A stretch of 64,000 nt of DNA. Source: Ensifer adhaerens. Its GTDB lineage: Bacteria > Pseudomonadota > Alphaproteobacteria > Rhizobiales > Rhizobiaceae. This document shows positions 1 to 64,000 of this stretch, piece after piece. The notes beneath the pieces are model-generated. The model did no database searches. It had not been told where the DNA came from and worked only from the letters and a program-made list of their open reading frames with translations. The stretch lies in contig NZ_PNFP01000001.1 in the NCBI RefSeq assembly GCF_002940685.1, positions 1 to 64,000 of the forward strand, read 5' to 3'. The position numbers and the translations under genes are program-made. How positions within the stretch are numbered: the stretch's first letter is position 1; each line of letters starts with the position of its first letter.

Positions 1-74
<74 letters not shown>

Positions 75-82
75 AATCAAAA

Positions 83-115
83 AAAAGCCCGCCGAGAGAA
101 ATCCGGCGGGCTTTT
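83..115 (+). terminator. Terminator of the initiator tRNA
   Basis: Inverted repeat AAAAGCCCGCCG...CGGCGGGCTTTT begins just 9 bases after the CCA. It has A- and T-runs on both sides, typical of an intrinsic and possibly bidirectional terminator. It isolates the tRNA from the genes that follow. Confidence 0.85.
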
Positions 116-411
116 GACGTTCAAACAACACAAAACATAAACCAGAACAACCCAAAAGCCGGAGACGTCAGCCGTAAACCGCGCAACGCCAGGGTAGCGG
201 CAGCGGCAGGGGCAGGGCAGGGCGCCAGCCGGAAAGCGCCCCGCCAGCGGCGGCACAAACGTCACCCCATAATCCGAAGGGCCAGATACCGTACCGGGGT
301 ACAGCCGTCCTTGATGCCGCGCGCTGCGCTGGACAATCGCGCAAAAATAGAAACTATCGCCGTGACCGGAACCGAAACGCGGCCCGGACAGGGCGGGGGG
401 AGTGGCGCGGC
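116..411. other. Non-coding gap, nothing clear
   Basis: This stretch lies between the tRNA terminator and the YhhN gene. It holds a purine-rich GGCAGGGGCAGGGCAGG run near 203-219 and a weak GC hairpin at 220-241, but no convincing coding sequence or recognisable promoter. A GGGGGGAG sequence at its end serves as ribosome binding site for the next gene. Confidence 0.5.
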
Positions 412-1119
412 ATGAGTTATCAGGCAACCTTGGACGGTCAACGAAATCGACCGGTCCACGCGCTGTTCTTCGCTTGTGCCGGCCTCGCCGTCCTTGGCAG
501 CCTGCTTGCGACCTCGGACGATTCCCACTGGCGCTGGATGCATTACCTGACGAAACCGACTGCGACCCTGTTGCTTCTCGTTGTGGTGTTGCGAACTCTC
601 TCCCAGAGATCCAGCGCCTATGCCTGGGCGGTCGCGATCGGTCTCGTCTTTGCGGCGGCCGGCGACGTCTTCCTCATGCTGCCGGGGGATTATTTCCTCG
701 CGGGCCTCGTTTGTTTCCTGCTGACCCATTGCGCCTATATCTATGCACTCACCCGCGATGCCAAATTTGCCGAAAGCAAAGGCATCTTCGCAGCCTTTGC
801 CCTCATGGCGCTCGCCGTTGTCGGTGGGCTCTGGACCTCGCTTCCGGAGGCTATGCGCATTCCCGTCATCATCTACGCCCTGGCGCTCGGCGCCATGGCG
901 GCGCAGGCGATTTCTCGCGCCCGGCAACTTTCGGGAACGCCTGAGGCGACGGCTGCGCGCTTCGCCGCCTATGGCGGCCTGCTCTTCATGATCAGCGACA
1001 GCATCCTCGCCTATGGTCGTTTCCGCTTCGCGATCCCTTTCAACGCGCTCTGGGTGCTTGGCACCTATTATGCCGCCCAATGGCTCTTTGCCCGCTCGAC
1101 CGATGACCGTATCCGCTGA
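412..1119 (+). CDS. YhhN-family membrane protein, putative lysoplasmalogenase
   Basis: A 235-residue protein made almost wholly of hydrophobic helices (about eight), with polar loops and conserved acidic residues such as the GDVFLML stretch near residue 85 and the SDSILAYGRF stretch near 200. This matches the YhhN/TMEM86 family, some members of which cleave the vinyl ether bond of lysoplasmalogens and release a fatty aldehyde at the membrane. The start is the ATG 9 bases after GGAG. The 3' end overlaps the aldehyde dehydrogenase gene by 17 bases, so the two are probably co-translated. Family membership is fairly sure. The enzymatic activity is inferred from distant relatives, and bacterial members are mostly untested. 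Confidence 0.75.
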   Translation: MSYQATLDGQRNRPVHALFFACAGLAVLGSLLATSDDSHWRWMHYLTKPTATLLLLVVVLRTLSQRSSAYAWAVAIGLVFAAAGDVFLMLPGDYFLAGLVCFLLTHCAYIYALTRDAKFAESKGIFAAFALMALAVVGGLWTSLPEAMRIPVIIYALALGAMAAQAISRARQLSGTPEATAARFAAYGGLLFMISDSILAYGRFRFAIPFNALWVLGTYYAAQWLFARSTDDRIR

Positions 1120-2521
1120 CAACCCTTCAGAACTTCACGCCACCTTCGACCGCCTGCGTGCGGACTGGCGCGACAATCGGCCGTCCGTCGAGCAGCGCCG
1201 TGCGGACCTGAGCCGGCTCAGGGATCGCCTGCGCGCCCGCATGGAGGAGATGTGCCAGGCGATCGATCGGGACTTCGGCCATCGGGCGCGGCACGAGACG
1301 TTGCTTGGCGAAGGCGGCGTCGTGCTCTCGGAAATCGACCACACGCTGGCAAAGCTCAAACACTGGGTCCGGCCGGAACGACGCAAGGCCGGCTGGAAGC
1401 TGTGGCCGGCGACGGCGGAAGTGCGCTTCGTGCCGCTCGGCGTCGTCGGCATCATTTCGCCGTGGAACTATCCGGTCAACCTGGCGCTTGCTCCCTTGGT
1501 GGCGGCGATCGCCGCCGGCAACCACGTGTACCTGAAGCCGTCCGAACACACGCCGCGCACTGCGGAATTCCTCCGCTCGCTGCTCGCCGAAGTCTTTCCC
1601 GAGACGAGGGTTGCGGTCGCGCTCGGGACGGCCGAGCTTTCGGCTGCCTTCTCGGCGCTGCCTTTCGATCACCTCTTCTTCACCGGCTCGACCGCCGTCG
1701 GGCGCAAGGTGATGGCGGCCGCCGCAGAGAACCTGACGCCTGTCACGCTGGAGCTCGGCGGCAAATCGCCGGCGATCGTTGGCCAAGCCGCGGACCTTGC
1801 CAAGGCCGCCGCGCGCATCGCAACCGGCAAGTTCTTCAATGCCGGCCAGACCTGCATCGCGCCCGATTATGTGCTGATCCCTGAAGGCAGGCGCGACGCC
1901 TTCGTCGACTTGCTGAAACGGGAGATCGCCGCCCGTTATCGTTCGAAGCGCGGCCTCGACGACTACACATCGATCATCAACGACGGCCAGTACGAGCGCC
2001 TGAAGCGGCTGATTGCCGACGCGGCGGCGCGCGGCCATAGGGTGATCCCGCTTTTCGAAGGGACAGAGGGGACCGTGGCGCGTCTGCGCGTGCTGCCGCC
2101 GACGCTTATCGTCAATCCGGACCGCGACAGCGCCGTCATGGGCGAGGAGATTTTCGGGCCGATCCTGCCGGTGATCGGCTATACGTCGATCAATACGGCC
2201 ATCGCCTATGTGCTCGACCGCGACCGTCCGCTGGCGCTCTACTGTTTCAGTCGCGACAAAGCCGAAATCGAGGCCGTGTTGTCCCGTGTCGTCGCCGGCG
2301 GGGTCTGCGTCAACGACACGCTTTACCAGTTTGGTTGCAACGACCTGCCCTTCGGCGGCGTCGGTGCCAGCGGCATGGGCCACTATCACGGACGCGACGG
2401 CTTCCTGACCTTCTCCAAGGCGATGCCGGTCTTGAGAAAGCTCGACCCGGCGCCGAGCGACCGGGTGAAACCGCCCTATCGCGGCATTGCCGACTGGGTC
2501 GTCCGCTTCCTGTCGCGATAA
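1103..2521 (+). CDS. Coniferyl-aldehyde-dehydrogenase-like NAD(P)-dependent ALDH
   Basis: A 472-residue aldehyde dehydrogenase. It carries the Rossmann segment with SPWNYPVNL near residue 115, the catalytic glutamate in LELGGKSP near 215, and the catalytic cysteine in FNAGQTC near 250. Length and the C-terminal FGGVGASGMGHYHG segment fit the coniferyl/long-chain fatty aldehyde dehydrogenase branch. The ATG at 1103 lies inside the end of the YhhN gene, and its MTVSADNPSEL start gives the normal family length. An upstream start at 1013 would add an unconserved tail. The substrate could be an aromatic aldehyde or, given the overlapping lysoplasmalogenase-like gene, a fatty aldehyde. The context suggests the latter but does not prove it. 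Confidence 0.85.
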   Translation: MTVSADNPSELHATFDRLRADWRDNRPSVEQRRADLSRLRDRLRARMEEMCQAIDRDFGHRARHETLLGEGGVVLSEIDHTLAKLKHWVRPERRKAGWKLWPATAEVRFVPLGVVGIISPWNYPVNLALAPLVAAIAAGNHVYLKPSEHTPRTAEFLRSLLAEVFPETRVAVALGTAELSAAFSALPFDHLFFTGSTAVGRKVMAAAAENLTPVTLELGGKSPAIVGQAADLAKAAARIATGKFFNAGQTCIAPDYVLIPEGRRDAFVDLLKREIAARYRSKRGLDDYTSIINDGQYERLKRLIADAAARGHRVIPLFEGTEGTVARLRVLPPTLIVNPDRDSAVMGEEIFGPILPVIGYTSINTAIAYVLDRDRPLALYCFSRDKAEIEAVLSRVVAGGVCVNDTLYQFGCNDLPFGGVGASGMGHYHGRDGFLTFSKAMPVLRKLDPAPSDRVKPPYRGIADWVVRFLSR

Positions 2522-2557
2522 TTCGCCGAAAATCCGCATTCGGGCAGCAATTTGGCC

Positions 2558-2588
2558 TTGTAGCTCTAGTTGCTAGAGGTCGTAGCCT
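2558..2588 (+). promoter_or_regulatory. MerR-type metal-responsive promoter of zntA
   Basis: A -35 box TTGTAG (2558-2563) and a -10 box TAGCCT (2583-2588) are held 19 bp apart. The spacer contains the perfect dyad CTCTAG-TTG-CTAGAG (2564-2578). A long spacer with a central dyad is the hallmark of promoters twisted open by MerR-family activators such as ZntR, CadR or CueR. It lies 28 bp before the ATPase start. No merR-like gene is present nearby. Confidence 0.75.
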
Positions 2589-2615
2589 TGCTTCAGAATT
2601 TGCAAGGAGCAGGTT

Positions 2616-4937
2616 ATGGCGAGCACTATTCGGGAAGCCCGTTATCGCGTCGAAGGCATGGATTGCGCGTCCTGTGCGTCCAAGATCGATACGGCGGTGC
2701 GCAGGCTTTCGGGCGTCGAGGACGTGTCGGTTTCGGTTTCGGCGGGCACCATGTCGGTCAAGTTTGCCGACGAGAACGATCTTGCGACCTCCATTGTGAT
2801 GAAGGTTGGCAAGCTCGGCTATCGGTTGCATCCGATCAACGCCGGCCAGGCGGCGGAACGGAAAACGGCGCATGTCTGCTCCGGGCACGATCATGATCAT
2901 GATCATGACCATGACCATGACCATGATCACGGCAGTCACGGCCATCACCACGACCATGATCATGATCATCGACACGGCGACCACGCCCATCATCACGAGG
3001 GCAAGGCTGGCCAGAAGGGCGAGCACGCGGCGGCGATGGGCCTCCACGGCCACGACCACGGCCCGACCACTGGCCCCTGGTGGAAGTCGGGCAAGGGCAA
3101 GCTGACGATTGCCAGTGGCCTGGCGCTGATCGCCGCCTATGCCGTCGGCAAGACGATCCCGGCGACCGAGCCCTGGATCTTTACCCTCGCCATGCTCGTC
3201 GGTCTGCTGCCGATTGCGCGCCGGGCTTTTGCCGCCGCCACCATGGGCACGCCGTTTTCGATCGAGATGCTGATGACGATCGCCGCCATCGGCGCAGTCT
3301 TCATCGGTGCGACGGAAGAGGCGGCCATGGTCGTTCTTCTGTTCCTGATCGGCGAGTTGTTGGAAGGCGTGGCCGCCGGAAAGGCGCGCGCCAGCATCCA
3401 GTCGCTGACGGCGCTCGTTCCGAAGTCCGCCTTTGTCGAGCGCGATGGCCGGCTGGATGAGGTTCCGGCCGAAACGCTTCGCGTCGGCGCCGTCATTCTC
3501 GTGCGTCCCGGCGACCGGATCCCCGCCGATGGCGTCATTCTCTCCGGCGAGAGCGCCGTCGACGAAGCGCCGGTGACCGGCGAGAGCACGCCGGTGCGCA
3601 AGGAAGCCGACGACGCGGTGGTCGCAGGCACCGTCAACGGCTCCGGCGCGCTGCGCGTGCGGGTCACGGCCGCGGCTGCCGACAACACCATCGCGCGCAT
3701 CGTTCGCATGGTGGAGGAAGCACAGGAAAGTAAGGCACCGACCGAGCGCTTCATCGACCGCTTCTCGCGCTACTACACGCCTGGCGTCGTCGTCGTTGCG
3801 GCGCTGGTTGCCGTGTTGCCGCCGCTGTTTTGGGGCGGCTCCTGGGATGCGTGGATCTACAAGGGGCTCGCCATCCTCCTGATCGGTTGCCCCTGCGCGC
3901 TCGTGATTTCGACGCCCGCCGCGATCGCCGCCAGCCTTTCGGCGGGTGCCCGCCGCGGGTTGCTGATGAAGGGCGGCGCCGTGCTCGAAAATGTCGGCAA
4001 GGTCACGGCCGCCGCCTTCGACAAGACCGGAACGCTGACCGAAGGCAAGCCGAAGGTGACCGACATCGTCGGCTTCGGCCGGACGGAGAGCGAGGTCTTG
4101 CGTCTGGCGGCAGCGCTGGAGCAGGGCTCCAGCCATCCGCTTGCCAGGGCCATCCTCGAGCGCAGTACGGCCGATGGCGTCGCGATCCCCAATATCGCGA
4201 CCGTGAATGCGGTCGGCGGTAAGGGGCTCGAAGGCACCGTCGAGGGTGTTGCACTGTTCTTCGGTTCTCCCAAGGCCGCTGGCGAGCGGGTGGCGATGTC
4301 GCCGGACGAAAAGGCGCGCGTTGCTGCCCTCAACGATGAAGGCAAGACGGTTTCGGTGCTGGTGGCGGGCGGTGTGATCGCCGGCGCCATCGCCATGCGC
4401 GACGAACCGCGACCGGATGCGGCCGCCGGTGTGAAGGCGTTGACCGATGCCGGGCTGCGCGTCGTCATGCTGACGGGCGACAACCGTCGCACGGCCGAAG
4501 CGATCGGCCGCCAGTTCGGCATGGAGGTCCGCGCCGAACTCCTGCCCGAAGACAAGCAGCGCATCGTGCGCGAACTGAAGGCGGAAGGCTTCACCGTCGC
4601 CAAGATCGGTGACGGCATCAACGATGCGCCGGCGCTGGCGGCTGCCGACATCGGCATCGCCATGGGCGGCGGCACGGACGTGGCGCTGGAAACGGCGGAT
4701 GCGGCCGTGTTGCATGGCCGGGTGGGCGATGTGGCGGCGATGATCCGGCTCTCCCGCTCGACCATGCGCAACATCGTTCAGAACATCACCATCGCGCTCG
4801 GCCTGAAGGCGGTCTTCCTGGTGACGACGATCATTGGCGTCACCGGCCTTTGGCCGGCGATCCTCGCCGACACCGGCGCCACCGTGCTGGTCACGATGAA
4901 CGCGCTCAGGCTGCTTCGCCCTGTGCGCGCCGCCTGA
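2616..4937 (+). CDS. zntA: P1B-type Zn/Cd/Pb-exporting ATPase (ZntA/CadA)
   Basis: A 773-residue heavy-metal efflux ATPase. It has an N-terminal HMA domain with GMDCASC (residues 14-20) and then a His/Asp-rich linker (about 86-140). The core holds the TGES actuator loop (about 321), membrane CPC motif (425-427), DKTGTLT phosphorylation site (D469) and GDGINDAP hinge (about 665). The last helices carry N...K and DTGATVLV, as in the Zn/Cd/Pb subgroup (P1B-2) rather than copper pumps. AAGGAG at 2604-2609 fixes the start. The gene is monocistronic between a MerR-type promoter and a hairpin terminator. It pumps divalent metal out across the inner membrane. The exact metal preference is inferred. 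Confidence 0.93.
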   Translation: MASTIREARYRVEGMDCASCASKIDTAVRRLSGVEDVSVSVSAGTMSVKFADENDLATSIVMKVGKLGYRLHPINAGQAAERKTAHVCSGHDHDHDHDHDHDHDHGSHGHHHDHDHDHRHGDHAHHHEGKAGQKGEHAAAMGLHGHDHGPTTGPWWKSGKGKLTIASGLALIAAYAVGKTIPATEPWIFTLAMLVGLLPIARRAFAAATMGTPFSIEMLMTIAAIGAVFIGATEEAAMVVLLFLIGELLEGVAAGKARASIQSLTALVPKSAFVERDGRLDEVPAETLRVGAVILVRPGDRIPADGVILSGESAVDEAPVTGESTPVRKEADDAVVAGTVNGSGALRVRVTAAAADNTIARIVRMVEEAQESKAPTERFIDRFSRYYTPGVVVVAALVAVLPPLFWGGSWDAWIYKGLAILLIGCPCALVISTPAAIAASLSAGARRGLLMKGGAVLENVGKVTAAAFDKTGTLTEGKPKVTDIVGFGRTESEVLRLAAALEQGSSHPLARAILERSTADGVAIPNIATVNAVGGKGLEGTVEGVALFFGSPKAAGERVAMSPDEKARVAALNDEGKTVSVLVAGGVIAGAIAMRDEPRPDAAAGVKALTDAGLRVVMLTGDNRRTAEAIGRQFGMEVRAELLPEDKQRIVRELKAEGFTVAKIGDGINDAPALAAADIGIAMGGGTDVALETADAAVLHGRVGDVAAMIRLSRSTMRNIVQNITIALGLKAVFLVTTIIGVTGLWPAILADTGATVLVTMNALRLLRPVRAA

Positions 4938-4962
4938 GCGACCCCGATCTCCAAAAACGAGA

Positions 4963-4991
4963 GCCGGCGGCACCCGTTGTCGCCGGCTTTT
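4963..4991 (+). terminator. Terminator after zntA
   Basis: A GCCGGCG/CGCCGGC stem (4963-4969 with 4981-4987) and an 11-base loop are followed by TTTT. It lies 26 bases after the zntA stop and closes the transcription unit. Confidence 0.8.
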
Positions 4992-5182
4992 CGCGTCCAA
5001 GTGCCTGTGTATATTCACGCTGGACTCTCACCAGCGATCTGATGAGAGTATAAGGAGATCACGGTTGAGGGCTTTCGCCCCGAAAAATCGATGATAAACT
5101 TAGACCAAATGGTAAAAAAATCGCCGGCACGGTTTCTGGGAAGAATGCCGAAGCGGGCCAGTTTGGGGATCGCAAGGCCAAT

Positions 5183-6718
5183 ATGGACAATATTGCCATC
5201 GAGCTGCGTGGGATCGACAAGAGTTTCGGTCCGGTCCACGCCAACAAGAACATTAATCTAAAGGTCCGCAAAGGGACGATCCACGGCATCATTGGCGAAA
5301 ACGGTGCGGGAAAATCGACCCTGATGTCGATCCTCTACGGCTTCTATCAGGCCGATAGCGGTGAAATCCTCGTCGACGGCAAGGCGGTTTCGATCCGCGA
5401 TCCGAATGCCGCGATCGCCGCCGGTATCGGCATGGTCCACCAGCACTTCATGCTGGTCGAGAATTTCACCGTGCTCGAAAACATCATGCTCGGCGCCGAG
5501 GACAGCCAGATCCTCAACAAGGGCATCGCCAAGGCGCGCGTCGAGTTGAAGCGGCTGGAGCGCGAATACGCGCTGGAAGTCGATCCGGATGCCGTCATCG
5601 AGGAACTGCCCGTCGGTCTGCAGCAGCGGGTCGAGATCCTGAAGGCGCTCTATCGCCGCGCCGATATCCTGATCCTGGACGAGCCGACCGGCGTGTTGAC
5701 CCCGGCGGAGGCCGATCACCTCTTCCGCGTGCTCGAACAGCTGAAGAGCCAGGGCAAGACCGTCATCCTCATCACCCACAAGCTGCGCGAGATCATGGCG
5801 ATCACCGACGAGGTTTCGGTCATGCGCCGCGGCGAGATGGTGGCGACGCGCACGACGGCCGAGACCTCGGTCGAGGAACTCGCCGAGCTGATGGTCGGTC
5901 GTCGCGTGCTGCTGCGTGTCGAAAAGGGCGAGGCCAGGCCCGGTGAGGTGAAACTTGCGGTCGAGGGACTGACGGTCAAGGACGGCCGCGGCGTCACCAT
6001 GGTCGACAACGTCTCCTTCAATCTGAAGGCGGGCGAGATCGTCGGCATCGCCGGTGTTGCCGGTAACGGCCAGTCGGAGCTGCTCGAAGCGATTTCTGGC
6101 ATTCGCCGCGCCGTCTCGGGTTCCGTGCATCTGAACGGCAAGCCGATCGAGGTCACCGGACGGGCCGATCCATCCGACCTGCGCAATCGCGGCCTCGCGC
6201 ACGTGCCGGAAGACCGCCATCACGTCGGGCTCGTCTTGAAGTTCGAGGAATGCGAAAACGCGATCCTCGGCTACCATCACGACAAGCGCTACCTCAACGG
6301 CGTGTTCCTGAACGTCGATGCGATCCGCAAGGATGCCGAGAAACGTATCGCCGAATACGACATCCGCCCGCCGAATCCGCGGCTGAAGACTGCCAACTTT
6401 TCCGGCGGCAACCAGCAGAAGATCGTGCTGGCGCGTGAAATGGAGCGCGGGCCCGATGTCCTGATCATCGGTCAGCCGACGCGCGGCGTCGATGTCGGCG
6501 CCATCGAATTCATCCATAGACGGATCATCGAGATGCGCGACCAGGGCATGGCTGTTCTTTTGGTCTCCGTCGAACTCGATGAAATCCGCGCCCTGTCGGA
6601 CCGTATCCTGGTCATGTTCGCCGGTCGTGTCGTCGGTGAACGTGGCCCGGACGCGACAGAAGGCGAACTCGGCCTGCTGATGGCCGGCGTTGAAGGCCGC
6701 AAGGAGGCCGCAGAATGA
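5183..6718 (+). CDS. Nucleoside ABC importer, duplicated ATP-binding subunit
   Basis: A 511-residue protein with two fused ABC cassettes. The first has Walker A GENGAGKST (38-46) and Walker B with LILDEPTGVLTP. The second has a degenerate P-loop GVAGNGQSE and signature FSGGNQQK, with LIIGQPTRGVD where Q replaces the catalytic E. This asymmetry is normal for the BMP/RnsB/NupA-type transporters of purine and pyrimidine nucleosides. The start ATG follows GCAAGG. It overlaps the first permease by ATGA and heads an operon with two permeases and nucleoside-catabolic enzymes, which supports nucleosides as substrate. The usual periplasmic BMP lipoprotein gene is absent on both sides. Confidence 0.9.
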   Translation: MDNIAIELRGIDKSFGPVHANKNINLKVRKGTIHGIIGENGAGKSTLMSILYGFYQADSGEILVDGKAVSIRDPNAAIAAGIGMVHQHFMLVENFTVLENIMLGAEDSQILNKGIAKARVELKRLEREYALEVDPDAVIEELPVGLQQRVEILKALYRRADILILDEPTGVLTPAEADHLFRVLEQLKSQGKTVILITHKLREIMAITDEVSVMRRGEMVATRTTAETSVEELAELMVGRRVLLRVEKGEARPGEVKLAVEGLTVKDGRGVTMVDNVSFNLKAGEIVGIAGVAGNGQSELLEAISGIRRAVSGSVHLNGKPIEVTGRADPSDLRNRGLAHVPEDRHHVGLVLKFEECENAILGYHHDKRYLNGVFLNVDAIRKDAEKRIAEYDIRPPNPRLKTANFSGGNQQKIVLAREMERGPDVLIIGQPTRGVDVGAIEFIHRRIIEMRDQGMAVLLVSVELDEIRALSDRILVMFAGRVVGERGPDATEGELGLLMAGVEGRKEAAE

Positions 6719-7848
6719 GCACCCCCTATGCCAAGCTTCCGGGCTGGGCCGAATATGGCCTCATCCCCCTGGTCAACCTCGCGGTCGCCTTCCTCGTTGC
6801 CGGTCTCGTCGTGCTGCTCGTCGGTGAAAACCCGCTGGAAGCGGCCTATCATCTGATCAACGGCGCCTTCGGCCGCGGCGAGTATCTCGGCTTCACCCTT
6901 TACTACGCCACCACCTTCATCTTCACCGGCCTTGCCGTCGCGGTCGCCTTCCATGCCGGCCTCTTCAACATCGGCGGCGAAGGCCAGGCCTATGTCGGCG
7001 GCATCGGCGTGGCACTCGCGTGCCTCTGGCTCGACCAGACGATGCCGTGGTTCGTGGTGTTCCCGCTTGCCATCCTCGGCTCCGCCTTCTTCGGCGCCGC
7101 CTGGGCCTTCCTGCCCGGCTGGCTGCAGGCCAAGCGCGGCAGCCATATCGTCATCACGACGATCATGTTCAACTTCATCGCCTCGAGCCTGATGGTCTAC
7201 CTGCTGACGCGCGTCCTGAAGCCGCTCGGCTCCATGTCGCCGCAGACCCGCACGTTCGCCGAAGGCGGACAGTTGCCGAAACTCGACTGGCTGCTCGCGA
7301 TCTTCGGGCTCGATATCGGCACGGCGCCGTTCAACGTCTCGTTCCTTTTGGCGCTGGTCGCTGCCTTCTGCGTCTGGCTGCTGATCTGGCGCACCAAGCT
7401 CGGCTATGAAATGCGCACCATGGGCCACAGCCCTTCGGCCGCGCGCTACGCCGGCATGAGCGAGAGCCGCATCACCGTCATCACCATGATGATCTCAGGT
7501 GCGCTCGCCGGCATGATGGCGCTCAACCCGATCATGGGCGAACAGGGGCGCATGCAGCTCGATTTCGTGCAAGGTGCCGGCTTCGTCGGCATCGCGGTGG
7601 CGCTGATGGGCCGCTCGCATCCGGCCGGCATCATCCCGGCTGCGGTTCTCTTCGGCATGCTCTATCAGGGCGGCGCCGAGATCTCCTTCGAAATGCCGTC
7701 GATCTCGCGCGACATGATCGTCATCATCCAGGGCCTGGTCATTCTCTTTGCCGGTGCGCTCGAAAACATGTTCCGGCCGGCGATCGCCCGGCTGTTCGCG
7801 ATGCAGAGCCGCCGTTCGGCCGTCGTGGCACAGACCAAGGGAGCTTGA
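6715..7848 (+). CDS. Nucleoside ABC importer, permease 1
   Basis: A 377-residue inner-membrane permease of the BPD_transp_2 type, with about eight to ten hydrophobic helices. Recognisable blocks are FNIGGEGQAYVGG (about 83-95) and MGHSPSAARYAGM, the cytoplasmic coupling region. Length and motifs match the longer (YufP/RnsC-like) permease of nucleoside importers. It is translationally coupled to the ATPase gene by a 4-base overlap and is followed 4 bases later by the second permease. The two permeases should form the heterodimeric pore. Confidence 0.9.
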   Translation: MSTPYAKLPGWAEYGLIPLVNLAVAFLVAGLVVLLVGENPLEAAYHLINGAFGRGEYLGFTLYYATTFIFTGLAVAVAFHAGLFNIGGEGQAYVGGIGVALACLWLDQTMPWFVVFPLAILGSAFFGAAWAFLPGWLQAKRGSHIVITTIMFNFIASSLMVYLLTRVLKPLGSMSPQTRTFAEGGQLPKLDWLLAIFGLDIGTAPFNVSFLLALVAAFCVWLLIWRTKLGYEMRTMGHSPSAARYAGMSESRITVITMMISGALAGMMALNPIMGEQGRMQLDFVQGAGFVGIAVALMGRSHPAGIIPAAVLFGMLYQGGAEISFEMPSISRDMIVIIQGLVILFAGALENMFRPAIARLFAMQSRRSAVVAQTKGA

Positions 7849-7852
7849 AGCC

Positions 7853-8824
7853 ATGGATTTCTTCCACGTCCTCGTGGTGCTCCTTGAGTCCACCATCCGC
7901 GTGTCCGTCCCGCTGATCTTCGCAGCGCTGGCAGGGCTGTTCACCGAGCGCGCCGGCATCTTCGACATCGGTCTCGAAGGCAAGATGCTTGGCGCGGCCT
8001 TTGCCGCCGGCGCCGTCGCCGCGGTCACCCAGTCCGTCTGGATGGGGCTGCTTGCCGCCATCCTGATTTCGATCGCGCTGTCGCTGGTGCACGGCTATGC
8101 CTCCATCACCCAGCGCGGCAACCAGATCGTCTCGGGTGTCGCGATCAACTTCATCGTCGCCGGCTCGACCGTCATCCTCGGTGAAGCCTGGTTCCGCCAG
8201 GGCGGCCGCACGCCGGCGCTCGGCGAAGGCGCACGCTTCCAGACGATCACCTTCCCCTATGCCGACAGCATCCGGGAAATCCCGATCCTTGGCCCGATCT
8301 ATTCGGACCTGCTCTCGGGACACTTCATCCTGACCTATGTCGCTTTCGCCATGGTTCCGATCAGCTGGTGGATCCTCTACCGCACCCGGTTCGGCCTGCG
8401 GCTTCGCGCGGTCGGCGAAAACCCGGGCGCGGTCGACACCGCCGGCATCTCGGTGATCTGGATGCGCTATCGCGCCGTCATCTGCTGCGGCATTCTCTGC
8501 GGCTTTGCCGGCGCCTATCTGTCGCTGGCGATGACCGCCGGCTTCGTCAAGGGCATGACCGCCGGCAAGGGCTATATCGCACTGGCCGCACTGATCTTCG
8601 CCAAGTGGCGACCGTTCAACATCATGCTCGCCTGCCTGCTCTTCGGCTTCCTCGACGCGCTGGCCATCCGTCTGCAGGGCAATCCGCTGCCGCTGATCGG
8701 CCAGGTGCCGGTGCAGCTGATGCAGGCGCTGCCCTATATCCTCACCGTGATCCTGCTTGCCGGCTTCATCGGCAAGGCCATCCCGCCGAAGGCCGGCGGC
8801 GTCCCCTATGTCAAGGAGCGCTAG
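7853..8824 (+). CDS. Nucleoside ABC importer, permease 2
   Basis: A 323-residue permease of the YufQ/RnsD-like type. It starts at MDFFHVLVV and carries FTERAGIFDIGLEGKML, the family block that replaces the FNIGGEGQ motif of its partner, and AVGENPGAVDTAGI as coupling loop. The ATG at 7853 lies 4 bases after the stop of permease 1, and GGGAGC sits at a good distance. An upstream in-frame start would overlap the previous gene by 100 bases and add unrelated sequence. cdd follows after 4 bases. Confidence 0.9.
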   Translation: MDFFHVLVVLLESTIRVSVPLIFAALAGLFTERAGIFDIGLEGKMLGAAFAAGAVAAVTQSVWMGLLAAILISIALSLVHGYASITQRGNQIVSGVAINFIVAGSTVILGEAWFRQGGRTPALGEGARFQTITFPYADSIREIPILGPIYSDLLSGHFILTYVAFAMVPISWWILYRTRFGLRLRAVGENPGAVDTAGISVIWMRYRAVICCGILCGFAGAYLSLAMTAGFVKGMTAGKGYIALAALIFAKWRPFNIMLACLLFGFLDALAIRLQGNPLPLIGQVPVQLMQALPYILTVILLAGFIGKAIPPKAGGVPYVKER

Positions 8825-8828
8825 AACC

Positions 8829-9221
8829 ATGGAAAAGGAACTGTTCGAAGCCGCGCGTGACGCCATGGCCAAGGCGCATGCGCCCTACTCGAAGTTTCCG
8901 GTCGGCGCGGCGATCCGCGCCGAGGACGGCAAGATCTATACCGGCGCCAACATCGAGAACCTGTCCTTCCCCGAGGGCTGGTGCGCAGAGACCACCGCGA
9001 TCAGCCATATGGTGATGGCCGGCCAGCGCAAGATCCTGGAAGTGGCCGTGATTGCCGAGAAGCTGGCGCTGTGCCCGCCCTGCGGCGGCTGCCGCCAGCG
9101 GCTGGCGGAATTTTCCGGCGCCAGCACGCGCATCTTCCTGTGCGACGAGACCGGCGTGAAGAAGACGCTGGCTCTTTCGGACCTGCTGCCACACAGCTTC
9201 GAGACCGAGATTCTGGGATGA
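8829..9221 (+). CDS. cdd: Cytidine deaminase, homotetrameric type
   Basis: A 130-residue enzyme that hydrolyses cytidine and deoxycytidine to uridine and deoxyuridine. It shows the zinc site of the small tetrameric class: C52-A-E54 in GWCAETTA, with E54 as proton shuttle, and PCGGC (C85, C88). The NIENLSFPEG substrate loop precedes it. Length matches the 130-residue class. It lies in the middle of the importer-cdd-punA-deoA operon and overlaps punA by ATGA, so imported cytidine would be deaminated directly after uptake. Confidence 0.95.
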   Translation: MEKELFEAARDAMAKAHAPYSKFPVGAAIRAEDGKIYTGANIENLSFPEGWCAETTAISHMVMAGQRKILEVAVIAEKLALCPPCGGCRQRLAEFSGASTRIFLCDETGVKKTLALSDLLPHSFETEILG

Positions 9222-10024
9222 CCGCGGCTGCTGAACTGCTGAAGGCCCGGCTCGGCGGCCTTTCTCCGCGCTACGGCATCGTGCTCGGCTCCGGGCTCGG
9301 CTCGCTTGTCGAGGCCCTGGACGAGACGCTACGCCTCTCCTATGCCGACATCCCCGGCTTCCCGGTCAGCAGCGTCTCCGGCCATGCCGGCGAACTCGTG
9401 GCCGGAACGCTCTCGGGCGTGCCTGTTGTCATGCTTTCCGGTCGGGTGCACTACTACGAGCAGGGTGATGCCAATGCGATGCGCCTGCCGCTGGAGACGT
9501 TGAAGGCGCTTGGCATCGAATGCCTGGTGCTGACCAACTCCGCCGGATCGTTGCGGGAGGATCTGCCACCGGGATCGGTGATGCGGATTTCCGACCATAT
9601 CAACTATTCGGGCTTCAACCCGCTGATCGGGGTGGAGAGCGATGATCGCTTCGTCGGCATGACCAATGCCTATGATGCCGAACACGCCGCGAGAATGCAG
9701 GAGAGCGCCGAGCGCCTCGGCATTCCGCTTCTCGCCGGCGTCTACATGTGGTTTTCCGGCCCGAGCTTCGAAACGCCGGCGGAAATCCGCATGGCGCGCA
9801 TCCTCGGCGCCGACGCCGTCGGGATGTCCACCGTTCCGGAGGTCATCCTCGCGCGCTTCTTCGGCCTCCGGGTCGTCGCCGCCTCGGTGATCACCAATTT
9901 CGGCGCCGGCATGACCGGTGGCGAGATCAGCCATCACGAGACGAAGGACATGGCGCCGATCGGCGGCAAGCGGCTCGCCGCGATCCTCGCCGACATGATC
10001 GCAGCCGACGCGGTGCGCGGGTGA
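9218..10024 (+). CDS. punA: Purine nucleoside phosphorylase, trimeric PNP type
   Basis: A 268-residue phosphorylase that splits purine nucleosides into base and ribose-1-phosphate. Family signatures are GSGLGSL near residue 22, SGHAGELV, the phosphate-site segment GRVHYYEQG, the purine-site GPSFETPAEIRM, and SVITNFGAG with the purine-binding Asn. This is the trimeric class (PunA/XapA), not the hexameric DeoD class. The ATG at 9218 overlaps the cdd stop, and deoA follows after 2 bases. Whether it prefers guanosine, inosine or xanthosine cannot be read from the sequence. Confidence 0.93.
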   Translation: MTAAAELLKARLGGLSPRYGIVLGSGLGSLVEALDETLRLSYADIPGFPVSSVSGHAGELVAGTLSGVPVVMLSGRVHYYEQGDANAMRLPLETLKALGIECLVLTNSAGSLREDLPPGSVMRISDHINYSGFNPLIGVESDDRFVGMTNAYDAEHAARMQESAERLGIPLLAGVYMWFSGPSFETPAEIRMARILGADAVGMSTVPEVILARFFGLRVVAASVITNFGAGMTGGEISHHETKDMAPIGGKRLAAILADMIAADAVRG

Positions 10025-10026
10025 CG

Positions 10027-11337
10027 ATGCTTCCGCAGGAAACGATCAGGCGCAAGCGCAACGGCGAACGGCTCGCCCCGGCCGAGATCGCGGATTTCAT
10101 CCGCGGCCTGTCGGAAGGCTCGATCTCCGAAGGGCAGGTCGCCGCCTTCGCCATGGCGGTCTGGTTCTCCGGCATGAGCCGCGAGGAGACCGTGGCGTTG
10201 ACGCTTGCGATGCGTGATAGTGGCGAAACGCTGGACTGGAGCGGCATCTCACGCCCGATCGCAGACAAGCATTCGACCGGTGGCGTCGGCGACAACGTCT
10301 CGCTGATGCTGGCGCCGATCGCTGCCGCCTGCGGTCTTGCGGTGCCAATGATATCGGGGCGTGGCCTCGGACATACGGGCGGCACGCTCGACAAGCTCGA
10401 ATCGATACCCGGCTATGATATCCAGCCGTCGGCGGCGGTGTTCCGCAAGACGGTCGACGAGGTCGGTTGCGCCATCATCGGCCAGACGGCCAATCTCGCG
10501 CCCGCCGACAAGCGCCTCTATGCGATCCGCGACGTCACCGCGACCGTCGATTCCGTGCCGCTGATCACGGCCTCGATCCTGTCGAAGAAGCTTGCCGCCG
10601 GTCTCCAGTCGCTGGTGCTCGACGTCAAGCTCGGCAACGGTTCCTTCATGAGCGACGCGCGCGAAGCCGAGATCCTGGCGCGCTCGCTGGTCGATGTCGC
10701 CAACGGCGCCGGCGTTCGCACCTCCGCACTTCTGACCGACATGAACGAGCCGCTGGCCGATGCCGCCGGCAATGCGCTGGAAATCGACAACTGCCTGGCG
10801 TTCCTTCGGGGCGAGAAGCAGGGAACGCGGCTTGAAGCGGTCGTGCTCGCCTTTGCCGCCGAAATGCTGGTGGCGGGCGGCGTCGCCGGCAATGCCGAAC
10901 AGGCAGAAGCCATGGCGCGAAAAGCGCTCGGCAGCGGCGAGGCGCTCGAACGCTTCGGAAAGATGGTGCATGCGCTGGGCGGCCCAGCCGATTTCGTCGA
11001 GCGCTCGGTCGCCTATCTCGGCCGCGCGCCGGTCATCCTGCCGGTCGAAGCCGGACAGTCCGGTTATCTTGTCGCCTGCCAGACGCGGGAACTGGGCGTG
11101 GCTGTCATCGCGCTCGGCGGCGGGCGCTCGCATCCGGACGACAGGATCGACCACCGTGTCGGTTTCGACGCGCTGAAGCCGCTCGGAACACGGGTCGAGA
11201 AGGGTGACCTGATCGCCTTCGTTCACGCCGCCGACCAGGATGCCGCGGAAGCGGCCCGACGGCGCCTGTTGGAGCTCTATACGATCGACGACGTCGAACC
11301 GGAGAAAAGATCGCCGATCCTGGCGAAGATCACCTGA
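10027..11337 (+). CDS. deoA: Thymidine phosphorylase
   Basis: A 436-residue enzyme that phosphorolyses thymidine and deoxyuridine to base and deoxyribose-1-phosphate. The phosphate-binding segment DKHSTGGVGDN and the signature SGRGLGHTGGTLDKLE are present near residues 80-125, and length matches DeoA (about 440). The ATG at 10027 starts 2 bases after punA. A GTG 6 bases upstream would also work. It is the last gene of the plus-strand nucleoside operon. Its last 8 bases overlap the end of the convergent protease gene, so no room is left for a terminator between them. Confidence 0.94.
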   Translation: MLPQETIRRKRNGERLAPAEIADFIRGLSEGSISEGQVAAFAMAVWFSGMSREETVALTLAMRDSGETLDWSGISRPIADKHSTGGVGDNVSLMLAPIAAACGLAVPMISGRGLGHTGGTLDKLESIPGYDIQPSAAVFRKTVDEVGCAIIGQTANLAPADKRLYAIRDVTATVDSVPLITASILSKKLAAGLQSLVLDVKLGNGSFMSDAREAEILARSLVDVANGAGVRTSALLTDMNEPLADAAGNALEIDNCLAFLRGEKQGTRLEAVVLAFAAEMLVAGGVAGNAEQAEAMARKALGSGEALERFGKMVHALGGPADFVERSVAYLGRAPVILPVEAGQSGYLVACQTRELGVAVIALGGGRSHPDDRIDHRVGFDALKPLGTRVEKGDLIAFVHAADQDAAEAARRRLLELYTIDDVEPEKRSPILAKIT

Positions 11338-11866
11338 CGAGGTGCAGGGCGCCGTCCTCGACGCGGAAGGACGACAATCGGTTGAGGAAAGTCATGCCGA
11401 TCAGCGTACCGGAAAGCGCCTTGTCCGGGAGCACCAGCGCCTGCACGTCCCGCACCGATATGCCGCCGATCTCAATGCGGCTGAGCGTGGCCGGAGCTGC
11501 TTCGACGACGCCGTTGGCGGTGTTGACGCGCGCCGCCGTAAAGTCGAGCGCACCCGGAGAAATCCCGAGCCGCCGCGCGGTCGAAAGGTTGATGGCGATC
11601 GCACTGGCGCCGGTATCGACCAGTCCGCGCTCGGTTCGCCCGTTGATGCGGAAGGTTCCGAAGAAGTGGCCTCTCGCGTCCGCGCCGAGCACGACGCTGC
11701 GTCCCATCGCATATTTTGCGGTGCTCGCTGGCGAGGCTGCAAGTTCTTTTGCTGCCTTTCCGTTGTCTGCCTGGGACAGGAAGCTGGTGGCAAGATTGGG
11801 GACAACCATTGCCGCGACCGCCGCAGCGCCGGCCAATGTCAGTAGACGGGCGAGCATCGACACCAC
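11330..11866 (-). CDS. Retropepsin-like aspartic protease (clan AA, TIGR02281-like)
   Basis: A 178-residue protein with one N-terminal membrane anchor (about residues 5-25), a short linker, and a single aspartic-protease domain. The active site LVDTGASAIAI lies near residue 83, with a flap and hydrophobic core typical of the bacterial clan AA family. It would act as a homodimer in the periplasm or on the outer face of the inner membrane. Substrates of this family are not known. It lies after upp on the same strand but beyond a strong hairpin, so it may have its own promoter. Its 3' end overlaps deoA. Confidence 0.8.
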   Translation of the reverse strand: MVSMLARLLTLAGAAAVAAMVVPNLATSFLSQADNGKAAKELAASPASTAKYAMGRSVVLGADARGHFFGTFRINGRTERGLVDTGASAIAINLSTARRLGISPGALDFTAARVNTANGVVEAAPATLSRIEIGGISVRDVQALVLPDKALSGTLIGMTFLNRLSSFRVEDGALHLVR

Positions 11867-11920
11867 CTCTCGATCGAACGCATGCTCGCGCGAGTAGAGC
11901 GGATGACGCCTAAGACGGCA

Positions 11921-11953
11921 TGAAAAAACCGCCGGGTTCCGGCGGTTTTTTCA
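11921..11953. terminator. Perfect bidirectional terminator after upp
   Basis: A perfect 15-bp inverted repeat, TGAAAAAACCGCCGG (11921-11935) and its complement (11939-11953), encloses a 3-base loop. A-runs and T-runs at the ends make it functional on either strand. It ends the minus-strand upp transcript, 33 bases past the stop codon, before the protease gene. Confidence 0.9.
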
Positions 11954-11985
11954 TCGACTTGCGATCCTGGTTAAGGATCAGGAAA

Positions 11986-12615
11986 TCACTTCGTGCCGTA
12001 CATGCGGTCGCCGGCATCGCCGAGGCCCGGCATGATGTAGCCGAGTTCGTTCAGATGGCTGTCGATCGAAGCGGTGAAGATCGGCACGTCCGGGTGGGCG
12101 CCCTGGAAGTTGCGGATGCCTTCGGGGGCGGCAAGCAGGCAGAGGAAGCGGATGTTCTTGGCGCCGCGCTCCTTCAGCTTGTCGATCGCCGCGATCGAGG
12201 AATTGCCGGTGGCAAGCATCGGATCGACGACGATGATCAGGCGCTCCGATAGGCTTTCCGGTGCCTTGAAGTAATATTCGACCGCTTCCAGCGTCTCATG
12301 GTCGCGATAGACGCCGATGTGCGAAACGCGGGCCGAGGGCACGAGTTCGAGCATGCCTTCGAGCAGCCCGTTGCCGGCACGCAGGATCGAGGCGAAGACG
12401 AGCTTCTTGCCTTCGAGGATCGGCGACTCGATTTCCTGCAGCGGCGTTTCGATGCGCTCCATCGTCAATTCGAGATCGCGCGTCACCTCGTAGCAGAGCA
12501 GCGTCGAAATTTCCCGGAGAAGCCGGCGGAAACCCGCGGTCGAGGTCTCCTTCTTGCGCATGATGGTCAGCTTGTGCTGCACAAGCGGATGATCGATCAC
12601 TGTAACGCCGTTCAT
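11986..12615 (-). CDS. upp: Uracil phosphoribosyltransferase
   Basis: A 209-residue type I phosphoribosyltransferase making UMP from uracil and PRPP. The PRPP loop is [12 protein letters not shown] (129-140). The N-terminal [12 protein letters not shown] and the C-terminal [17 protein letters not shown] uracil-binding segment are both characteristic. GGAAAGGTG precedes the ATG at good spacing. It recovers uracil released by the phosphorylases encoded across the locus. It follows add on the same strand after 123 bases, enough for a separate promoter, and ends at a strong terminator. Confidence 0.96.
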
Positions 12616-12738
12616 GGCTCACCTTTCCGGATTTTTTGTATCCGTCCTTTTTCCATGGAATGCGCCGTCGCCGCAAGGGTGTTGGCCGGCCGCAGACCGT
12701 CATCCCCAGCCGGCAATTGCGGATCCGCGGCTGCGGCC

Positions 12739-13707
12739 CTAGATCCGCGCGAGCAGCCGCTGGCGCGTCGCCTCGTCGACGAAGGCGGCTTCGATCGCGG
12801 TCCGGGTCATGCCGTTGATCTCCTCGTCGCTGAAACCCATCACCGCCGATGCGATGTCGTATTCCTGTGCCAACGACGTATGGAAGAACGGCGGATCGTC
12901 GGAGTTGAGCGTTACGCGCACGCCCGCTTCGTGCAACGCGCGGAGCGGATGCGAGGCGAAATCCGGGAAGACCTGCAGCGAGATGTTGGAGCCCGGGCAG
13001 ACCTCGAGCACCACACCGGCGTCGGCCAGACGCCGCACCAGATCCGCGTCTTCGATCGCCCGCACACCGTGGCTGATGCGCGAAGGGCGCACGTGGTCGA
13101 GCGCGTCGCGTACGCTGAAGGCGCCGGAGAGTTCGCCCGCATGGATCGTCAGCCCGAGGCCGGCGTCGCGCACGATGTCGAAGGCGCGGGCGAAGTCGGC
13201 GACCTTGTGCATGCGTTCCTCGCCGGCAAGGTTGAAGCCGGTGACGAGCTTGTGTTCGCGCTTGGCGGCGAACTCGGCGGTCTTGATGACCGATTCCGGG
13301 CCGAGATGGCGGATGCCCGTGATCAGCATGCGCGATTCGATCCCGGTCTTCTGGCTTGCGGCCTCCATGCCGGCCGCAAGCCCTTCCAGATAGGCGTGGG
13401 CGCCAAGGCCGATCGTGTTGCCGTGATCGGGCGAAACGATGATTTCGCTGTAGATCGTGCCGGCTTCGGCAAGTTCCGTCAGATAGGCTTCGGCCAGCAG
13501 CGCGTAGTCTTCCTGGGTGCGAAACAGCGAGGCGATGGCATCGTAGCACTTCACGAAGCTGGTGAAGTCTTCCCAGACGTAGGCCTTGTCGCGGATGATC
13601 GCGCTCGTGTCGATGCCGTATTTTTCGGCCTGAGCCAAAGCCAGTTCGGGCGGCGTCGCGCCCTCGATATGGCAATGCAGTTCCGCCTTCTTCAGATGTG
13701 CGATCAA
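12739..13707 (-). CDS. add: Adenosine deaminase, TTG start inside deoB stop
   Basis: A 322-residue zinc amidohydrolase converting adenosine and deoxyadenosine to inosine forms. Metal and catalytic elements are visible: H11-x-H13 in AELHCHIEG, the HAGE motif (TIHAGELSG), SRISHGVRA, and the SDDPPFF loop with the last metal Asp. There is no ATG near the conserved N-terminus. A TTG at 13707-13705 shares bases with the deoB stop (TTGA), lies 7 bases after GGGAGAA, and gives the expected short leader before [10 protein letters not shown]. deoB and add are therefore translationally coupled. Frame and family are certain. The start rests on spacing and length. Confidence 0.93.
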
Positions 13708-14924
13708 ATGAGGCTTCTCCCATGCTGGCCCGGCGCGATGCCGAGATGCTTGGCGACGGTTTCGCCGATATGCGTGAAGGTGTTGGCGACGCCGAGCGAG
13801 CGGCTGCGCAGCGACGGCCCGAACATCAGCACCGGGACGCGCTCGCGCGTGTGGTCGGTGCCGCGCCAGGTCGGGTCGCAGCCGTGGTCGGCCGTCAGGA
13901 TGACGATGTCGCCCGTCTGCAGGCGGCGGTCGAGATCCGGAAGGCGCGCGTCGAAGGCCTCGAGCGCCGCCGCATAGCCGGCAACGTCGCGGCGATGGCC
14001 GTAGAGCATGTCGAAATCGACGAAATTGGTGAAGACCAGACTGCCGTCCTCGGCCTCGTCGATGGCGGCAAGACTTGCGTCGAACAGAGCCATGTTGCCA
14101 TCGGCCTTGGTCAGCTTCGTCACGCCCTGATGGGCGAAGATGTCGCCGATCTTGCCGATGGCGTGAACCGTGCGCCCCGCCTCCGACAACCGGTCGAGGA
14201 CCGTCGGCTCCGGCGGCAGCACGGAAAAGTCGCGCCGGTTGCCGGTGCGCACAAAGGTCTGCGGGCCCGTGCCGACGAAGGGGCGGGCGATGACGCGGCC
14301 GATGTTGTAGTCGTCGAGAAGGCGGCGGACGATCTGGCAAAGCTCGAGCAGGCGGTCGAGGCCGAAGCTCTGCTCGTGCGCGGCGATCTGGAAGACCGAG
14401 TCCGAGGAAGTGTAGCAGATCGGCTTGCCGCTGCGCATATGCTCTTCGCCGTGGCGCGCGATGATGTCGGTGCCGGATGCATGGCAATTGCCGAGGATGC
14501 CGGGAATGTCGGCCTCGCGGCAGATCGCTTCGACCAGCTCCGGCGGAAAGGCGTCGCCTTCGGCGGAGAAGTAGCCCCAGTCGAACATGACGGGGGTTCC
14601 GGCGATTTCCCAATGACCAGAGGGCGTGTCCTTGCCGCGCGACACTTCGCTCGCAGCGCCATAGGCGCCGTAGACGCGATTGGGCACCGGCATGCCCTGG
14701 GGAATGCCACCGGTCGCAAGCCTGGCCGCATGCATGAGCCCGAGCGCCGACATGTTCGGCAGGCTGAGCGGACCTTCGCGCAAACCTGCCCGATCGGCCG
14801 CGCCCGCGGCGCAGGCCTCGGCGATATGGCCGAGCGTGTTGGCCCCGAGATCGCCGAAGGCTTCGGCGTCCGGCGCTCCGCCTATGCCGAAGGAATCGAG
14901 AACGAATAGAAATGCACGCGCCAT
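13704..14924 (-). CDS. deoB: Phosphopentomutase
   Basis: A 406-residue member of the alkaline phosphatase superfamily that interconverts ribose-1-phosphate or deoxyribose-1-phosphate and the 5-phosphates. It has the N-terminal metal site [12 protein letters not shown] (D10), the cap domain, and the C-terminal [16 protein letters not shown] metal cluster. Length fits the family. It takes the sugar phosphates made by PunA and DeoA, encoded opposite, into the pentose pathway. It is the first gene of the deoB-add-upp unit and overlaps add by 4 bases. Confidence 0.96.
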
Positions 14925-14973
14925 GATGCACCTGACAGCGGGCGCGGTGGTCGCGGCCCGAAACTTCGTGAAG

Positions 14974-15002
14974 GCGCCGGCGCCCTTCTAGGGGGCCGGC
15001 GC
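14974..15002. terminator. GC hairpin between tadE-like gene and deoB
   Basis: Arms GCGCCGGC (14974-14981) and GCCGGCGC (14995-15002) are perfect and extended inward by CCC/GGG. No T-run follows on either strand, so an intrinsic terminator is possible but weak. It could separate the minus-strand pilus genes from the nucleoside operon. Confidence 0.4.
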
Positions 15003-15061
15003 AATCTCGAAGGGATAGCGCCGCTCGGTGCTCAATGCAATTGCGTCGGACGACTGTCCGA

Positions 15062-15652
15062 TCAGCAATCCGTGCATTTTATCGGCTGGGCAAGGCGTGC
15101 GTGGAAGTAGGCCGTCTTGGAGATGTCGATGGTTTTCGCCGTGGCCTGAAGGCCCGACGCATAGATCAGAAGCTCGTGCGGCACGGTCAGTTCGGTGCGA
15201 ATGACAAAGGACTGGCCGACCGCGAACTGACCGGGCAGGGAAACCTTCGTGTTGGCGGTGTAGGGCGTGCCGCCGCTTTGATCGCGTGACCACCGGATCG
15301 TGCCCTCATTGCTGTTCGTGACCTCGATGCCGGTGATCTTCAGCGTGTAGTTGGCATTTTCGTAGGGCGCCAGGATGCTCTTGGCGATGTTCGACATGTT
15401 GGCGAGGAAGGCCTTGTTCACCTCCGTCTGTTGCGCGACGACGTCGGCGGTCGCACTTGCGGCGCGCGCGGTCTTGCCGGCAACGGTAAACCCGACCGAG
15501 AACTCGAACGCGGTGAGATAAGCCACCACCAGCAGCGGGGCGACGATTGCGAATTCGACCGCGCCGACGCCGCTTCGGTCGCGCCGCAGCGCGCCAAGGG
15601 TATTGGTGATCGGCTTGAGGCGCAGGATTTCTAACGCGGAATACGGCTTCAC
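15062..15652 (-). CDS. TadE-family pseudopilin-like protein (downstream copy)
   Basis: A 196-residue protein with an N-terminal TadE-type membrane segment, [24 protein letters not shown] near residues 20-45, where the Glu follows the hydrophobic stretch start. A soluble periplasmic domain ends with CTDC. No ATG is available near this point. A GTG at 15652, five bases after GAGG, gives a normal leader ([13 protein letters not shown]), and the start is 7 bases after the stop of the upstream TadE gene. TadE/F proteins are minor pseudopilins needed for Tad pilus assembly. The motif supports family membership, while its specific role is inferred from the neighbouring Tad cluster. Confidence 0.82.
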
Positions 15653-15659
15653 GGGCGCC

Positions 15660-16286
15660 TCACTCGCTCTCGTTTCGGAAGGTGGCAGTCGCCACCATGA
15701 GATAGTCCTTCGGCATGCTTGAACCGGCGGGCCGCAGGTTGGTGATGAACGGTCGGACGAGGTCCGTGTACACGCTCCAGCGATAATAGGCGCGAAGCAT
15801 GTTGAAGGATCCGGGGCCGCCCGGGGCAAACTTGAAGCCGGTCGTGTCGATGTCGTTCGAATCGGTCCTCCGGGGGATCAGCACGGGAAACTTGCTGAGG
15901 TCGTTGACCGCCTTGACGTCCAGGAAGAACCGCGAGGGCTGGCCGGCTTCGGTGGCCGAGCACTTCATCAGAACCGAGATCTCGTCGCAAAATGCCTGAC
16001 GGAACTCGGTCTCGCTCATATCGGTCGGTTTACCCTGCTGGAAGGTAATCTGGCCGGTGCGGACCTTGCGCGCCATCGTCTCCGTCGCGTTCGCCAGCAA
16101 CTGGTCGCCGTAGAAGGCGGCAAAGGTTTCAAGCGAGGCGAAGATCACCACGAAAAAGGGGAGTGCGAGGATGGCGAACTCGATGCTCGTCGTGCCCTTG
16201 CGGTTGCGAAGGAAGCGACTGAAAATGCCTTTTCGCCTGTTTTCGGCCGCCTCGCTCGGCAACCCCATGCCCTGCTCGATGTTCAT
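15660..16286 (-). CDS. TadE-family pseudopilin-like protein (upstream copy)
   Basis: A 208-residue protein with the TadE motif RKGTTSIEFAILALPFFVVIFASLETF (Glu after the first part of the helix) at about residues 29-55, preceded by a basic cytoplasmic start. The rest is periplasmic, with two cysteines (CDEIS, MKCSA) able to form a disulfide. It lies 7 bases before the second TadE gene and is probably its co-transcribed partner, corresponding to TadE/TadF pairs in other Tad loci. Both sit divergently from the pilin and cpa genes. Confidence 0.85.
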   Translation of the reverse strand: MNIEQGMGLPSEAAENRRKGIFSRFLRNRKGTTSIEFAILALPFFVVIFASLETFAAFYGDQLLANATETMARKVRTGQITFQQGKPTDMSETEFRQAFCDEISVLMKCSATEAGQPSRFFLDVKAVNDLSKFPVLIPRRTDSNDIDTTGFKFAPGGPGSFNMLRAYYRWSVYTDLVRPFITNLRPAGSSMPKDYLMVATATFRNESE

Positions 16287-16402
16287 TGCACCGTCCCATC
16301 ATGTTACGCCAGACGGGCGGCACATTATGAGGCAACCGTTGATATTTCGTTCTCAGGGGTCATGCGCATTTTAACGAATCACGGGCTTTGGACCCATAAA
16401 AA

Positions 16403-16816
16403 TCAATTGGTGCTACCTGCGGTTTTGCGATCCGCGTGCCGCTCGCAATTTGGCGTGCAGGAAAGAACGGTGCGGGACGTCTGTTTGTAGACGCGCACGG
16501 TGTTGCCCTCGTCGATCGATACCAGGATTCGTTCGTCGACCATGGCGTTGCCATCCTGATCGAGGATCACCAGATTGGTCGTTCCGAAGTTGCGGCCGGT
16601 AATGACGATCGTACGCGCATCCGCGACCGTTGCGTCCGCCACCTCGGCGTTGCCGATGATGACCTTGCTGATCGGCCGATCGAGCTTCAACACGCGCGCG
16701 TGATCCATATACACGCGCATCATGTCGCTTTCGGCGGCAGCTGCGGCCGATGGGACGAGGGCGGCGATCGCGAATGCGAATATGGCGGCGCGGCCGGCCG
16801 CGGATGGCGTGGTCAT
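16403..16816 (-). CDS. Small secretin-N/BON-like pilus protein (CpaC N-terminal domain only)
   Basis: A 137-residue exported protein. A signal peptide ends near AAAAAES (about residue 28). Then comes a domain resembling the N-terminal region of the pilus secretin CpaC: VLKLDRPISKVIIGNAEVADATV followed by ITGRNFGTTNLVILDQDG. The same pattern occurs at the start of CpaC in this window (VVVDLPADAHDILVADPTLADAV). It lacks the secretin channel domain. A periplasmic role beside the pilus secretin is likely. It is transcribed divergently from the flp pilin and leads the TadE pair after a 116-base gap. Confidence 0.75.
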   Translation of the reverse strand: MTTPSAAGRAAIFAFAIAALVPSAAAAAESDMMRVYMDHARVLKLDRPISKVIIGNAEVADATVADARTIVITGRNFGTTNLVILDQDGNAMVDERILVSIDEGNTVRVYKQTSRTVLSCTPNCERHADRKTAGSTN

Positions 16817-16948
16817 GGCGGGTCCCTGAGATGGTGGTCACGCCATACTCACCGGTCTTGGTGAATGAACCGTTAAGTCGGTCATGTCGAGGCTTTGCGT
16901 AGGCTTCGCCGTTTTCTGTTCGTTTACCCAAAAATCAGGGACGTCTCG

Positions 16949-16963
16949 TTAACCTTCAGGTAA
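16949..16963 (+). promoter_or_regulatory. CtrA-like box upstream of flp pilin
   Basis: TTAA-CCTTCAG-GTAA matches the CtrA consensus TTAA-N7-TTAA with one mismatch. It lies 111 bp before the pilin start in the divergent 258-base gap. In Caulobacter the pilin gene pilA is directly activated by CtrA. The match here is by eye. Confidence 0.5.
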
Positions 16964-17074
16964 CCGCCTTCCTTAAGTCGATGGCAATGCGCCAGGACTA
17001 GTTTGAGGTTCATCCGATCAACGGCAACAGTTGGCGGAAGTGCTGAACAACAAACGTGAAGTAGGAGAATCATC

Positions 17075-17260
17075 ATGAAGAAGATTTTTGCCCGTCTGAT
17101 GAAGGACGAGTCCGGCGCGACCGCCATCGAATACGGCCTGATCGCAGCCCTCATCTCGGTTGCCCTGATCGCTGGTGCCAGCACCCTCGGCAACGCGCTG
17201 AACGATGCATTCGACACCATTGGTGACACGATCCAGACGAAGACGGACGCCATTCCGTAA
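17075..17260 (+). CDS. pilA: Flp/Fap-type major pilin
   Basis: A 61-residue prepilin. The basic leader MKKIFARLMKDESG is cut after G14 by the CpaA peptidase. The mature protein begins ATAIEYGLIAALISVALI with Glu at +5 and the Glu-Tyr pair typical of Flp pilins. GTAGGAGA lies 9 bases before the ATG. It forms the shaft of the Tad pilus, used for surface attachment and natural clumping. A strong hairpin follows the gene and cpaA comes 100 bases later, so pilin mRNA can be more abundant than that of the assembly genes. Confidence 0.95.
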   Translation: MKKIFARLMKDESGATAIEYGLIAALISVALIAGASTLGNALNDAFDTIGDTIQTKTDAIP

Positions 17261-17272
17261 GCAAGACCCTGA

Positions 17273-17301
17273 GGTGGAGCCGCTTCAAAGGCGGCTCCAC
17301 C
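17273..17301 (+). terminator. Hairpin between pilin and cpaA
   Basis: A perfect 11-bp stem GGTGGAGCCGC/GCGGCTCCACC has a 7-base loop, starting 12 bases after the pilin stop. No T-run follows, so it probably protects the pilin mRNA or only partly stops transcription, rather than fully terminating it. Confidence 0.65.
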
Positions 17302-17360
17302 GCTATCTGGACTCCTGACGCGCAACGAAGGTTGCGTGTGTCACCTCGGAGGCGGGGATC

Positions 17361-17873
17361 ATGACCGAGGCTGCGATCTTTGTGATTTTCCCCTTTTGCC
17401 TGGGGTTTGCAGCGTTTTCCGACCTGCTGACGATGACGATCCCCAATCGTGTCTCCGCGATCCTGCTGGGCGCCTTCGTTCTCGTCGCGCCGATGGCGGG
17501 ACTGGGCTTTGCCGAGATCGGCCTGCACCTGGCCGCTGCCGCACTCGTCTTTGCCGTATGCTTTGTCCTGTTTGCTGCCAACGTTATGGGCGGCGGCGAT
17601 GCGAAGCTGCTGACGGCCAGCGCCCTCTGGTTCGGCCTGACGCCGTCGTTGACGGCCTTTCTGCTCTACGTCTCGATCTTTGGCGGCCTGCTGACGCTTG
17701 CGGTCCTTTTGCTGCGCCGACAGGAGAACACGATTCTCGCGAGCGGCATTCCCTTCCCGCACCTGCTGCTGACGGCCAAGAAAATTCCCTACGGGATAGC
17801 GATCGCGCTTGGCGGCTTTGCTGCCTACCCCTCGTCGCCGCTCGTGGAAGCGGCCTTTGCGCGGCTGACTTGA
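17361..17873 (+). CDS. cpaA: Prepilin peptidase CpaA (A24 aspartic peptidase)
   Basis: A 170-residue inner-membrane protease with about five to six helices. Both catalytic aspartates of the A24 family are visible: D21 in FSDLLTMTIPN and D80 in MGGGDAK (GxGD motif). It lacks the N-terminal methyltransferase domain of PilD, as is usual for Tad peptidases. It cleaves the Flp leader and probably those of the TadE pseudopilins. It stands between the pilin and cpaB; the gap to cpaB (122 bases) carries CtrA-like half sites. Confidence 0.93.
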   Translation: MTEAAIFVIFPFCLGFAAFSDLLTMTIPNRVSAILLGAFVLVAPMAGLGFAEIGLHLAAAALVFAVCFVLFAANVMGGGDAKLLTASALWFGLTPSLTAFLLYVSIFGGLLTLAVLLLRRQENTILASGIPFPHLLLTAKKIPYGIAIALGGFAAYPSSPLVEAAFARLT

Positions 17874-17902
17874 GAGGCTCTTGCGCGCCGCCGGTCAGCT
17901 TT

Positions 17903-17934
17903 CGTTAACCGCCCTCATAAGTAATCCGTTAACC
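17903..17934 (+). promoter_or_regulatory. Repeated CGTTAACC boxes before cpaB
   Basis: CGTTAACC occurs at 17903-17910 and again at 17927-17934, a 24-base period. The second reads TTAACCAT, the strong CtrA half site. Located 62-93 bp before cpaB, they suggest a separate regulated promoter for the assembly genes. Confidence 0.45.
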
Positions 17935-17995
17935 ATAATTACACCAATTCCTGATCAATCTGAGCCTGGCATTCTTTCGGGGCTCGGAAACAATC

Positions 17996-18805
17996 ATGAA
18001 ACCGGTTCGCATCATCATACTGGCAGTGGCCGTTCTCTCGGCTGCGATGGCCGGTCTTTTGGCGATGAAGCTGACGCGCGCCCCTGCGCCGCGGCTGGCT
18101 GAACCGGTCCTTGAGCGCGCCCCCACCGTCAACGTGCTTGTCGCCAGCAAGAGCCTGCCCGTCGGGTCGCGATTGGGCGGTGATGCCATCCACTGGATGG
18201 CATGGCCGAAGGACGGGGTGGTCGATGGCGTCATCACCGAAGAAAGCCAGCCGTCGGCGATCGACGATCTGAGCGGCGCAGTCGTGCGCCTGCCGATCTT
18301 CAACGGCGAACCGGTGCGGCGCGAAAAGGTCGCAGACAGTTCCAGCCGCATCATGTCGTCGCTGCTGCCGGCGGGCAAGCGTGCGGTGGCGACCGAAATC
18401 ACCGTCGCCACCGGTGCCGGCGGTTTCATCCTGCCGAACGACCGTGTCGACGTGATCATGGTGCGCAAGGGCGGCGGCGAGCTCTATCTGACCGAAACCG
18501 TGCTCAGCAATGTGCGCGTGCTCGCGATCGACCAGCAGGTCGAGGAGAAGGATGACGGCACGAAGGCGGTGGTCGGAACCACGGCCACGCTGGAGCTTAC
18601 GCCCGACCAGTCGAAGGTGATGACGGTCGCGCAGCAGATGGCGGAACGCATATCGCTGGCGCTCAGAAGCGTCGCCGACGCGCAGGAGCCCGACACGGAC
18701 GCCGCGGACTATCTGCTGAGCGGCGACGGTCAACCGAGCATTCAGGTCATCAAGTCCGGTTCCATCGTCAACAGCGATGGCTCGGTCGGCCAGACACAGC
18801 AGTAA
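17996..18805 (+). CDS. cpaB: Flp pilus assembly protein CpaB
   Basis: A 269-residue protein with one N-terminal membrane helix (residues 4-24) and an SAF domain (about 45-110), followed by the RcpC/CpaB conserved region with IDQQVEEKDDG and TLELTPDQSKVMTVAQQM. CpaB/RcpC is a periplasmic component thought to work with the secretin CpaC. It lies 35 bases before cpaC in the pilus operon. No strong ribosome binding site is visible directly before the ATG, but the start gives the normal short cytoplasmic tail before the membrane helix. Confidence 0.92.
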   Translation: MKPVRIIILAVAVLSAAMAGLLAMKLTRAPAPRLAEPVLERAPTVNVLVASKSLPVGSRLGGDAIHWMAWPKDGVVDGVITEESQPSAIDDLSGAVVRLPIFNGEPVRREKVADSSSRIMSSLLPAGKRAVATEITVATGAGGFILPNDRVDVIMVRKGGGELYLTETVLSNVRVLAIDQQVEEKDDGTKAVVGTTATLELTPDQSKVMTVAQQMAERISLALRSVADAQEPDTDAADYLLSGDGQPSIQVIKSGSIVNSDGSVGQTQQ

Positions 18806-18840
18806 GAAACACGAGCGGGAACCAGGGTAGAACGGGGCAT

Positions 18841-20361
18841 ATGGTGAAACGGAGCGGAAACACATTTCGGGCGTCTGTCGCAGCCGGCCTGTCATTCTGC
18901 CTGGCGGTTACCGGCATGTATCTGCCGGCGCCGACGGTGGCGCTGGCCGCTGCGTCCTCGGTCGTGCGGATCGTCGAAAGCGGCCCCGGCGCGAAGAAGA
19001 AGGTCAGCCTCGGCTTGAACAAGGCCGTGGTCGTCGATTTGCCCGCGGACGCGCATGACATCCTCGTCGCCGACCCGACGCTCGCCGACGCCGTGACCCG
19101 TACCTCGCGGCGCATCTATCTCTTCGGCAAGTCCGTCGGCCAGACCAACATCTTTGTCTTCGGCCCCAACGGCGAGGAGATCGTCTCCCTCGACATCGAG
19201 GTCGAGCGCGACATCGCCAACCTCCAGTCCAACCTGCGCCGCTTCATTCCGGACGCCGATATCAATGTCGAGATCATCTCGGACAACATCGTCTTGACCG
19301 GGACCGTGCGCACGCCGCTCGATTCCAGCCGCGCCGTCGACCTCGCCAAGGCCTTCCTCCAGGGCGGCGAGGCGACCACGCGCAACATCACCGCCCAGGG
19401 CAACAATGGTGACGCCGACATCTTCGCCGAAGACCGGCAGGTGTCGCAGATCGTCAATCTGTTGACGATCGACGGCGACGATCAGGTCAATCTCAAGGTC
19501 ACCGTGGCCGAGGTCAGCCGGCAGGTGCTGAAACAGCTCGGCTTCAACGGTCGCGTAGGCGACGGTGAGAGCGGCATCGCCTTCCGCAACCCGGCCAACC
19601 TCGGCGACGCGGTCGGCGTCGGCGTGAATGCCATGATCAACAAAACCATCGGCGGCACCACGATCTCCAGCTACATCAACGCGATGGAGCAGGCCGGCGT
19701 GATGCGAACGCTGGCTGAGCCAAGCCTTACGGCAATTTCAGGACAGGAAGCCAAGTTCTACGTTGGCGGCGAATTCCGCCTGGCGGGAACGCAACAGGTC
19801 CAGGAAGACTCGGTCACCCGCGAAGTCAATGATGTCGAATATGGCATCCGCCTGAACTTCAAGCCGGTCGTGCTCGGACCCGGGCGCATCAGCCTGAAGA
19901 TCGAAACGAACGTTTCCGAGCCGACCTACGAGGGTTCCGTCGTCACCGGCAACGGCAAGACCTCCATTCCCGGCAACACCTTCCTCGGGATTCGCAAGCG
20001 CGAGGCCTCCACGAGCGTCGAGCTGCCGTCCGGCGGCTCGATCGTGATCGCCGGTCTCGTTCAGGACAATATTCGCCAGGCGATGTCCGGTCTGCCAGGT
20101 GCGGCGAAGATCCCGATCCTCGGAACGCTCTTCCGCAGCAAGGACTTCGTGCGCAACGAGTCCGAACTCGTCATCATCGCCACGCCCTACTTGGTTCGCC
20201 CGGTCGCCAGAAGCGCGATCGCCCGGCCCGACGATAACTTCAATCCGGTCAACGATCTCGACAGCTTCTTCCTCGGCCGGGTGAACCGCATCTATGGCCG
20301 GCCGGAGGCAGCGGCGCCTGCGGGCCGCTACCACGGCAACGTTGGCTTCATCTACAAATAG
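18841..20361 (+). CDS. cpaC: Tad pilus secretin CpaC
   Basis: A 506-residue outer-membrane secretin. It has a signal peptide (about 1-38), an N-terminal pilus-secretin domain, a BON-like domain (about 110-190), and a C-terminal channel region. Typical secretin motifs are GKTSIPGNTFLGIRKREASTSVELPSGGSIVIAGL and AKIPILGTLFRSKDF (VPxLGxIPxLGxLF-like). It forms the ring through which the Flp pilus leaves the cell. An ATG at 18841 follows GAACGGGG. It shares its N-terminal domain with the small protein at 16403-16816. Confidence 0.95.
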   Translation: MVKRSGNTFRASVAAGLSFCLAVTGMYLPAPTVALAAASSVVRIVESGPGAKKKVSLGLNKAVVVDLPADAHDILVADPTLADAVTRTSRRIYLFGKSVGQTNIFVFGPNGEEIVSLDIEVERDIANLQSNLRRFIPDADINVEIISDNIVLTGTVRTPLDSSRAVDLAKAFLQGGEATTRNITAQGNNGDADIFAEDRQVSQIVNLLTIDGDDQVNLKVTVAEVSRQVLKQLGFNGRVGDGESGIAFRNPANLGDAVGVGVNAMINKTIGGTTISSYINAMEQAGVMRTLAEPSLTAISGQEAKFYVGGEFRLAGTQQVQEDSVTREVNDVEYGIRLNFKPVVLGPGRISLKIETNVSEPTYEGSVVTGNGKTSIPGNTFLGIRKREASTSVELPSGGSIVIAGLVQDNIRQAMSGLPGAAKIPILGTLFRSKDFVRNESELVIIATPYLVRPVARSAIARPDDNFNPVNDLDSFFLGRVNRIYGRPEAAAPAGRYHGNVGFIYK

Positions 20362-20417
20362 GCTGGGTCATGACGCTTCGAACCGATTCCCACGCGAATT
20401 CCGAAAGGACGAATGCC

Positions 20418-21104
20418 ATGTCCTTAAGCCCGTCCGAACCATCCCTTCGCCGCGCAGCCCATGTGGCCGTCCTGGCCCTGGCCGGCGCCTTGCTTGCCGC
20501 TTGCGGCACGAAGGACAATCTTGCGACCGGCTCCATCCCCGACGACTACCGCACCCGGCATCCGATCGTGCTTGCCGAAGGGGAGCGCGTTCTCGATATT
20601 CCGATCGCGTCGGGCGATCGCCGTCTGACCCAGGGCACGCGTGACGTCATCGCCGGTTTCGCGGCCGACTATCGCAACGCGGCAAGCGGCGTCGTGCAGA
20701 TCATGATGCCGCGTGGTGCGGCCAACAGCCACGCAGCCCAGGCGATGCGCCGGGAGATCCGCGGCGTGCTCGCTGCCGCCGGCGTGCCGGCCAAAAGGTT
20801 GCTGGAGACGAGCTACGATGCGGGACCCTATGGCGACGCGGCGCCCATCCGCCTGAGCTACGTGGCGATTACCGCACAGACGGGGCCTTGCGGCACCTGG
20901 CCTGAGGACCTGAACCTCAACACCCTGGAAAACAAGAACTACTACAATTTCGGTTGCGCCTCGCAATCGAACCTTGCGGCCCAGCTTGCAAACCCGACGG
21001 ACCTCCTCGGTCCGCGCCAGATGTCGCCGATCGACGCTACGCAGCGTGGCCAGGTGATCACGGATTGGCGTGGAACCGGGAAGAAGGGCAGCCCCACCAA
21101 CTGA
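20418..21104 (+). CDS. cpaD: Pilus biogenesis lipoprotein CpaD
   Basis: A 228-residue lipoprotein with lipobox LLAAC (Cys29) after a 28-residue signal. The downstream region is of CpaD type, including the conserved PCGTWPEDL and NYYNFGCASQSNLAAQLANPTDLL segments. It probably sits at the outer membrane and helps the secretin. I chose the ATG at 20418 because GAAAGGAC lies 8 bases before it. An earlier in-frame ATG at 20370 would add 16 residues before the signal and lacks a good site. It is followed 18 bases later by cpaE. Confidence 0.9.
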   Translation: MSLSPSEPSLRRAAHVAVLALAGALLAACGTKDNLATGSIPDDYRTRHPIVLAEGERVLDIPIASGDRRLTQGTRDVIAGFAADYRNAASGVVQIMMPRGAANSHAAQAMRREIRGVLAAAGVPAKRLLETSYDAGPYGDAAPIRLSYVAITAQTGPCGTWPEDLNLNTLENKNYYNFGCASQSNLAAQLANPTDLLGPRQMSPIDATQRGQVITDWRGTGKKGSPTN

Positions 21105-21122
21105 TATCGGCTGGATGAAGAG

Positions 21123-22409
21123 ATGAGTACGATCGATTACAGGATCGAGACCGGCGGCGACAGGGACGAACCGTCCTTCGAGGCACGGATGAGCGAACTG
21201 GAGCAGGTTCGGCCGCTGCCGCGGATTTCGATCCATGCGTTCTGCGAAAGCAACGCGATGCTGCGGCTGATGGAGCAGTGCGGGCAGGATCGCCGCATGG
21301 CGAAGGTAAGTCTGCGCATCAACAGCGGCAGCATCGATGCCGCCGCAAACATGTTTGCGACCGTATCGACGCCCAACCTTATCATTCTCGAGACGACGAC
21401 GGAGCCGCAGTCGCTGCTGTCGGAGCTGGCGCCGCTGGCGGAGGTCTGCGACCCGAGCACCAAGGTAATCCTCGTCGGCAAGCACAACGATATCGGGCTC
21501 TACCGCGACCTCATCCGCAACGGCATCTCCGAATACATGGTCGCGCCGGTGTCGATGCCGGACATTCTGACCGCCGTGTCGGCGATCTTCGTCGATCCCG
21601 ATGCAGAGCCCCTGGGGCGCAGCATCGCCTTCATCGGCGCCAAGGGCGGCTGCGGCTCGTCCGTGATCGCGCACAATTGCGCCTGGGGCATCTCCAGCCT
21701 GTTCTCGACCGAGACGATTCTTGCCGACCTCGACCTGCCCTATGGCACCGCCAACATCGACTTCGATCAGGATCCGCCGCAAGGAATTGCCGAGGCGGTC
21801 TTCGCGCCGGAGCGGCTGGACGAGGTCTTCCTCGATCGCCTGCTGACCAAGTGTTCCGAACACCTGTCGCTGCTTGCCGCCCCTTCGATGCTCGACCGCG
21901 CCTACGATTTCGAGACCGGGGCTTTCCACCCGATCCTCGAGATCCTGCAGCGTAGCGCCCCCTTCTCCGTTCTCGACGTTCCGCATCTGTGGACCGACTG
22001 GACGCGGTCCGTGCTTGGCGAGGCCGACGAAGTGGTGATCACGGCAATTCCCGATCTTGCAAGCCTGCGCAACACCAAGAACTTGCTCGACGCGATGAAG
22101 AAGCTGCGTCCCAACGACAAGCCGCCGCACCTGGTGCTGAACCAGGTCGGCATGCCGAAGCGTCCGGAGATCGCCGCAAACGAGTTCTGCGATTCGCTCG
22201 AAATCGAAGCGGCTGCCATCATTCCCTTCGACGCAGCCCTGTTCGGCAACGCGTCCAACAGCGGCCGGATGATCGCCGAGATCGACAAGAAGGCGCCCGC
22301 CGCCGAAACCTTCTCGCAGCTTGCGCATCTTCTGACCGGCCGCGTGACGATGAAGAAGGCGCGGCGTGGCGGCCTTGGCAAGATGCTCGCAGCGCTCGGC
22401 AGGAAATAG
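21123..22409 (+). CDS. cpaE: CpaE/TadZ pilus-localising ATPase-like protein
   Basis: A 428-residue protein with an N-terminal receiver-like domain (about 35-155) lacking a clear phosphorylation triad and a ParA/MinD-like domain. The deviant P-loop is IGAKGGCGSS (171-180), where the usual GKT/GKS end is altered. LADLDLPYGTANIDF follows as the second ATPase motif. CpaE/TadZ localises the secretion complex to the pole in Caulobacter. It lies between cpaD and cpaF in the same operon, with 17 bases to cpaF. Confidence 0.92.
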   Translation: MSTIDYRIETGGDRDEPSFEARMSELEQVRPLPRISIHAFCESNAMLRLMEQCGQDRRMAKVSLRINSGSIDAAANMFATVSTPNLIILETTTEPQSLLSELAPLAEVCDPSTKVILVGKHNDIGLYRDLIRNGISEYMVAPVSMPDILTAVSAIFVDPDAEPLGRSIAFIGAKGGCGSSVIAHNCAWGISSLFSTETILADLDLPYGTANIDFDQDPPQGIAEAVFAPERLDEVFLDRLLTKCSEHLSLLAAPSMLDRAYDFETGAFHPILEILQRSAPFSVLDVPHLWTDWTRSVLGEADEVVITAIPDLASLRNTKNLLDAMKKLRPNDKPPHLVLNQVGMPKRPEIAANEFCDSLEIEAAAIIPFDAALFGNASNSGRMIAEIDKKAPAAETFSQLAHLLTGRVTMKKARRGGLGKMLAALGRK

Positions 22410-22426
22410 GACGTAGGGTTACTGAG

Positions 22427-23890
22427 ATGTTTGGCAAACGCGGAAACGAAGGCTTCGGCAAAGGCGGTACCCCGGGTTCCGCCCCTCCGCCGATCGTGAC
22501 TGCTGTGCAAGCGCCGGTGGTCGAGCGTGTCGTCCCGGTTCTGGCCGATACGCCGTCCGCAAGTTCGAGGGTGCAGCCGCCCGCCCCGCCGGCTAGGCGG
22601 CGTCAGGCGCGCACGGAAGACTACTACGACACGAAAACGCAGGTCTTTTCCGCGCTGATCGATACGATCGATCTGTCGCAACTCGCCAAGCTCGACACCG
22701 AGAGCGCGCGCGAGGAAATCCGCGATATCGTCAACGACATCATCACGATCAAGAATTTCGCGATGTCGATCTCCGAGCAGGAGGAACTGCTCGACGACAT
22801 CTGCAACGACGTGTTGGGTTATGGTCCGCTCGAGCCTCTGCTCGCCCGTGACGACATCGCCGACATCATGGTCAACGGCGCCGGCCAGACCTTCATCGAA
22901 GTCGCCGGCAAGGTGCAGGAATCGGAGATCCGGTTCCGCGACAACGCGCAGCTTCTTTCGATCTGCCAGCGCATCGTCGGCCAGGTCGGCCGCCGCGTCG
23001 ATGAATCGAGCCCGATCTGCGACGCCCGCCTGCCGGATGGATCCCGCGTCAACGTCATCGCCCCGCCGCTCGCCATCGATGGCACGGCACTGACGATCCG
23101 CAAGTTCAAGAAGGACAAGCTGACGCTCGAGCAGCTCGTCCGCTTCGGTTCGGTCACGCCGGAGGGCGCCGTTCTCCTGCAGATCATTGGCCGCGTCCGC
23201 TGCAACATCGTCATTTCCGGCGGCACCGGTTCGGGCAAGACGACGCTGCTCAACTGCCTGACGCGCTATATCGACACGGACGAGCGGGTGATCACCTGCG
23301 AAGACACCGCCGAGCTGCAGCTGCAGCAGCCGCACGTCGTGCGGCTCGAAACCCGCCCTCCCAACATCGAAGGCGAGGGCGAGATCACCATGCGCGATCT
23401 CATCAAGAACTGCCTGCGCATGCGGCCGGAGCGGATCATCGTCGGCGAAGTGCGCGGTGCGGAGGTCTTCGACCTGCTCCAGGCGATGAACACCGGCCAC
23501 GACGGGTCGATGGGGACCATCCACGCCAACACGCCGCGCGAATGCCTGAGCCGCATGGAATCGATGATCGCGCTTGGCGGTTACTCGCTGCCGGCCAAGA
23601 CCGTGCGCGAGATTATCGCAGGCTCGGTGGACGTGATCATCCAGGCCTCCCGCCTTCGCGACGGTTCGCGCCGCATCACCCACATCACCGAGGTCGTGGG
23701 CATGGAAGGCGACGTGATCATCACACAGGACCTGATGCGCTACGAGATCGACGGCGAGGATGCAGGCGGACGGATCATCGGCCGCCACGTCTCGACCGGC
23801 ATCGGCCGACCGCATTTCTGGGACCGCGCCCGCTACTTCAACGAGGACAAGCGCCTGGCCGCGACCCTCGACGCGATGGACAAGAGCTAG
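22427..23890 (+). CDS. cpaF: Tad pilus extension ATPase CpaF (TadA)
   Basis: A 487-residue T2SS/T4P-type hexameric ATPase. A Gly/Pro-rich variable leader (about 1-60) precedes the N-terminal domain. Then come Walker [10 protein letters not shown] (about 265-273), Asp box EDTAELQ, Walker B with RIIVGEVRG, and His box [14 protein letters not shown]. It powers pilin polymerisation from the cytoplasm and, in related systems, retraction. The start ATG follows GTAGGG. A longer upstream extension in this frame only reads antisense to cpaE codon structure and was not used. Confidence 0.95.
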
Positions 23891-23898
23891 GAGCTGCG

Positions 23899-24909
23899 AT
23901 GTTCGGGATAGACATCACCGTTCTGGCGTTGGCCGCCCTGGTCGCCATATCGGCCGCGGCGCTTGCCTACGGCCTGCTGTTCTCGCGCATCGAAAGCGAA
24001 AAGAAGGCGGAAGGCCGGGTGCGCAGGATCAGCGCCGCGGAAACCGACCGTGCCAAGGTGAAGGCTGCGCGCGACCGCGTCAGCGAGCTGTCGAAACGAC
24101 GAAAATCCGTCCAGGATTCGCTGAAGGAACTGGAAAAGAAACAGCAGGAGCGCTCGACCAGGGCGGCACCTTCGATGAAGGTGCGACTGACCCAGGCGAA
24201 CCTGTCGATCTCCATCGGGCGCTTCTACCTGTTCAGCGCGCTCTTCGGCCTGTTTGCCTTTCTGGTGGTGCTGACGCTGGGGACCGGGGTCGCCATTGGC
24301 CTCGGCATCGCCGTGATTGCCGCTCTCGGCCTGCCGCGCTGGTTCGTCGGCTTCCTGATCAAACACCGCTGCAAGAAGTTCCTCGAAGAGTTCCCGAATG
24401 CGCTCGAAATCATGGTCCGCTCGATCAAATCGGGGCTTCCCCTCAACGACGCGCTGCGCCTCATCGCCTCGGATGGCCAGGAGCCGGTAAGGACGGAGTT
24501 TCGTCGCGTGGTGGAATCCCAGCAGGTCGGCTTGAGCGTTCCCGAGGCCTGCGCTCGCATGGTCAACAGCATCCCGCTGCCGGAAGTGAATTTCTTCGCC
24601 ATCGTCATCGGCATCCAGGCGCAGGCAGGCGGCAATCTGTCCGAAGCGCTCGGCAACCTGTCGAAGGTTCTGCGCGAGCGCAGGAAGATGCGGGCGAAGG
24701 TCAGCGCCATGTCGATGGAAGCCAAGGCTTCCGCCTGCATCATCGGCGCCCTGCCGTTCATCGTCGCGCTTTTGGTCTACCTGACATCGCCCACCTACCT
24801 GATGGTGCTGTTCACCGACCCGCGCGGTCATCTGATCATCGGTGGCGGCCTGTTCTGGATGAGCATCGGCATCTGGGTGATGCGCAACATGATCAACTTC
24901 GACATCTGA
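23899..24909 (+). CDS. tadB: Tad inner-membrane platform protein TadB
   Basis: A 336-residue protein with an N-terminal helix (about 5-25), a charged coiled-coil-like stretch (about 30-90, with KELEKKQQERS), two central helices, and a C-terminal T2SSF domain. The family segment FPNALEIMVRSIKSGLPLNDALRLIA lies near residues 170-195. TadB and TadC form the membrane platform that couples CpaF to pilin extraction. It starts 8 bases after the cpaF stop and is 10 bases from tadC. Confidence 0.92.
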   Translation: MFGIDITVLALAALVAISAAALAYGLLFSRIESEKKAEGRVRRISAAETDRAKVKAARDRVSELSKRRKSVQDSLKELEKKQQERSTRAAPSMKVRLTQANLSISIGRFYLFSALFGLFAFLVVLTLGTGVAIGLGIAVIAALGLPRWFVGFLIKHRCKKFLEEFPNALEIMVRSIKSGLPLNDALRLIASDGQEPVRTEFRRVVESQQVGLSVPEACARMVNSIPLPEVNFFAIVIGIQAQAGGNLSEALGNLSKVLRERRKMRAKVSAMSMEAKASACIIGALPFIVALLVYLTSPTYLMVLFTDPRGHLIIGGGLFWMSIGIWVMRNMINFDI

Positions 24910-24919
24910 GGGGGCGGCG

Positions 24920-25906
24920 ATGAGCACGAACCTGATCAAGACCCTGACCGATCCCAACGTCGTCATCGCCGTTCTCGTTTCGCTCGCCGTGCTCGCGACC
25001 ATCTATTCGTTGATCGTACCCTTCTTCGAGCGCGGCGACCTCGGCAAGCGGATGAAGTCGGTTGCGACCGAACGCGAGCAGATCCGGGCACGCGAACGGG
25101 CGCGGCTTGCGGCCGACGTTCAAAACGGCCGGGCAGCCCTGCGCGGGCAGAACAACGCCTCCATCCGGCAGATCGTCGAACGCCTCAACCTGCGCTCCGC
25201 CCTTGTCGACGACAACACGGTCAACCGCTTGAAGATGGCCGGCTTCCGTTCGCAGAACGCTCTCAACACTTTCCTGTTCGCGCGCTTCTGCCTGCCCTTC
25301 CTGTTCCTGCTGGTCGCGCTCGTCTACATCTTCGTGCTCGGCAACTTTGTCGACAAGCCGTTCATGGTGCGGCTGTTCTTCGCCATCGGCTTTGCCTATC
25401 TGGGCTTCTATGCGCCGAACATCGCCGTGACCAACGCCATCTCCAAACGGCAGGCGTCGATACGCCGGGCCTGGCCGGATGCGCTGGATCTCCTGCTGAT
25501 TTGCGTCGAATCGGGCGTGTCGATGGAGCTCGGCATGCGTCGTGTCGCCGACGAGGTGGCTTCGCAGTCGCAGCCGCTGGCGGAAGAGCTGGTGCTGACG
25601 ACGGCGGAACTGTCGTTCCTGCCCGAGCGCCGGGCGGCGCTTGAAAACTTCGGGCAGCGCACCGGTCTCGAAGAGGTCAAATCCGTGGTCCAGGCGCTGA
25701 TCCAGGCGGACCGCTACGGCACGCCGATCGCCCAGGCCCTGCGCGTCCTTGCGCAAGAAAGCCGCGACCAGCGCATGACGGCCGCCGAGAAGAAGGCCGC
25801 AGCGCTGCCGCCGAAGCTGACCGTGCCGATGATCCTCTTCTTCCTGCCGGTGCTGATCGCCGTCATTCTCGGACCGGCAGGCATCCAGGTCGCCGACAAG
25901 TTCTAG
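24920..25906 (+). CDS. tadC: Tad inner-membrane platform protein TadC
   Basis: A 328-residue T2SSF-domain protein with an N-terminal helix (about 13-35), paired central helices (about 115-165), and WPDALDLLLICVESGVSMELGMRRVADEV in the core. A C-terminal helix pair holds FFLPVLIAVILGPAGIQ. GAGGGGGCGG precedes the ATG. It is the last plus-strand gene of the pilus operon. A 244-base gap with no clear terminator separates it from the convergent TadD-like gene. Confidence 0.92.
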   Translation: MSTNLIKTLTDPNVVIAVLVSLAVLATIYSLIVPFFERGDLGKRMKSVATEREQIRARERARLAADVQNGRAALRGQNNASIRQIVERLNLRSALVDDNTVNRLKMAGFRSQNALNTFLFARFCLPFLFLLVALVYIFVLGNFVDKPFMVRLFFAIGFAYLGFYAPNIAVTNAISKRQASIRRAWPDALDLLLICVESGVSMELGMRRVADEVASQSQPLAEELVLTTAELSFLPERRAALENFGQRTGLEEVKSVVQALIQADRYGTPIAQALRVLAQESRDQRMTAAEKKAAALPPKLTVPMILFFLPVLIAVILGPAGIQVADKF

Positions 25907-26150
25907 GTCACACCGATCGAAGGCGTTCCGGCTGTCACTCCCTTAGAAAGTACCGAGCGGATGCGGCCGCGGCGCCTGCCATCCGGCAGCGCGGCTGTCG
26001 CTTCTCAAAAGCTGCCGGTCGGGAAGGTTGCTTGGGCGCTTGTTTGATAGGGCGGGCCATGCAGATGCGCGCGGCTGCCTTCGAATGGCAACAGGCGAAA
26101 AGTCGGAAGCTTAAAGCGCCAAAAGCGTGCGCGGGGGATCGCGACCAGCC

Positions 26151-26975
26151 CTAGTTGGCGACCTTCTTTTCGTCGGCCTTGGCGAGTTCCTTCCATGCGC
26201 CCTGCTGCGACAGCATCGAGCGCAGATAGGCGACGTTCGCTTCCGCCTGTTCGCTGGAAAGCTCCTGGCGGGCGATCGTCTCGGCTTCCTGGAAGCGCCC
26301 CTGAAGGCCGACGGCGAGCGCCAGGTTCTGACGCACGCTGCTGTCGGCGCCGGGCTGGCTCGCCGCCGACTTGAAATAGGTTTCGGCCGTACGCAGATCC
26401 TTGGTCAGGAGATAGGACATGCCGAGATTGGAGAGCACCGACGGTTCGTTCGGCTTGAGATCGAGGGCTTCACGATAGCGCAGGCGCGCTTCCTGGGCCC
26501 GGCCCAGCTGGTCGAGGATCGCGCCCTCGGCCGATTTCAGCTTCCAGTCCGGCCGGTCGGGCGTCTGCGCCCGGCCGATCGTCGCAAGCGCCTGCTCGAG
26601 CTGGCCGGCGGCGGCCTGTGCCTTGCCGTAGGCGCCGAGCACCTCACGGTCGGACGGGTGGTTGATCGCGACCTGCTGCATGACGGCGAGCGCCTGCTCG
26701 TTGCGGCCGGTCATGCGCAGCACATTGGCGTAGTTGAGCCCCGCTTCGCGGTCTTTCGGGTTCTTCTCGTAAGCCTGGCCGATGCTTTCGGTCGCTTGCG
26801 ACAGTTCCGTCGCCGTCATCGACTGCACCGGCTTCGATGTGCGCGCGATCGAGCCCGTCGTCAGTTCCTTCTTCGGCTGGTTGGCGCAGCCCGCAAGCGA
26901 AAGCGCCAGGAGCGCCATGGCAGCACCCTGGCACAGTCGAGCGGCGGTGAAGGATGAGATCGTGCGTTTGGCCAT
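26151..26975 (-). CDS. tadD: TadD-like TPR lipoprotein
   Basis: A 274-residue lipoprotein. The signal ends at LSLAGC (about Cys30), followed by a TTGSIA linker and four to five tetratricopeptide repeats (about 65-230) such as AGLNYANVLRMTGRNEQALAVMQQVA and PSVLSNLGMSYLLTKDLRTAETYFKSA. TPR lipoproteins named TadD assist secretin assembly in Tad systems. The ATG at 26975 is preferred because GGGGA lies 6 bases upstream. Starts at 26990 and 27035 are possible but lack this. It is convergent with tadC and divergent from the aminopeptidase. Confidence 0.8.
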   Translation of the reverse strand: MAKRTISSFTAARLCQGAAMALLALSLAGCANQPKKELTTGSIARTSKPVQSMTATELSQATESIGQAYEKNPKDREAGLNYANVLRMTGRNEQALAVMQQVAINHPSDREVLGAYGKAQAAAGQLEQALATIGRAQTPDRPDWKLKSAEGAILDQLGRAQEARLRYREALDLKPNEPSVLSNLGMSYLLTKDLRTAETYFKSAASQPGADSSVRQNLALAVGLQGRFQEAETIARQELSSEQAEANVAYLRSMLSQQGAWKELAKADEKKVAN

Positions 26976-27046
26976 AGGTGTCCCCAGCATGCATTCGCGC
27001 ACCTGAACTTCAGACAACACCGGCGCAACTTTCACTCCAGCAATAA

Positions 27047-27064
27047 TCTGTTAACCCTAACAGA
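27047..27064. promoter_or_regulatory. Inverted repeat between tadD and leucyl aminopeptidase
   Basis: TCTGTTA-ACCC-TAACAGA is a perfect 7-bp dyad in the divergent gap, 43 bases before the aminopeptidase start. It contains GTTAACC, also seen in the CtrA-like boxes. It could be an operator for either gene. Confidence 0.4.
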
Positions 27065-27106
27065 GCGTTAATGGCGCGATTCCATCTCTGTCAGCCGAGG
27101 ACTTTC

Positions 27107-28498
27107 ATGGCTCCCTATCAGTTCATCGAGCGGCCGTCGCCGTTCAACACCAGCGCCGGCAAGACCCTGCCGATCTTCGCCGTCACGCCGGCGCATATCG
27201 AGACGGGGACGATCGACCCGATCGCTTTGGACTGGGCGCGCAAGGCTGGCTTCACGGCCGAATCCGGTGCGGTGCTGTTGATTCCGTCCGCCGACGGCCA
27301 TCTCGGCGGCGCGCTCTTCGGCCTCGGCAGCAACCCGTCGGAAGCGCCGTTTCTTGCCGGCAAGCTCGCGCGGGCGCTGCCGGCGGGCAAGTGGCACGTC
27401 GAAACCGCGCCGCTCACCGCCAACCGGCTGGCGCTCGGCTACGGCCTCGGCTCCTATCGCTTCGAGCGCTACAAGTCCTCCAAGGGCGAGCCGCCGACGC
27501 TTTTGATCCCCGCCGACGCGGATGCGACCGACATCAAGCGCCAGCTCGCCGGTGTGTTCCTGGCGCGCGACCTCATCAACACGCCGACCAACGACATGGG
27601 GCCGGAAGCGCTCGAAGCGGCGTTTCGCGCGCTCGCCGCCCACTATAAGGCCGATGTCTCCGTCATTACCGGCGAGGCGCTGCTGACGCAGAACTTCCCA
27701 CTGGTCCACACCGTCGGCCGCGCCAGCGCCGAGGCGCCGCGGCTCATGGAGCTGCGCTGGGGCAAGAAGGGCCACAAGAAGGTGACGCTCGTCGGCAAGG
27801 GCGTGTGCTTCGATACCGGCGGTCTCGACATCAAGCCGGCGGCCTCCATGCTGCTGATGAAGAAGGACATGGGCGGTGCCGCCAACGTGCTCGGCCTGGC
27901 GCTGATGATCATGGACGCCAAGCTCAAGGTGGACCTGCGTGTCATCGTGCCGGTGGTGGAAAATTCGATCTCGGCCAATGCCTTCCGGCCGGGCGACATC
28001 TATCGCAGCCGCAAGGGGCTCACGGTTCAGATCGACAACACCGATGCCGAGGGCCGGCTGATCCTGGCTGATGCGCTCGCCTATGCCGATGAAGAAAAGA
28101 CCGACCTGCTCGTCGACATGGCGACGCTCACCGGCGCGGCCCGCGTGGCGCTCGGCCCGGACCTGCCGCCCTTCTTCACCGACGATGCCGATCTCGCCCA
28201 TGATCTCTCCGAGGCGAGCCTCGAGGTGGACGATCCGATGTGGCGCATGCCGCTCCACAATGGCTACGACAAGGATATCTCGGCCCGTATCGCCGACCTG
28301 ACCAATGCGCCGGCCGGCGGCATGGCCGGGTCGATCACTGCCGCGCTCTTCCTCAGGCGCTTCGTCACCAACGCCAAGAGCTGGGTGCATTTCGACATCT
28401 TCGGCTGGGCCCAGTCCGAACGGCCGCATTCGCCCGTTGGTGGCGAGGCACAGGCGATCCGCGCGCTCTACCAGCATATCCAGAAGATGGCGAAGTAG
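27107..28498 (+). CDS. Leucyl aminopeptidase family protein (M17)
   Basis: A 463-residue di-metal exopeptidase. The catalytic domain shows GKGVCFDTGGLDIK (about 231-244) with metal-binding Lys and Asp, MKKDMGGAA, the M17 signature NTDAEGRL (311-318), and the LTGAARVALG segment. The N-terminal domain is of the M17 type. The length is shorter than E. coli PepA (about 500), as in the PepB-like branch. I chose the ATG at 27107, 6 bases after GAGG. It releases N-terminal residues from peptides in the cytoplasm. It is followed after 87 bases by a MarR-type regulator and an NlpC/P60 protein. Confidence 0.92.
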   Translation: MAPYQFIERPSPFNTSAGKTLPIFAVTPAHIETGTIDPIALDWARKAGFTAESGAVLLIPSADGHLGGALFGLGSNPSEAPFLAGKLARALPAGKWHVETAPLTANRLALGYGLGSYRFERYKSSKGEPPTLLIPADADATDIKRQLAGVFLARDLINTPTNDMGPEALEAAFRALAAHYKADVSVITGEALLTQNFPLVHTVGRASAEAPRLMELRWGKKGHKKVTLVGKGVCFDTGGLDIKPAASMLLMKKDMGGAANVLGLALMIMDAKLKVDLRVIVPVVENSISANAFRPGDIYRSRKGLTVQIDNTDAEGRLILADALAYADEEKTDLLVDMATLTGAARVALGPDLPPFFTDDADLAHDLSEASLEVDDPMWRMPLHNGYDKDISARIADLTNAPAGGMAGSITAALFLRRFVTNAKSWVHFDIFGWAQSERPHSPVGGEAQAIRALYQHIQKMAK

Positions 28499-28538
28499 CT
28501 GCACTCGGCATATCCCGCGAAAGAAACGCTTGCGTAAC

Positions 28539-28562
28539 GATCCGCCGCTATCGTGGCGGATC
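28539..28562. promoter_or_regulatory. Dyad between aminopeptidase and MarR-type gene
   Basis: GATCCGCC-GCTATCGT-GGCGGATC is a perfect 8-bp inverted repeat, 24 bases before the regulator start. It has no T-run, so it looks more like an operator, perhaps for the regulator itself, than like a terminator. Confidence 0.4.
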
Positions 28563-28585
28563 AGTATCACGCGTAGGAGCCGCCA

Positions 28586-28936
28586 TTGCCGATCGAGCTA
28601 ACGCCCTCCCAGGCCCTCGGGCTTTGGCATTCGGTGTCGCTCGCCCAGGTCCGCGTCGACAGCCGCGATCTGACCTTGCGCCAGCTGGCGATCCTCCTGC
28701 ACATCTACCTCGTGCCGCCGCCGCACACCGTGCGCGGGCTGGCGGCGACGCTTGGCGTCACCAAGCCGGTCATCACCCGTGCGCTCGATACCATGGGCGC
28801 GCTTGGCCTTGTCGATCGCGCCCGTGATGACCGCGATCGCCGCAACGTCGTCATCAAAAGGACAGTCGAGGGTGCTCTCTATCTTGAAAAATTCGGTGAT
28901 CTGATCATTGATCAGGGCCGCAAACAGCTGAAGTGA
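28586..28936 (+). CDS. Small MarR-type winged-helix regulator, TTG start
   Basis: A 116-residue protein with a winged helix: LTLRQLAILLHIY, recognition helix TVRGLAATLGVTKPVITRALDTMGALGLV, and wing DDRDRRNVVIKRT. It is shorter than classical MarR (about 140), with reduced dimer helices. The start is TTG at 28586 after TAGGAG; no ATG fits. A dyad 24 bases upstream may be its operator. It precedes the NlpC/P60 gene by 6 bases, so it may control cell-wall turnover, but its ligand is unknown. Confidence 0.8.
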   Translation: MPIELTPSQALGLWHSVSLAQVRVDSRDLTLRQLAILLHIYLVPPPHTVRGLAATLGVTKPVITRALDTMGALGLVDRARDDRDRRNVVIKRTVEGALYLEKFGDLIIDQGRKQLK

Positions 28937-28942
28937 GTAGCC

Positions 28943-29797
28943 ATGTCGACACTGCCCGATCGCCGCCTGAATGCCTATCGCCCCGATCTCGCGGAGAGCC
29001 GCCTTCGCGGTGTCGTGCAAGCCGAACGATACGTCGAGGGCAGCGTTGCCCGGATCTCGGTTCCGGTTGCGCCGCTGCGGGCGAAACCCGACCTCACCTG
29101 CGGGACCGATACCGAACTGTTGCTCGGCGAATCGGTACGGGTGCTCGACACCAGCGAGAGCTGGTGCTGGGTGAAGGCCGATCTCGACGGCTATGTCGGC
29201 TACCTGCCGGAATACTGCCTCGCGCCGGTGGTCAGGAGCCCGACACATATCGTCTCCGCGCCGCGCACCTTCGTCTATATCGGTCATGATCTGCGCTTTC
29301 CGACCGTCTATCCGCTGTCGATGGGCAGTCGGTTGACGGTTGTCGATGAGCGCGAGACCCGGGGAACGCGCTATTTCCTGCTCGACGGCGGCCAGGCGGT
29401 CATCGCCAATCACTGCATCGAGGTCGGCAGTGTCGTGCCGGGAGACTATGTCTCGGTCGCTGCCCGCTTCGTCGAAACGCCCTACCTCTGGGGCGGTCGT
29501 TCCGGCTTCGGCATCGATTGTTCAGGCCTCGTGCAATTGTCGATGATGATGGTCGGCAGGCAAGCGCCGCGCGATTCCGACATGCAGGCGACGGGGCTGG
29601 GAACGCCGATCGCGCGCGAAGAGCTCACGCGCGGTGACCTCGTCTTCTGGAAGGGCCACGTCGCGCTGATGGAGGACGACGAAACCCTGATCCACGCCAA
29701 CGGCCACACGATGACTGTCGCGCGAGAGGGGTTGGAAGCCTCGATCGAGCGGATTGGTTGGCTCTATGAGCAACCGACGGGCTATCGCCGCCCCTGA
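28943..29797 (+). CDS. NlpC/P60 peptidase with SH3 domains
   Basis: A 284-residue protein with two bacterial SH3-like domains (about 35-95 and 105-160) and a C-terminal NlpC/P60 domain. Catalytic C193 is in FGIDCSGLVQ, the histidine in GHVALM, and the third residue is in HANGH. The family cleaves gamma-D-Glu-diamino acid bonds in cell-wall peptides. No signal peptide is visible, which suggests a cytoplasmic peptide-recycling role, like dipeptidyl-peptidase VI. The aminopeptidase two genes upstream supports this. It follows the MarR gene by 6 bases and converges with the reductase. Confidence 0.9.
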   Translation: MSTLPDRRLNAYRPDLAESRLRGVVQAERYVEGSVARISVPVAPLRAKPDLTCGTDTELLLGESVRVLDTSESWCWVKADLDGYVGYLPEYCLAPVVRSPTHIVSAPRTFVYIGHDLRFPTVYPLSMGSRLTVVDERETRGTRYFLLDGGQAVIANHCIEVGSVVPGDYVSVAARFVETPYLWGGRSGFGIDCSGLVQLSMMMVGRQAPRDSDMQATGLGTPIAREELTRGDLVFWKGHVALMEDDETLIHANGHTMTVAREGLEASIERIGWLYEQPTGYRRP

Positions 29798-29833
29798 TCC
29801 GGTAGCCGGCCGCCGCGGCAGGCCGGCGCGTCA

Positions 29834-30793
29834 TCAATAGCCGGCTACTTTATCAACCACATGTTCGAGCGCCTGTCCGCTTTCGAAGCGCGCGATCTGC
29901 TGCTCCACATGGCGGAAGAGCGCCTTGACGTCGGAGGATGCCGCCACGTGTGGCGTGACATAGACGTTGGGCATCGTCCAGAAGCGGCTGTCAGTCGAAA
30001 GTGGTTCCTGCTCGAAGACATCCAGCGAGGCGCCGCCGAGAACGCCGCTGTCGAGCGCCTTGAGGATATCGGCTTCCACCTGGCTGCCGCCGCGGCCGGC
30101 ATTGATGAACACGGGCGCGCCGAACGGTCCGTCGCGGCTCAACCGGGCAAACAGGCGCAGGTTGAAGATGCCGCGGGTATCCGGCGTGAGCGGCAGCAGG
30201 CCGACGAGAAAATCCGTGCGCGCCAGGAAGGTGTCGAGTTCGTCGCCGCCGAAGGTCTCGATGCCGGCGACGTCGCGCTTGCCGCGCGACCAGCCGATCA
30301 CCTTGAAGCCCATGGCCGAGAGCTTGCGGGCGGCGTCCTGGCCGAGCACGCCCATGCCCATGATGCCGACGGTGATGTCGGCGGCTTCGGGCTGGGTCAG
30401 GTCGCGCCATTCGCGCCTTGCCGCCTGCGCCTCGTAGGCACGGTGCTGACGCAGGTGCAGAAGGCACTGCATGACCACCCACTCGCTCATGCGCGTCGTC
30501 AGCGTCTGGTCGACGAAGCGCACCAGCGGCACCTCGGGGAGACCGGGCAGCGTCAGCACATGATCGACGCCGGCGCCGCCGGAGAACACCACCTTGAGGT
30601 CCGGCGCCCGGTCGAAAAGATCCGGTGCCGACTTCCACACCACCGCATAGTCGATGCCGGAGAGGTTGCGGCTGTGGTGCACGGCATCGGCTCGGTTGAT
30701 CACCTCGCGATCGGGGAAAGCGCCGCGAAGCGCCGCCTCGACTTCCTCTGGAATGAATTTCAGATCGACGATGACGGGGCTCTTTGCGGACAT
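29834..30793 (-). CDS. Glyoxylate/hydroxypyruvate reductase A-like (GhrA family)
   Basis: A 319-residue D-2-hydroxyacid dehydrogenase. The NAD(P) fold has GIMGMGVLGQDAARKL (about 140-155). The catalytic residues appear as R in INAGRGGSQVE, E in DVFEQEPL, and H in VTPHVAAS. The sequence follows the GhrA subgroup, which reduces glyoxylate and hydroxypyruvate with NADPH. It begins 8 bases after the yejF stop on the same strand, so it belongs to the peptide importer operon. The metabolic reason for this is not clear. Confidence 0.88.
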   Translation of the reverse strand: MSAKSPVIVDLKFIPEEVEAALRGAFPDREVINRADAVHHSRNLSGIDYAVVWKSAPDLFDRAPDLKVVFSGGAGVDHVLTLPGLPEVPLVRFVDQTLTTRMSEWVVMQCLLHLRQHRAYEAQAARREWRDLTQPEAADITVGIMGMGVLGQDAARKLSAMGFKVIGWSRGKRDVAGIETFGGDELDTFLARTDFLVGLLPLTPDTRGIFNLRLFARLSRDGPFGAPVFINAGRGGSQVEADILKALDSGVLGGASLDVFEQEPLSTDSRFWTMPNVYVTPHVAASSDVKALFRHVEQQIARFESGQALEHVVDKVAGY

Positions 30794-30801
30794 TCGGACA
30801 C

Positions 30802-32430
<1,629 letters not shown>

Positions 32431-32438
32431 CGTCGCGC

Positions 32439-33575
32439 TCACCGGAACGTCTTTCTCGGATCGAAGGCATCGCGCGTCGCTTCGCCGACGAAGATCAGCA
32501 GCGACAGCATCAACGACATGACGCAGAAGGCCGTCAGCCCGAGCCAGGGCGCCTGCAGGTTGGATTTGCCCTGGGCGATCATCTCGCCAAGTGACGGCGA
32601 TCCCGGCGGCATGCCGAAGCCGAGGAAGTCGAGCGAGGTCAGAGTCGTGATCGAACCCGAGAGGATGAAGGGCAGGAAGGTCAGCGTCGCCACCATCGCG
32701 TTCGGCAGGAGGTGGCGATACATGATCGTGCCATTGCCGACGCCGAGCGCCCGCGCGGCGTTCACATACTCGAAATTGCGCGCCCGCAGGAACTCGGCGC
32801 GCACGACGCCGACGAAGCCGACCCAGGAAAACAAGAGCATGATGCCGAGCAGGATGAAGAAGCCGGGCGGCAGGATCGCGGCGATGATCAACAGGATGTA
32901 GAGCACCGGCATCGACGACCAGATCTCGATGAAGCGCTGCATCAGGAGATCGGTCCAGCCGCCGAAGTAACCCTGGATGGCGCCGGCGGTAACACCGATC
33001 ACCGCCGAGGCAATGGTCAGTGTCAGGCCAAAGAGCACCGAGATGCGGAAGCCGTAGATCATCCGCGCAAAGACGTCGCGGGCCTGGTCGTCGGTGCCGA
33101 GCCAGTTGAGGTTGCCGACGATGCAGTTGCGATCGTTGGTCTTGTCCGGATAGGCGGAGCAGCGCTCCTCCTTGTCCATCAGCCAGAAGGGCTTGGTCGG
33201 TGCCGAATGCGGGATGTTGGAATTGACCGTCTGATAGGAATAGCGCACCGGCGGCCAGATCATCCAGCCATTGGCCTCGATCTCGTCGCGGATGAAGTCG
33301 GAGCGGTAGTCGGTCTCGGCAAGAAAGCCGCCGAACCTTTCCTCCGGATAGTCGATGACGACGGGGAACAGAAGCTCGCCCTTGTAGGAGGCGACAATCG
33401 GCCTGTCATTGGCGATGAGCTCGCCGACCAGGCTGAGCCCGAACAGCGCCAGGAACAGCCAGAGCGACCAGTAGCCGCGTCGGTTCGCCTTGAAATTCTG
33501 CCAGCGGCGCTGGTTGACCGGCGAGAGCCAGCCACGCGGAGCCGCAGCCGTCGGGGAAGCCGTCACATCAGCCAT
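32439..33575 (-). CDS. yejE: YejE-type ABC permease
   Basis: A 378-residue inner-membrane permease. A cytoplasmic N-terminus with WQNFKANRRGYWSLW precedes the first helix. A large periplasmic loop carries two cysteines (RCSAYPDKTNDRNCIVG), and a BPD_transp_1 domain holds the EAA-like loop ARALGVGNGTIMYRHLLPNA. It pairs with YejB to form the pore. Its ATG shares one base with the yejB stop (TGATG) and its end overlaps the possible GTG of yejF, so the operon is tightly coupled. Confidence 0.93.
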   Translation of the reverse strand: MADVTASPTAAAPRGWLSPVNQRRWQNFKANRRGYWSLWLFLALFGLSLVGELIANDRPIVASYKGELLFPVVIDYPEERFGGFLAETDYRSDFIRDEIEANGWMIWPPVRYSYQTVNSNIPHSAPTKPFWLMDKEERCSAYPDKTNDRNCIVGNLNWLGTDDQARDVFARMIYGFRISVLFGLTLTIASAVIGVTAGAIQGYFGGWTDLLMQRFIEIWSSMPVLYILLIIAAILPPGFFILLGIMLLFSWVGFVGVVRAEFLRARNFEYVNAARALGVGNGTIMYRHLLPNAMVATLTFLPFILSGSITTLTSLDFLGFGMPPGSPSLGEMIAQGKSNLQAPWLGLTAFCVMSLMLSLLIFVGEATRDAFDPRKTFR

Positions 33576-34657
33576 CAGACATCCCTCCGCTCGAAGTCGA
33601 TGCGCGGATCGACCCAGGTGTAGATGAGGTCCGAAAGCAGGCTGACGAGCAGTCCCATCAGCGAGAAGATGAAGAGGGTGGCAAAAACGATCGGATAGTC
33701 GCGCTTGACGACGGAATCATAGCCGAGGCGCCCGAGGCCATCGAGCGAGAAGATGTATTCGATCAGAAGCGAGCCGGTGAAGAAGGCCGAGATGAAGGCG
33801 CCGGGAAAGCCGGCGATGATGATCAGCATGGCGTTGCGGAAGACGTGACCATAGAGCACCTGGCGGTCGGTGAGCCCCTTGGCCCGCGCCGTCGTCACAT
33901 ACTGCTTCTTGATCTCGTCGATGAACGAGTTCTTGGTCAGCAGCGTCGTCGTCGCGAAGGCCGAAAGCAGCAACGTCACGAGCGGCAGCGTCATGTGCCA
34001 GATGTAGTCGAGGATCTTCTGCCACCAGGGCAGATCCCAGAAATTGTCGGAGACGATGCCGCGCAGCGGGAACCAGTCGAAGAACGAGCCGCCGGCAAAG
34101 ACGACGATCAGCAGGATGCCGAAGAGGAAGCTCGGCACGGCATAACCGACGACGATGATGCCGGAGGTCCAGACGTCGAAGGCGGAGCCGTCGGACACCG
34201 CCTTCTTGATGCCGAGCGGGATCGAGATCGCGTAGGAAAACAAGAGGATCCAGAGACCGAGCGAGATCGAGACCGGCATCTTCTCCTTGATGAGATCGAT
34301 GACCGAGGTGTTGCGGAAGAAGCTCTCGCCGAAATCGAAGCGCATATAGTTCCACATCATCGTGGCGAAGCGCTCGAGCGGCGGCTTGTCGAAGCCGAAC
34401 TGCTTTTCGAGTTTGGCGATGAATTCCGGGTCGAGCCCTTGAGCGCCGCGATAGCGCCCGCCTTCGTCGCCGCCGGCTTGCATCAGGTCGCCGCTGCTGC
34501 CCGACAGGCGATCGGAGCCGCCGGCATTGGTGAGGTCCGAAATCACCTGTTCGACCGGGCCGCCCGGCGCGAATTGCACCACGATGAAGGAGATCGCCAT
34601 GATCCCGAAGATCGTCGGGATCATCAGAAGCAGGCGGCGCAGGATGTAGGCACCCAT
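33575..34657 (-). CDS. yejB: YejB-type ABC permease
   Basis: A 360-residue inner-membrane permease beginning [19 protein letters not shown], the usual DppB/OppB-like first helix. A periplasmic region with Gly/Ser-rich sequence follows. The EAA loop [22 protein letters not shown] precedes the last helices. Length fits YejB (about 364). It follows yejA by 171 bases, a gap longer than others in this operon, which could reduce expression relative to the binding protein. Confidence 0.93.
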
Positions 34658-34828
34658 CAGGCGAGCCTTTCGATCGACGTGTGGGCGCGGGCCCGGACCG
34701 GCGAAGCGTCGGCATGCCGTCTATGATGTCTCAATCCCTGTGTCTCCTTGCGGGGCCCGCATCGGGGCCTGTTTCAGTGATTCGTTTTTTTGCATTTGGA
34801 ATCGAGACGCCATTCGAGCGCAAGGACT

Positions 34829-36682
34829 TCATTTGGGGGAGGCGTTTTTCGACCACCAGATCGTCGGGAAGCCGATCGCGTAAGTCGGAAGTTCGGCGGG
34901 ACGGGAAAATTTGTCCCAGTAGGCGATGTTCATGTCGCGCTTGTAGTAAAGCGGCACGACGTAATTGTGGGCGAGCAGCACGCGGTCGAGCGCCTTGGTC
35001 GCCGCCACCAGCGTGTCGCGGTCCTTCGCGAAGATGACCTTGTTGATCAGCGCGTCGACACCCGGATCGGCAATGCCGGCATAGTTTCTGGAACCCTGTT
35101 CCGTGGCGGAACGCGAACCCCAGTAGTCGAGCTGCTCGTTGCCGGGGCTCAGCGTCTGTGCCCAGACGATCCACGTCATGTCGTAGTCGAAGGCGCGTGT
35201 CCGGTTGGTGTACTGCGAGGCATCGACGGTGCGCACACGCGCGTCGATCCCGATCTTCTTCAGGTTCTGGGCATAGGGAAGCGCCACGCGCTCGAGCGTG
35301 TCGCTGCTGAGCAGGATCTCGAACGAGAAGGGCTTGCCTGTCTTTGCCTCGACCATCCGGTTGCCCTTGAGCTCGAAGCCGGCCTCCTTCAGGAGCGCGA
35401 TCGCCTGGCGAAGGTTGTCGCGTCCCGCCTGCGGGGTGCCGCCGACCGGGTTCTTGTACGGTGCCGTGAACACTTCCGGCGGCACCTTGTCCTTCACTTC
35501 CTCGAGGATCGCCAGCTCCGCGTCCTGGGGCAGGCCCGACGAGGCAAGATCGGTGTTCCAGAAGTAGCTGTCGACGCGCGTATACTGGTTGTAGAACACC
35601 GTGCGGTTCATTTCCTCGAAGTCGAGGGCAAAGTTCAGCGCCTGGCGCACCCTTTCGTCATTGAAGGGCGCCCGGCGCATGTTCGGGACCAGGGCCTGCA
35701 TGACGCCGGTGGCCCGCAACGGATTGGGCAGGCTCTCACGCTTGACGCGACCGTCCTTGACAGCCGGGAAATCATAACCGGTCGCCCAGCGGGCCGCGAT
35801 GTTCTCAAGCCAGTAATCGCTGTTTCCCGACCGAAACGCCTCGAACTCGACATCCCGGTCGCCGAAGAAGGTGTAGCTGATCGAGCCGAAATTGTTCTGA
35901 CCGACATTGACGTTCAGTGATTTGCCCCAATAGTCGTCTCTCAGCTCGTAGCGAACGGACGCGCCGGCCGAAAATGCGGCGATCTTGTAGGGGCCGGATC
36001 CCATCACCGGTTCCAGCGTTGTCTTGGTGATGTCGCGCGGCTTGCCGTCCGGTCCCTGCCCTTCCCACCAGTGTTTCGGTAGAATCTGCAACTGGCCGAG
36101 GATGTTGGGCAGCTCGCGGTTGTTCTTCTGGTCGAAGTGGAAGGTGACGTCGCGTTCGCCGGTCTTTTCCGCCGAGGTCACGTGCTTGTAATAGTTGGCG
36201 TAGAGCGGATCGAGCTCCTTGCTCTTGTCTAGGCTGAAGACGACGTCTTCCGGGGTCACAGGCTTCCCGTCCGCCCACTTGGCTTCCTGCCGCAGGCGGA
36301 ACGTGGCGGACGAAATGTCTGCGGGGTACGATACGCCTTCCGCCAGCAGCCCGTAGCCGGTGGAGATCTCGTCGTCGGCGGATTTCAGCAATGTGTCGAA
36401 GACGAGCGCCAGTCCCACTGCGGGCTGTCCCTTGTCGAGAACCGGGTTGAAGGTGTCAAAGGTTCCGGTGGTCGACAGTTTGACGTCGCCGCCCTTCGGC
36501 GCCTCGGGGTTGACGTAATCGTAGTGGGGGAAATCCGGGGCGTATTTCAGCTTGTCGATGAGGGAGAGGCCGTGATGCCAATCGGCGTGGTCGGCTTGCG
36601 CTGCAGGAGGAAGAAGGAGAAGTGTCGCTGCCAAAAGCGGCGCTGCAATCCCAGATTTCACGATCCTGCAGAAGTGTGGCAT
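34829..36682 (-). CDS. yejA: YejA-type periplasmic peptide-binding protein
   Basis: A 617-residue solute-binding protein of the SBP_bac_5 family. The ATG at 36682 gives a clean signal peptide (residues 8-30, ending PPAAQADHA), and AAGGGG lies 10 bases before it. Further upstream in-frame sequence has no export signal and runs into the divergent mepA region. The core shows YDYVNPEAPKGGDVKLS and WADGKPVTPEDVVFSLD, typical of the YejA/oligopeptide-binding branch. It captures peptides for YejBEF. Confidence 0.93.
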   Translation of the reverse strand: MPHFCRIVKSGIAAPLLAATLLLLPPAAQADHADWHHGLSLIDKLKYAPDFPHYDYVNPEAPKGGDVKLSTTGTFDTFNPVLDKGQPAVGLALVFDTLLKSADDEISTGYGLLAEGVSYPADISSATFRLRQEAKWADGKPVTPEDVVFSLDKSKELDPLYANYYKHVTSAEKTGERDVTFHFDQKNNRELPNILGQLQILPKHWWEGQGPDGKPRDITKTTLEPVMGSGPYKIAAFSAGASVRYELRDDYWGKSLNVNVGQNNFGSISYTFFGDRDVEFEAFRSGNSDYWLENIAARWATGYDFPAVKDGRVKRESLPNPLRATGVMQALVPNMRRAPFNDERVRQALNFALDFEEMNRTVFYNQYTRVDSYFWNTDLASSGLPQDAELAILEEVKDKVPPEVFTAPYKNPVGGTPQAGRDNLRQAIALLKEAGFELKGNRMVEAKTGKPFSFEILLSSDTLERVALPYAQNLKKIGIDARVRTVDASQYTNRTRAFDYDMTWIVWAQTLSPGNEQLDYWGSRSATEQGSRNYAGIADPGVDALINKVIFAKDRDTLVAATKALDRVLLAHNYVVPLYYKRDMNIAYWDKFSRPAELPTYAIGFPTIWWSKNASPK

Positions 36683-36899
36683 CCAGCCTGTACCCCTTAA
36701 ATTCAATGTTCTTTTTCGCGAGCATAGGCCAAATCCGGGCAATTGACAGGCACTGCCGCAAATCAGGCGAATTTTTTGAGTCACATCGAGGTGAGGCGCG
36801 TGATTCACAAGGCTGAGGCAACGACGGGGCCCTACATTGGGGGCTCGCTGGGTCTGGCGGCCGTGCTCCGCACCGGCGAGACAAACGGGACGAGATTCA

Positions 36900-37952
36900 A
36901 TGATTGCTCCATTTCGACGTTGCGGCTCGGCGTTTCTTGCGCTGTTGCTCGGAACAAGCCTTCTGATCGCCGATAGCGCCGCGGCGGACGAAACGCCGGC
37001 CAAGACGCTCTTCGGTGCCAAGGCTCTGCCTGCCGAGATGGCGGCAAATTCCTACGGCTTCTATGCGAAAGGATGCCTTGCCGGCGGGGTCGCCATTCCG
37101 ACCGACGGGCCCACCTGGCAGGCGATGCGGCTGTCGCGCAACCGCCGCTGGGGCCACCCGCAGATGATCGCGCTGATCGAGCAGTTTTCCCACGACGCGG
37201 CCGACAAGGTCGGCTGGCCGGGGCTGCTGCTCGGCGATATCTCGCAGCCGCGCGGCGGGCCGATGCTGTCGGGCCACGCCTCGCACCAGATCGGGCTGGA
37301 TGCCGATATCTGGCTGACGCCGATGCCTCAGCGCACGCTCACCTATCGCGAGCGCGAGGACGTCTCCGCGACCTCGATGCTGCAGAAGAACAAGTTCCTG
37401 ACGGTCGATCGGTCGATCTGGACGCCGAAGCACGCGCAGCTGATCATGCTGGCGGCGAGCTATCCGCAGGTGGAGCGCGTCTTCGTCAATCCGGCGATCA
37501 AGAAGAAGCTTTGCGATACCTGGACGGGCGACCGCACCAACCTCGGCAAGGTCCGGCCGATCTACGGCCACGACTACCACTTCCACATTCGCATCAAGTG
37601 CCCGGCGGGCGCGTCGACCTGCAAGGACCAGGCGGCGGTGCCGGAAGGCGATGGCTGCGACAAGTCGCTGGCCTGGTGGTTCACGGACGAGCCATGGGCG
37701 AAGCCGACCAAGAAGCCGGACGCAAAGCCGGTCAAGCCGAAGGTGACGACGCTCGCCGATCTGCCGAAAGCCTGCGCTCTGGTGCTGAACGGCCCGGCGC
37801 CCGCTTCGGAAGCGGCCGTCACCTATGGCACGGCCTATCGGGCCGCCGCACCGGTCGCGGCGACCGAAAGCATCGAGCAGGTGATCGGCGCTTCCGGCGA
37901 CGTTCCTCCGGCCGATATCCCCGTGCCGATGGCGCGTCCGGCGCTGCAATAG
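36900..37952 (+). CDS. mepA: Penicillin-insensitive murein endopeptidase (M74)
   Basis: A 350-residue secreted zinc endopeptidase with a signal peptide (about 10-30, ending SAAADE). The metal site appears as SGHASHQIGLDADIWL (about 127-142) and the C-terminal GHDYHFHIRIKCP (about 224-236). Several cysteines (KGC, LCDTW, IKCPAGASTC, GDGC) suggest periplasmic disulfides as in E. coli MepA. It cuts the D-Ala-mDAP crosslink of peptidoglycan. A Pro/Lys-rich region and a tail of about 70 residues extend it beyond the E. coli protein. The start is the ATG at 36900 after GGGACGAG. It is divergent from yejA. Confidence 0.93.
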   Translation: MIAPFRRCGSAFLALLLGTSLLIADSAAADETPAKTLFGAKALPAEMAANSYGFYAKGCLAGGVAIPTDGPTWQAMRLSRNRRWGHPQMIALIEQFSHDAADKVGWPGLLLGDISQPRGGPMLSGHASHQIGLDADIWLTPMPQRTLTYREREDVSATSMLQKNKFLTVDRSIWTPKHAQLIMLAASYPQVERVFVNPAIKKKLCDTWTGDRTNLGKVRPIYGHDYHFHIRIKCPAGASTCKDQAAVPEGDGCDKSLAWWFTDEPWAKPTKKPDAKPVKPKVTTLADLPKACALVLNGPAPASEAAVTYGTAYRAAAPVAATESIEQVIGASGDVPPADIPVPMARPALQ

Positions 37953-38052
37953 GGCAGGGACGCGGGCAATGGGGAGGCATCAGCCTTCCCAATCCCGCGG
38001 CGCTCATGTATAGGGCAATCAAATCGATTTAAATACGGATGCGAGGCCCGCA

Positions 38053-38433
38053 ATGGCGGATCGGAAATGTGTTGCGCTGATCGCGCATGATCAGAAGAAG
38101 GACGATCTTGCCGCCTTTGCCAAGGCGCACGAGGACGTTCTGAGCGACTGGCGCATCGTCGCCACTGGCACGACCGGCGGCCGCGTCCTCGACGTTTGCC
38201 CGGGCCTCGATATCACCCGGCTGAAAAGCGGGCCCCTCGGCGGCGACCAGCAGATCGGCGCGATGATCGCCACCGGCGAGGTGCAGTTGCTGATCTTCTT
38301 CGTCGATCCCCTGACCGCCATGCCGCATGATGTCGATGTCAAGGCGCTGATGCGTCTCGCCATCGTCTACGACATTCCGATGGCGCTCAACCGCGCAACG
38401 GCCGAGCAGTTGATCGACCTGAACCCCAGATGA
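38053..38433 (+). CDS. mgsA: Methylglyoxal synthase
   Basis: A 126-residue enzyme converting dihydroxyacetone phosphate to methylglyoxal and phosphate. It shows the phosphate-site segment ATGTTGG (about 37-43), the catalytic D65 in [11 protein letters not shown], and H92 in [10 protein letters not shown]. It is near the shorter family length (E. coli 152). It offers a bypass of lower glycolysis under phosphate limitation. It precedes glucokinase on the same strand with a 120-base gap, and may be transcribed separately. Confidence 0.94.
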
Positions 38434-38500
38434 TTCGGGCAATCGCCTCTCGGCGGGCGGATGCGAACTGAAATCCTCCCGCACTTTTCCTCGTCCCGCT

Positions 38501-38515
38501 CTGTCTGATAGACAG
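38501..38515. promoter_or_regulatory. Short dyad before glucokinase
   Basis: CTGTCT-GAT-AGACAG is a perfect 6-bp inverted repeat located 39-53 bases before the glk start. It is a possible operator for a sugar-responsive regulator. No matching regulator gene is seen. Confidence 0.3.
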
Positions 38516-38553
38516 TCCAGCAAACCAAGATGACGATCAGGATGGATCTTGCG

Positions 38554-39573
38554 ATGTCCGGCACCAGTGAACACAGCTTTCCCTTTCCGATCCTGATCGG
38601 CGATATCGGCGGCACCAATGCGCGGTTTGCCTTGCTCATCGACGCCTTTGCCGAGCCGAAGCAACTGCCGCCGATCAAGACCGGCGATTTCGAGACGATC
38701 GAGGAGGCGCTGCAAAAAAGCATTCTCGACAAGACCTCCGTGCAGCCGCGCTCGGCGATCCTGGCGGTGGCCGGTCCGATCCGTGGCGACGAAATTCCGC
38801 TGACCAATGCCGGCTGGGTCATCCGGCCGAAGGACATGCTTTCGAGCCTTAGCCTCGAAGACGTGCTTGTTATCAACGATTTCGAGGCGCAGGCGCTCGC
38901 CGTGGCTTCCCCTGCGGACGAGGACCTGGTCCAGATCGGCGGCGGCAGCATCAGGCCGCTGACCTCGCGCGTCGTGCTCGGTCCGGGAACCGGCCTCGGC
39001 GTCGGTGGTCTGGTCTTTGCGCAGCACACCTGGTTTCCGGTGCCGGGCGAAGGCGGCCATGTCGACATCGGCCCGCGCACCGAGCGCGACTTCCAGATCT
39101 GGCCCTTTCTCGAGCCGATCGAGGGCCGCATGGCGGGCGAGCAGATCCTCTGCGGTCGCGGCATCATGAACCTATACCGCGCCGTCTGCGCCGCCGATGG
39201 CGTGGAGCCGGTACTGACCGATCCGGCTGAAGTGACGACGCATGCGCTCGCAGAAAGTGACCGCGCAACGATCGAGACCATCTCGCTGTTTTCGACCTAT
39301 CTCGGGCGGGTCGCCGGCGACATGGCGCTGATCTTCATGGCCCGTGGCGGCGTTTTCCTTGCGGGCGGCATCTCGCAGAAGATCCTGCCGGCGCTCATGA
39401 AATCGCCCTTCCGCGCGGCCTTCGAGGACAAGGCGCCGCACTCGGCGCTGATGCGGACGATCCCGACCTTTGCCGTCGTTCATCCGATGGCAGCGCTCTC
39501 GGGATTGGCCGCCTTTGCCCGCACGCCGACGGATTTCGGTGTGGCAACTGAGGGACGCCGCTGGAGAAGCTGA
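38554..39573 (+). CDS. glk: Glucokinase
   Basis: A 339-residue Glk-family (ROK-unrelated) hexokinase fold. The ATP phosphate loop is [12 protein letters not shown] (about 14-25), the substrate site is in VINDFEAQA, and GPGTGLGVG marks the second phosphate segment, with EGGHVDIGP following. Three in-frame ATGs lie at 38530, 38542 and 38554. The last gives [20 protein letters not shown] and a total of 339 residues, the usual rhizobial length, with AGGA upstream. It phosphorylates glucose for the Entner-Doudoroff and pentose routes. Confidence 0.92.
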
Positions 39574-39685
39574 ACCTCTTGCGTGCGCAAAGACTCGCCA
39601 AAGCGGCATCAAACCACTATAGAGCCCCGGGAAAGATCGGGCCGGGTATCGGCTCGTCAGATAGGTTCCAGGGAAGACGGGCTTT

Positions 39686-41506
39686 TTGAGCGCCAGCAAT
39701 AAAAAACAGCACGCGGTCGACTCCGATACGATCAGCGGAATTCTGAAGCGGGTTATCGCAGAAAACGGTCGTGACCACATTCGCGGCTATGCTTTTGCCA
39801 TCGGCTGCCTGGCCGTGGTCGCCGCGACGACCGGTTTTACCGCCTCGATCATGGAAACCGTGATCAACGAGGCCTTCGCCAACAAGCGGGCGGACATCGT
39901 TCTCTACGTCTGCGGCGCGATCCTCGGCGCCTTCGTGTTGCGCGGCTTTGCCACCTACGGCCAGGCTGTCGCGCTTTCGAAGATCGGCAACAACATCGTC
40001 GCACGCTACCAGCGTCGTCTTTATGCCCATCTGATGGCGCTCAGCGTCGGCTATTTCAACGAGACCCGATCGGCGCAGCTTGCAGCCCAGATCAGCCAGA
40101 ACGTCAGCGGCATCCGCGACGTGCTCAACCTGACCGTCACCTCGATCGCCCGCGACCTGCTGACGCTGATCGGCCTGGTCGGGGTGATGTTCGCCAAGGA
40201 CTGGTTGCTGTCGATCATCGTCTTTGTTGCAGCACCGCCCCTGCTCTTGGGCCTGCGCTATGTGTCCAGGCGCCTGCGTTCGGCCACGCGCGAGGCGATC
40301 GAAGTCAACAGCCGCGTTCTCGGCGCGATGCAGGAAACCATTCAGGGCATCACCATCGTCAAGGCCTTTACGATGGAGAGCGAGCTCCGCGGCAAGGTCG
40401 AGACGATCATCAGCCGGGCCGAGAACCGCGCCAACCGCATCGCCCGGTTGAGCGAGCGCACGGCGCCGATGACCGAAACCTTCGCCGGCCTCGCGATCTC
40501 GGCCGTGCTTGCCTATTCGGCGTTCCGCGCCATCTATGCCGACGTGCCGCCCGGCGCCTTCTTCGCTTTCGTCGTCGCCCTGCTGATGGCCTATGATCCC
40601 GCCCGCCGTCTGGCGCGGCTGCAGGTCTCGCTCGAGCGCGCCGCCGTCAACGCCCGCATGGTCTATGAGATCCTCGACACCGTGCCGCACCAGCGCGACA
40701 AGCCCGACGCCAAGGAACTGGCCTTCACGAGTGCGGCCGTCGAGCTGCGCGACGTGCGCTTCAAGTATGCCAATGGCGACGAGGTGCTGAAGGGCGTGAA
40801 CTTCGTCGCCGAGGGCGGCAAGACGACGGCGCTCGTCGGCCCGTCCGGGGCCGGTAAGTCGACGGTCATCAGCCTCATTCCGCGCTTCTACGATCCGGCC
40901 TCCGGCCAGATCCTGATCGACGGGCAGGACATCGCCGACGTCACCAAGCAGTCGCTGCGCAAGGGCATCGCCTATGTTTCGCAGCAGCCCTATCTTTTCG
41001 AAGGCTCTATCCGCGACAACATCCGCTACGGCCGCATCGAAGCGACGGATGCCGAGGTGGAGGAAGCCGCACGGCTCGCCTACGCCCATGATTTCATCCT
41101 GGCGCAGCCCCAGGGCTACGATACGCCGGTTGGCGAGAACGGCATGACGCTTTCGGGCGGCCAGCGCCAGCGCCTGTCGATCGCGCGCGCACTCGTGCGC
41201 AACGCCCCGATCCTGCTGCTCGACGAGGCCACCTCCGCGCTCGACACCGAGTCGGAACTTGCCGTGCAGAAGGCGCTCGACCACGCCATGAGCGGGCGTA
41301 CGGTCATCGTCATCGCACATCGTCTTTCGACCGTCGTCAATGCCGACAAGATCATCGTCATGAAGGATGGTTCCGTCGTCGAGGAAGGCACGCATGTCGA
41401 TCTTGCACGGCGGCCGGACGGTCTCTACGCTCGCCTGCACAATCTCCAGGGCCAGTCGCCTGACGGCGAAACGCCCGAAGCGCCGGCCGGCGTCGAAATC
41501 CACTAG
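39686..41506 (+). CDS. MsbA-like ABC exporter, fused membrane and ATPase domains
   Basis: A 606-residue half-transporter. A six-helix membrane domain (about 30-330) holds [28 protein letters not shown]. The ATPase domain has Walker [10 protein letters not shown] (about 387-395), Q-loop, signature LSGGQRQR, Walker [13 protein letters not shown] and H-loop IAHRL. Members of this group flip lipids or export glycans. The exact cargo cannot be told. The start is TTG at 39686 (MSASNKK by translation); no ATG exists until after the first helix. dapB follows after 20 bases. Confidence 0.88.
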
Positions 41507-41526
41507 CGGACAGAAGGAAATCACCG

Positions 41527-42345
41527 ATGGGCGCGAACGATATGAAGCTCGTGGTGGTGGGTGCGGCGGGCCGTATGGGCCAGACGTTGATCAGGACGGT
41601 CCACGCGATGGAGGGCGTTCGCCTGCATGCGGCGGTCGAGCGTCCCGGCTCGGTCTTCATCGGCCGCGACGCCGGTGAACTGTCCGGCCTCGGCCCGATC
41701 GGCGTGCCGGTCACCGATCGGCCGCTGGAAGCCTTCGTCGAGGCCGAGGGCGTGCTCGATTTCACCGCACCGGCAGGTTCCGTCGAGTTTGCCGCTCTCG
41801 CCGCCCAGGCCCGCATCGTCCATGTCATCGGCACCACCGGCTGCTCGGCCGCCGACGAGGCGAAGATCCAGGCTGCCGCCCGCCATGCCCGCATCGTCAA
41901 ATCGGGCAATATGAGCCTCGGCGTCAACCTGCTTGGCGTGCTGACGGAGAAGGCGGCGCGCGCGCTCGGTCCGGCCGATTGGGATATCGAAATCCTCGAA
42001 ATGCACCACAGGCACAAGGTCGATGCCCCCTCGGGCACGGCCCTGCTTCTCGGCCAAGCGGCGGCGACGGGGCGCGATATCGCGCTTGCCGAGCATTCCG
42101 TGCGCGTGCGCGACGGCCATACGGGACCGCGCCCGGCGGGCACGATCGGTTTTGCCACCCTGCGCGGCGGCTCGGTCATCGGCGAGCACTCGGTCATTCT
42201 TGCCGGCGAAGGCGAGCAGGTGACCTTGTCGCACAGTGCCACGGACCGTTCGATCTTCGCGCGCGGTGCCGTCACCGCCGCACTCTGGGCCCGCAACCAG
42301 AAGCCCGGTTTCTATTCGATGCTCGACGTTCTCGGGCTCAACTGA
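41527..42345 (+). CDS. dapB: 4-hydroxy-tetrahydrodipicolinate reductase
   Basis: A 272-residue enzyme of the lysine/diaminopimelate pathway. The nucleotide-binding motif is [13 protein letters not shown] (about 9-21), and the family signature [16 protein letters not shown] lies near residues 157-172 with catalytic His and Lys. SGNMSLGVN is also present. GAAGGAAA precedes the ATG. The pathway provides lysine and cell-wall diaminopimelate. It is followed by gpmA after 34 bases; this order is common in rhizobia. Confidence 0.96.
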
Positions 42346-42379
42346 CCTTTCCACTCTCAAGTCTCAAGGGGAATTCGAC

Positions 42380-43015
42380 ATGAGCGGTACTCTCGTCCTC
42401 GTCCGGCATGGCCAGAGCGACTGGAACCTGAAGAACCTGTTCACCGGCTGGCGTGATCCGGATCTGACGGAACTCGGCGTCGAGGAAGCCAAGGCTGGCG
42501 GCAAGGCGCTTGCCGACTACGGCATCAAGTTCGACATCGCCTTCACTTCGGATCTCGTCCGCGCCCAGCGTACCTGCCAGTTCGTGCTCGACGCCGTTGG
42601 CCAGTCGTCGCTGGAAACCATCCGAGACCAGGCCCTGAACGAACGCGACTATGGTGATCTCTCGGGCCTCAACAAGGATGACGCGCGCGAGAAGTGGGGC
42701 GAAGAGCAGGTGCATATCTGGCGCCGCTCCTATGACATTCCGCCTCCGGGCGGCGAGAGCCTGCGCGACACCGGCGCCCGCGTCTGGCCCTATTACCTGA
42801 CCGAGATCCTGCCGCGTGTGCTGTCGGGCCAGAAGGTCCTGGTCGCTGCCCACGGCAACTCGCTGCGCTCGCTGGTCATGGTGCTCGACCGCCTGTCGAA
42901 GGAACAGATCCTGAAGCTCAATCTCGCGACCGGCGTGCCGATGGTCTACAAGCTCAACGCCAATTCGACCGTCGCTTCCAAGGAAGTGCTCGGCGACATG
43001 TCCGCCGCCCACTGA
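42380..43015 (+). CDS. gpmA: 2,3-bisphosphoglycerate-dependent phosphoglycerate mutase
   Basis: A 211-residue histidine phosphatase-fold mutase. The active site is [11 protein letters not shown], with the phosphorylated His at about residue 9, [11 protein letters not shown], the [10 protein letters not shown] segment and the second His in [11 protein letters not shown]. Length fits the short alphaproteobacterial dPGM. AAGGGGA sits 6 bases before the ATG. It interconverts 3- and 2-phosphoglycerate in lower glycolysis. A strong terminator follows 20 bases after the stop. Confidence 0.95.
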
Positions 43016-43035
43016 GCGCTGACAGACAGGGAATG

Positions 43036-43064
43036 AAAAAAGGGGCGCCGAGCGCCCCTTTTTT
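43036..43064. terminator. Bidirectional terminator between gpmA and ogt-like gene
   Basis: A perfect 13-bp inverted repeat, AAAAAAGGGGCGC (43036-43048) and its complement (43052-43064), has a 3-base loop. T-runs on both strands let it serve both convergent genes. Confidence 0.95.
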
Positions 43065-43091
43065 GTCTCCGATGATTCGGGAAGCTGGTGA

Positions 43092-43979
43092 TCAGATCGT
43101 GCCGTCCGCCGCCTGGCCGGCCTCCCAGCCGAGGATGGCGCGCTTGCGCGTCAGGCCCCAGTGGTAACCAGTGAGATCGCCGCTCTTTCCGAGCGCGCGG
43201 TGGCACGGAACCACGAACGAGATCGGGTTGCGCCCGACGGCAGCACCCACCGCGCGCGATGCCGTCGGCTGGCCGATGTTGCCGGCGATGTTCGAATAGG
43301 TGGTGGCGCAGCCGAGCGGGATCTTGAGCAGCGCCTGCCAGACCCGGATCTGGAAGTCGGAACCGATCAGGAAGATGCGCAACGGCTCGTTCTGGCGCCA
43401 GCGCGACGGATCGAAGATGCGCGCGGCGTATTGGGACGTCGCCGCGCTGTCCTCGATGTAGCGGGCGTTCGGCCAGCGCTGCGCCATGTCCTCGAAGCTC
43501 GCCTGCTCGCCGCCCGCATCGTTGAAGGCAAGGCCTGCAAGCCCGCGGTCGGTAATCATCACGAGCGCCGTGCCGAAGGGGGAGGGGTGGTAGCCGTAGC
43601 GGATCGTCAGGCCTTCGCCGCGCGCCTTCCACTCGCCCGGCGACATCGCCTCGTGGGTGACGAACAGGTCGTGCAGGCGGCTTGGTCCCGACAGGCCCAC
43701 TTCGATGCTGGTCTCGAGCAGCGGCATGTCTTCCTGGCGCAGCAGGCGCTTGGCGTGGTCGAGGGTGACGGCCTGCAGGAAGGCTTTCGGCGACAGCCCG
43801 GCCCAGCGGGTAAAGACCTTCTGGAGCTGCGTAGGCGACTGCTTCAGGCGTTGCGCCACCACTTCGAGCGACGGCTGGTCGCGATAGTCTTCGGTGAGCA
43901 TTTCGATCACGCGGCTGACCGTATCGTAATCGGTGCCCTTCGGCGTGATGTCGGTGGGTACGGATGTCGCAATGTTCAT
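43092..43979 (-). CDS. AraC-type HTH fused to O6-methylguanine-DNA methyltransferase (Ada-like)
   Basis: A 295-residue fusion. Residues about 20-115 form an AraC helix-turn-helix domain (EVVAQRLKQSPTQLQKVFTRWAGLSPKAFLQ). Residues about 125-290 form the alkyltransferase, with the acceptor cysteine in FVVPCHRALGKSGDLTGYHWG. The N-terminal zinc/phosphotriester domain of E. coli Ada is missing. It removes alkyl groups from O6-guanine and may also regulate transcription, but without the sensing domain the classical adaptive switch cannot work in the same way. It converges on gpmA. Confidence 0.9.
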   Translation of the reverse strand: MNIATSVPTDITPKGTDYDTVSRVIEMLTEDYRDQPSLEVVAQRLKQSPTQLQKVFTRWAGLSPKAFLQAVTLDHAKRLLRQEDMPLLETSIEVGLSGPSRLHDLFVTHEAMSPGEWKARGEGLTIRYGYHPSPFGTALVMITDRGLAGLAFNDAGGEQASFEDMAQRWPNARYIEDSAATSQYAARIFDPSRWRQNEPLRIFLIGSDFQIRVWQALLKIPLGCATTYSNIAGNIGQPTASRAVGAAVGRNPISFVVPCHRALGKSGDLTGYHWGLTRKRAILGWEAGQAADGTI

Positions 43980-44082
43980 GGCTCGTCTCCTGTCATCTCA
44001 CAGGTAACCATTTGCTGGCCCCGTCAACCACCCGAAACTTGAAAAGATGCGATCGTCTGGCGCGGCGTTGCAATTGTCGGGG

Positions 44083-44580
44083 TCAACGGCGGCGAACGGT
44101 GGCAAGCGCGCCCGACAGCGCCAGCGCAAAGGTCTCGCGATCATCGCGGTTGAGAAACGATCCGATGTCGGTCCGCCGCCCGCCGCCGCTGATGGTCATC
44201 GAAACGATGCCGATCTCCTGGTGGCGGGCGATGTTGAAGCGCGCCCAGAACGGGTTGAAGCGATGTTCGGTGATCTGACCGGAGGGCGTGAACTTGCGCA
44301 CGGAGACGTCGGTCCTGCTAACGCTGACCTCTTCGCGGCTGAGGGCCGAGCGGTTGTTCAGCCAGAAGGCGCCGAACAGCAGGAGATAATCGAGCCCGAA
44401 GAAGAACACGACCGGCCACGCGCCGATGACGAAAAAGACGAAAGCGTGCACCAGGCTCAAGAGCCCGGCGATCAGGAAGAAGACCTTGACGCCACGACGG
44501 CCGAGCGAGCGATAGGGCGTCAGCTCGGCGGTGAAGACCGGCGCATCCTCGGGTGGGGTGGTGGCGTTGCCATTGATCAT
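44083..44580 (-). CDS. DUF2244 integral membrane protein
   Basis: A 165-residue protein with two adjacent helices (about 35-75: FFLIAGLLSLVHAFVFFVIGAW and VVFFFGLDYLLLFGAFWL) between a short acidic N-terminus and a cytoplasmic beta-rich domain with RFNPFWARFNIAR and FLNRDDRETFALAL. This matches the DUF2244 family of alphaproteobacteria, whose function is unknown. It is divergent from nth, with only 22 bases between starts, so its promoter must overlap that of nth. Confidence 0.85.
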   Translation of the reverse strand: MINGNATTPPEDAPVFTAELTPYRSLGRRGVKVFFLIAGLLSLVHAFVFFVIGAWPVVFFFGLDYLLLFGAFWLNNRSALSREEVSVSRTDVSVRKFTPSGQITEHRFNPFWARFNIARHQEIGIVSMTISGGGRRTDIGSFLNRDDRETFALALSGALATVRRR

Positions 44581-44596
44581 GGCCTTTGACTATAGA
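44567..44596 (+). promoter_or_regulatory. Sigma-70-type promoter of nth, likely leaderless
   Basis: TTGCCA (44567-44572) and TATAGA (44591-44596) are 18 bp apart. The expected start point, six to seven bases past the -10 box, coincides with the nth ATG at 44603. There is no ribosome binding site. A leaderless nth mRNA is likely. Confidence 0.55.
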
Positions 44597-44602
44597 TGCA
44601 TC

Positions 44603-45388
44603 ATGAAAAACGTGAAGCCGAAATTGCCCCCAGGCGTCGCAAAACGGGGCGCTGCAAAACCGAAGTCGAGCCGGCGCGCCACGCCGCGGGTGAAGAGCCT
44701 CTACAGCCAGGACGAGCTCAAGGAGATCTTCCGCCGCTTCTCGATCCAGCGCCCCGAACCGAAGGGCGAACTGGAGCACGTCAACCCGTTCACGCTGGTC
44801 GTTGCCGTGGCGCTTTCGGCGCAGGCGACCGATGCCGGCGTCAACAAGGCGACGCGCGCGCTTTTCGCCATCGCCGACACGCCGCAGAAGATGCTGGCGC
44901 TCGGGGAAGAGAAGGTCCGGGACTACATCAAGACCATCGGTCTCTATCGCAACAAGGCCAGGAACGTCATCGCGCTCAGCGAGATGCTGATCCGCGACTT
45001 CGGTGGCGAGGTGCCGCGCACACGCGAAGAGCTGGTGACGCTTCCGGGCGTCGGGCGCAAGACCGCCAATGTGGTGCTTTCCATGGCATTCGGCCAGTCG
45101 ACCATCGCCGTCGACACCCACATCCTGCGTATCGCCAACAGGATCTGTCTGGCGCCGGGCAAGACCCCGGACGAAGTGGAAGACAAGCTGATCCGGATCA
45201 TCCCGGACGAATATCTCTATCACGCCCATCACTGGCTGATCCTGCACGGGCGCTATTGCTGCAAGGCGCGCAAACCCGAATGCGAGCGCTGTGTCATCGC
45301 CGATCTCTGCAAGTCGCCGGAAAAGACCTGCGACATCCCGGCGCCGCTCGTCGAACTGCCGCCGCAGATGATCTCGGCCGCAGGCTGA
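44603..45388 (+). CDS. nth: Endonuclease III
   Basis: A 261-residue DNA glycosylase/AP lyase of base-excision repair. It shows the helix-hairpin-helix LPGVGRKTANVV with the catalytic Lys, the catalytic Asp in AVDTHILR, and the 4Fe-4S loop C-x6-C-x2-C-x5-C in CKARKPECERCVIADLC. A basic N-terminal tail of about 40 residues extends it beyond E. coli Nth (211), as in many rhizobia. The ATG at 44603 has no Shine-Dalgarno sequence, but a good -10 box ends 7 bases upstream. It converges with tetR. Confidence 0.95.
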   Translation: MKNVKPKLPPGVAKRGAAKPKSSRRATPRVKSLYSQDELKEIFRRFSIQRPEPKGELEHVNPFTLVVAVALSAQATDAGVNKATRALFAIADTPQKMLALGEEKVRDYIKTIGLYRNKARNVIALSEMLIRDFGGEVPRTREELVTLPGVGRKTANVVLSMAFGQSTIAVDTHILRIANRICLAPGKTPDEVEDKLIRIIPDEYLYHAHHWLILHGRYCCKARKPECERCVIADLCKSPEKTCDIPAPLVELPPQMISAAG

Positions 45389-45414
45389 GCCTGGGGCGAA
45401 ATCCGGCATCGGCG

Positions 45415-46008
45415 TCAGGCCGACACCATCCGGTCGATCAGCGTGCCGATCGTTTCGACATAGATCTCGCTCGGCGCACCGTCGGCAATGTCGAGCGCGG
45501 CGCGATCGAAGGCGGCCGAAAGCAGCGAGGCCATGGCCGATAGCGTTGCCGCATCGGGTGCAGCCGGCGCCATTGCTTCGGCAATGCCTTCTTCCAGCGT
45601 TCTCTGGGCATGGGCGGCATCGATCGCCATCATCTCCTTCTTGCCGAGCACGGCGGGTCCGTCGAGCAGAAGAAGGCGGATGCGGCCCGGCTCGCCCATG
45701 GCGTCGAAATAGGCGCGGGCGCCGACCTTCAGCGCCTCGCGCGGCGTCAGATCGTTTGCCGTTTCCCGCTCGATCGTCGCCGCCACCGCGCCCGCTTCCC
45801 GCTCCGCCACGGCGCGGAACAGCGCCTTCTTGTCCTCGAAATGGTGATAGAGCGCGCCGCGGGTCAAGCCGGCGGCGGACACGATGTCCGGGGTCGAGGT
45901 ATCGGCGTAGCCGCGGCTGACGAAGAGACCGCGGGCGGCATCGAGGATTGCGGCACGCGTCGTGTCGGAGCGCTCGCGGTTGGAGCGTCGGGAAACTTCC
46001 TGTTGCAT
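45415..46008 (-). CDS. TetR-family repressor
   Basis: A 197-residue regulator. The N-terminal TetR helix-turn-helix is clear: TRAAILDAARGLFVSRGYADTSTPDIVSAAGLTRGALYHHFEDKKALF (about 17-64). A variable ligand-binding domain follows. Its start codon lies inside a CATACA-N7-TGTATG palindrome, and a second related palindrome lies 30 bp away before the divergent VOC gene. This suggests autorepression and repression of that gene. The inducer is unknown. Confidence 0.9.
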   Translation of the reverse strand: MQQEVSRRSNRERSDTTRAAILDAARGLFVSRGYADTSTPDIVSAAGLTRGALYHHFEDKKALFRAVAEREAGAVAATIERETANDLTPREALKVGARAYFDAMGEPGRIRLLLLDGPAVLGKKEMMAIDAAHAQRTLEEGIAEAMAPAAPDAATLSAMASLLSAAFDRAALDIADGAPSEIYVETIGTLIDRMVSA

Positions 46009-46052
46009 ACATTCAGCCTGTATGTTAATTAAAGAAACATACAGATTGTATG
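46006..46052. promoter_or_regulatory. Double operator between tetR and VOC gene
   Basis: CATACA-N7-TGTATG at 46006-46024 overlaps the tetR start codon, and CATACA-GAT-TGTATG at 46038-46052 overlaps a TATGAT -10-like box (46049-46054) for the VOC gene. Their centres are 30 bp apart, about three helix turns, so two repressor dimers could bind the same face. Confidence 0.75.
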
Positions 46053-46076
46053 ATATTGCCCGAGCGAGGAAAAGCC

Positions 46077-46505
46077 ATGAAATCGACGAGCTACTACCCG
46101 GTCATCATGACAGCGGACGTTGCCGCCACCGCCGCCTTCTACATCGATCATTTCCGTTTCCAGGCACTCTTCACCACCGACTGGTATGTGCACCTCCAGT
46201 CGATCGAGGACGAGCACGTGACGCTGGCCGTGCTCGATTACCGACACGAAACCATCCCCGAAGAGGCGCGCGCGCCGACCCGCGGTCTTCTCCTGAACTT
46301 CGAGGTCGAGGATCCGGACGCCATCCATGAGCGATTGGCCGCCGCCGGGCTGCCGATCCTGAAGGCCTTGCGCGACGAGGACTTCGGCCAGCGCCATTTC
46401 ATCACCGCTGACCCGAACGGCGTGCTGATCGACATCATCAAGCCCATTCCGCCAAGTGCTGAATTCGCCGCCGCCTACGACGAAAGCGCGCTTCCTACGG
46501 TGTGA
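46077..46505 (+). CDS. VOC/glyoxalase-fold protein
   Basis: A 142-residue protein with the paired beta-alpha-beta-beta-beta units of the vicinal oxygen chelate fold: [22 protein letters not shown], the central [24 protein letters not shown], and the C-terminal [22 protein letters not shown] with metal-binding-type residues. It may be a dioxygenase, a glyoxalase-like enzyme or a drug-binding resistance protein. The sequence alone does not decide. AGGA lies 6 bases before the ATG. It is divergent from tetR and sits behind its operators. Confidence 0.85.
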
Positions 46506-46592
46506 AGCGACCGGCACGCGTCTTTTGTCTTCCAAATGGCCGGAAAACCGGTATTAACGAACACCGGCCATCACGGAGACCGGATAAGGTTC

Positions 46593-47585
46593 ATGACAAA
46601 ATACGACGTGCTGACGATCGGCAACGCCATCGTCGATATCATCGCGCGCTGCGACGATGCTTTTCTCAATGAAAACGGCATCATAAAGGGCGCCATGAAC
46701 CTCATCGACGCCGAGCGGGCCGAGTTGCTGTACTCGCGCATGGGCCCGGCGGTCGAAGCCTCCGGCGGCAGCGCCGGCAATACGGCAGCCGGTGTCGCCA
46801 GCCTCGGCGGCCGTGCCGCCTATTTCGGCAAGACCGCAAGCGACCAGCTCGGCGAGATCTTCGCCCACGATATCCGCGCCCAGGGCGTCTACTTCCAGAC
46901 GAAGCCGCTCGAAAACGTGCCGCCGACGGCACGCTCGATGATCTTCGTTACCGAAGACGGCGAACGCTCGATGAACACCTATCTCGGCGCCTGCGTCGAA
47001 CTTGGCCCCGAGGACGTGGAGCCCGAGATCGTCGCTGAAGCCAAGGTGACCTATTTCGAAGGCTATCTCTGGGATCCGCCGCGCGCCAAGGATGCCATCC
47101 GCGAGACCGCCCGCATCGCGCACGAGAACGGTCGCGAAACCGCGATCACGCTGTCCGACAGCTTCTGTGTCCACCGCTACCGCGACGAGTTCCTGGATCT
47201 CATGCGTTCCGGCACGGTCGATATCGTCTTTGCCAACAAGCAGGAAGCGCTGGCGCTCTACGAGACCGAGGATTTCGATCTGGCGCTGGAGAAGCTGTCG
47301 AAGGATTGCAAGCTTGCGGCGGTGACGCTGAGCGAAGAGGGTTCGGTCGTCGTGCGTGGTTCCGAACGGGTTCGCGTCGGTGCGACGCCGATCGCCCAGG
47401 TCGTCGACACGACGGGTGCCGGCGATCTCTATGCTGCCGGATTCCTCTACGGTTACACGACCGGGCGCTCGCTCGAAGACTGCAGCAAGCTCGGCAACCT
47501 CGCCGCCGGCATCGTCATCGGCCAGATCGGGCCGCGGCCGATGGTCTCGCTGGAAACGGCCGCCAAACAGGCTGGTCTTGCCTGA
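46593..47585 (+). CDS. PfkB-family adenosine kinase
   Basis: A 330-residue carbohydrate/nucleoside kinase. PfkB signatures are seen: GGSAGNTAAGVASLGG near residues 57-72 and DTTGAGDLYAAGFLYG near 272-287, with the catalytic Asp in GAGD. The N-terminal YDVLTIGNAIVDI is typical of the adenosine kinase branch of alphaproteobacteria. I chose the ATG at 46593 after ATAAGG. It makes AMP from adenosine and would compete with Add encoded elsewhere in the window. It is probably monocistronic. Confidence 0.88.
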   Translation: MTKYDVLTIGNAIVDIIARCDDAFLNENGIIKGAMNLIDAERAELLYSRMGPAVEASGGSAGNTAAGVASLGGRAAYFGKTASDQLGEIFAHDIRAQGVYFQTKPLENVPPTARSMIFVTEDGERSMNTYLGACVELGPEDVEPEIVAEAKVTYFEGYLWDPPRAKDAIRETARIAHENGRETAITLSDSFCVHRYRDEFLDLMRSGTVDIVFANKQEALALYETEDFDLALEKLSKDCKLAAVTLSEEGSVVVRGSERVRVGATPIAQVVDTTGAGDLYAAGFLYGYTTGRSLEDCSKLGNLAAGIVIGQIGPRPMVSLETAAKQAGLA

Positions 47586-47624
47586 TCCGACCGAATTGAT
47601 TTTTGGCTAAGGACGGGCGCGGCC

Positions 47625-48164
47625 TTACTTGAAGGCCTCGCCCGGATAGGCGCCCCAGATTTCGCCCTGGGCGATCCAGCCTTCGACGCCTTGCGCTTCG
47701 GCATGGCACCAGTCGCCATTGCACTCGCCGACTTTCACGATGACACCGGGCTCCATGCGGGCGACGATCGGGGAATTGCCCTGCGCGTCGCGGCGCATGT
47801 TGACGAAGACGCCTTCGCCCTTGCCGCGCATCCAGGGAGCGGCAACGGCGGTGCGGTCGCCGGAAAGCAGCGCCTGGTTCACCCAACCCTCGGTGCCGTC
47901 GGCGTCACGGATCCGGCGCCAGTTGTCGTATTCCTGGATGATCTCCACCGGCACGCCCGGCTTCATGTAGCGGAAGGCGACCGCGTAATCGACGCTCGGA
48001 CCGATTCTCAGATTGACGCTCTTGGACTTGAGGCTGACGAAGCGCGGCAGTGGCAGCCCGCTGGCGCCCTTGGCGGCCTGGGCGTAAGCGGCGGACGCCA
48101 TGATCCCGGCGCCAAGGCAGGCGGCGATCAAAGCGAGCGAGAATCTGGAAATGACGTGACGCAT
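47625..48164 (-). CDS. Exported protein with two bacterial SH3 domains
   Basis: A 179-residue secreted protein. A signal peptide (about 1-28, ending ASAAYAQ) precedes two SH3b domains: KSVNLRIGPSVDYAVAFRYMKPGVPVEII (about 48-105) and FVNMRRDAQGNSPIVARMEPGVIVKV (about 115-170), each with a GW pair. Bacterial SH3 domains bind cell wall or protein partners. No enzymatic part exists. The ATG at 48164 gives a compact signal. Starts at 48176 and 48188 are possible. It converges with adenosine kinase. Confidence 0.85.
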   Translation of the reverse strand: MRHVISRFSLALIAACLGAGIMASAAYAQAAKGASGLPLPRFVSLKSKSVNLRIGPSVDYAVAFRYMKPGVPVEIIQEYDNWRRIRDADGTEGWVNQALLSGDRTAVAAPWMRGKGEGVFVNMRRDAQGNSPIVARMEPGVIVKVGECNGDWCHAEAQGVEGWIAQGEIWGAYPGEAFK

Positions 48165-48358
48165 GACGAAGCCCATATTCCGTGGCACTAGCTTTTGCAG
48201 GCGCAGTTCACTTGAGGCCCATGGGACGGGCGGAAATCGCGGGGACGACGACGCGAGTTTTGTTTGTCTTCCCGGTGGGGTCTGGTAGAAATTGCGGCTA
48301 CAGGGAGAAAGTATCGCCCAACTTGGTTAAGGACCCGTCAACAAGGCCCGTCGCAGCA

Positions 48359-49363
48359 ATGACAAGCAAGAAGAAGCCCACGGTCTACATCACCCGCAAA
48401 CTGCCTGACATCGTCGAGACGCGCATGCGCGAACTCTTCGATGCGGAGCTGAACATCGACGACACGCCGCGCAGCCAGCCGGAGCTTGTCGCCGCCGTCA
48501 AGCGCGCCGACGTGCTGGTGCCGACGGTGACCGATCGCATCGACGCGGCGCTGATCGAGCAGGCCGGCCCGCAGCTGAAGCTGATCGCCAGTTTCTCGAA
48601 CGGCGTCGACAACATTGACGTCGATGCCGCAGCCCGCAAGGGTATCACCGTCACCAACACGCCGAACGTGCTGACGGAAGACACCGCCGACATGGCGATG
48701 GCGCTGATCCTCGCCGTGCCGAGAAGGCTTGCCGAAGGTGCGCAGATCCTGACCGACCGCAAGGGCGAATGGGCCGGCTGGTCGCCGACCTGGATGCTCG
48801 GCCGCCGCATCGCGGGCAAGCGCATCGGCATCGTCGGCATGGGCCGGATCGGCACCGCGGTCGCCCGACGTGCCAAGGCCTTCGGCCTTTCGATCCACTA
48901 TCACAACCGCCACCGGGTGAAGGCCGAAACCGAGGAGATGCTCGAGGCGACCTATTGGGACAGCCTCGACCAGATGCTCGCCCGCGTCGATATCGTCTCG
49001 GTCAACTGCCCGTCGACGCCGGCGACCTACCACCTGCTCTCGGCACGGCGATTGGCGCTGATGCGGCCGGACAGCTACATCGTCAATACCGCCCGCGGCG
49101 GCATCATCGACGAGACGGCGCTGATCAAGTCGCTGCGCGAAGGCAAGATCGCTGGCGCCGGCCTCGACGTCTTCGAAAACGAGCCGGCCGTTAATCCGAA
49201 GCTGATCAAGCTTGCCGGTGAGGGCAAAGTGGTGCTCTTGCCGCATATGAGCTCGGCGACGCTCGAAGGCCGCATCGACATGGGCGAGAAGGTGGTGATC
49301 AACATCCGCACCTTCTTTGATGGCCATCGACCACCGGACCGGGTGCTGCCCGGGCGCGACTGA
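48359..49363 (+). CDS. D-2-hydroxyacid dehydrogenase, glyoxylate reductase-like
   Basis: A 334-residue enzyme of the D-isomer 2-hydroxyacid dehydrogenase family. The cofactor fold is GIVGMGRIGTAVARRAKAFG (about 160-180), and the catalytic triad is R in VNTARGGIIDE, E in DVFENEPA, and H in LLPHMSSATLEGR. It resembles GyaR-type glyoxylate/hydroxypyruvate reductases. It is a different subgroup from the GhrA-like enzyme at 29.8 kb. The ATG at 48359 fits the family length. The upstream 60 in-frame codons are not conserved-looking. It has only a weak ribosome binding site (AAGG at distance). Confidence 0.88.
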   Translation: MTSKKKPTVYITRKLPDIVETRMRELFDAELNIDDTPRSQPELVAAVKRADVLVPTVTDRIDAALIEQAGPQLKLIASFSNGVDNIDVDAAARKGITVTNTPNVLTEDTADMAMALILAVPRRLAEGAQILTDRKGEWAGWSPTWMLGRRIAGKRIGIVGMGRIGTAVARRAKAFGLSIHYHNRHRVKAETEEMLEATYWDSLDQMLARVDIVSVNCPSTPATYHLLSARRLALMRPDSYIVNTARGGIIDETALIKSLREGKIAGAGLDVFENEPAVNPKLIKLAGEGKVVLLPHMSSATLEGRIDMGEKVVINIRTFFDGHRPPDRVLPGRD

Positions 49364-49421
49364 TCGCCGGGCGCCGCATGCCTGCGGCGCGGGTTCTCCC
49401 GAGCTTGGCGTGTTCGAAGTC

Positions 49422-49892
49422 CTAAAGCGTCTTGCGCATCTCGATTGCCGTCGGCCGGGTAAAGCCGGGATGGCACATCGTGCCGCTCTGGACGAAACCC
49501 CAGGCGGCAAACGCCCGGTGATTGTCGACGAGTTCGATGCGGGTGAGGAGCCTCAGCGCCGGAAGCTTCAGCGCACGCGCCGTCGCCTCCGCTTCGGCGA
49601 GCAGCAGCCGGCCGATGCCCTTTCCTTGCGTCTCCAGCGCGACGGCAAGCTTGCCGATATAGAGGCAATCATCCTCCGGCTTGCAGAAGATACAGCCGAC
49701 GAGCCTTTCGCCGTCGCGGACGCCGAAGGCGATTTCGTCAACGATCTTCTGCCGGAGCAACTCGAAGTTCAATGCATGCGCCGACGACGGTGGATCGATC
49801 CGCCCGTCCATGTAGGAGAAGGCGCCAAGGATCAGCGCCAACAGTTCCTCGTGTCGGTCGAATGCTTCGTCGATGCGAAAGATCTGCGCCAT
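49422..49892 (-). CDS. GNAT-family N-acetyltransferase
   Basis: A 156-residue acetyltransferase. The acetyl-CoA loop is LAVALETQGKGIGRLLLAEAEATAR (about 80-104, with Q/GxGxG/A pattern). Motif B near LLTRIELVDNHRAFAAWGFVQSG supports the family. The substrate is unknown. It starts 7 bases after the moeB-like stop on the same strand and is the third gene of a recF-moeB-GNAT unit. Confidence 0.88.
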   Translation of the reverse strand: MAQIFRIDEAFDRHEELLALILGAFSYMDGRIDPPSSAHALNFELLRQKIVDEIAFGVRDGERLVGCIFCKPEDDCLYIGKLAVALETQGKGIGRLLLAEAEATARALKLPALRLLTRIELVDNHRAFAAWGFVQSGTMCHPGFTRPTAIEMRKTL

Positions 49893-49899
49893 GGTCGGC

Positions 49900-50661
49900 C
49901 TATGCTCTGCGACGATAGCGGATGGTGTTGAACTGCGCCGTCAGCGCATCATACATCAACAGCCGTCCGACCAGCGGTTCGCCGAAACCGGCGATCACCT
50001 TGATCGCCTCCATCGCCTGCAAAGTGCCGATGACGCCGGTCAATGCGCCGACGATGCCGGCCTCGGCGCAGGACGGCACGACGCCGGCCGGCGGCGGTTC
50101 GGGAAAGAGATCGCGGTAGGAGGGGTTCGGCCGTCCATCGGCGCCGGCGCTGTAGGGCATCAGTACCGTGAGCGACCCGTCGAAGCGGCCGACGGCGCCG
50201 GTCACCAGCGGAATGCCGACCGCTGCCGCCGTATCGGCGGCGAGATAGCGGGTATCGAAATTGTCCGAGCCATCGATCACCAGGTCATACTGCCGGAACA
50301 GAGCCTCGGCATTGTCGGGGTTGAGCCGCAGCCTGTGTTCGTCGACGCCGACATGCGGATTGAGCGAGGCGATGGCTTCGGCGGCTCTTTCGACCTTGGC
50401 GCGGTCGATGTCTTCGGTGCGGTGGATGATCTGCCGCTGAAGATTGGAAAGCGCGACCGCATCGTCGTCGACGATGCCGATCCGGCCGATGCCGGCGGCG
50501 GCAAGATAGACGAGCACCGGAGCGCCGAGCCCGCCGGCCCCGATCACCAGCACACGGGCCGCCTTCAGCCTTTGCTGGCCGGCGCCGCCGATTTCCGGCA
50601 GCACGATATGACGGGCGTAGCGGGTGATCTCCGATTGGTCGAGCTTGTTCTCACCGGTCAT
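49900..50661 (-). CDS. moeB: MoeB/ThiF/HesA-family adenylyltransferase
   Basis: A 253-residue E1-like enzyme. ATP-binding motif GAGGLGAPVLVYLAAAGIGRIGIVDDDAVALSNLQRQ (about 37-73) is followed by the DGSDNFDTRY segment and PSCAEAGIVGALTGVIG. The family activates the C-terminus of MoaD or ThiS. Length matches MoeB, but the two CxxC zinc motifs of E. coli MoeB are absent; the protein has a single cysteine. ThiF-like or HesA-like function is thus possible. GAGGA lies 8 bases before the ATG at 50661. It follows recF by 28 bases. Confidence 0.85.
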   Translation of the reverse strand: MTGENKLDQSEITRYARHIVLPEIGGAGQQRLKAARVLVIGAGGLGAPVLVYLAAAGIGRIGIVDDDAVALSNLQRQIIHRTEDIDRAKVERAAEAIASLNPHVGVDEHRLRLNPDNAEALFRQYDLVIDGSDNFDTRYLAADTAAAVGIPLVTGAVGRFDGSLTVLMPYSAGADGRPNPSYRDLFPEPPPAGVVPSCAEAGIVGALTGVIGTLQAMEAIKVIAGFGEPLVGRLLMYDALTAQFNTIRYRRRA

Positions 50662-50689
50662 GGCAAAATCCTCCTCGGTGACCCCTTGC

Positions 50690-51814
50690 TTATCCCGTAA
50701 CACTGCCGTGCGAAACCGTCAGAAAGCGGCCGCGCTCGCCGAGCGCCTCGAACATCGCCTGGTCCGTCCCGGTCATGAAGGTCTGGCCGCCAAGGCCATC
50801 GACGAGATCGAACAGAGCGGCGCGCCGGTTGACGTCGAGATGGGCGGCGATCTCGTCGAGCAGCAGGATCGGCGCGTGGCCCGTCATGTCGCCGACGAGG
50901 CGTGCATGCGCCAGCACCAGGCCGACGAGCAGTGCCTTCTGCTCCCCGGTCGAGCAGCGGGCTGCCTCCATGTCCTTTTCGCGGTGACGCACGAGCAGGT
51001 CGCTCCGGTGCGGCCCGTCGAGCGTGCGCCCCGCCGCCGCGTCGCGTGGACGCCCGTCACGCAGCATCGTCAGATATTGTTCTTCCAGATCATAGGCCGG
51101 ACGATGGCCCTCGTCGTCGAGAAAGCCGGAAAGGGCGAGCCGTGCTGACGGAAAGACGCTTTCGTCGACAGTGCGCTCGACGAGCGCCGTCAACAGACCG
51201 AGCATTTCCTGCCGTGCCAGCGCCATCGAGACGCCGAGACCTGCCATTTCGCGCTCGATCGCCGTCAGCCAGGCCGGGTCCGGGCGAAATTCGCCGAGCA
51301 GCCGGTTGCGGCTGCGCATCGCCCGGTCGAATTCGCTGGCGCGCCGGCCATGCTCCGGATCGAGCGAAAGCACCAGCCGGTCGAGAAACCGCCTCCGGTC
51401 GGCCGAAGGCCCGGTAAAAAGCCCGTCCATCGAAGGTGTCAGCCAGAGAACGCGCAGGTGATCGGTCAGTTCGTCGACGGTCGCTGCCGGTGTTCCATTC
51501 AGCCGCAGCCGCCGGGATTGCCCTTCCGTGATGCCGGCAGTCCCGGTGCCGATCTCGACGGTCCCCTCCATGCCCTCGACTTCCGCAAAGACCGAGAACC
51601 CGTCGCTGGCACCGACCCGGGTCACGTCCGCATAGGCTGCGCGCCTGAGGCCGCGGCCGGGCGAAAGGAAAGAGACGGCTTCCATGAGGTTGGTCTTGCC
51701 GGCGCCGTTCTCCCCCGTCAGCACCACATGGCGCTGATCGAGCTCAAGCGAGAGGGCCGCATAGTTGCGGAACTCCGTAAGCTTCAGGCGGTTGAGAAAG
51801 ACCTTGTTTGGCAT
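50690..51814 (-). CDS. recF: DNA replication and repair protein RecF
   Basis: A 374-residue SMC-like ATPase that loads RecA at gaps. Walker A is GENGAGKTNLMEA (about 34-46), the signature is CSTGEQKALL, and Walker B is ILLLDEIAAHLD, all in the expected places. Length fits RecF (about 360-385). It is divergent from orfA-pit and leads the recF-moeB-GNAT unit. It is not next to dnaA or dnaN, as is common in alphaproteobacteria. Confidence 0.95.
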   Translation of the reverse strand: MPNKVFLNRLKLTEFRNYAALSLELDQRHVVLTGENGAGKTNLMEAVSFLSPGRGLRRAAYADVTRVGASDGFSVFAEVEGMEGTVEIGTGTAGITEGQSRRLRLNGTPAATVDELTDHLRVLWLTPSMDGLFTGPSADRRRFLDRLVLSLDPEHGRRASEFDRAMRSRNRLLGEFRPDPAWLTAIEREMAGLGVSMALARQEMLGLLTALVERTVDESVFPSARLALSGFLDDEGHRPAYDLEEQYLTMLRDGRPRDAAAGRTLDGPHRSDLLVRHREKDMEAARCSTGEQKALLVGLVLAHARLVGDMTGHAPILLLDEIAAHLDVNRRAALFDLVDGLGGQTFMTGTDQAMFEALGERGRFLTVSHGSVTG

Positions 51815-51953
51815 CGGCAGTCCGGATTCGACAGTGGGCGCCAGCTAGGACGAAAGCGCCTGCCAAGGCAAGGCGAAATGGGAAGCGTTGCCATATCGTG
51901 CAGGATAGGCCGATTCGACAGGGGAAAGGCGACAAACCCCTTTGATTCGGTGC

Positions 51954-51995
51954 TTTTCATAAAGGACCTGGTGAAATATGACAGCCGCATGACAA
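51954..51995 (+). promoter_or_regulatory. orfA-pit promoter with overlapping PHO box
   Basis: TTTTCA (51954-51959) and TATGAC (51977-51982) are 17 bp apart. The PHO box ATGACAG-CCGC-ATGACAA (51978-51995) has the 7-4-7 form of PhoB sites in reverse orientation and covers the -10 and start region. Such a position fits repression. In Sinorhizobium meliloti orfA-pit is known to be negatively controlled by PhoB. Confidence 0.7.
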
Positions 51996-52017
51996 TCCAC
52001 AGATGGATATACGTGTG

Positions 52018-52662
52018 ATGCTGGCCTGGTTCCGCAAACTTCTTCCCCGCGAGGATCGCTTCTTCGACCTCTTCGCAAAACATTCGCGCACCGTCGTCGG
52101 TGCTGCCGATGCGCTCGACAAGGTTCTCGCCGGTGGTGACGATCTGGAAAAACACTGCGACCGGATCGTCGCGCTCGAGGATGAGGCGGACCACATCACC
52201 GCCGAGGTGCTGCTGGCCGTGCGCCGGTCCTTTATCACCCCCTTCGACCGCGGCGACATCAAGGATCTGATCCAGTCGATGGACGACGCCATCGACATGA
52301 TGCACAAGACGGTCAAGACGATCCGGCTTTACGAGCAGAAGAGCTTCGATCCCGGCATGCGCGAAATGGGCACGACGGTCGTCAAGGCCGCACACCTGAT
52401 CGCCGAGGCCATTCCGCTGCTCGACCGGATCGGCGCCAATCACGACCGGCTCATCGCCATTGCCGAGGAGGTCACCCGCATCGAGGGTCGTTCCGACGAA
52501 TTGCACGAACAGGGCCTCAAGGATCTCTTCCGCCGCCACGGCGCCGAAAACCCGATGGCCTACATCATCGGCAGCGAGATCTATGGCGAACTGGAAAAGG
52601 TCGTCGACCGCTTCGAGGACGTCGCCAATGAAATCAGCGGCATCGTGATCGAGAACGTCTGA
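52018..52662 (+). CDS. DUF47/PhoU-like partner of Pit (OrfA)
   Basis: A 214-residue, mostly helical protein of the DUF47 family (PhoU-like): EDRFFDLFAKHSRTVVGAADAL, ALEDEADHITAEVL, FITPFDRGDIKDLIQSMDDAIDMM and a C-terminal YGELEKVVDRFEDVANEISGIVIENV. It corresponds to OrfA of the S. meliloti orfA-pit operon and probably regulates or assists phosphate uptake by Pit. The start is the ATG at 52018; one at 52003 would add five residues. Its stop shares a base with the pit start (TGATG). Confidence 0.92.
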   Translation: MLAWFRKLLPREDRFFDLFAKHSRTVVGAADALDKVLAGGDDLEKHCDRIVALEDEADHITAEVLLAVRRSFITPFDRGDIKDLIQSMDDAIDMMHKTVKTIRLYEQKSFDPGMREMGTTVVKAAHLIAEAIPLLDRIGANHDRLIAIAEEVTRIEGRSDELHEQGLKDLFRRHGAENPMAYIIGSEIYGELEKVVDRFEDVANEISGIVIENV

Positions 52663-53666
52663 TGGATGCGACGCTCGCCTTTCCGTTGCTGGTCGGGCTG
52701 ATCGGCATCGCGCTGTTCTTCGACTTCCTGAACGGTCTGCACGACGCCGCCAACTCGATCGCGACGATCGTCTCGACACGGGTGCTCCGGCCGCAATATG
52801 CGGTGATGTGGGCGGCCTTCTTCAACTTCATCGCCTTCCTGTTCTTCGGCCTGCACGTGGCCGAGACGCTCGGCAAGGGCATCATCGACCCCGGCATCGT
52901 CACGCCGCTGGTGATCTTCTCGGCGCTGATCGGGGCGATCGTCTGGAACATCGTCACCTGGCTCTTCGGCATTCCGTCGAGCTCGTCGCACGCGCTGATC
53001 GGCGGCCTGGTCGGCGCCGGCCTCGCCTCCACCGGCTTCAGTTCCATCGTCTGGACCGGCCTTCTGAAGACGGTCGGCGCCATCTTCATGTCGCCGGCGA
53101 TCGGCTTCTTCCTGGCGCTGCTCCTGGTGTTGCTCGTCTCCTGGATCTTCGTGCGCCAGACGCCCTTTGCCGTCGACCGCACCTTCCGCGTGATGCAGTT
53201 CATCTCGGCCTCGCTCTATTCGCTCGGCCACGGCGGCAACGACGCGCAGAAGACCATGGGCATCATCGCCGTGCTTCTGTTCTCGCAGGGCTATCTTGGC
53301 TCGGAATTCTACGTGCCCTTCTGGGTGGTGATCACCTGCCAGGCGGCGATCGCGCTTGGCACGCTGTTCGGCGGCTGGCGTATCGTCCACACGATGGGCT
53401 CGAAGATCACCAAGCTCAATCCGATGCAGGGCTTCTGCGCCGAAACCGGCGGGGCGATCACGCTGTTTGCCGCCACCTGGCTCGGCATTCCGGTCTCGAC
53501 GACCCACACCATCACCGGCGCGATCATCGGTGTCGGTGCCGCCCGTCGCGTTTCGGCGGTGCGCTGGGGGCTTGCCGGCAACATCGTCATTGCCTGGTTC
53601 ATCACCATGCCCGCCGCGGCGGCGATTTCGGCGCTGAGCTACTTCGCCATCGATCTGTTCTTCTGA
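52662..53666 (+). CDS. pit: Low-affinity inorganic phosphate transporter Pit
   Basis: A 334-residue PiT-family carrier with about ten helices. The two family repeats are visible: FDFLNGLHDAANSIATIVSTRVL (about 20-42) near the N-terminus and a second copy, LYSLGHGGNDAQKTMGIIAVLL (about 186-207). GIPSSSSHALIGGLVGAG and GIPVSTTHTITGAIIGVG are the second pair of repeated blocks. It imports metal-phosphate with protons across the inner membrane. It is translationally coupled to OrfA. Confidence 0.95.
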   Translation: MDATLAFPLLVGLIGIALFFDFLNGLHDAANSIATIVSTRVLRPQYAVMWAAFFNFIAFLFFGLHVAETLGKGIIDPGIVTPLVIFSALIGAIVWNIVTWLFGIPSSSSHALIGGLVGAGLASTGFSSIVWTGLLKTVGAIFMSPAIGFFLALLLVLLVSWIFVRQTPFAVDRTFRVMQFISASLYSLGHGGNDAQKTMGIIAVLLFSQGYLGSEFYVPFWVVITCQAAIALGTLFGGWRIVHTMGSKITKLNPMQGFCAETGGAITLFAATWLGIPVSTTHTITGAIIGVGAARRVSAVRWGLAGNIVIAWFITMPAAAAISALSYFAIDLFF

Positions 53667-53679
53667 TTGAAGCAGAACC

Positions 53680-53709
53680 TGTCCCCCGCCTGCCAGGCAG
53701 GCGGGGACA
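53680..53709. terminator. GC hairpin between pit and serine hydrolase
   Basis: A TGTCCCCCGCCTGC/GCAGGCGGGGACA stem with one bulged C and a 3-base loop lies between the convergent stops, 14 bases after pit. A loose T-run (ACTTTT) comes 7 bases later on the plus strand only. Likely a shared terminator, though imperfect. Confidence 0.6.
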
Positions 53710-53712
53710 ACC

Positions 53713-55101
53713 CTACTTTTCGACCCGCGGCGCGGGCATGTCGCGCCCGCCCTGATGCAAGGTCAGGCTGTCGGCGCGGTCGCCATTGAGCGTGAAGCTG
53801 ATCTGCGCATCGATGAGCTTCGTAAAGAAGCGATGCTCCGCTTCAGGCACGATCTCGAGCCGCTCCTGCCCCGTCGCCTGGGCAAACAGGCTGTCGCCGT
53901 CCCGAAAGATCGTGAGTTCGAAATCCGGCGCCAACCTGTAGATGCCGACATAGGCGTCGTAGCGCGCCGGATCGATCGTTATCGCCGTATGCTTGACGAT
54001 CGGCGGCGCAAGCGGCGCGTCGCGATTGAGCAGATGGCGGCCGATGTCGTCGACGCCGACGTCGGTCGACGCATTGGAAAGGGCGACGACCCCGACACCG
54101 GTCGACGGACGGTAGCCGACGAAGGATCGGTAGCCGCCGGTCCCGCCATTGTGCCAGATGAACTGCTGGTCGCCCTTGCCCGAGATCACCCAGCCGAGCG
54201 CCTGCTGGTCGCCGTCGCCGTTGCCGAGCGGCTGGCGGGTGGCCAGCAGCGTGGCGAAGGCGGGAGCGAGCGGCGACGCCGTCTTTCCCATGGCCGCTTC
54301 AAGGAAAAGCAGAAGATCGTCCACGGTCGAGCGCAGGGCGCCAGCGCCCTGTAGCGCGTCGAGATCCCAATCGCTCACCGGCTCCATTGCCGCATCGTGG
54401 CCCGTTGCCCGCCGTTTGGCCCAGTCGGGCCGCGACGAGATCGCCGTGTCCTTCATGCCGAGCGGCGCCGCGATGCGGCTGACGACGAGCTGTTCATAGG
54501 AGGAGCCCGCCTGCAGGGCGATCGCGTGGCCGAGAAGCCCGGCGCCGAGATTGGAGTATTCATGCTCGACACCAGGGCGCCGCAGCGGCTTGTGGCTGGA
54601 AAGAAAGGTATAGAGCTTTGCCGCGTCGTAGCCGGCATAGGGATTGCTCATATCGGTCGGCACGAGATTGGTCGGCAAGCGCGGCAGGCCGGACATGTGG
54701 GTGGCGAGGTCGCCGAGCGTGATCGGGGTCTGCTTGTCCTCGGGCATGATGACGCTGGACGGAAGAAGGGTGGCGACGGGCGTGCCGAGGCTGAGCGTGC
54801 CTTTCTCCATCGCATCGGCAAGCAGCAGCGCGGTAAAGACCTTGGTGATCGAGCCGATCTCGAACACGGTCTGTCCATCGACGGGGCTCGGATCGCCTTT
54901 GGCCGGGTGGCCATGTGCGATGATGCGCCGGCCATTGGCGTCGATGATGCCGACGACGATGCCGACCGACTGCTGCTGCTTGTCGATCCGGTCCGTCAGG
55001 ATCTCCAGAATTTCTGCGTCGGTCGGAGGGGTAAGCGGGCTCGCGTGAGCGTTGGTGCCAAGCGCCATGAGGACGATCCAGTTCAGAAAGCGGTTCCGCA
55101 T
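53713..55101 (-). CDS. Class C beta-lactamase-fold serine hydrolase
   Basis: A 462-residue exported protein. The signal peptide (about 1-20) is followed by the beta-lactamase/DD-peptidase fold. Nucleophile motif SITK (S at about residue 84), YSN as the second motif and HNGGTGG in place of KTG are visible. A C-terminal lipocalin-like or DUF3471-type domain (about 370-460) holds YVGIYRLAPDFELTIFRDGDSLFAQATGQ. Such proteins range from esterases and D-amino peptidases to AmpC-like enzymes. The HxG third motif and extra domain argue against a true cephalosporinase. Confidence 0.85.
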   Translation of the reverse strand: MRNRFLNWIVLMALGTNAHASPLTPPTDAEILEILTDRIDKQQQSVGIVVGIIDANGRRIIAHGHPAKGDPSPVDGQTVFEIGSITKVFTALLLADAMEKGTLSLGTPVATLLPSSVIMPEDKQTPITLGDLATHMSGLPRLPTNLVPTDMSNPYAGYDAAKLYTFLSSHKPLRRPGVEHEYSNLGAGLLGHAIALQAGSSYEQLVVSRIAAPLGMKDTAISSRPDWAKRRATGHDAAMEPVSDWDLDALQGAGALRSTVDDLLLFLEAAMGKTASPLAPAFATLLATRQPLGNGDGDQQALGWVISGKGDQQFIWHNGGTGGYRSFVGYRPSTGVGVVALSNASTDVGVDDIGRHLLNRDAPLAPPIVKHTAITIDPARYDAYVGIYRLAPDFELTIFRDGDSLFAQATGQERLEIVPEAEHRFFTKLIDAQISFTLNGDRADSLTLHQGGRDMPAPRVEK

Positions 55102-55241
55102 GAGAGGTAGGAATCCAATTTTCGGTTGTCAGGGATGCGCCGATGATGCCAGCCGGTTTCGATCAAGCCTTCGTCAAGACTTGAACGGCGATCGGCGCGA
55201 TACCGTCGCCCGCAACGATTGTGCCGAGATTGCAGGAGCCT

Positions 55242-56141
55242 TTAAGCATCCCAATAGGGCGGATCGCCGAAGGTTTCCTTCAGGTGCTGGGCAATGGCTC
55301 TGAGCTTGGCGGAGGCGCGTCGGCCCTCCGGATGCGCCATGTAGATGAACTCCGGCTCCGGACGCAGCCCGACATCGATCTCCATGAGCTGCCCCTCGCG
55401 TACCGAAGGACCGGCGATGAAGGCGGGCAGGAGCGCGATGCCGATCCCGGAGACGGCGGCATCGTGCAGCATGTCGCCATTGTTCATGCCGAGCGCCAGG
55501 TGTGCCCGCACGACCGTCGCACCGGAGGGGCCTTCGAAGCGCCAGTCGGCAGCACCCCGGTTGGTGTAGAAGATGCCGCGATGGCCCTCGAGTTCGGCGA
55601 GCGACGCCGGCGTGCCGTGCCGGTCGAGATAGTCGGGCGAAGCGACGAGCAGACGTCGGCTTCTGGCGAGTTTCCAGACGACCAGGCGGGAATCGGCGAT
55701 GACGCCATGGCGCACGATCGCATCGTAGCCTTCAGAGGCGGCATCCACCCGCCGGTCGTCGAGATCGAGCGTCAGCTCGATCTCCGGATGCTGCGCGAGG
55801 AACGGGTAGAGCGCCGGGCCGAGGTGCCGGCGGCCGAAGCTGACCGGGGCCGCGATCCGGAGCGGGCCGGTCAGCAGCCCTCGACGCTCGGCCAGGTCGC
55901 TCGCGGCCGCCTGCACCTCGCCGACGATCCGGATGGCACGCTCGCGAAAGGCGATGCCATCCTCCGTGAGCGTCAGCTTGCGCGTCGTTCGATGAAGCAA
56001 GGTGGCGTTCAGGCCGCGTTCCAGTTCCGCCACCCGTTCGCTGACGACGGATTTCGACAGGCGCAGGCGGCGCGCCGCTTCGCTGATCGAGCCGGCTTCG
56101 GCCACGGCAACAAAGGCGGCTATTCCCTCGATCTTCATCAT
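55242..56141 (-). CDS. LysR-family regulator, CrgA-like
   Basis: A 299-residue regulator. The winged helix is at residues 2-60: MKIEGIAAFVAVAEAGSISEAARRLRLSKSVVSERVAELERGL. A periplasmic-binding-like effector domain (about 90-295) starts at GPLRIAAPVSFGRRHLGPAL, as in the CrgA/AaeR group. Either of two adjacent ATGs (56141 or 56138) may be used. It is divergent from the SDR gene, the usual LysR target arrangement. An AATTC/GAATT dyad lies in the 134-base gap. Confidence 0.92.
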   Translation of the reverse strand: MMKIEGIAAFVAVAEAGSISEAARRLRLSKSVVSERVAELERGLNATLLHRTTRKLTLTEDGIAFRERAIRIVGEVQAAASDLAERRGLLTGPLRIAAPVSFGRRHLGPALYPFLAQHPEIELTLDLDDRRVDAASEGYDAIVRHGVIADSRLVVWKLARSRRLLVASPDYLDRHGTPASLAELEGHRGIFYTNRGAADWRFEGPSGATVVRAHLALGMNNGDMLHDAAVSGIGIALLPAFIAGPSVREGQLMEIDVGLRPEPEFIYMAHPEGRRASAKLRAIAQHLKETFGDPPYWDA

Positions 56142-56156
56142 CGTTCGGCTTTTCCG

Positions 56157-56174
56157 AATTCGAGTTCCAGAATT
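56157..56174. promoter_or_regulatory. Dyad in lysR-SDR gap
   Basis: AATTC-GAGTTCCA-GAATT (5-bp arms, 8-base spacer) lies 16 bases before the lysR start, in the place expected for a LysR-type binding site. It does not follow the T-N11-A pattern exactly. Confidence 0.4.
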
Positions 56175-56275
56175 GGAAGACTAATCCGAACGATCGTTTT
56201 CCGCCATATCTGTCGGCAACGGAGGGTGGCCAATCGAACCGGCTTCCTCCTCAACCCAACAAGAGGATTTTCATC

Positions 56276-57025
56276 ATGTCACGTTTGCAGAACAAGACCG
56301 CACTCATCACCGGAGGCACCAGCGGCATCGGTCTCGAAACCGCACGCCAGTTCATCGCCGAGGGCGCCCGGGTCGCCGTCACCGGCACCAATCCGAAGAA
56401 CATCGCCGAGGCCCGCGCCGTACTCGGCGAGGCCGCCCTGATCATCGAGGCCGATGCCGGCAATGTCGCCGGTCAGGCGGCCGTTGCCGAAAAAATCCGC
56501 GCCGCCTTCGGCACGCTCGACATCCTGTTCGTCAATGCCGGCATCGCCAGGCTGCAGCCGATCGAAGCGTGGGACGAGGCAAGCTTCGACCGGTCGCTCG
56601 CCATCAACCTCAAGGGGCCGTATTTCCTGATCCAGGCGTTGCTGCCGGTGTTTTCCAAGCGTGCCTCGGTCGTGCTCAACACCTCGATCAACGCGCATAT
56701 CGGCATGCCGACTTCCAGTGTCTATGCACTGACCAAGGCAGGCCTGCTCTCTCTCGCACGCACGCTCTCCGGCGAACTCATTGGTCGCGGCATCCGGGTG
56801 AACGCCGTCAGCCCCGGCCCGATCCGTACGCCGCTCCATGACGGCCACGCCCCGACGCGGGAGCAGAACCAGCAGGTGGTCGATGCCATCGCCGCGCAGA
56901 TCCCGCTCGGCCGCTTCGGGGACGCGAGCGAGATCGCCAAGGCCGTCGTCTTCCTGGCCTCGGACGAAGCCACCTTCACCGTTGGCGCCGAGCTGATCGT
57001 CGATGGCGGCATGGCGACGCTGTAG
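56276..57025 (+). CDS. Short-chain dehydrogenase/reductase
   Basis: A 249-residue classical SDR. Cofactor motif TGGTSGIG (about 13-20), NAG at about 88-90, catalytic Ser in NTSINAHIG, and YALTK (Y-x3-K) at about 149-153 are all present. VDGGMATL is the normal C-terminal end. The basic residue pattern after the glycine motif suggests NADP(H) preference but is not decisive. It is divergent from lysR, which probably controls it. The substrate is unknown. Confidence 0.93.
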   Translation: MSRLQNKTALITGGTSGIGLETARQFIAEGARVAVTGTNPKNIAEARAVLGEAALIIEADAGNVAGQAAVAEKIRAAFGTLDILFVNAGIARLQPIEAWDEASFDRSLAINLKGPYFLIQALLPVFSKRASVVLNTSINAHIGMPTSSVYALTKAGLLSLARTLSGELIGRGIRVNAVSPGPIRTPLHDGHAPTREQNQQVVDAIAAQIPLGRFGDASEIAKAVVFLASDEATFTVGAELIVDGGMATL

Positions 57026-57128
57026 GCAGCGTTTCGGCCAACAGGCACGAGAGCGCGATCATCCAGCGCTGCGGGTCCGGCCGGCCCGCGGCGCTGTCGC
57101 GTTGCCGTCCGTGCCCCATCGCCTGCCG

Positions 57129-57157
57129 TTGGCATCGACGGCGGAGAAGAGTATATT
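57129..57157 (+). promoter_or_regulatory. Sigma-70-type promoter of DUF1326-DUF2182 unit
   Basis: TTGGCA (57129-57134) and TATATT (57152-57157) are separated by exactly 17 bp, close to consensus for a rhizobial housekeeping promoter. The predicted start gives a leader of about 70 bases before the DUF1326 gene. Confidence 0.65.
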
Positions 57158-57232
57158 TTTCCATTCTAATGAAAGGCATCCGTTTGCGCGGAAACCGCGA
57201 GACGAACACCGATCAGATCCCGGGAGGAGACG

Positions 57233-57868
57233 ATGACGAGTGTCAGATGGATGATGAAGGGGCGCGAGTTCATACACTGCAATTGCGCCTATGGCTGCCC
57301 CTGCCAGTTCAATGCCCTGCCGACGCAAGGCCATTGCAGCGCCGTGGGCGCCTTCGAAGTCGAGGAAGGCTATCACGGCGATACGCGCCTCGACGGGCTG
57401 CGGGGCGGCCTGATTGCCGCCTGGCCGGGGGCGATCCACCAGGGGCGGGGGCAGGTGGTGCCGATCGTCGATAGCCGTGCCTCTGACGAACAGCGCGGCG
57501 CGTTGCTGCGCATCATGAGCGGCGAGGATACGGAGCCCGGCGCGACCTTCTTCCAGGTCTTTGCGACCACGTTTGAGACCATGCACGATCCGGTCTTTGC
57601 CGAGATCGACTTCGAGGTCGACATCGGCGCCCGAACGGCGCGACTGAATGTGCCGGGCTGGATCGTCGCGCGCGGCGAGCCGATCCTCAATCCCGTCACC
57701 GGCGCCGCCCATCACGCACGCATCAACCTCCTCCACGGCTTCGAATACGATCTCTGCGAGGTCGGGCGCGGATGGGCCGATACGAAGGGGCCGCTGACTT
57801 TGGCGCTTGCCGATTCGCATGCCCATTTCGCCCGGATGCATTTGACCGAAAGCGGCGTGGTCCACTGA
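57233..57868 (+). CDS. DUF1326 protein with Cys-rich N-terminal motif
   Basis: A 211-residue soluble protein of the DUF1326 family. The N-terminus carries FIHCNCAYGCPCQFN (about 13-27), a C-x-C-x3-C-x-C cluster plus a histidine, able to bind a soft metal. GGAGGAGACG precedes the ATG, a strong site. There is no signal peptide, so it is probably cytoplasmic. It is followed 4 bases later by a DUF2182 membrane protein, a pairing frequent in proteobacteria. No function is established. I suggest metal handling, which is inference. Confidence 0.85.
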   Translation: MTSVRWMMKGREFIHCNCAYGCPCQFNALPTQGHCSAVGAFEVEEGYHGDTRLDGLRGGLIAAWPGAIHQGRGQVVPIVDSRASDEQRGALLRIMSGEDTEPGATFFQVFATTFETMHDPVFAEIDFEVDIGARTARLNVPGWIVARGEPILNPVTGAAHHARINLLHGFEYDLCEVGRGWADTKGPLTLALADSHAHFARMHLTESGVVH

Positions 57869-57872
57869 CCGG

Positions 57873-58748
57873 ATGAAGGATACGGCGCTCGAAACCCTGC
57901 TCAGGCGTGACCGCGTCGTCGTCGTGGCGGCGCTGGTCACGCTGACGGCCGTAAGCTGGCTCTACGTCCTGTGGCTGGCGTCGGCCATGGACATGACCGC
58001 TCCCCCGGCGTCTTCCGGCAGCATGGATATGGGCCCTGGCATGGACATGGATATGCCCATGGACATGCCAATGGGGGCTGAAGAAGGCGCGATGGCGTCG
58101 ATGGCGAGCGCCGTTGCCGCGCCCTGGACCGCTGCGACCTTTGCCTATGCCTTCGTCATGTGGGCGGTGATGATGGTCGGCATGATGGTGCCGTCGGCGA
58201 CGCCGATGATCCTGCTCTACGCCCGTGTCGGCCGCCAGGCGGCCCAACAGGGCAAGCCCTTTGCCGCCACCGGCTTCTTTGCCGCCGGTTACCTGTCAGC
58301 CTGGTTCCTGTTCGCCCTTGTCGCCGTTCTCGGGCAATGGCTGCTGGATCGCTCCCTGTTGCTCACGCCGGCGCTTGCAAGCGTCAGTGCGGTTCTCAGC
58401 GGTATCGTGCTCGTCGCCGTCGGCCTGTTCCAGTTCACGCCGCTCAAGGATCGCTGTCTCCGCCAATGCCAGGCGCCGCTGCTCTTCATCCAGAAGCACG
58501 GCGGCTTTCGCAAGGAAGCAGGCGGCGCCTTCGGTCTCGGCGCGCGGCATGGCCTTTATTGTGTCGGCTGCTGCTGGGCGCTGATGGCGCTTCTCTTCGT
58601 CGGCGGGGTGATGAACGTGCTGTGGATCGCCGCCATCGCCATCTTCGTGCTCGCGGAGAAAATCGTACCCGGCGGCAGGGTCCTGTCCCGCATCGCCGGA
58701 ACTGCGCTCGTCATGGCCGGGGCTTGGCAGCTTGCGGCCCTGGTCTGA
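57873..58748 (+). CDS. DUF2182 membrane protein with Met-rich loop
   Basis: A 291-residue integral membrane protein of the DUF2182 family (predicted metal-binding). The first helix (about 17-38) is followed by a periplasmic loop with 12 methionines among residues 39-77 (repeats of MDM and MPMDM), then a Met-rich helix VMWAVMMVGMMVPSATPM. Conserved cysteines occur in DRCLRQCQAP and HGLYCVGCCWALM. About six helices in total. Met-rich extracellular segments are common in copper proteins. It is co-transcribed with the DUF1326 gene (4 bases apart). Function remains unknown. Confidence 0.85.
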   Translation: MKDTALETLLRRDRVVVVAALVTLTAVSWLYVLWLASAMDMTAPPASSGSMDMGPGMDMDMPMDMPMGAEEGAMASMASAVAAPWTAATFAYAFVMWAVMMVGMMVPSATPMILLYARVGRQAAQQGKPFAATGFFAAGYLSAWFLFALVAVLGQWLLDRSLLLTPALASVSAVLSGIVLVAVGLFQFTPLKDRCLRQCQAPLLFIQKHGGFRKEAGGAFGLGARHGLYCVGCCWALMALLFVGGVMNVLWIAAIAIFVLAEKIVPGGRVLSRIAGTALVMAGAWQLAALV

Positions 58749-58808
58749 TACAAAAGCGCCGCGCAACCCTAGGCGCGCGGCGCTTCAGAACTCGTCAGGC
58801 TGGAAGCC

Positions 58809-59939
58809 TTAGTCGCTCAGCGTATCGAAGAAATCCTTCATCCGGGCAAAGAAGCCGGTCGATTCCGGATTGTTGTCCTTCGACGAGATCTGCTCGAATT
58901 CCTGCAGCAGTTCGCGCTGACGCTTGGTCAGCTTCTGCGGCGTTTCGATCTGGATCTGGATGTAGAGATCGCCGGATTGCGCCGAGCGCAGCACCGGCAT
59001 GCCCTTGCCCTTCAAGCGGAACTGCTTGCCGGCCTGGGTGCCCTCGGGAACCGTGACGCGCGACTTGGTGCCGTCGAGCGTCGTCACGTCGAACTTGCCG
59101 CCAAGCGCGGCCGTCGTCATCGAGATCGGCACGCTGCAATAGAGATCGGCGCCGTCACGCTGGTAGAACTCGTGCGGCCGGACCGAGAGGAAAATGTAGA
59201 GGTCTCCCGCCGGCCCGCCGCGAAGGCCGGCTTCGCCTTCGCCCGAAAGGCGGATGCGGGTGCCGTCCTCGATGCCGGCCGGAATGTTGACCGAAAGCGT
59301 GCGCTCTTCGGTGACCCGGCCCTGGCCGTGGCACTTGCCGCAGGGGTCGGTGATCGTCTGGCCGCGTCCGCCGCAGGTGGGGCAGGTGCGTTCGATCGAG
59401 AAGAACCCTTGAGCGGCGCGCACGCGGCCGGAACCGTGACAGGTGCCGCAGGTCTTGGGGCTGGTGCCGGGTTTGGCGCCGGAGCCCGTGCAGACGTCGC
59501 AGGTGATTGAGGTCGGAACGCGGATCTGCGCGGTCTTGCCGGAAAACGCTTCCTCGAGCGAGATCTCCATGTTGTAGCGAAGATCGGCGCCGCGCTCGCG
59601 GCCGCCTGTCGAGCGCCGCTGGCGCCCGCCGCCCATCATCTCGCCGAAGATGTCCTCGAAGATGTCGGAGAAGCCGCCGGCGCCACCGCCACCGAAGCCG
59701 TTGCCCATGCCGCCCTGCTCGAAGGCCGCGTGACCGTAGCGGTCGTAGGCCGCGCGCTTCTGCGGGTCCTTCAGCATCTCATAGGCTTCGTTGATTTCCT
59801 TGAAGGTCTTCTCCGCTGCCGCGTCGCCGGGGTTCTTGTCCGGATGATACTTCATCGCGAGCTTGCGGAAGGCGCTCTTCAGCTCCTTTTCGTCGGCGTT
59901 CTTGGCAACACCAAGCGTTTCGTAGAGATCACGTTTCAT
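58809..59939 (-). CDS. dnaJ: Chaperone protein DnaJ
   Basis: A 376-residue class I co-chaperone. The J domain (1-70) contains the HPD motif (YHPDKNPGD). A Gly/Phe-rich region (about 72-100, [12 protein letters not shown]) follows, then four CxxCxGxG zinc repeats ([32 protein letters not shown]; about 148-220) and the C-terminal substrate-binding domain. It stimulates DnaK ATPase and delivers unfolded proteins. It follows dnaK on the same strand across a 251-base gap that contains a terminator, so it may have its own promoter. Confidence 0.97.
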
Positions 59940-60142
59940 TCGTAGAAGATTATCCTGTTGGCATGCCAGCGCGATGGCTCGGCGGCTGCCCGTTTACCTT
60001 GCCACCGATTTAGTAAACCTTGAAGCGCGATACCATAGCCCGAACGACGGTAGATACGGTTTTTTCTCGGAAAAGGTACGTTTGCGGCAAGTCTTGACGT
60101 CGATTGCCAATATTGCCGGTCGCGTCGGGCAAGGCCGGCAAC

Positions 60143-60168
60143 AAAAAAGCCCGGGCGAACCCGGGCTT
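60143..60168 (-). terminator. Terminator after dnaK
   Basis: An AAGCCCGGG/CCCGGGCTT stem (60147-60155 with 60160-60168) and 4-base loop precede a run of T on the minus strand (A-run 60143-60148 on plus). It is 22 bases after the dnaK stop. Some read-through into dnaJ is expected. Confidence 0.85.
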
Positions 60169-60190
60169 CCTCGTCTGTCTTAAGGGCGAC

Positions 60191-62113
<1,923 letters not shown>

Positions 62114-62222
62114 GTCGTTCTCTCCTTGCAGCGGACTGTCGGAACCCGGTCAGGCATTCGTGGGACAGCCCCTAACGGGATGGTCTTTGGATTTCTTCGC
62201 AGCTGAGACTGCGCCGATGCGG

Positions 62223-62254
62223 CGTATATAAGGACCGGCGTTTCGGACTGCAAG
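62223..62254 (-). promoter_or_regulatory. RpoH (sigma-32) promoter of dnaK
   Basis: On the minus strand CTTG (62254-62251) is followed after 18 bases by CTTATATACG (62232-62223). This matches the alphaproteobacterial heat-shock consensus CTTG-N17/18-CYTATNTNNG at every fixed position. The start of transcription should lie about 100 bases before dnaK. Confidence 0.8.
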
Positions 62255-62374
62255 GCATTCTGCGGGGCGTTTGGGGGCAAAAGCAAGCCCGGTATTTGTC
62301 AGGCGCGAAATGGCTCACACGCCGGAGCCTGCAATCGGGCCGGATCCCCTGCCAAATCGCGGTTGCGCGCCGGC

Positions 62375-64000
62375 TCAGCCGCCCGTCAGAATATCGAAAA
62401 GCGTGGTGCGGCGCGTGGCTCCGGTCGTCTGGCCGACATCGGCCGGCGGCACCATGCCGCCATTGCCCTGGTCGACGTTCTGGCCGCCCCATGGATCGCC
62501 GCCCTGGTCCACCGGACGCTGCCCGACGGCAACCCCGCCGTCGACGCCGACAGGTGCTTCCGGGAAGGCCTCCGGGTCGCCCGACATCAGGTCGCCGGCC
62601 GGCGCGCCGACGCCTTCGTCGAAGACGGGCTGCACACCGGTCGTCCCGAACAGCGGCGAGGGCGAGAGGCCCTCGTGGGCCGCCATCATGAAATCGTGCC
62701 AGGCCTTGGCCGGCAGGCCGCCGCCGGTGACCTTCTTCATCGACTTGCCGTCGTCGTTGCCGAACCAGACGCCGGTCGTGAGATTCGAGGTGTAGCCGAC
62801 GAACAGCGCGTCGCGGAAGGATTGCGTCGTGCCGGTCTTGCCCGCCGCTTCCCAGCCCTTCATCTGCGCCTTCTTGCCGGTGCCCTTGGTCAGCACCCGC
62901 ACCAGCATCTGGTTCATTTCACTGACGATCGCCGGGTCCAGCACGCGCGGCGGGTTGTCGTAGGTGTTCTCGTAAAGCACCGTTCCATCCGCCTTGGAAA
63001 TGCGGCGGATGACGTGCGGCGTCGCCTTGAAGCCACCGTTCATGAACGGTGCATAGGCCGACGTCAGTTCGACGAGGCTCACCTCCGAGGTGCCGAGCGC
63101 GATCGAGGCGTTCGCCTGCATCTCGGAATCGATGCCGAGGCGGTGCGCAACCTTGACGACGTTCGACGGGCCGACTTCCATGACGAGTTGCGCGGCGATG
63201 GTGTTCAGCGAATTGGCGAGCGCGTCGGCGATCGTCACTTCGCCGCGATATTTCTGGTCGTAATTTTCAGGCGTCCAGTTGCCGATCCGGACCGGTCCAT
63301 CATTGCGGATCGACATCGGCGTGCGGCCGATCTCCATCGCGGCGGCATAGACGAAGGGCTTGAAGGCCGAACCCGGCTGGCGCTTGGCCTTGGAGGCGCG
63401 GTCGAACTGGCTCTCGGCATAGTCCTTGCCGCCGACGAGCGCCCGGATGGCGCCAGTGCCGTCGATCGAGACGAGCGCCGCCTGCGAGGCGTCGAGCTTC
63501 TTGCCGTCGGCGTCGAGCGTGGCGGCGATCACTTCCTCGGCCTTCTTCTCGAGGTTGAGGTCGATCGTCGTGTCGATGACCAGGTCTTCCTTGATCTCGC
63601 CGATCATTCCCGGAAGCTGGTCCATCACCATGTCGGCGACATAGTGTTCGGCGCCCGACCAGTAGCTCTTGGCCTTGGTCGGGGTCTGCGACATCGCCGT
63701 CTTGATTTCGCTGTCGGTGACGTAGCCTTCCTCGCGCATGGCGCCAAGCACGATCTGGGCGCGCTCTTCCGCCGCCTTCGGATCGCGCGCCGGCGACAGG
63801 CGGGACGGGGCTTTCAAGAGGCCGGCGAGCAGGGCCGCCTCGCCGAGGTTCACGTCGCGCGCCGACTTGTTGAAGTAGCGCCGGGAAGCCGCTTCGACGC
63901 CGTAGGCGTTGGAGCCGAAGAACACCCGGTTGAGATACATCGCCAGGATCTGGTCCTTGGAATATTTCTGCTCGAGCCAGAAGGCGAGCAGCACTTCCTG
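62375..64000 (-). CDS. Penicillin-binding protein 1A-type, N-terminus beyond window
   Basis: At least 541 residues of a bifunctional class A PBP; the reading frame runs open through base 64000. The visible start, QEVLLAFWLEQKYSKDQILAMYLNRVFFGSNAYGVEAASRRYF, is the C-terminal half of the glycosyltransferase (GT51) domain. The transpeptidase shows the nucleophile motif SAFK, SLN and KTGTT in order. A Gly/Pro-rich tail of about 70 residues ends TLFDILTGG. It polymerises and crosslinks peptidoglycan at the inner membrane. It is upstream of dnaK but separated by the RpoH promoter. Confidence 0.93.
   Translation of the reverse strand, partial: QEVLLAFWLEQKYSKDQILAMYLNRVFFGSNAYGVEAASRRYFNKSARDVNLGEAALLAGLLKAPSRLSPARDPKAAEERAQIVLGAMREEGYVTDSEIKTAMSQTPTKAKSYWSGAEHYVADMVMDQLPGMIGEIKEDLVIDTTIDLNLEKKAEEVIAATLDADGKKLDASQAALVSIDGTGAIRALVGGKDYAESQFDRASKAKRQPGSAFKPFVYAAAMEIGRTPMSIRNDGPVRIGNWTPENYDQKYRGEVTIADALANSLNTIAAQLVMEVGPSNVVKVAHRLGIDSEMQANASIALGTSEVSLVELTSAYAPFMNGGFKATPHVIRRISKADGTVLYENTYDNPPRVLDPAIVSEMNQMLVRVLTKGTGKKAQMKGWEAAGKTGTTQSFRDALFVGYTSNLTTGVWFGNDDGKSMKKVTGGGLPAKAWHDFMMAAHEGLSPSPLFGTTGVQPVFDEGVGAPAGDLMSGDPEAFPEAPVGVDGGVAVGQRPVDQGGDPWGGQNVDQGNGGMVPPADVGQTTGATRRTTLFDILTGG

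Follow-up and report, generated by a model that had tools for sequence, protein, structure and literature searches.

Chaperones of the SCO1/SenC type insert copper into cuproenzymes, and those encoded in Streptomyces tyrosinase operons, which share with PpoB2 the copper loading of tyrosinase, go by the name MelC1-type. Among the closest described systems is PpoB2 of Marinomonas mediterranea. According to the consulted portion of its description (PMC2855505), this protein is encoded with the tyrosinase PpoB1 and is involved in copper transfer to PpoB1, does not transfer copper to the laccase PpoA, differs in structure and mechanism from the Streptomyces tyrosinase-operon chaperones, and was regarded by its authors as the first member of COG5486 to be given a physiological role. 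The gene ppoB2 is termed a copper chaperone in the text seen of a second publication (PMC8523701). Closer to the organism studied here, the Sinorhizobium meliloti genes smc02859-smc02860 lie downstream of dnaJ, and their products are called 'proteins of unknown function' in the consulted part of PMC10055731. By position these two genes constitute the same operon as the one described below, convergent with dnaJ, an identity deduced by comparing gene order with S. meliloti 4H41 (L139).

The window, that is, the whole stretch of 64,000 nucleotides of Ensifer adhaerens DNA that was analysed, contains a DUF1326 gene followed after 4 bp on the same strand by a gene of the PpoB2 family, with the following features.

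57129..57157, forward strand: sigma-70-like promoter of the pair, TTGGCA-N17-TATATT, kept with constant spacing in 15/15 Ensifer/Sinorhizobium loci
57223..57227, forward strand: ribosome-binding site GGAGG, recognised from sequence and invariant in a 14-row upstream alignment
57233..57868, forward strand: DUF1326 gene (PF07040; 211 aa, without hydrophobic leader), the soluble partner
57278..57304, forward strand: C16-x-C18-x3-C22-x-C24, probable metal site; motif found in 42 of the 43 ORFs from HMM-found loci
57335..57337, forward strand: C35, a fifth cysteine (PTxGxC), invariant in a 31-row family alignment; a following Cys in 41 of the 43 ORFs
57873..58748, forward strand: PpoB2-family gene (PF09948, formerly DUF2182), membrane protein of 291 aa
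57987..58103, forward strand: loop of residues 39-77 with 12 Met, predicted to be periplasmic; enrichment lineage-specific
58158..58193, forward strand: helix-2 motif MWxxMMxxMMxP, residues 96-107, with W97, M100, M104, M105 and P107 invariant
58455..58469, forward strand: CLxxC form (C195, C199), predicted to lie on the cytosolic face
58560..58574, forward strand: CxxCC (C230, C233, C234) after H226 in helix 5, from alignments

Both genes were confirmed at these positions, and their products matched the Pfam profiles above the curated cut-offs (PF07040, E 4e-50, 170.8 bits against 25; PF09948, E 5e-65, 219.4 bits against 28.7). NCBIfam yielded no family for the DUF1326 protein and, for the membrane protein, only a match well short of the cut-off, searches by sequence returned no relative of solved structure for either (E up to 1), and no structured RNA matched Rfam at gathering score between 56900 and 59000. 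An earlier interpretation made from the letters alone (the sequence-only reading) had stated that it knew of no proven function for either family. This was mistaken for the membrane protein, as Pfam names PF09948 'PpoB2, copper chaperone'; the pair is real, well conserved and half explained by this missed precedent. The window protein thus falls in the same named family as Marinomonas PpoB2 (COG5486), the comparison being by family and description, and Marinomonas PpoB2 is likewise described as a transmembrane protein involved in copper transfer in the consulted portion of PMC2855505. Unlike the Marinomonas gene, which forms an operon with a tyrosinase gene, the window gene has DUF1326 as its operon partner, with no adjacent cuproenzyme; the window PpoB2 is a family member, but no tyrosinase lies in its operon to form a PpoB1-PpoB2 arrangement. 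Unlike the SCO1/SenC chaperones, neither window protein matches that family.

The pair is flanked by an SDR oxidoreductase gene and by dnaJ-dnaK, with dnaJ convergent (dnaJ and dnaK were named by eye and from the consulted part of PMC10055731); a LysR gene is also among the window neighbours. No CsoR, Cu-ATPase or multicopper oxidase copper resistance gene adjoins the pair in the window. Proximity to dnaKJ is shared by 15/15 Ensifer/Sinorhizobium loci among the best 80 of 548 relatives, and the closest named genome among the matches listed is E. adhaerens L18, whose DUF1326 protein is 98% identical.

The proposal that the pair has its own near-consensus promoter was borne out, TTGGCA-N17-TATATT being the only sigma-70-like match in the 3 kb from 56500 to 59500, where 0.3 would be expected. 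Among the best 80 of 548 loci, the element GTTGGCA-N16-GTATA was found upstream of 15/15 Ensifer/Sinorhizobium orthologues with constant spacing, at a distance from the start codon varying from 77 to 205 bp, and a relaxed pattern of it in 0/65 other loci (up to 260 bp upstream). The relaxed pattern was also absent from 2.46 million background letters, both strands counted, and the stricter GTTGGCAT-N13-17-GTATA occurred once in the whole genome. Given this distribution, the element looks like a genus-level promoter of the operon rather than a regulon signal. A regulon behind the promoter was rejected, since the strict pattern occurs only once in the genome. Mesorhizobium carries another conserved element, of TATAT type, at the matching place. 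No known metal-regulator box was recognised by eye in the promoter region.

We then surveyed the genome neighbourhoods of the pair, as the sequence-only reading had suggested, and found a close DUF1326-PpoB2 partnership in two arrangements. Among 150 genomes of the order, DUF1326 occurred in 39, PpoB2 in 62 and both in 38, and 46/53 DUF1326 genes lay within 2 kb of a PpoB2 gene on the same strand, two of the 55 DUF1326 rows being omitted as below cut-off. Type A, the arrangement of the window (DUF1326 then PpoB2), accounted for 23 DUF1326 genes at 22 PpoB2 genes, and type B (PpoB2 then DUF1326) for 23; 29 of the 74 PpoB2 matches, a total that includes three below cut-off, were solo. Pairing also held in a phylum sample of 299 genomes, which partly overlaps the order sample: all 31 genomes with DUF1326 also hold PpoB2, and 41/46 DUF1326 genes adjoin PpoB2 (32/36 in the phylum genomes absent from the order sample). 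Among close relatives, 79/80 loci were paired (best 80 of 548 confirmed loci). These counts bear out the claim that the two genes form a true partnership. Plasmids extend the pair to Betaproteobacteria, Actinomycetota, a cyanobacterium and haloarchaea: of 66 plasmid records, 40 were listed and 20 examined, picked for diversity, and in 13 of the 18 regions that carry annotation DUF1326 adjoined PpoB2, one pair being divergent. PpoB2-family genes were also seen on three putatively viral contigs of a viral collection (IMG/VR; L219, L220 and L221).

Phylogenetic analysis separated DUF1326 into two deep clades, one of type A and the other of type B together with a small group of A order, termed A2 (100/100). 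Eighteen B-type DUF1326 proteins and two solo ones formed a single clade (100/99), while the PpoB2 partners of type B came from several lineages, with at least three label changes forced by well-supported branches. The pairing was thus made anew on more than one occasion, and this points to a functional bond rather than mere inheritance. For the window type, the shared neighbours were synteny blocks changing with genus (52 of the best 80 of 548 loci), and no conserved neighbour was found in the neighbour clusters inspected; judged by these gene orders, the window type seems to be a self-contained module. The same clusters held no conserved regulator beside the window type, leaving the earlier suggestion of sensing unsupported, and a sensing or regulatory role was rejected on this ground.

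Type B had a different context. Within the order sample, 10/23 B pairs lie at most 10 kb from a copper amine oxidase gene, 8 of them within about 1 kb and all convergent, compared to about 0.03 expected by uniform placement, and these pairs span six families of the order. None of the 23 type A genes was near a copper amine oxidase over the same distance and sample. At the level of whole genomes, the enzyme was commoner than in the 150 genomes overall (37/150) both in A genomes (10/21, P = 0.014) and in B genomes (12/23, P = 0.003), with relatedness uncorrected in both comparisons. No copper amine oxidase was seen within 10 kb of a pair in the phylum sample. The window genome gave no match to copper amine oxidase, and this enzyme was rejected as a client there. 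As far as searches go, both the close DUF1326-PpoB2 partnership and the association of this partnership with copper amine oxidase are new. On this genomic evidence we favor the view that the pair is probably a two-protein copper-delivery module, in which a PpoB2-type membrane copper carrier and a cytosolic Cys partner load copper enzymes. Against this view speak the lack of a copper gene beside the window type and of a copper amine oxidase match in the window genome.

A second copper enzyme, tyrosinase, accompanied PpoB2 in some genomes where DUF1326 was missing. In the phylum sample, 4/4 genomes with only PpoB2 above cut-off encoded a tyrosinase, compared to 22/299 overall (P = 2e-5), a post hoc grouping in which two of the four genomes belong to one family and which omits two genomes whose PpoB2 match fell below cut-off (G082, G327). 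Two of the four have tyrosinase-PpoB2 operons with the tyrosinase gene upstream and a gap of about 10 bp or shorter, a layout like that of the Marinomonas operon. Genomes with DUF1326 were not enriched for tyrosinase in this sample (4/31, P = 0.26). Since only 1/21 PpoB2-only genomes above cut-off in the order sample has a tyrosinase (G112), the link is not general; this result leaves the odds of the delivery reading unchanged, because that reading rests on the family precedent and on the pairing. The one tyrosinase match of the window genome is on another contig, near a SCO1/SenC-domain protein; there, the genes for tyrosinase, a HEAT-repeat protein and the SCO1/SenC-domain protein follow one another on the same strand (G000:C5:70483-73729; L233 4484-7730), possibly as a separate copper-loading set. 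With these two proteins beside it, the tyrosinase is an unlikely client of the pair in the window genome.

Plasmids carrying PpoB2 alone placed it beside copper genes or cuproenzymes in 3/5 regions: one Mycobacterium avium plasmid with CsoR, Cu-ATPase and multicopper oxidase, a second M. avium plasmid with Cu-ATPase and a heavy-metal-responsive regulator, and a third plasmid with tyrosinase and multicopper oxidase. Of the remaining two regions, one is a fragment and the other, on a Paracoccus seriniphilus plasmid, has genes for a selenium-binding-family protein, a 2Fe-2S protein and PpoB2 in a row (L230 3896-6471); a copper-dependent methanethiol oxidase belongs to the selenium-binding family. 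Copper or heavy-metal genes or tyrosinase were found within 6 kb of 3/13 plasmid pairs, and no copper gene was annotated over that distance for 10/13, annotation being incomplete.

Part of this context would also suit detoxification, in which PpoB2 and its Cys partner bind or export an excess of copper or of another soft metal such as silver or mercury. Besides the resistance genes next to solo PpoB2 on the two M. avium plasmids, the Rhodococcus WAY2 pair is near genes for an HMA protein, a P-type ATPase and a metal-sensitive regulator, a Microvirga pair lies 4.4 kb from a pump of the CusA/CzcA family, and on pHG1 of Cupriavidus necator H16 a gene for a GDCCVxC-domain (seleno)protein begins 42 bp after the pair (L209 6595-6822). 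We nevertheless regard detoxification as rather unlikely: copper amine oxidase is faced by 10/23 pairs of the B arrangement, the window type has neither an adjoining metal regulator or pump nor, by eye, a known metal-regulator box, and the one studied relative, PpoB2, feeds an enzyme according to the consulted portion of PMC2855505.

The soluble partner carries the CxCx3CxC cluster noted in the sequence-only reading, which stands as C16-x-C18-x3-C22-x-C24, together with the following C35, which that reading had missed. The 43 ORFs behind the cysteine counts include two pieces of one broken gene: the single ORF without the cluster is its 3' piece, and the other piece carries the motif. In this gene (G126:C1:1258049-1258584; L082), the part with the Cys motif is in a different reading frame from the rest, and it is likely a pseudogene or a sequencing error. 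The best-80-of-548 set was gathered by pattern and was therefore not used for cysteine conservation. No hydrophobic leader precedes the motif in any motif-bearing DUF1326 ORF. We found no published function or metal measurement for DUF1326 in the literature searched by family name or accession, and we take its metal binding to be putative.

Four closely spaced cysteines can bind zinc or an iron-sulphur cluster. The CxCx3CxC cluster would accordingly suit a structural zinc or iron-sulphur site or a redox-active thiol centre, with PpoB2 having a role unrelated to copper delivery, and the window genome's solo DUF1326 gene among denitrification genes and the Paracoccus PpoB2 gene after that of a 2Fe-2S protein point the same way. 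The Met motif within the partner's helices and the copper-enzyme neighbours of relatives speak against such a role, which we consider improbable. The solo DUF1326 gene, the second of the window genome, is located at G000:C3:227570-228259 on the reverse strand (L079 7393-8082), where the neighbouring ORFs, named by eye, are norE-, norC- and norB-like, NnrU-like and hemerythrin-like; among loci L063 and up, the only other DUF1326 gene near norB, norC and norE matches is in L161.

The DUF1326 protein was modelled with confidence as a mostly beta structure (pLDDT 93.2, pTM 0.90), with residues 21-30 at about 70. Its best solved fold matches were acetoacetate decarboxylases and decarboxylase-like enzymes, with Z 9.1-9.8, rmsd 3.5-4.4 and 147-159 residues for the top ten in VIA, and E 2e-4 with TM-scores of 0.29-0.45 in Foldseek. 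These matches could indicate an enzymatic role for DUF1326, with an acetoacetate-decarboxylase-like barrel and a substrate unrelated to metals; PpoB2 would transport or protect something for this enzyme. Acetoacetate decarboxylase, however, uses a Schiff-base lysine, and no conserved Lys column exists in the 31 DUF1326 rows, where conservation is strongest for Cys, Gly and Pro. The TM-scores are low for such an assignment, and VIA gave best Z values of 7 to 8 even for models without a clear match. An enzymatic role thus seems very improbable. With no lysine conserved in those rows, the matches give a hint about the fold, which by itself would not establish membership of the superfamily.

For the membrane partner, the count of 12 Met in 39 residues (39-77) proved exact and was reached by only 3/20,000 shuffles of the same protein. 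The weight that the sequence-only reading had placed on this loop was nonetheless not upheld. In the 42-residue stretch that precedes the helix-2 region, the median Met number was 8 for 78 close relatives of the best-80-of-548 set, compared to 3.5 for 14 wider type A loci, 3 for A2 and likewise for solo PpoB2, and 2 for B; these counts left out L183 (a split ORF, one of 79 close relatives) and two other loci without the motif. Across these sequences, the loop is a trait of the lineage and not general to the family. Conservation lies instead in the core motifs, of which the window protein carries MWxxMxxxMMxP, CxxxC, CxxCC, GxMN and EK. Loose patterns recovered [MV]WxxMxxxMMxP in 55, the CxxxC form in 56, CxxCC in 54, GxMN in 56 and EK/ER in 57 of 57 PpoB2 loci, only 20 of which have the full double MMxxMM of the window. 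Widespread loss of Met and Cys residues among family pairs, which the earlier reading had named as evidence against itself, was therefore seen for the loop Met and not for the core Met and Cys motifs.

The PpoB2 model (pLDDT 81.6) contains seven helices of membrane-spanning length, and no credible fold relative was found (Foldseek best E 0.75; VIA best Z 5.0, below the level counted meaningful for helical proteins). Placement of Lys and Arg in the model suggests that the N-terminus, the Cys loops and EK are cytosolic and the Met loop periplasmic. Taken together, the family name, the Marinomonas precedent and the copper-gene neighbourhoods of relatives favor a soft metal, above all copper, as the earlier interpretation had proposed, whereas its sensing role and its reliance on the 12-Met loop find no support. 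We consider it highly likely that the pair handles copper in some way, and probable that it delivers copper to an enzyme; for this very pair, the metal would be copper by extension from its relatives.

Under the preferred reading as a copper-delivery module, Cu(I) would be caught by the Met-rich periplasmic loop of PpoB2, passed along a ladder of Met residues in helix 2 (M96, M100, M101, M104, M105) and handed over, at the cytosolic face, to a cluster of Cys and His residues (C195, C199, H226, C230, C233, C234), or it would travel in the reverse direction. Cytosolic DUF1326, with CxCx3CxC and C35, would exchange copper with the inner face of PpoB2 and so couple it to the copper pool of the cell or to a client enzyme. 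The path of this relay, its direction, its client and the topology of the pair are all presumptive. By eye, the tyrosinases beside solo PpoB2 (G112, G330 and a short Rhizobium leguminosarum ORF) and a copper amine oxidase beside solo PpoB2 (L121) start without a signal peptide, whereas the copper amine oxidases beside B pairs have signal-peptide-like starts in all readable cases (8 of 10). This contrast in protein starts, from small numbers, suggests that DUF1326 goes with exported clients. A bolder proposal, which we advance as speculative, is that DUF1326 represents a novel type of copper metallochaperone with an acetoacetate-decarboxylase-like barrel and a five-Cys Cu(I) site, docking on the cytosolic face of PpoB2 to form a transmembrane Cu(I) relay. 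PpoB2 alone would then supply cytosolic enzymes (tyrosinases and the copper amine oxidase without signal peptide), PpoB2 with DUF1326 would supply exported copper amine oxidases, and DUF1326 would decide the direction.

In our judgement, little is understood of how copper reaches enzymes other than those of the respiratory chain. The pair, which occurs in Proteobacteria, Actinomycetota, a cyanobacterium and haloarchaea, joins a family with a single genetic precedent to a partner for which we found no published role. At the loci facing a copper amine oxidase, the activity of this enzyme can be assayed directly in the presence and absence of the pair, which opens a domain of unknown function to testing.
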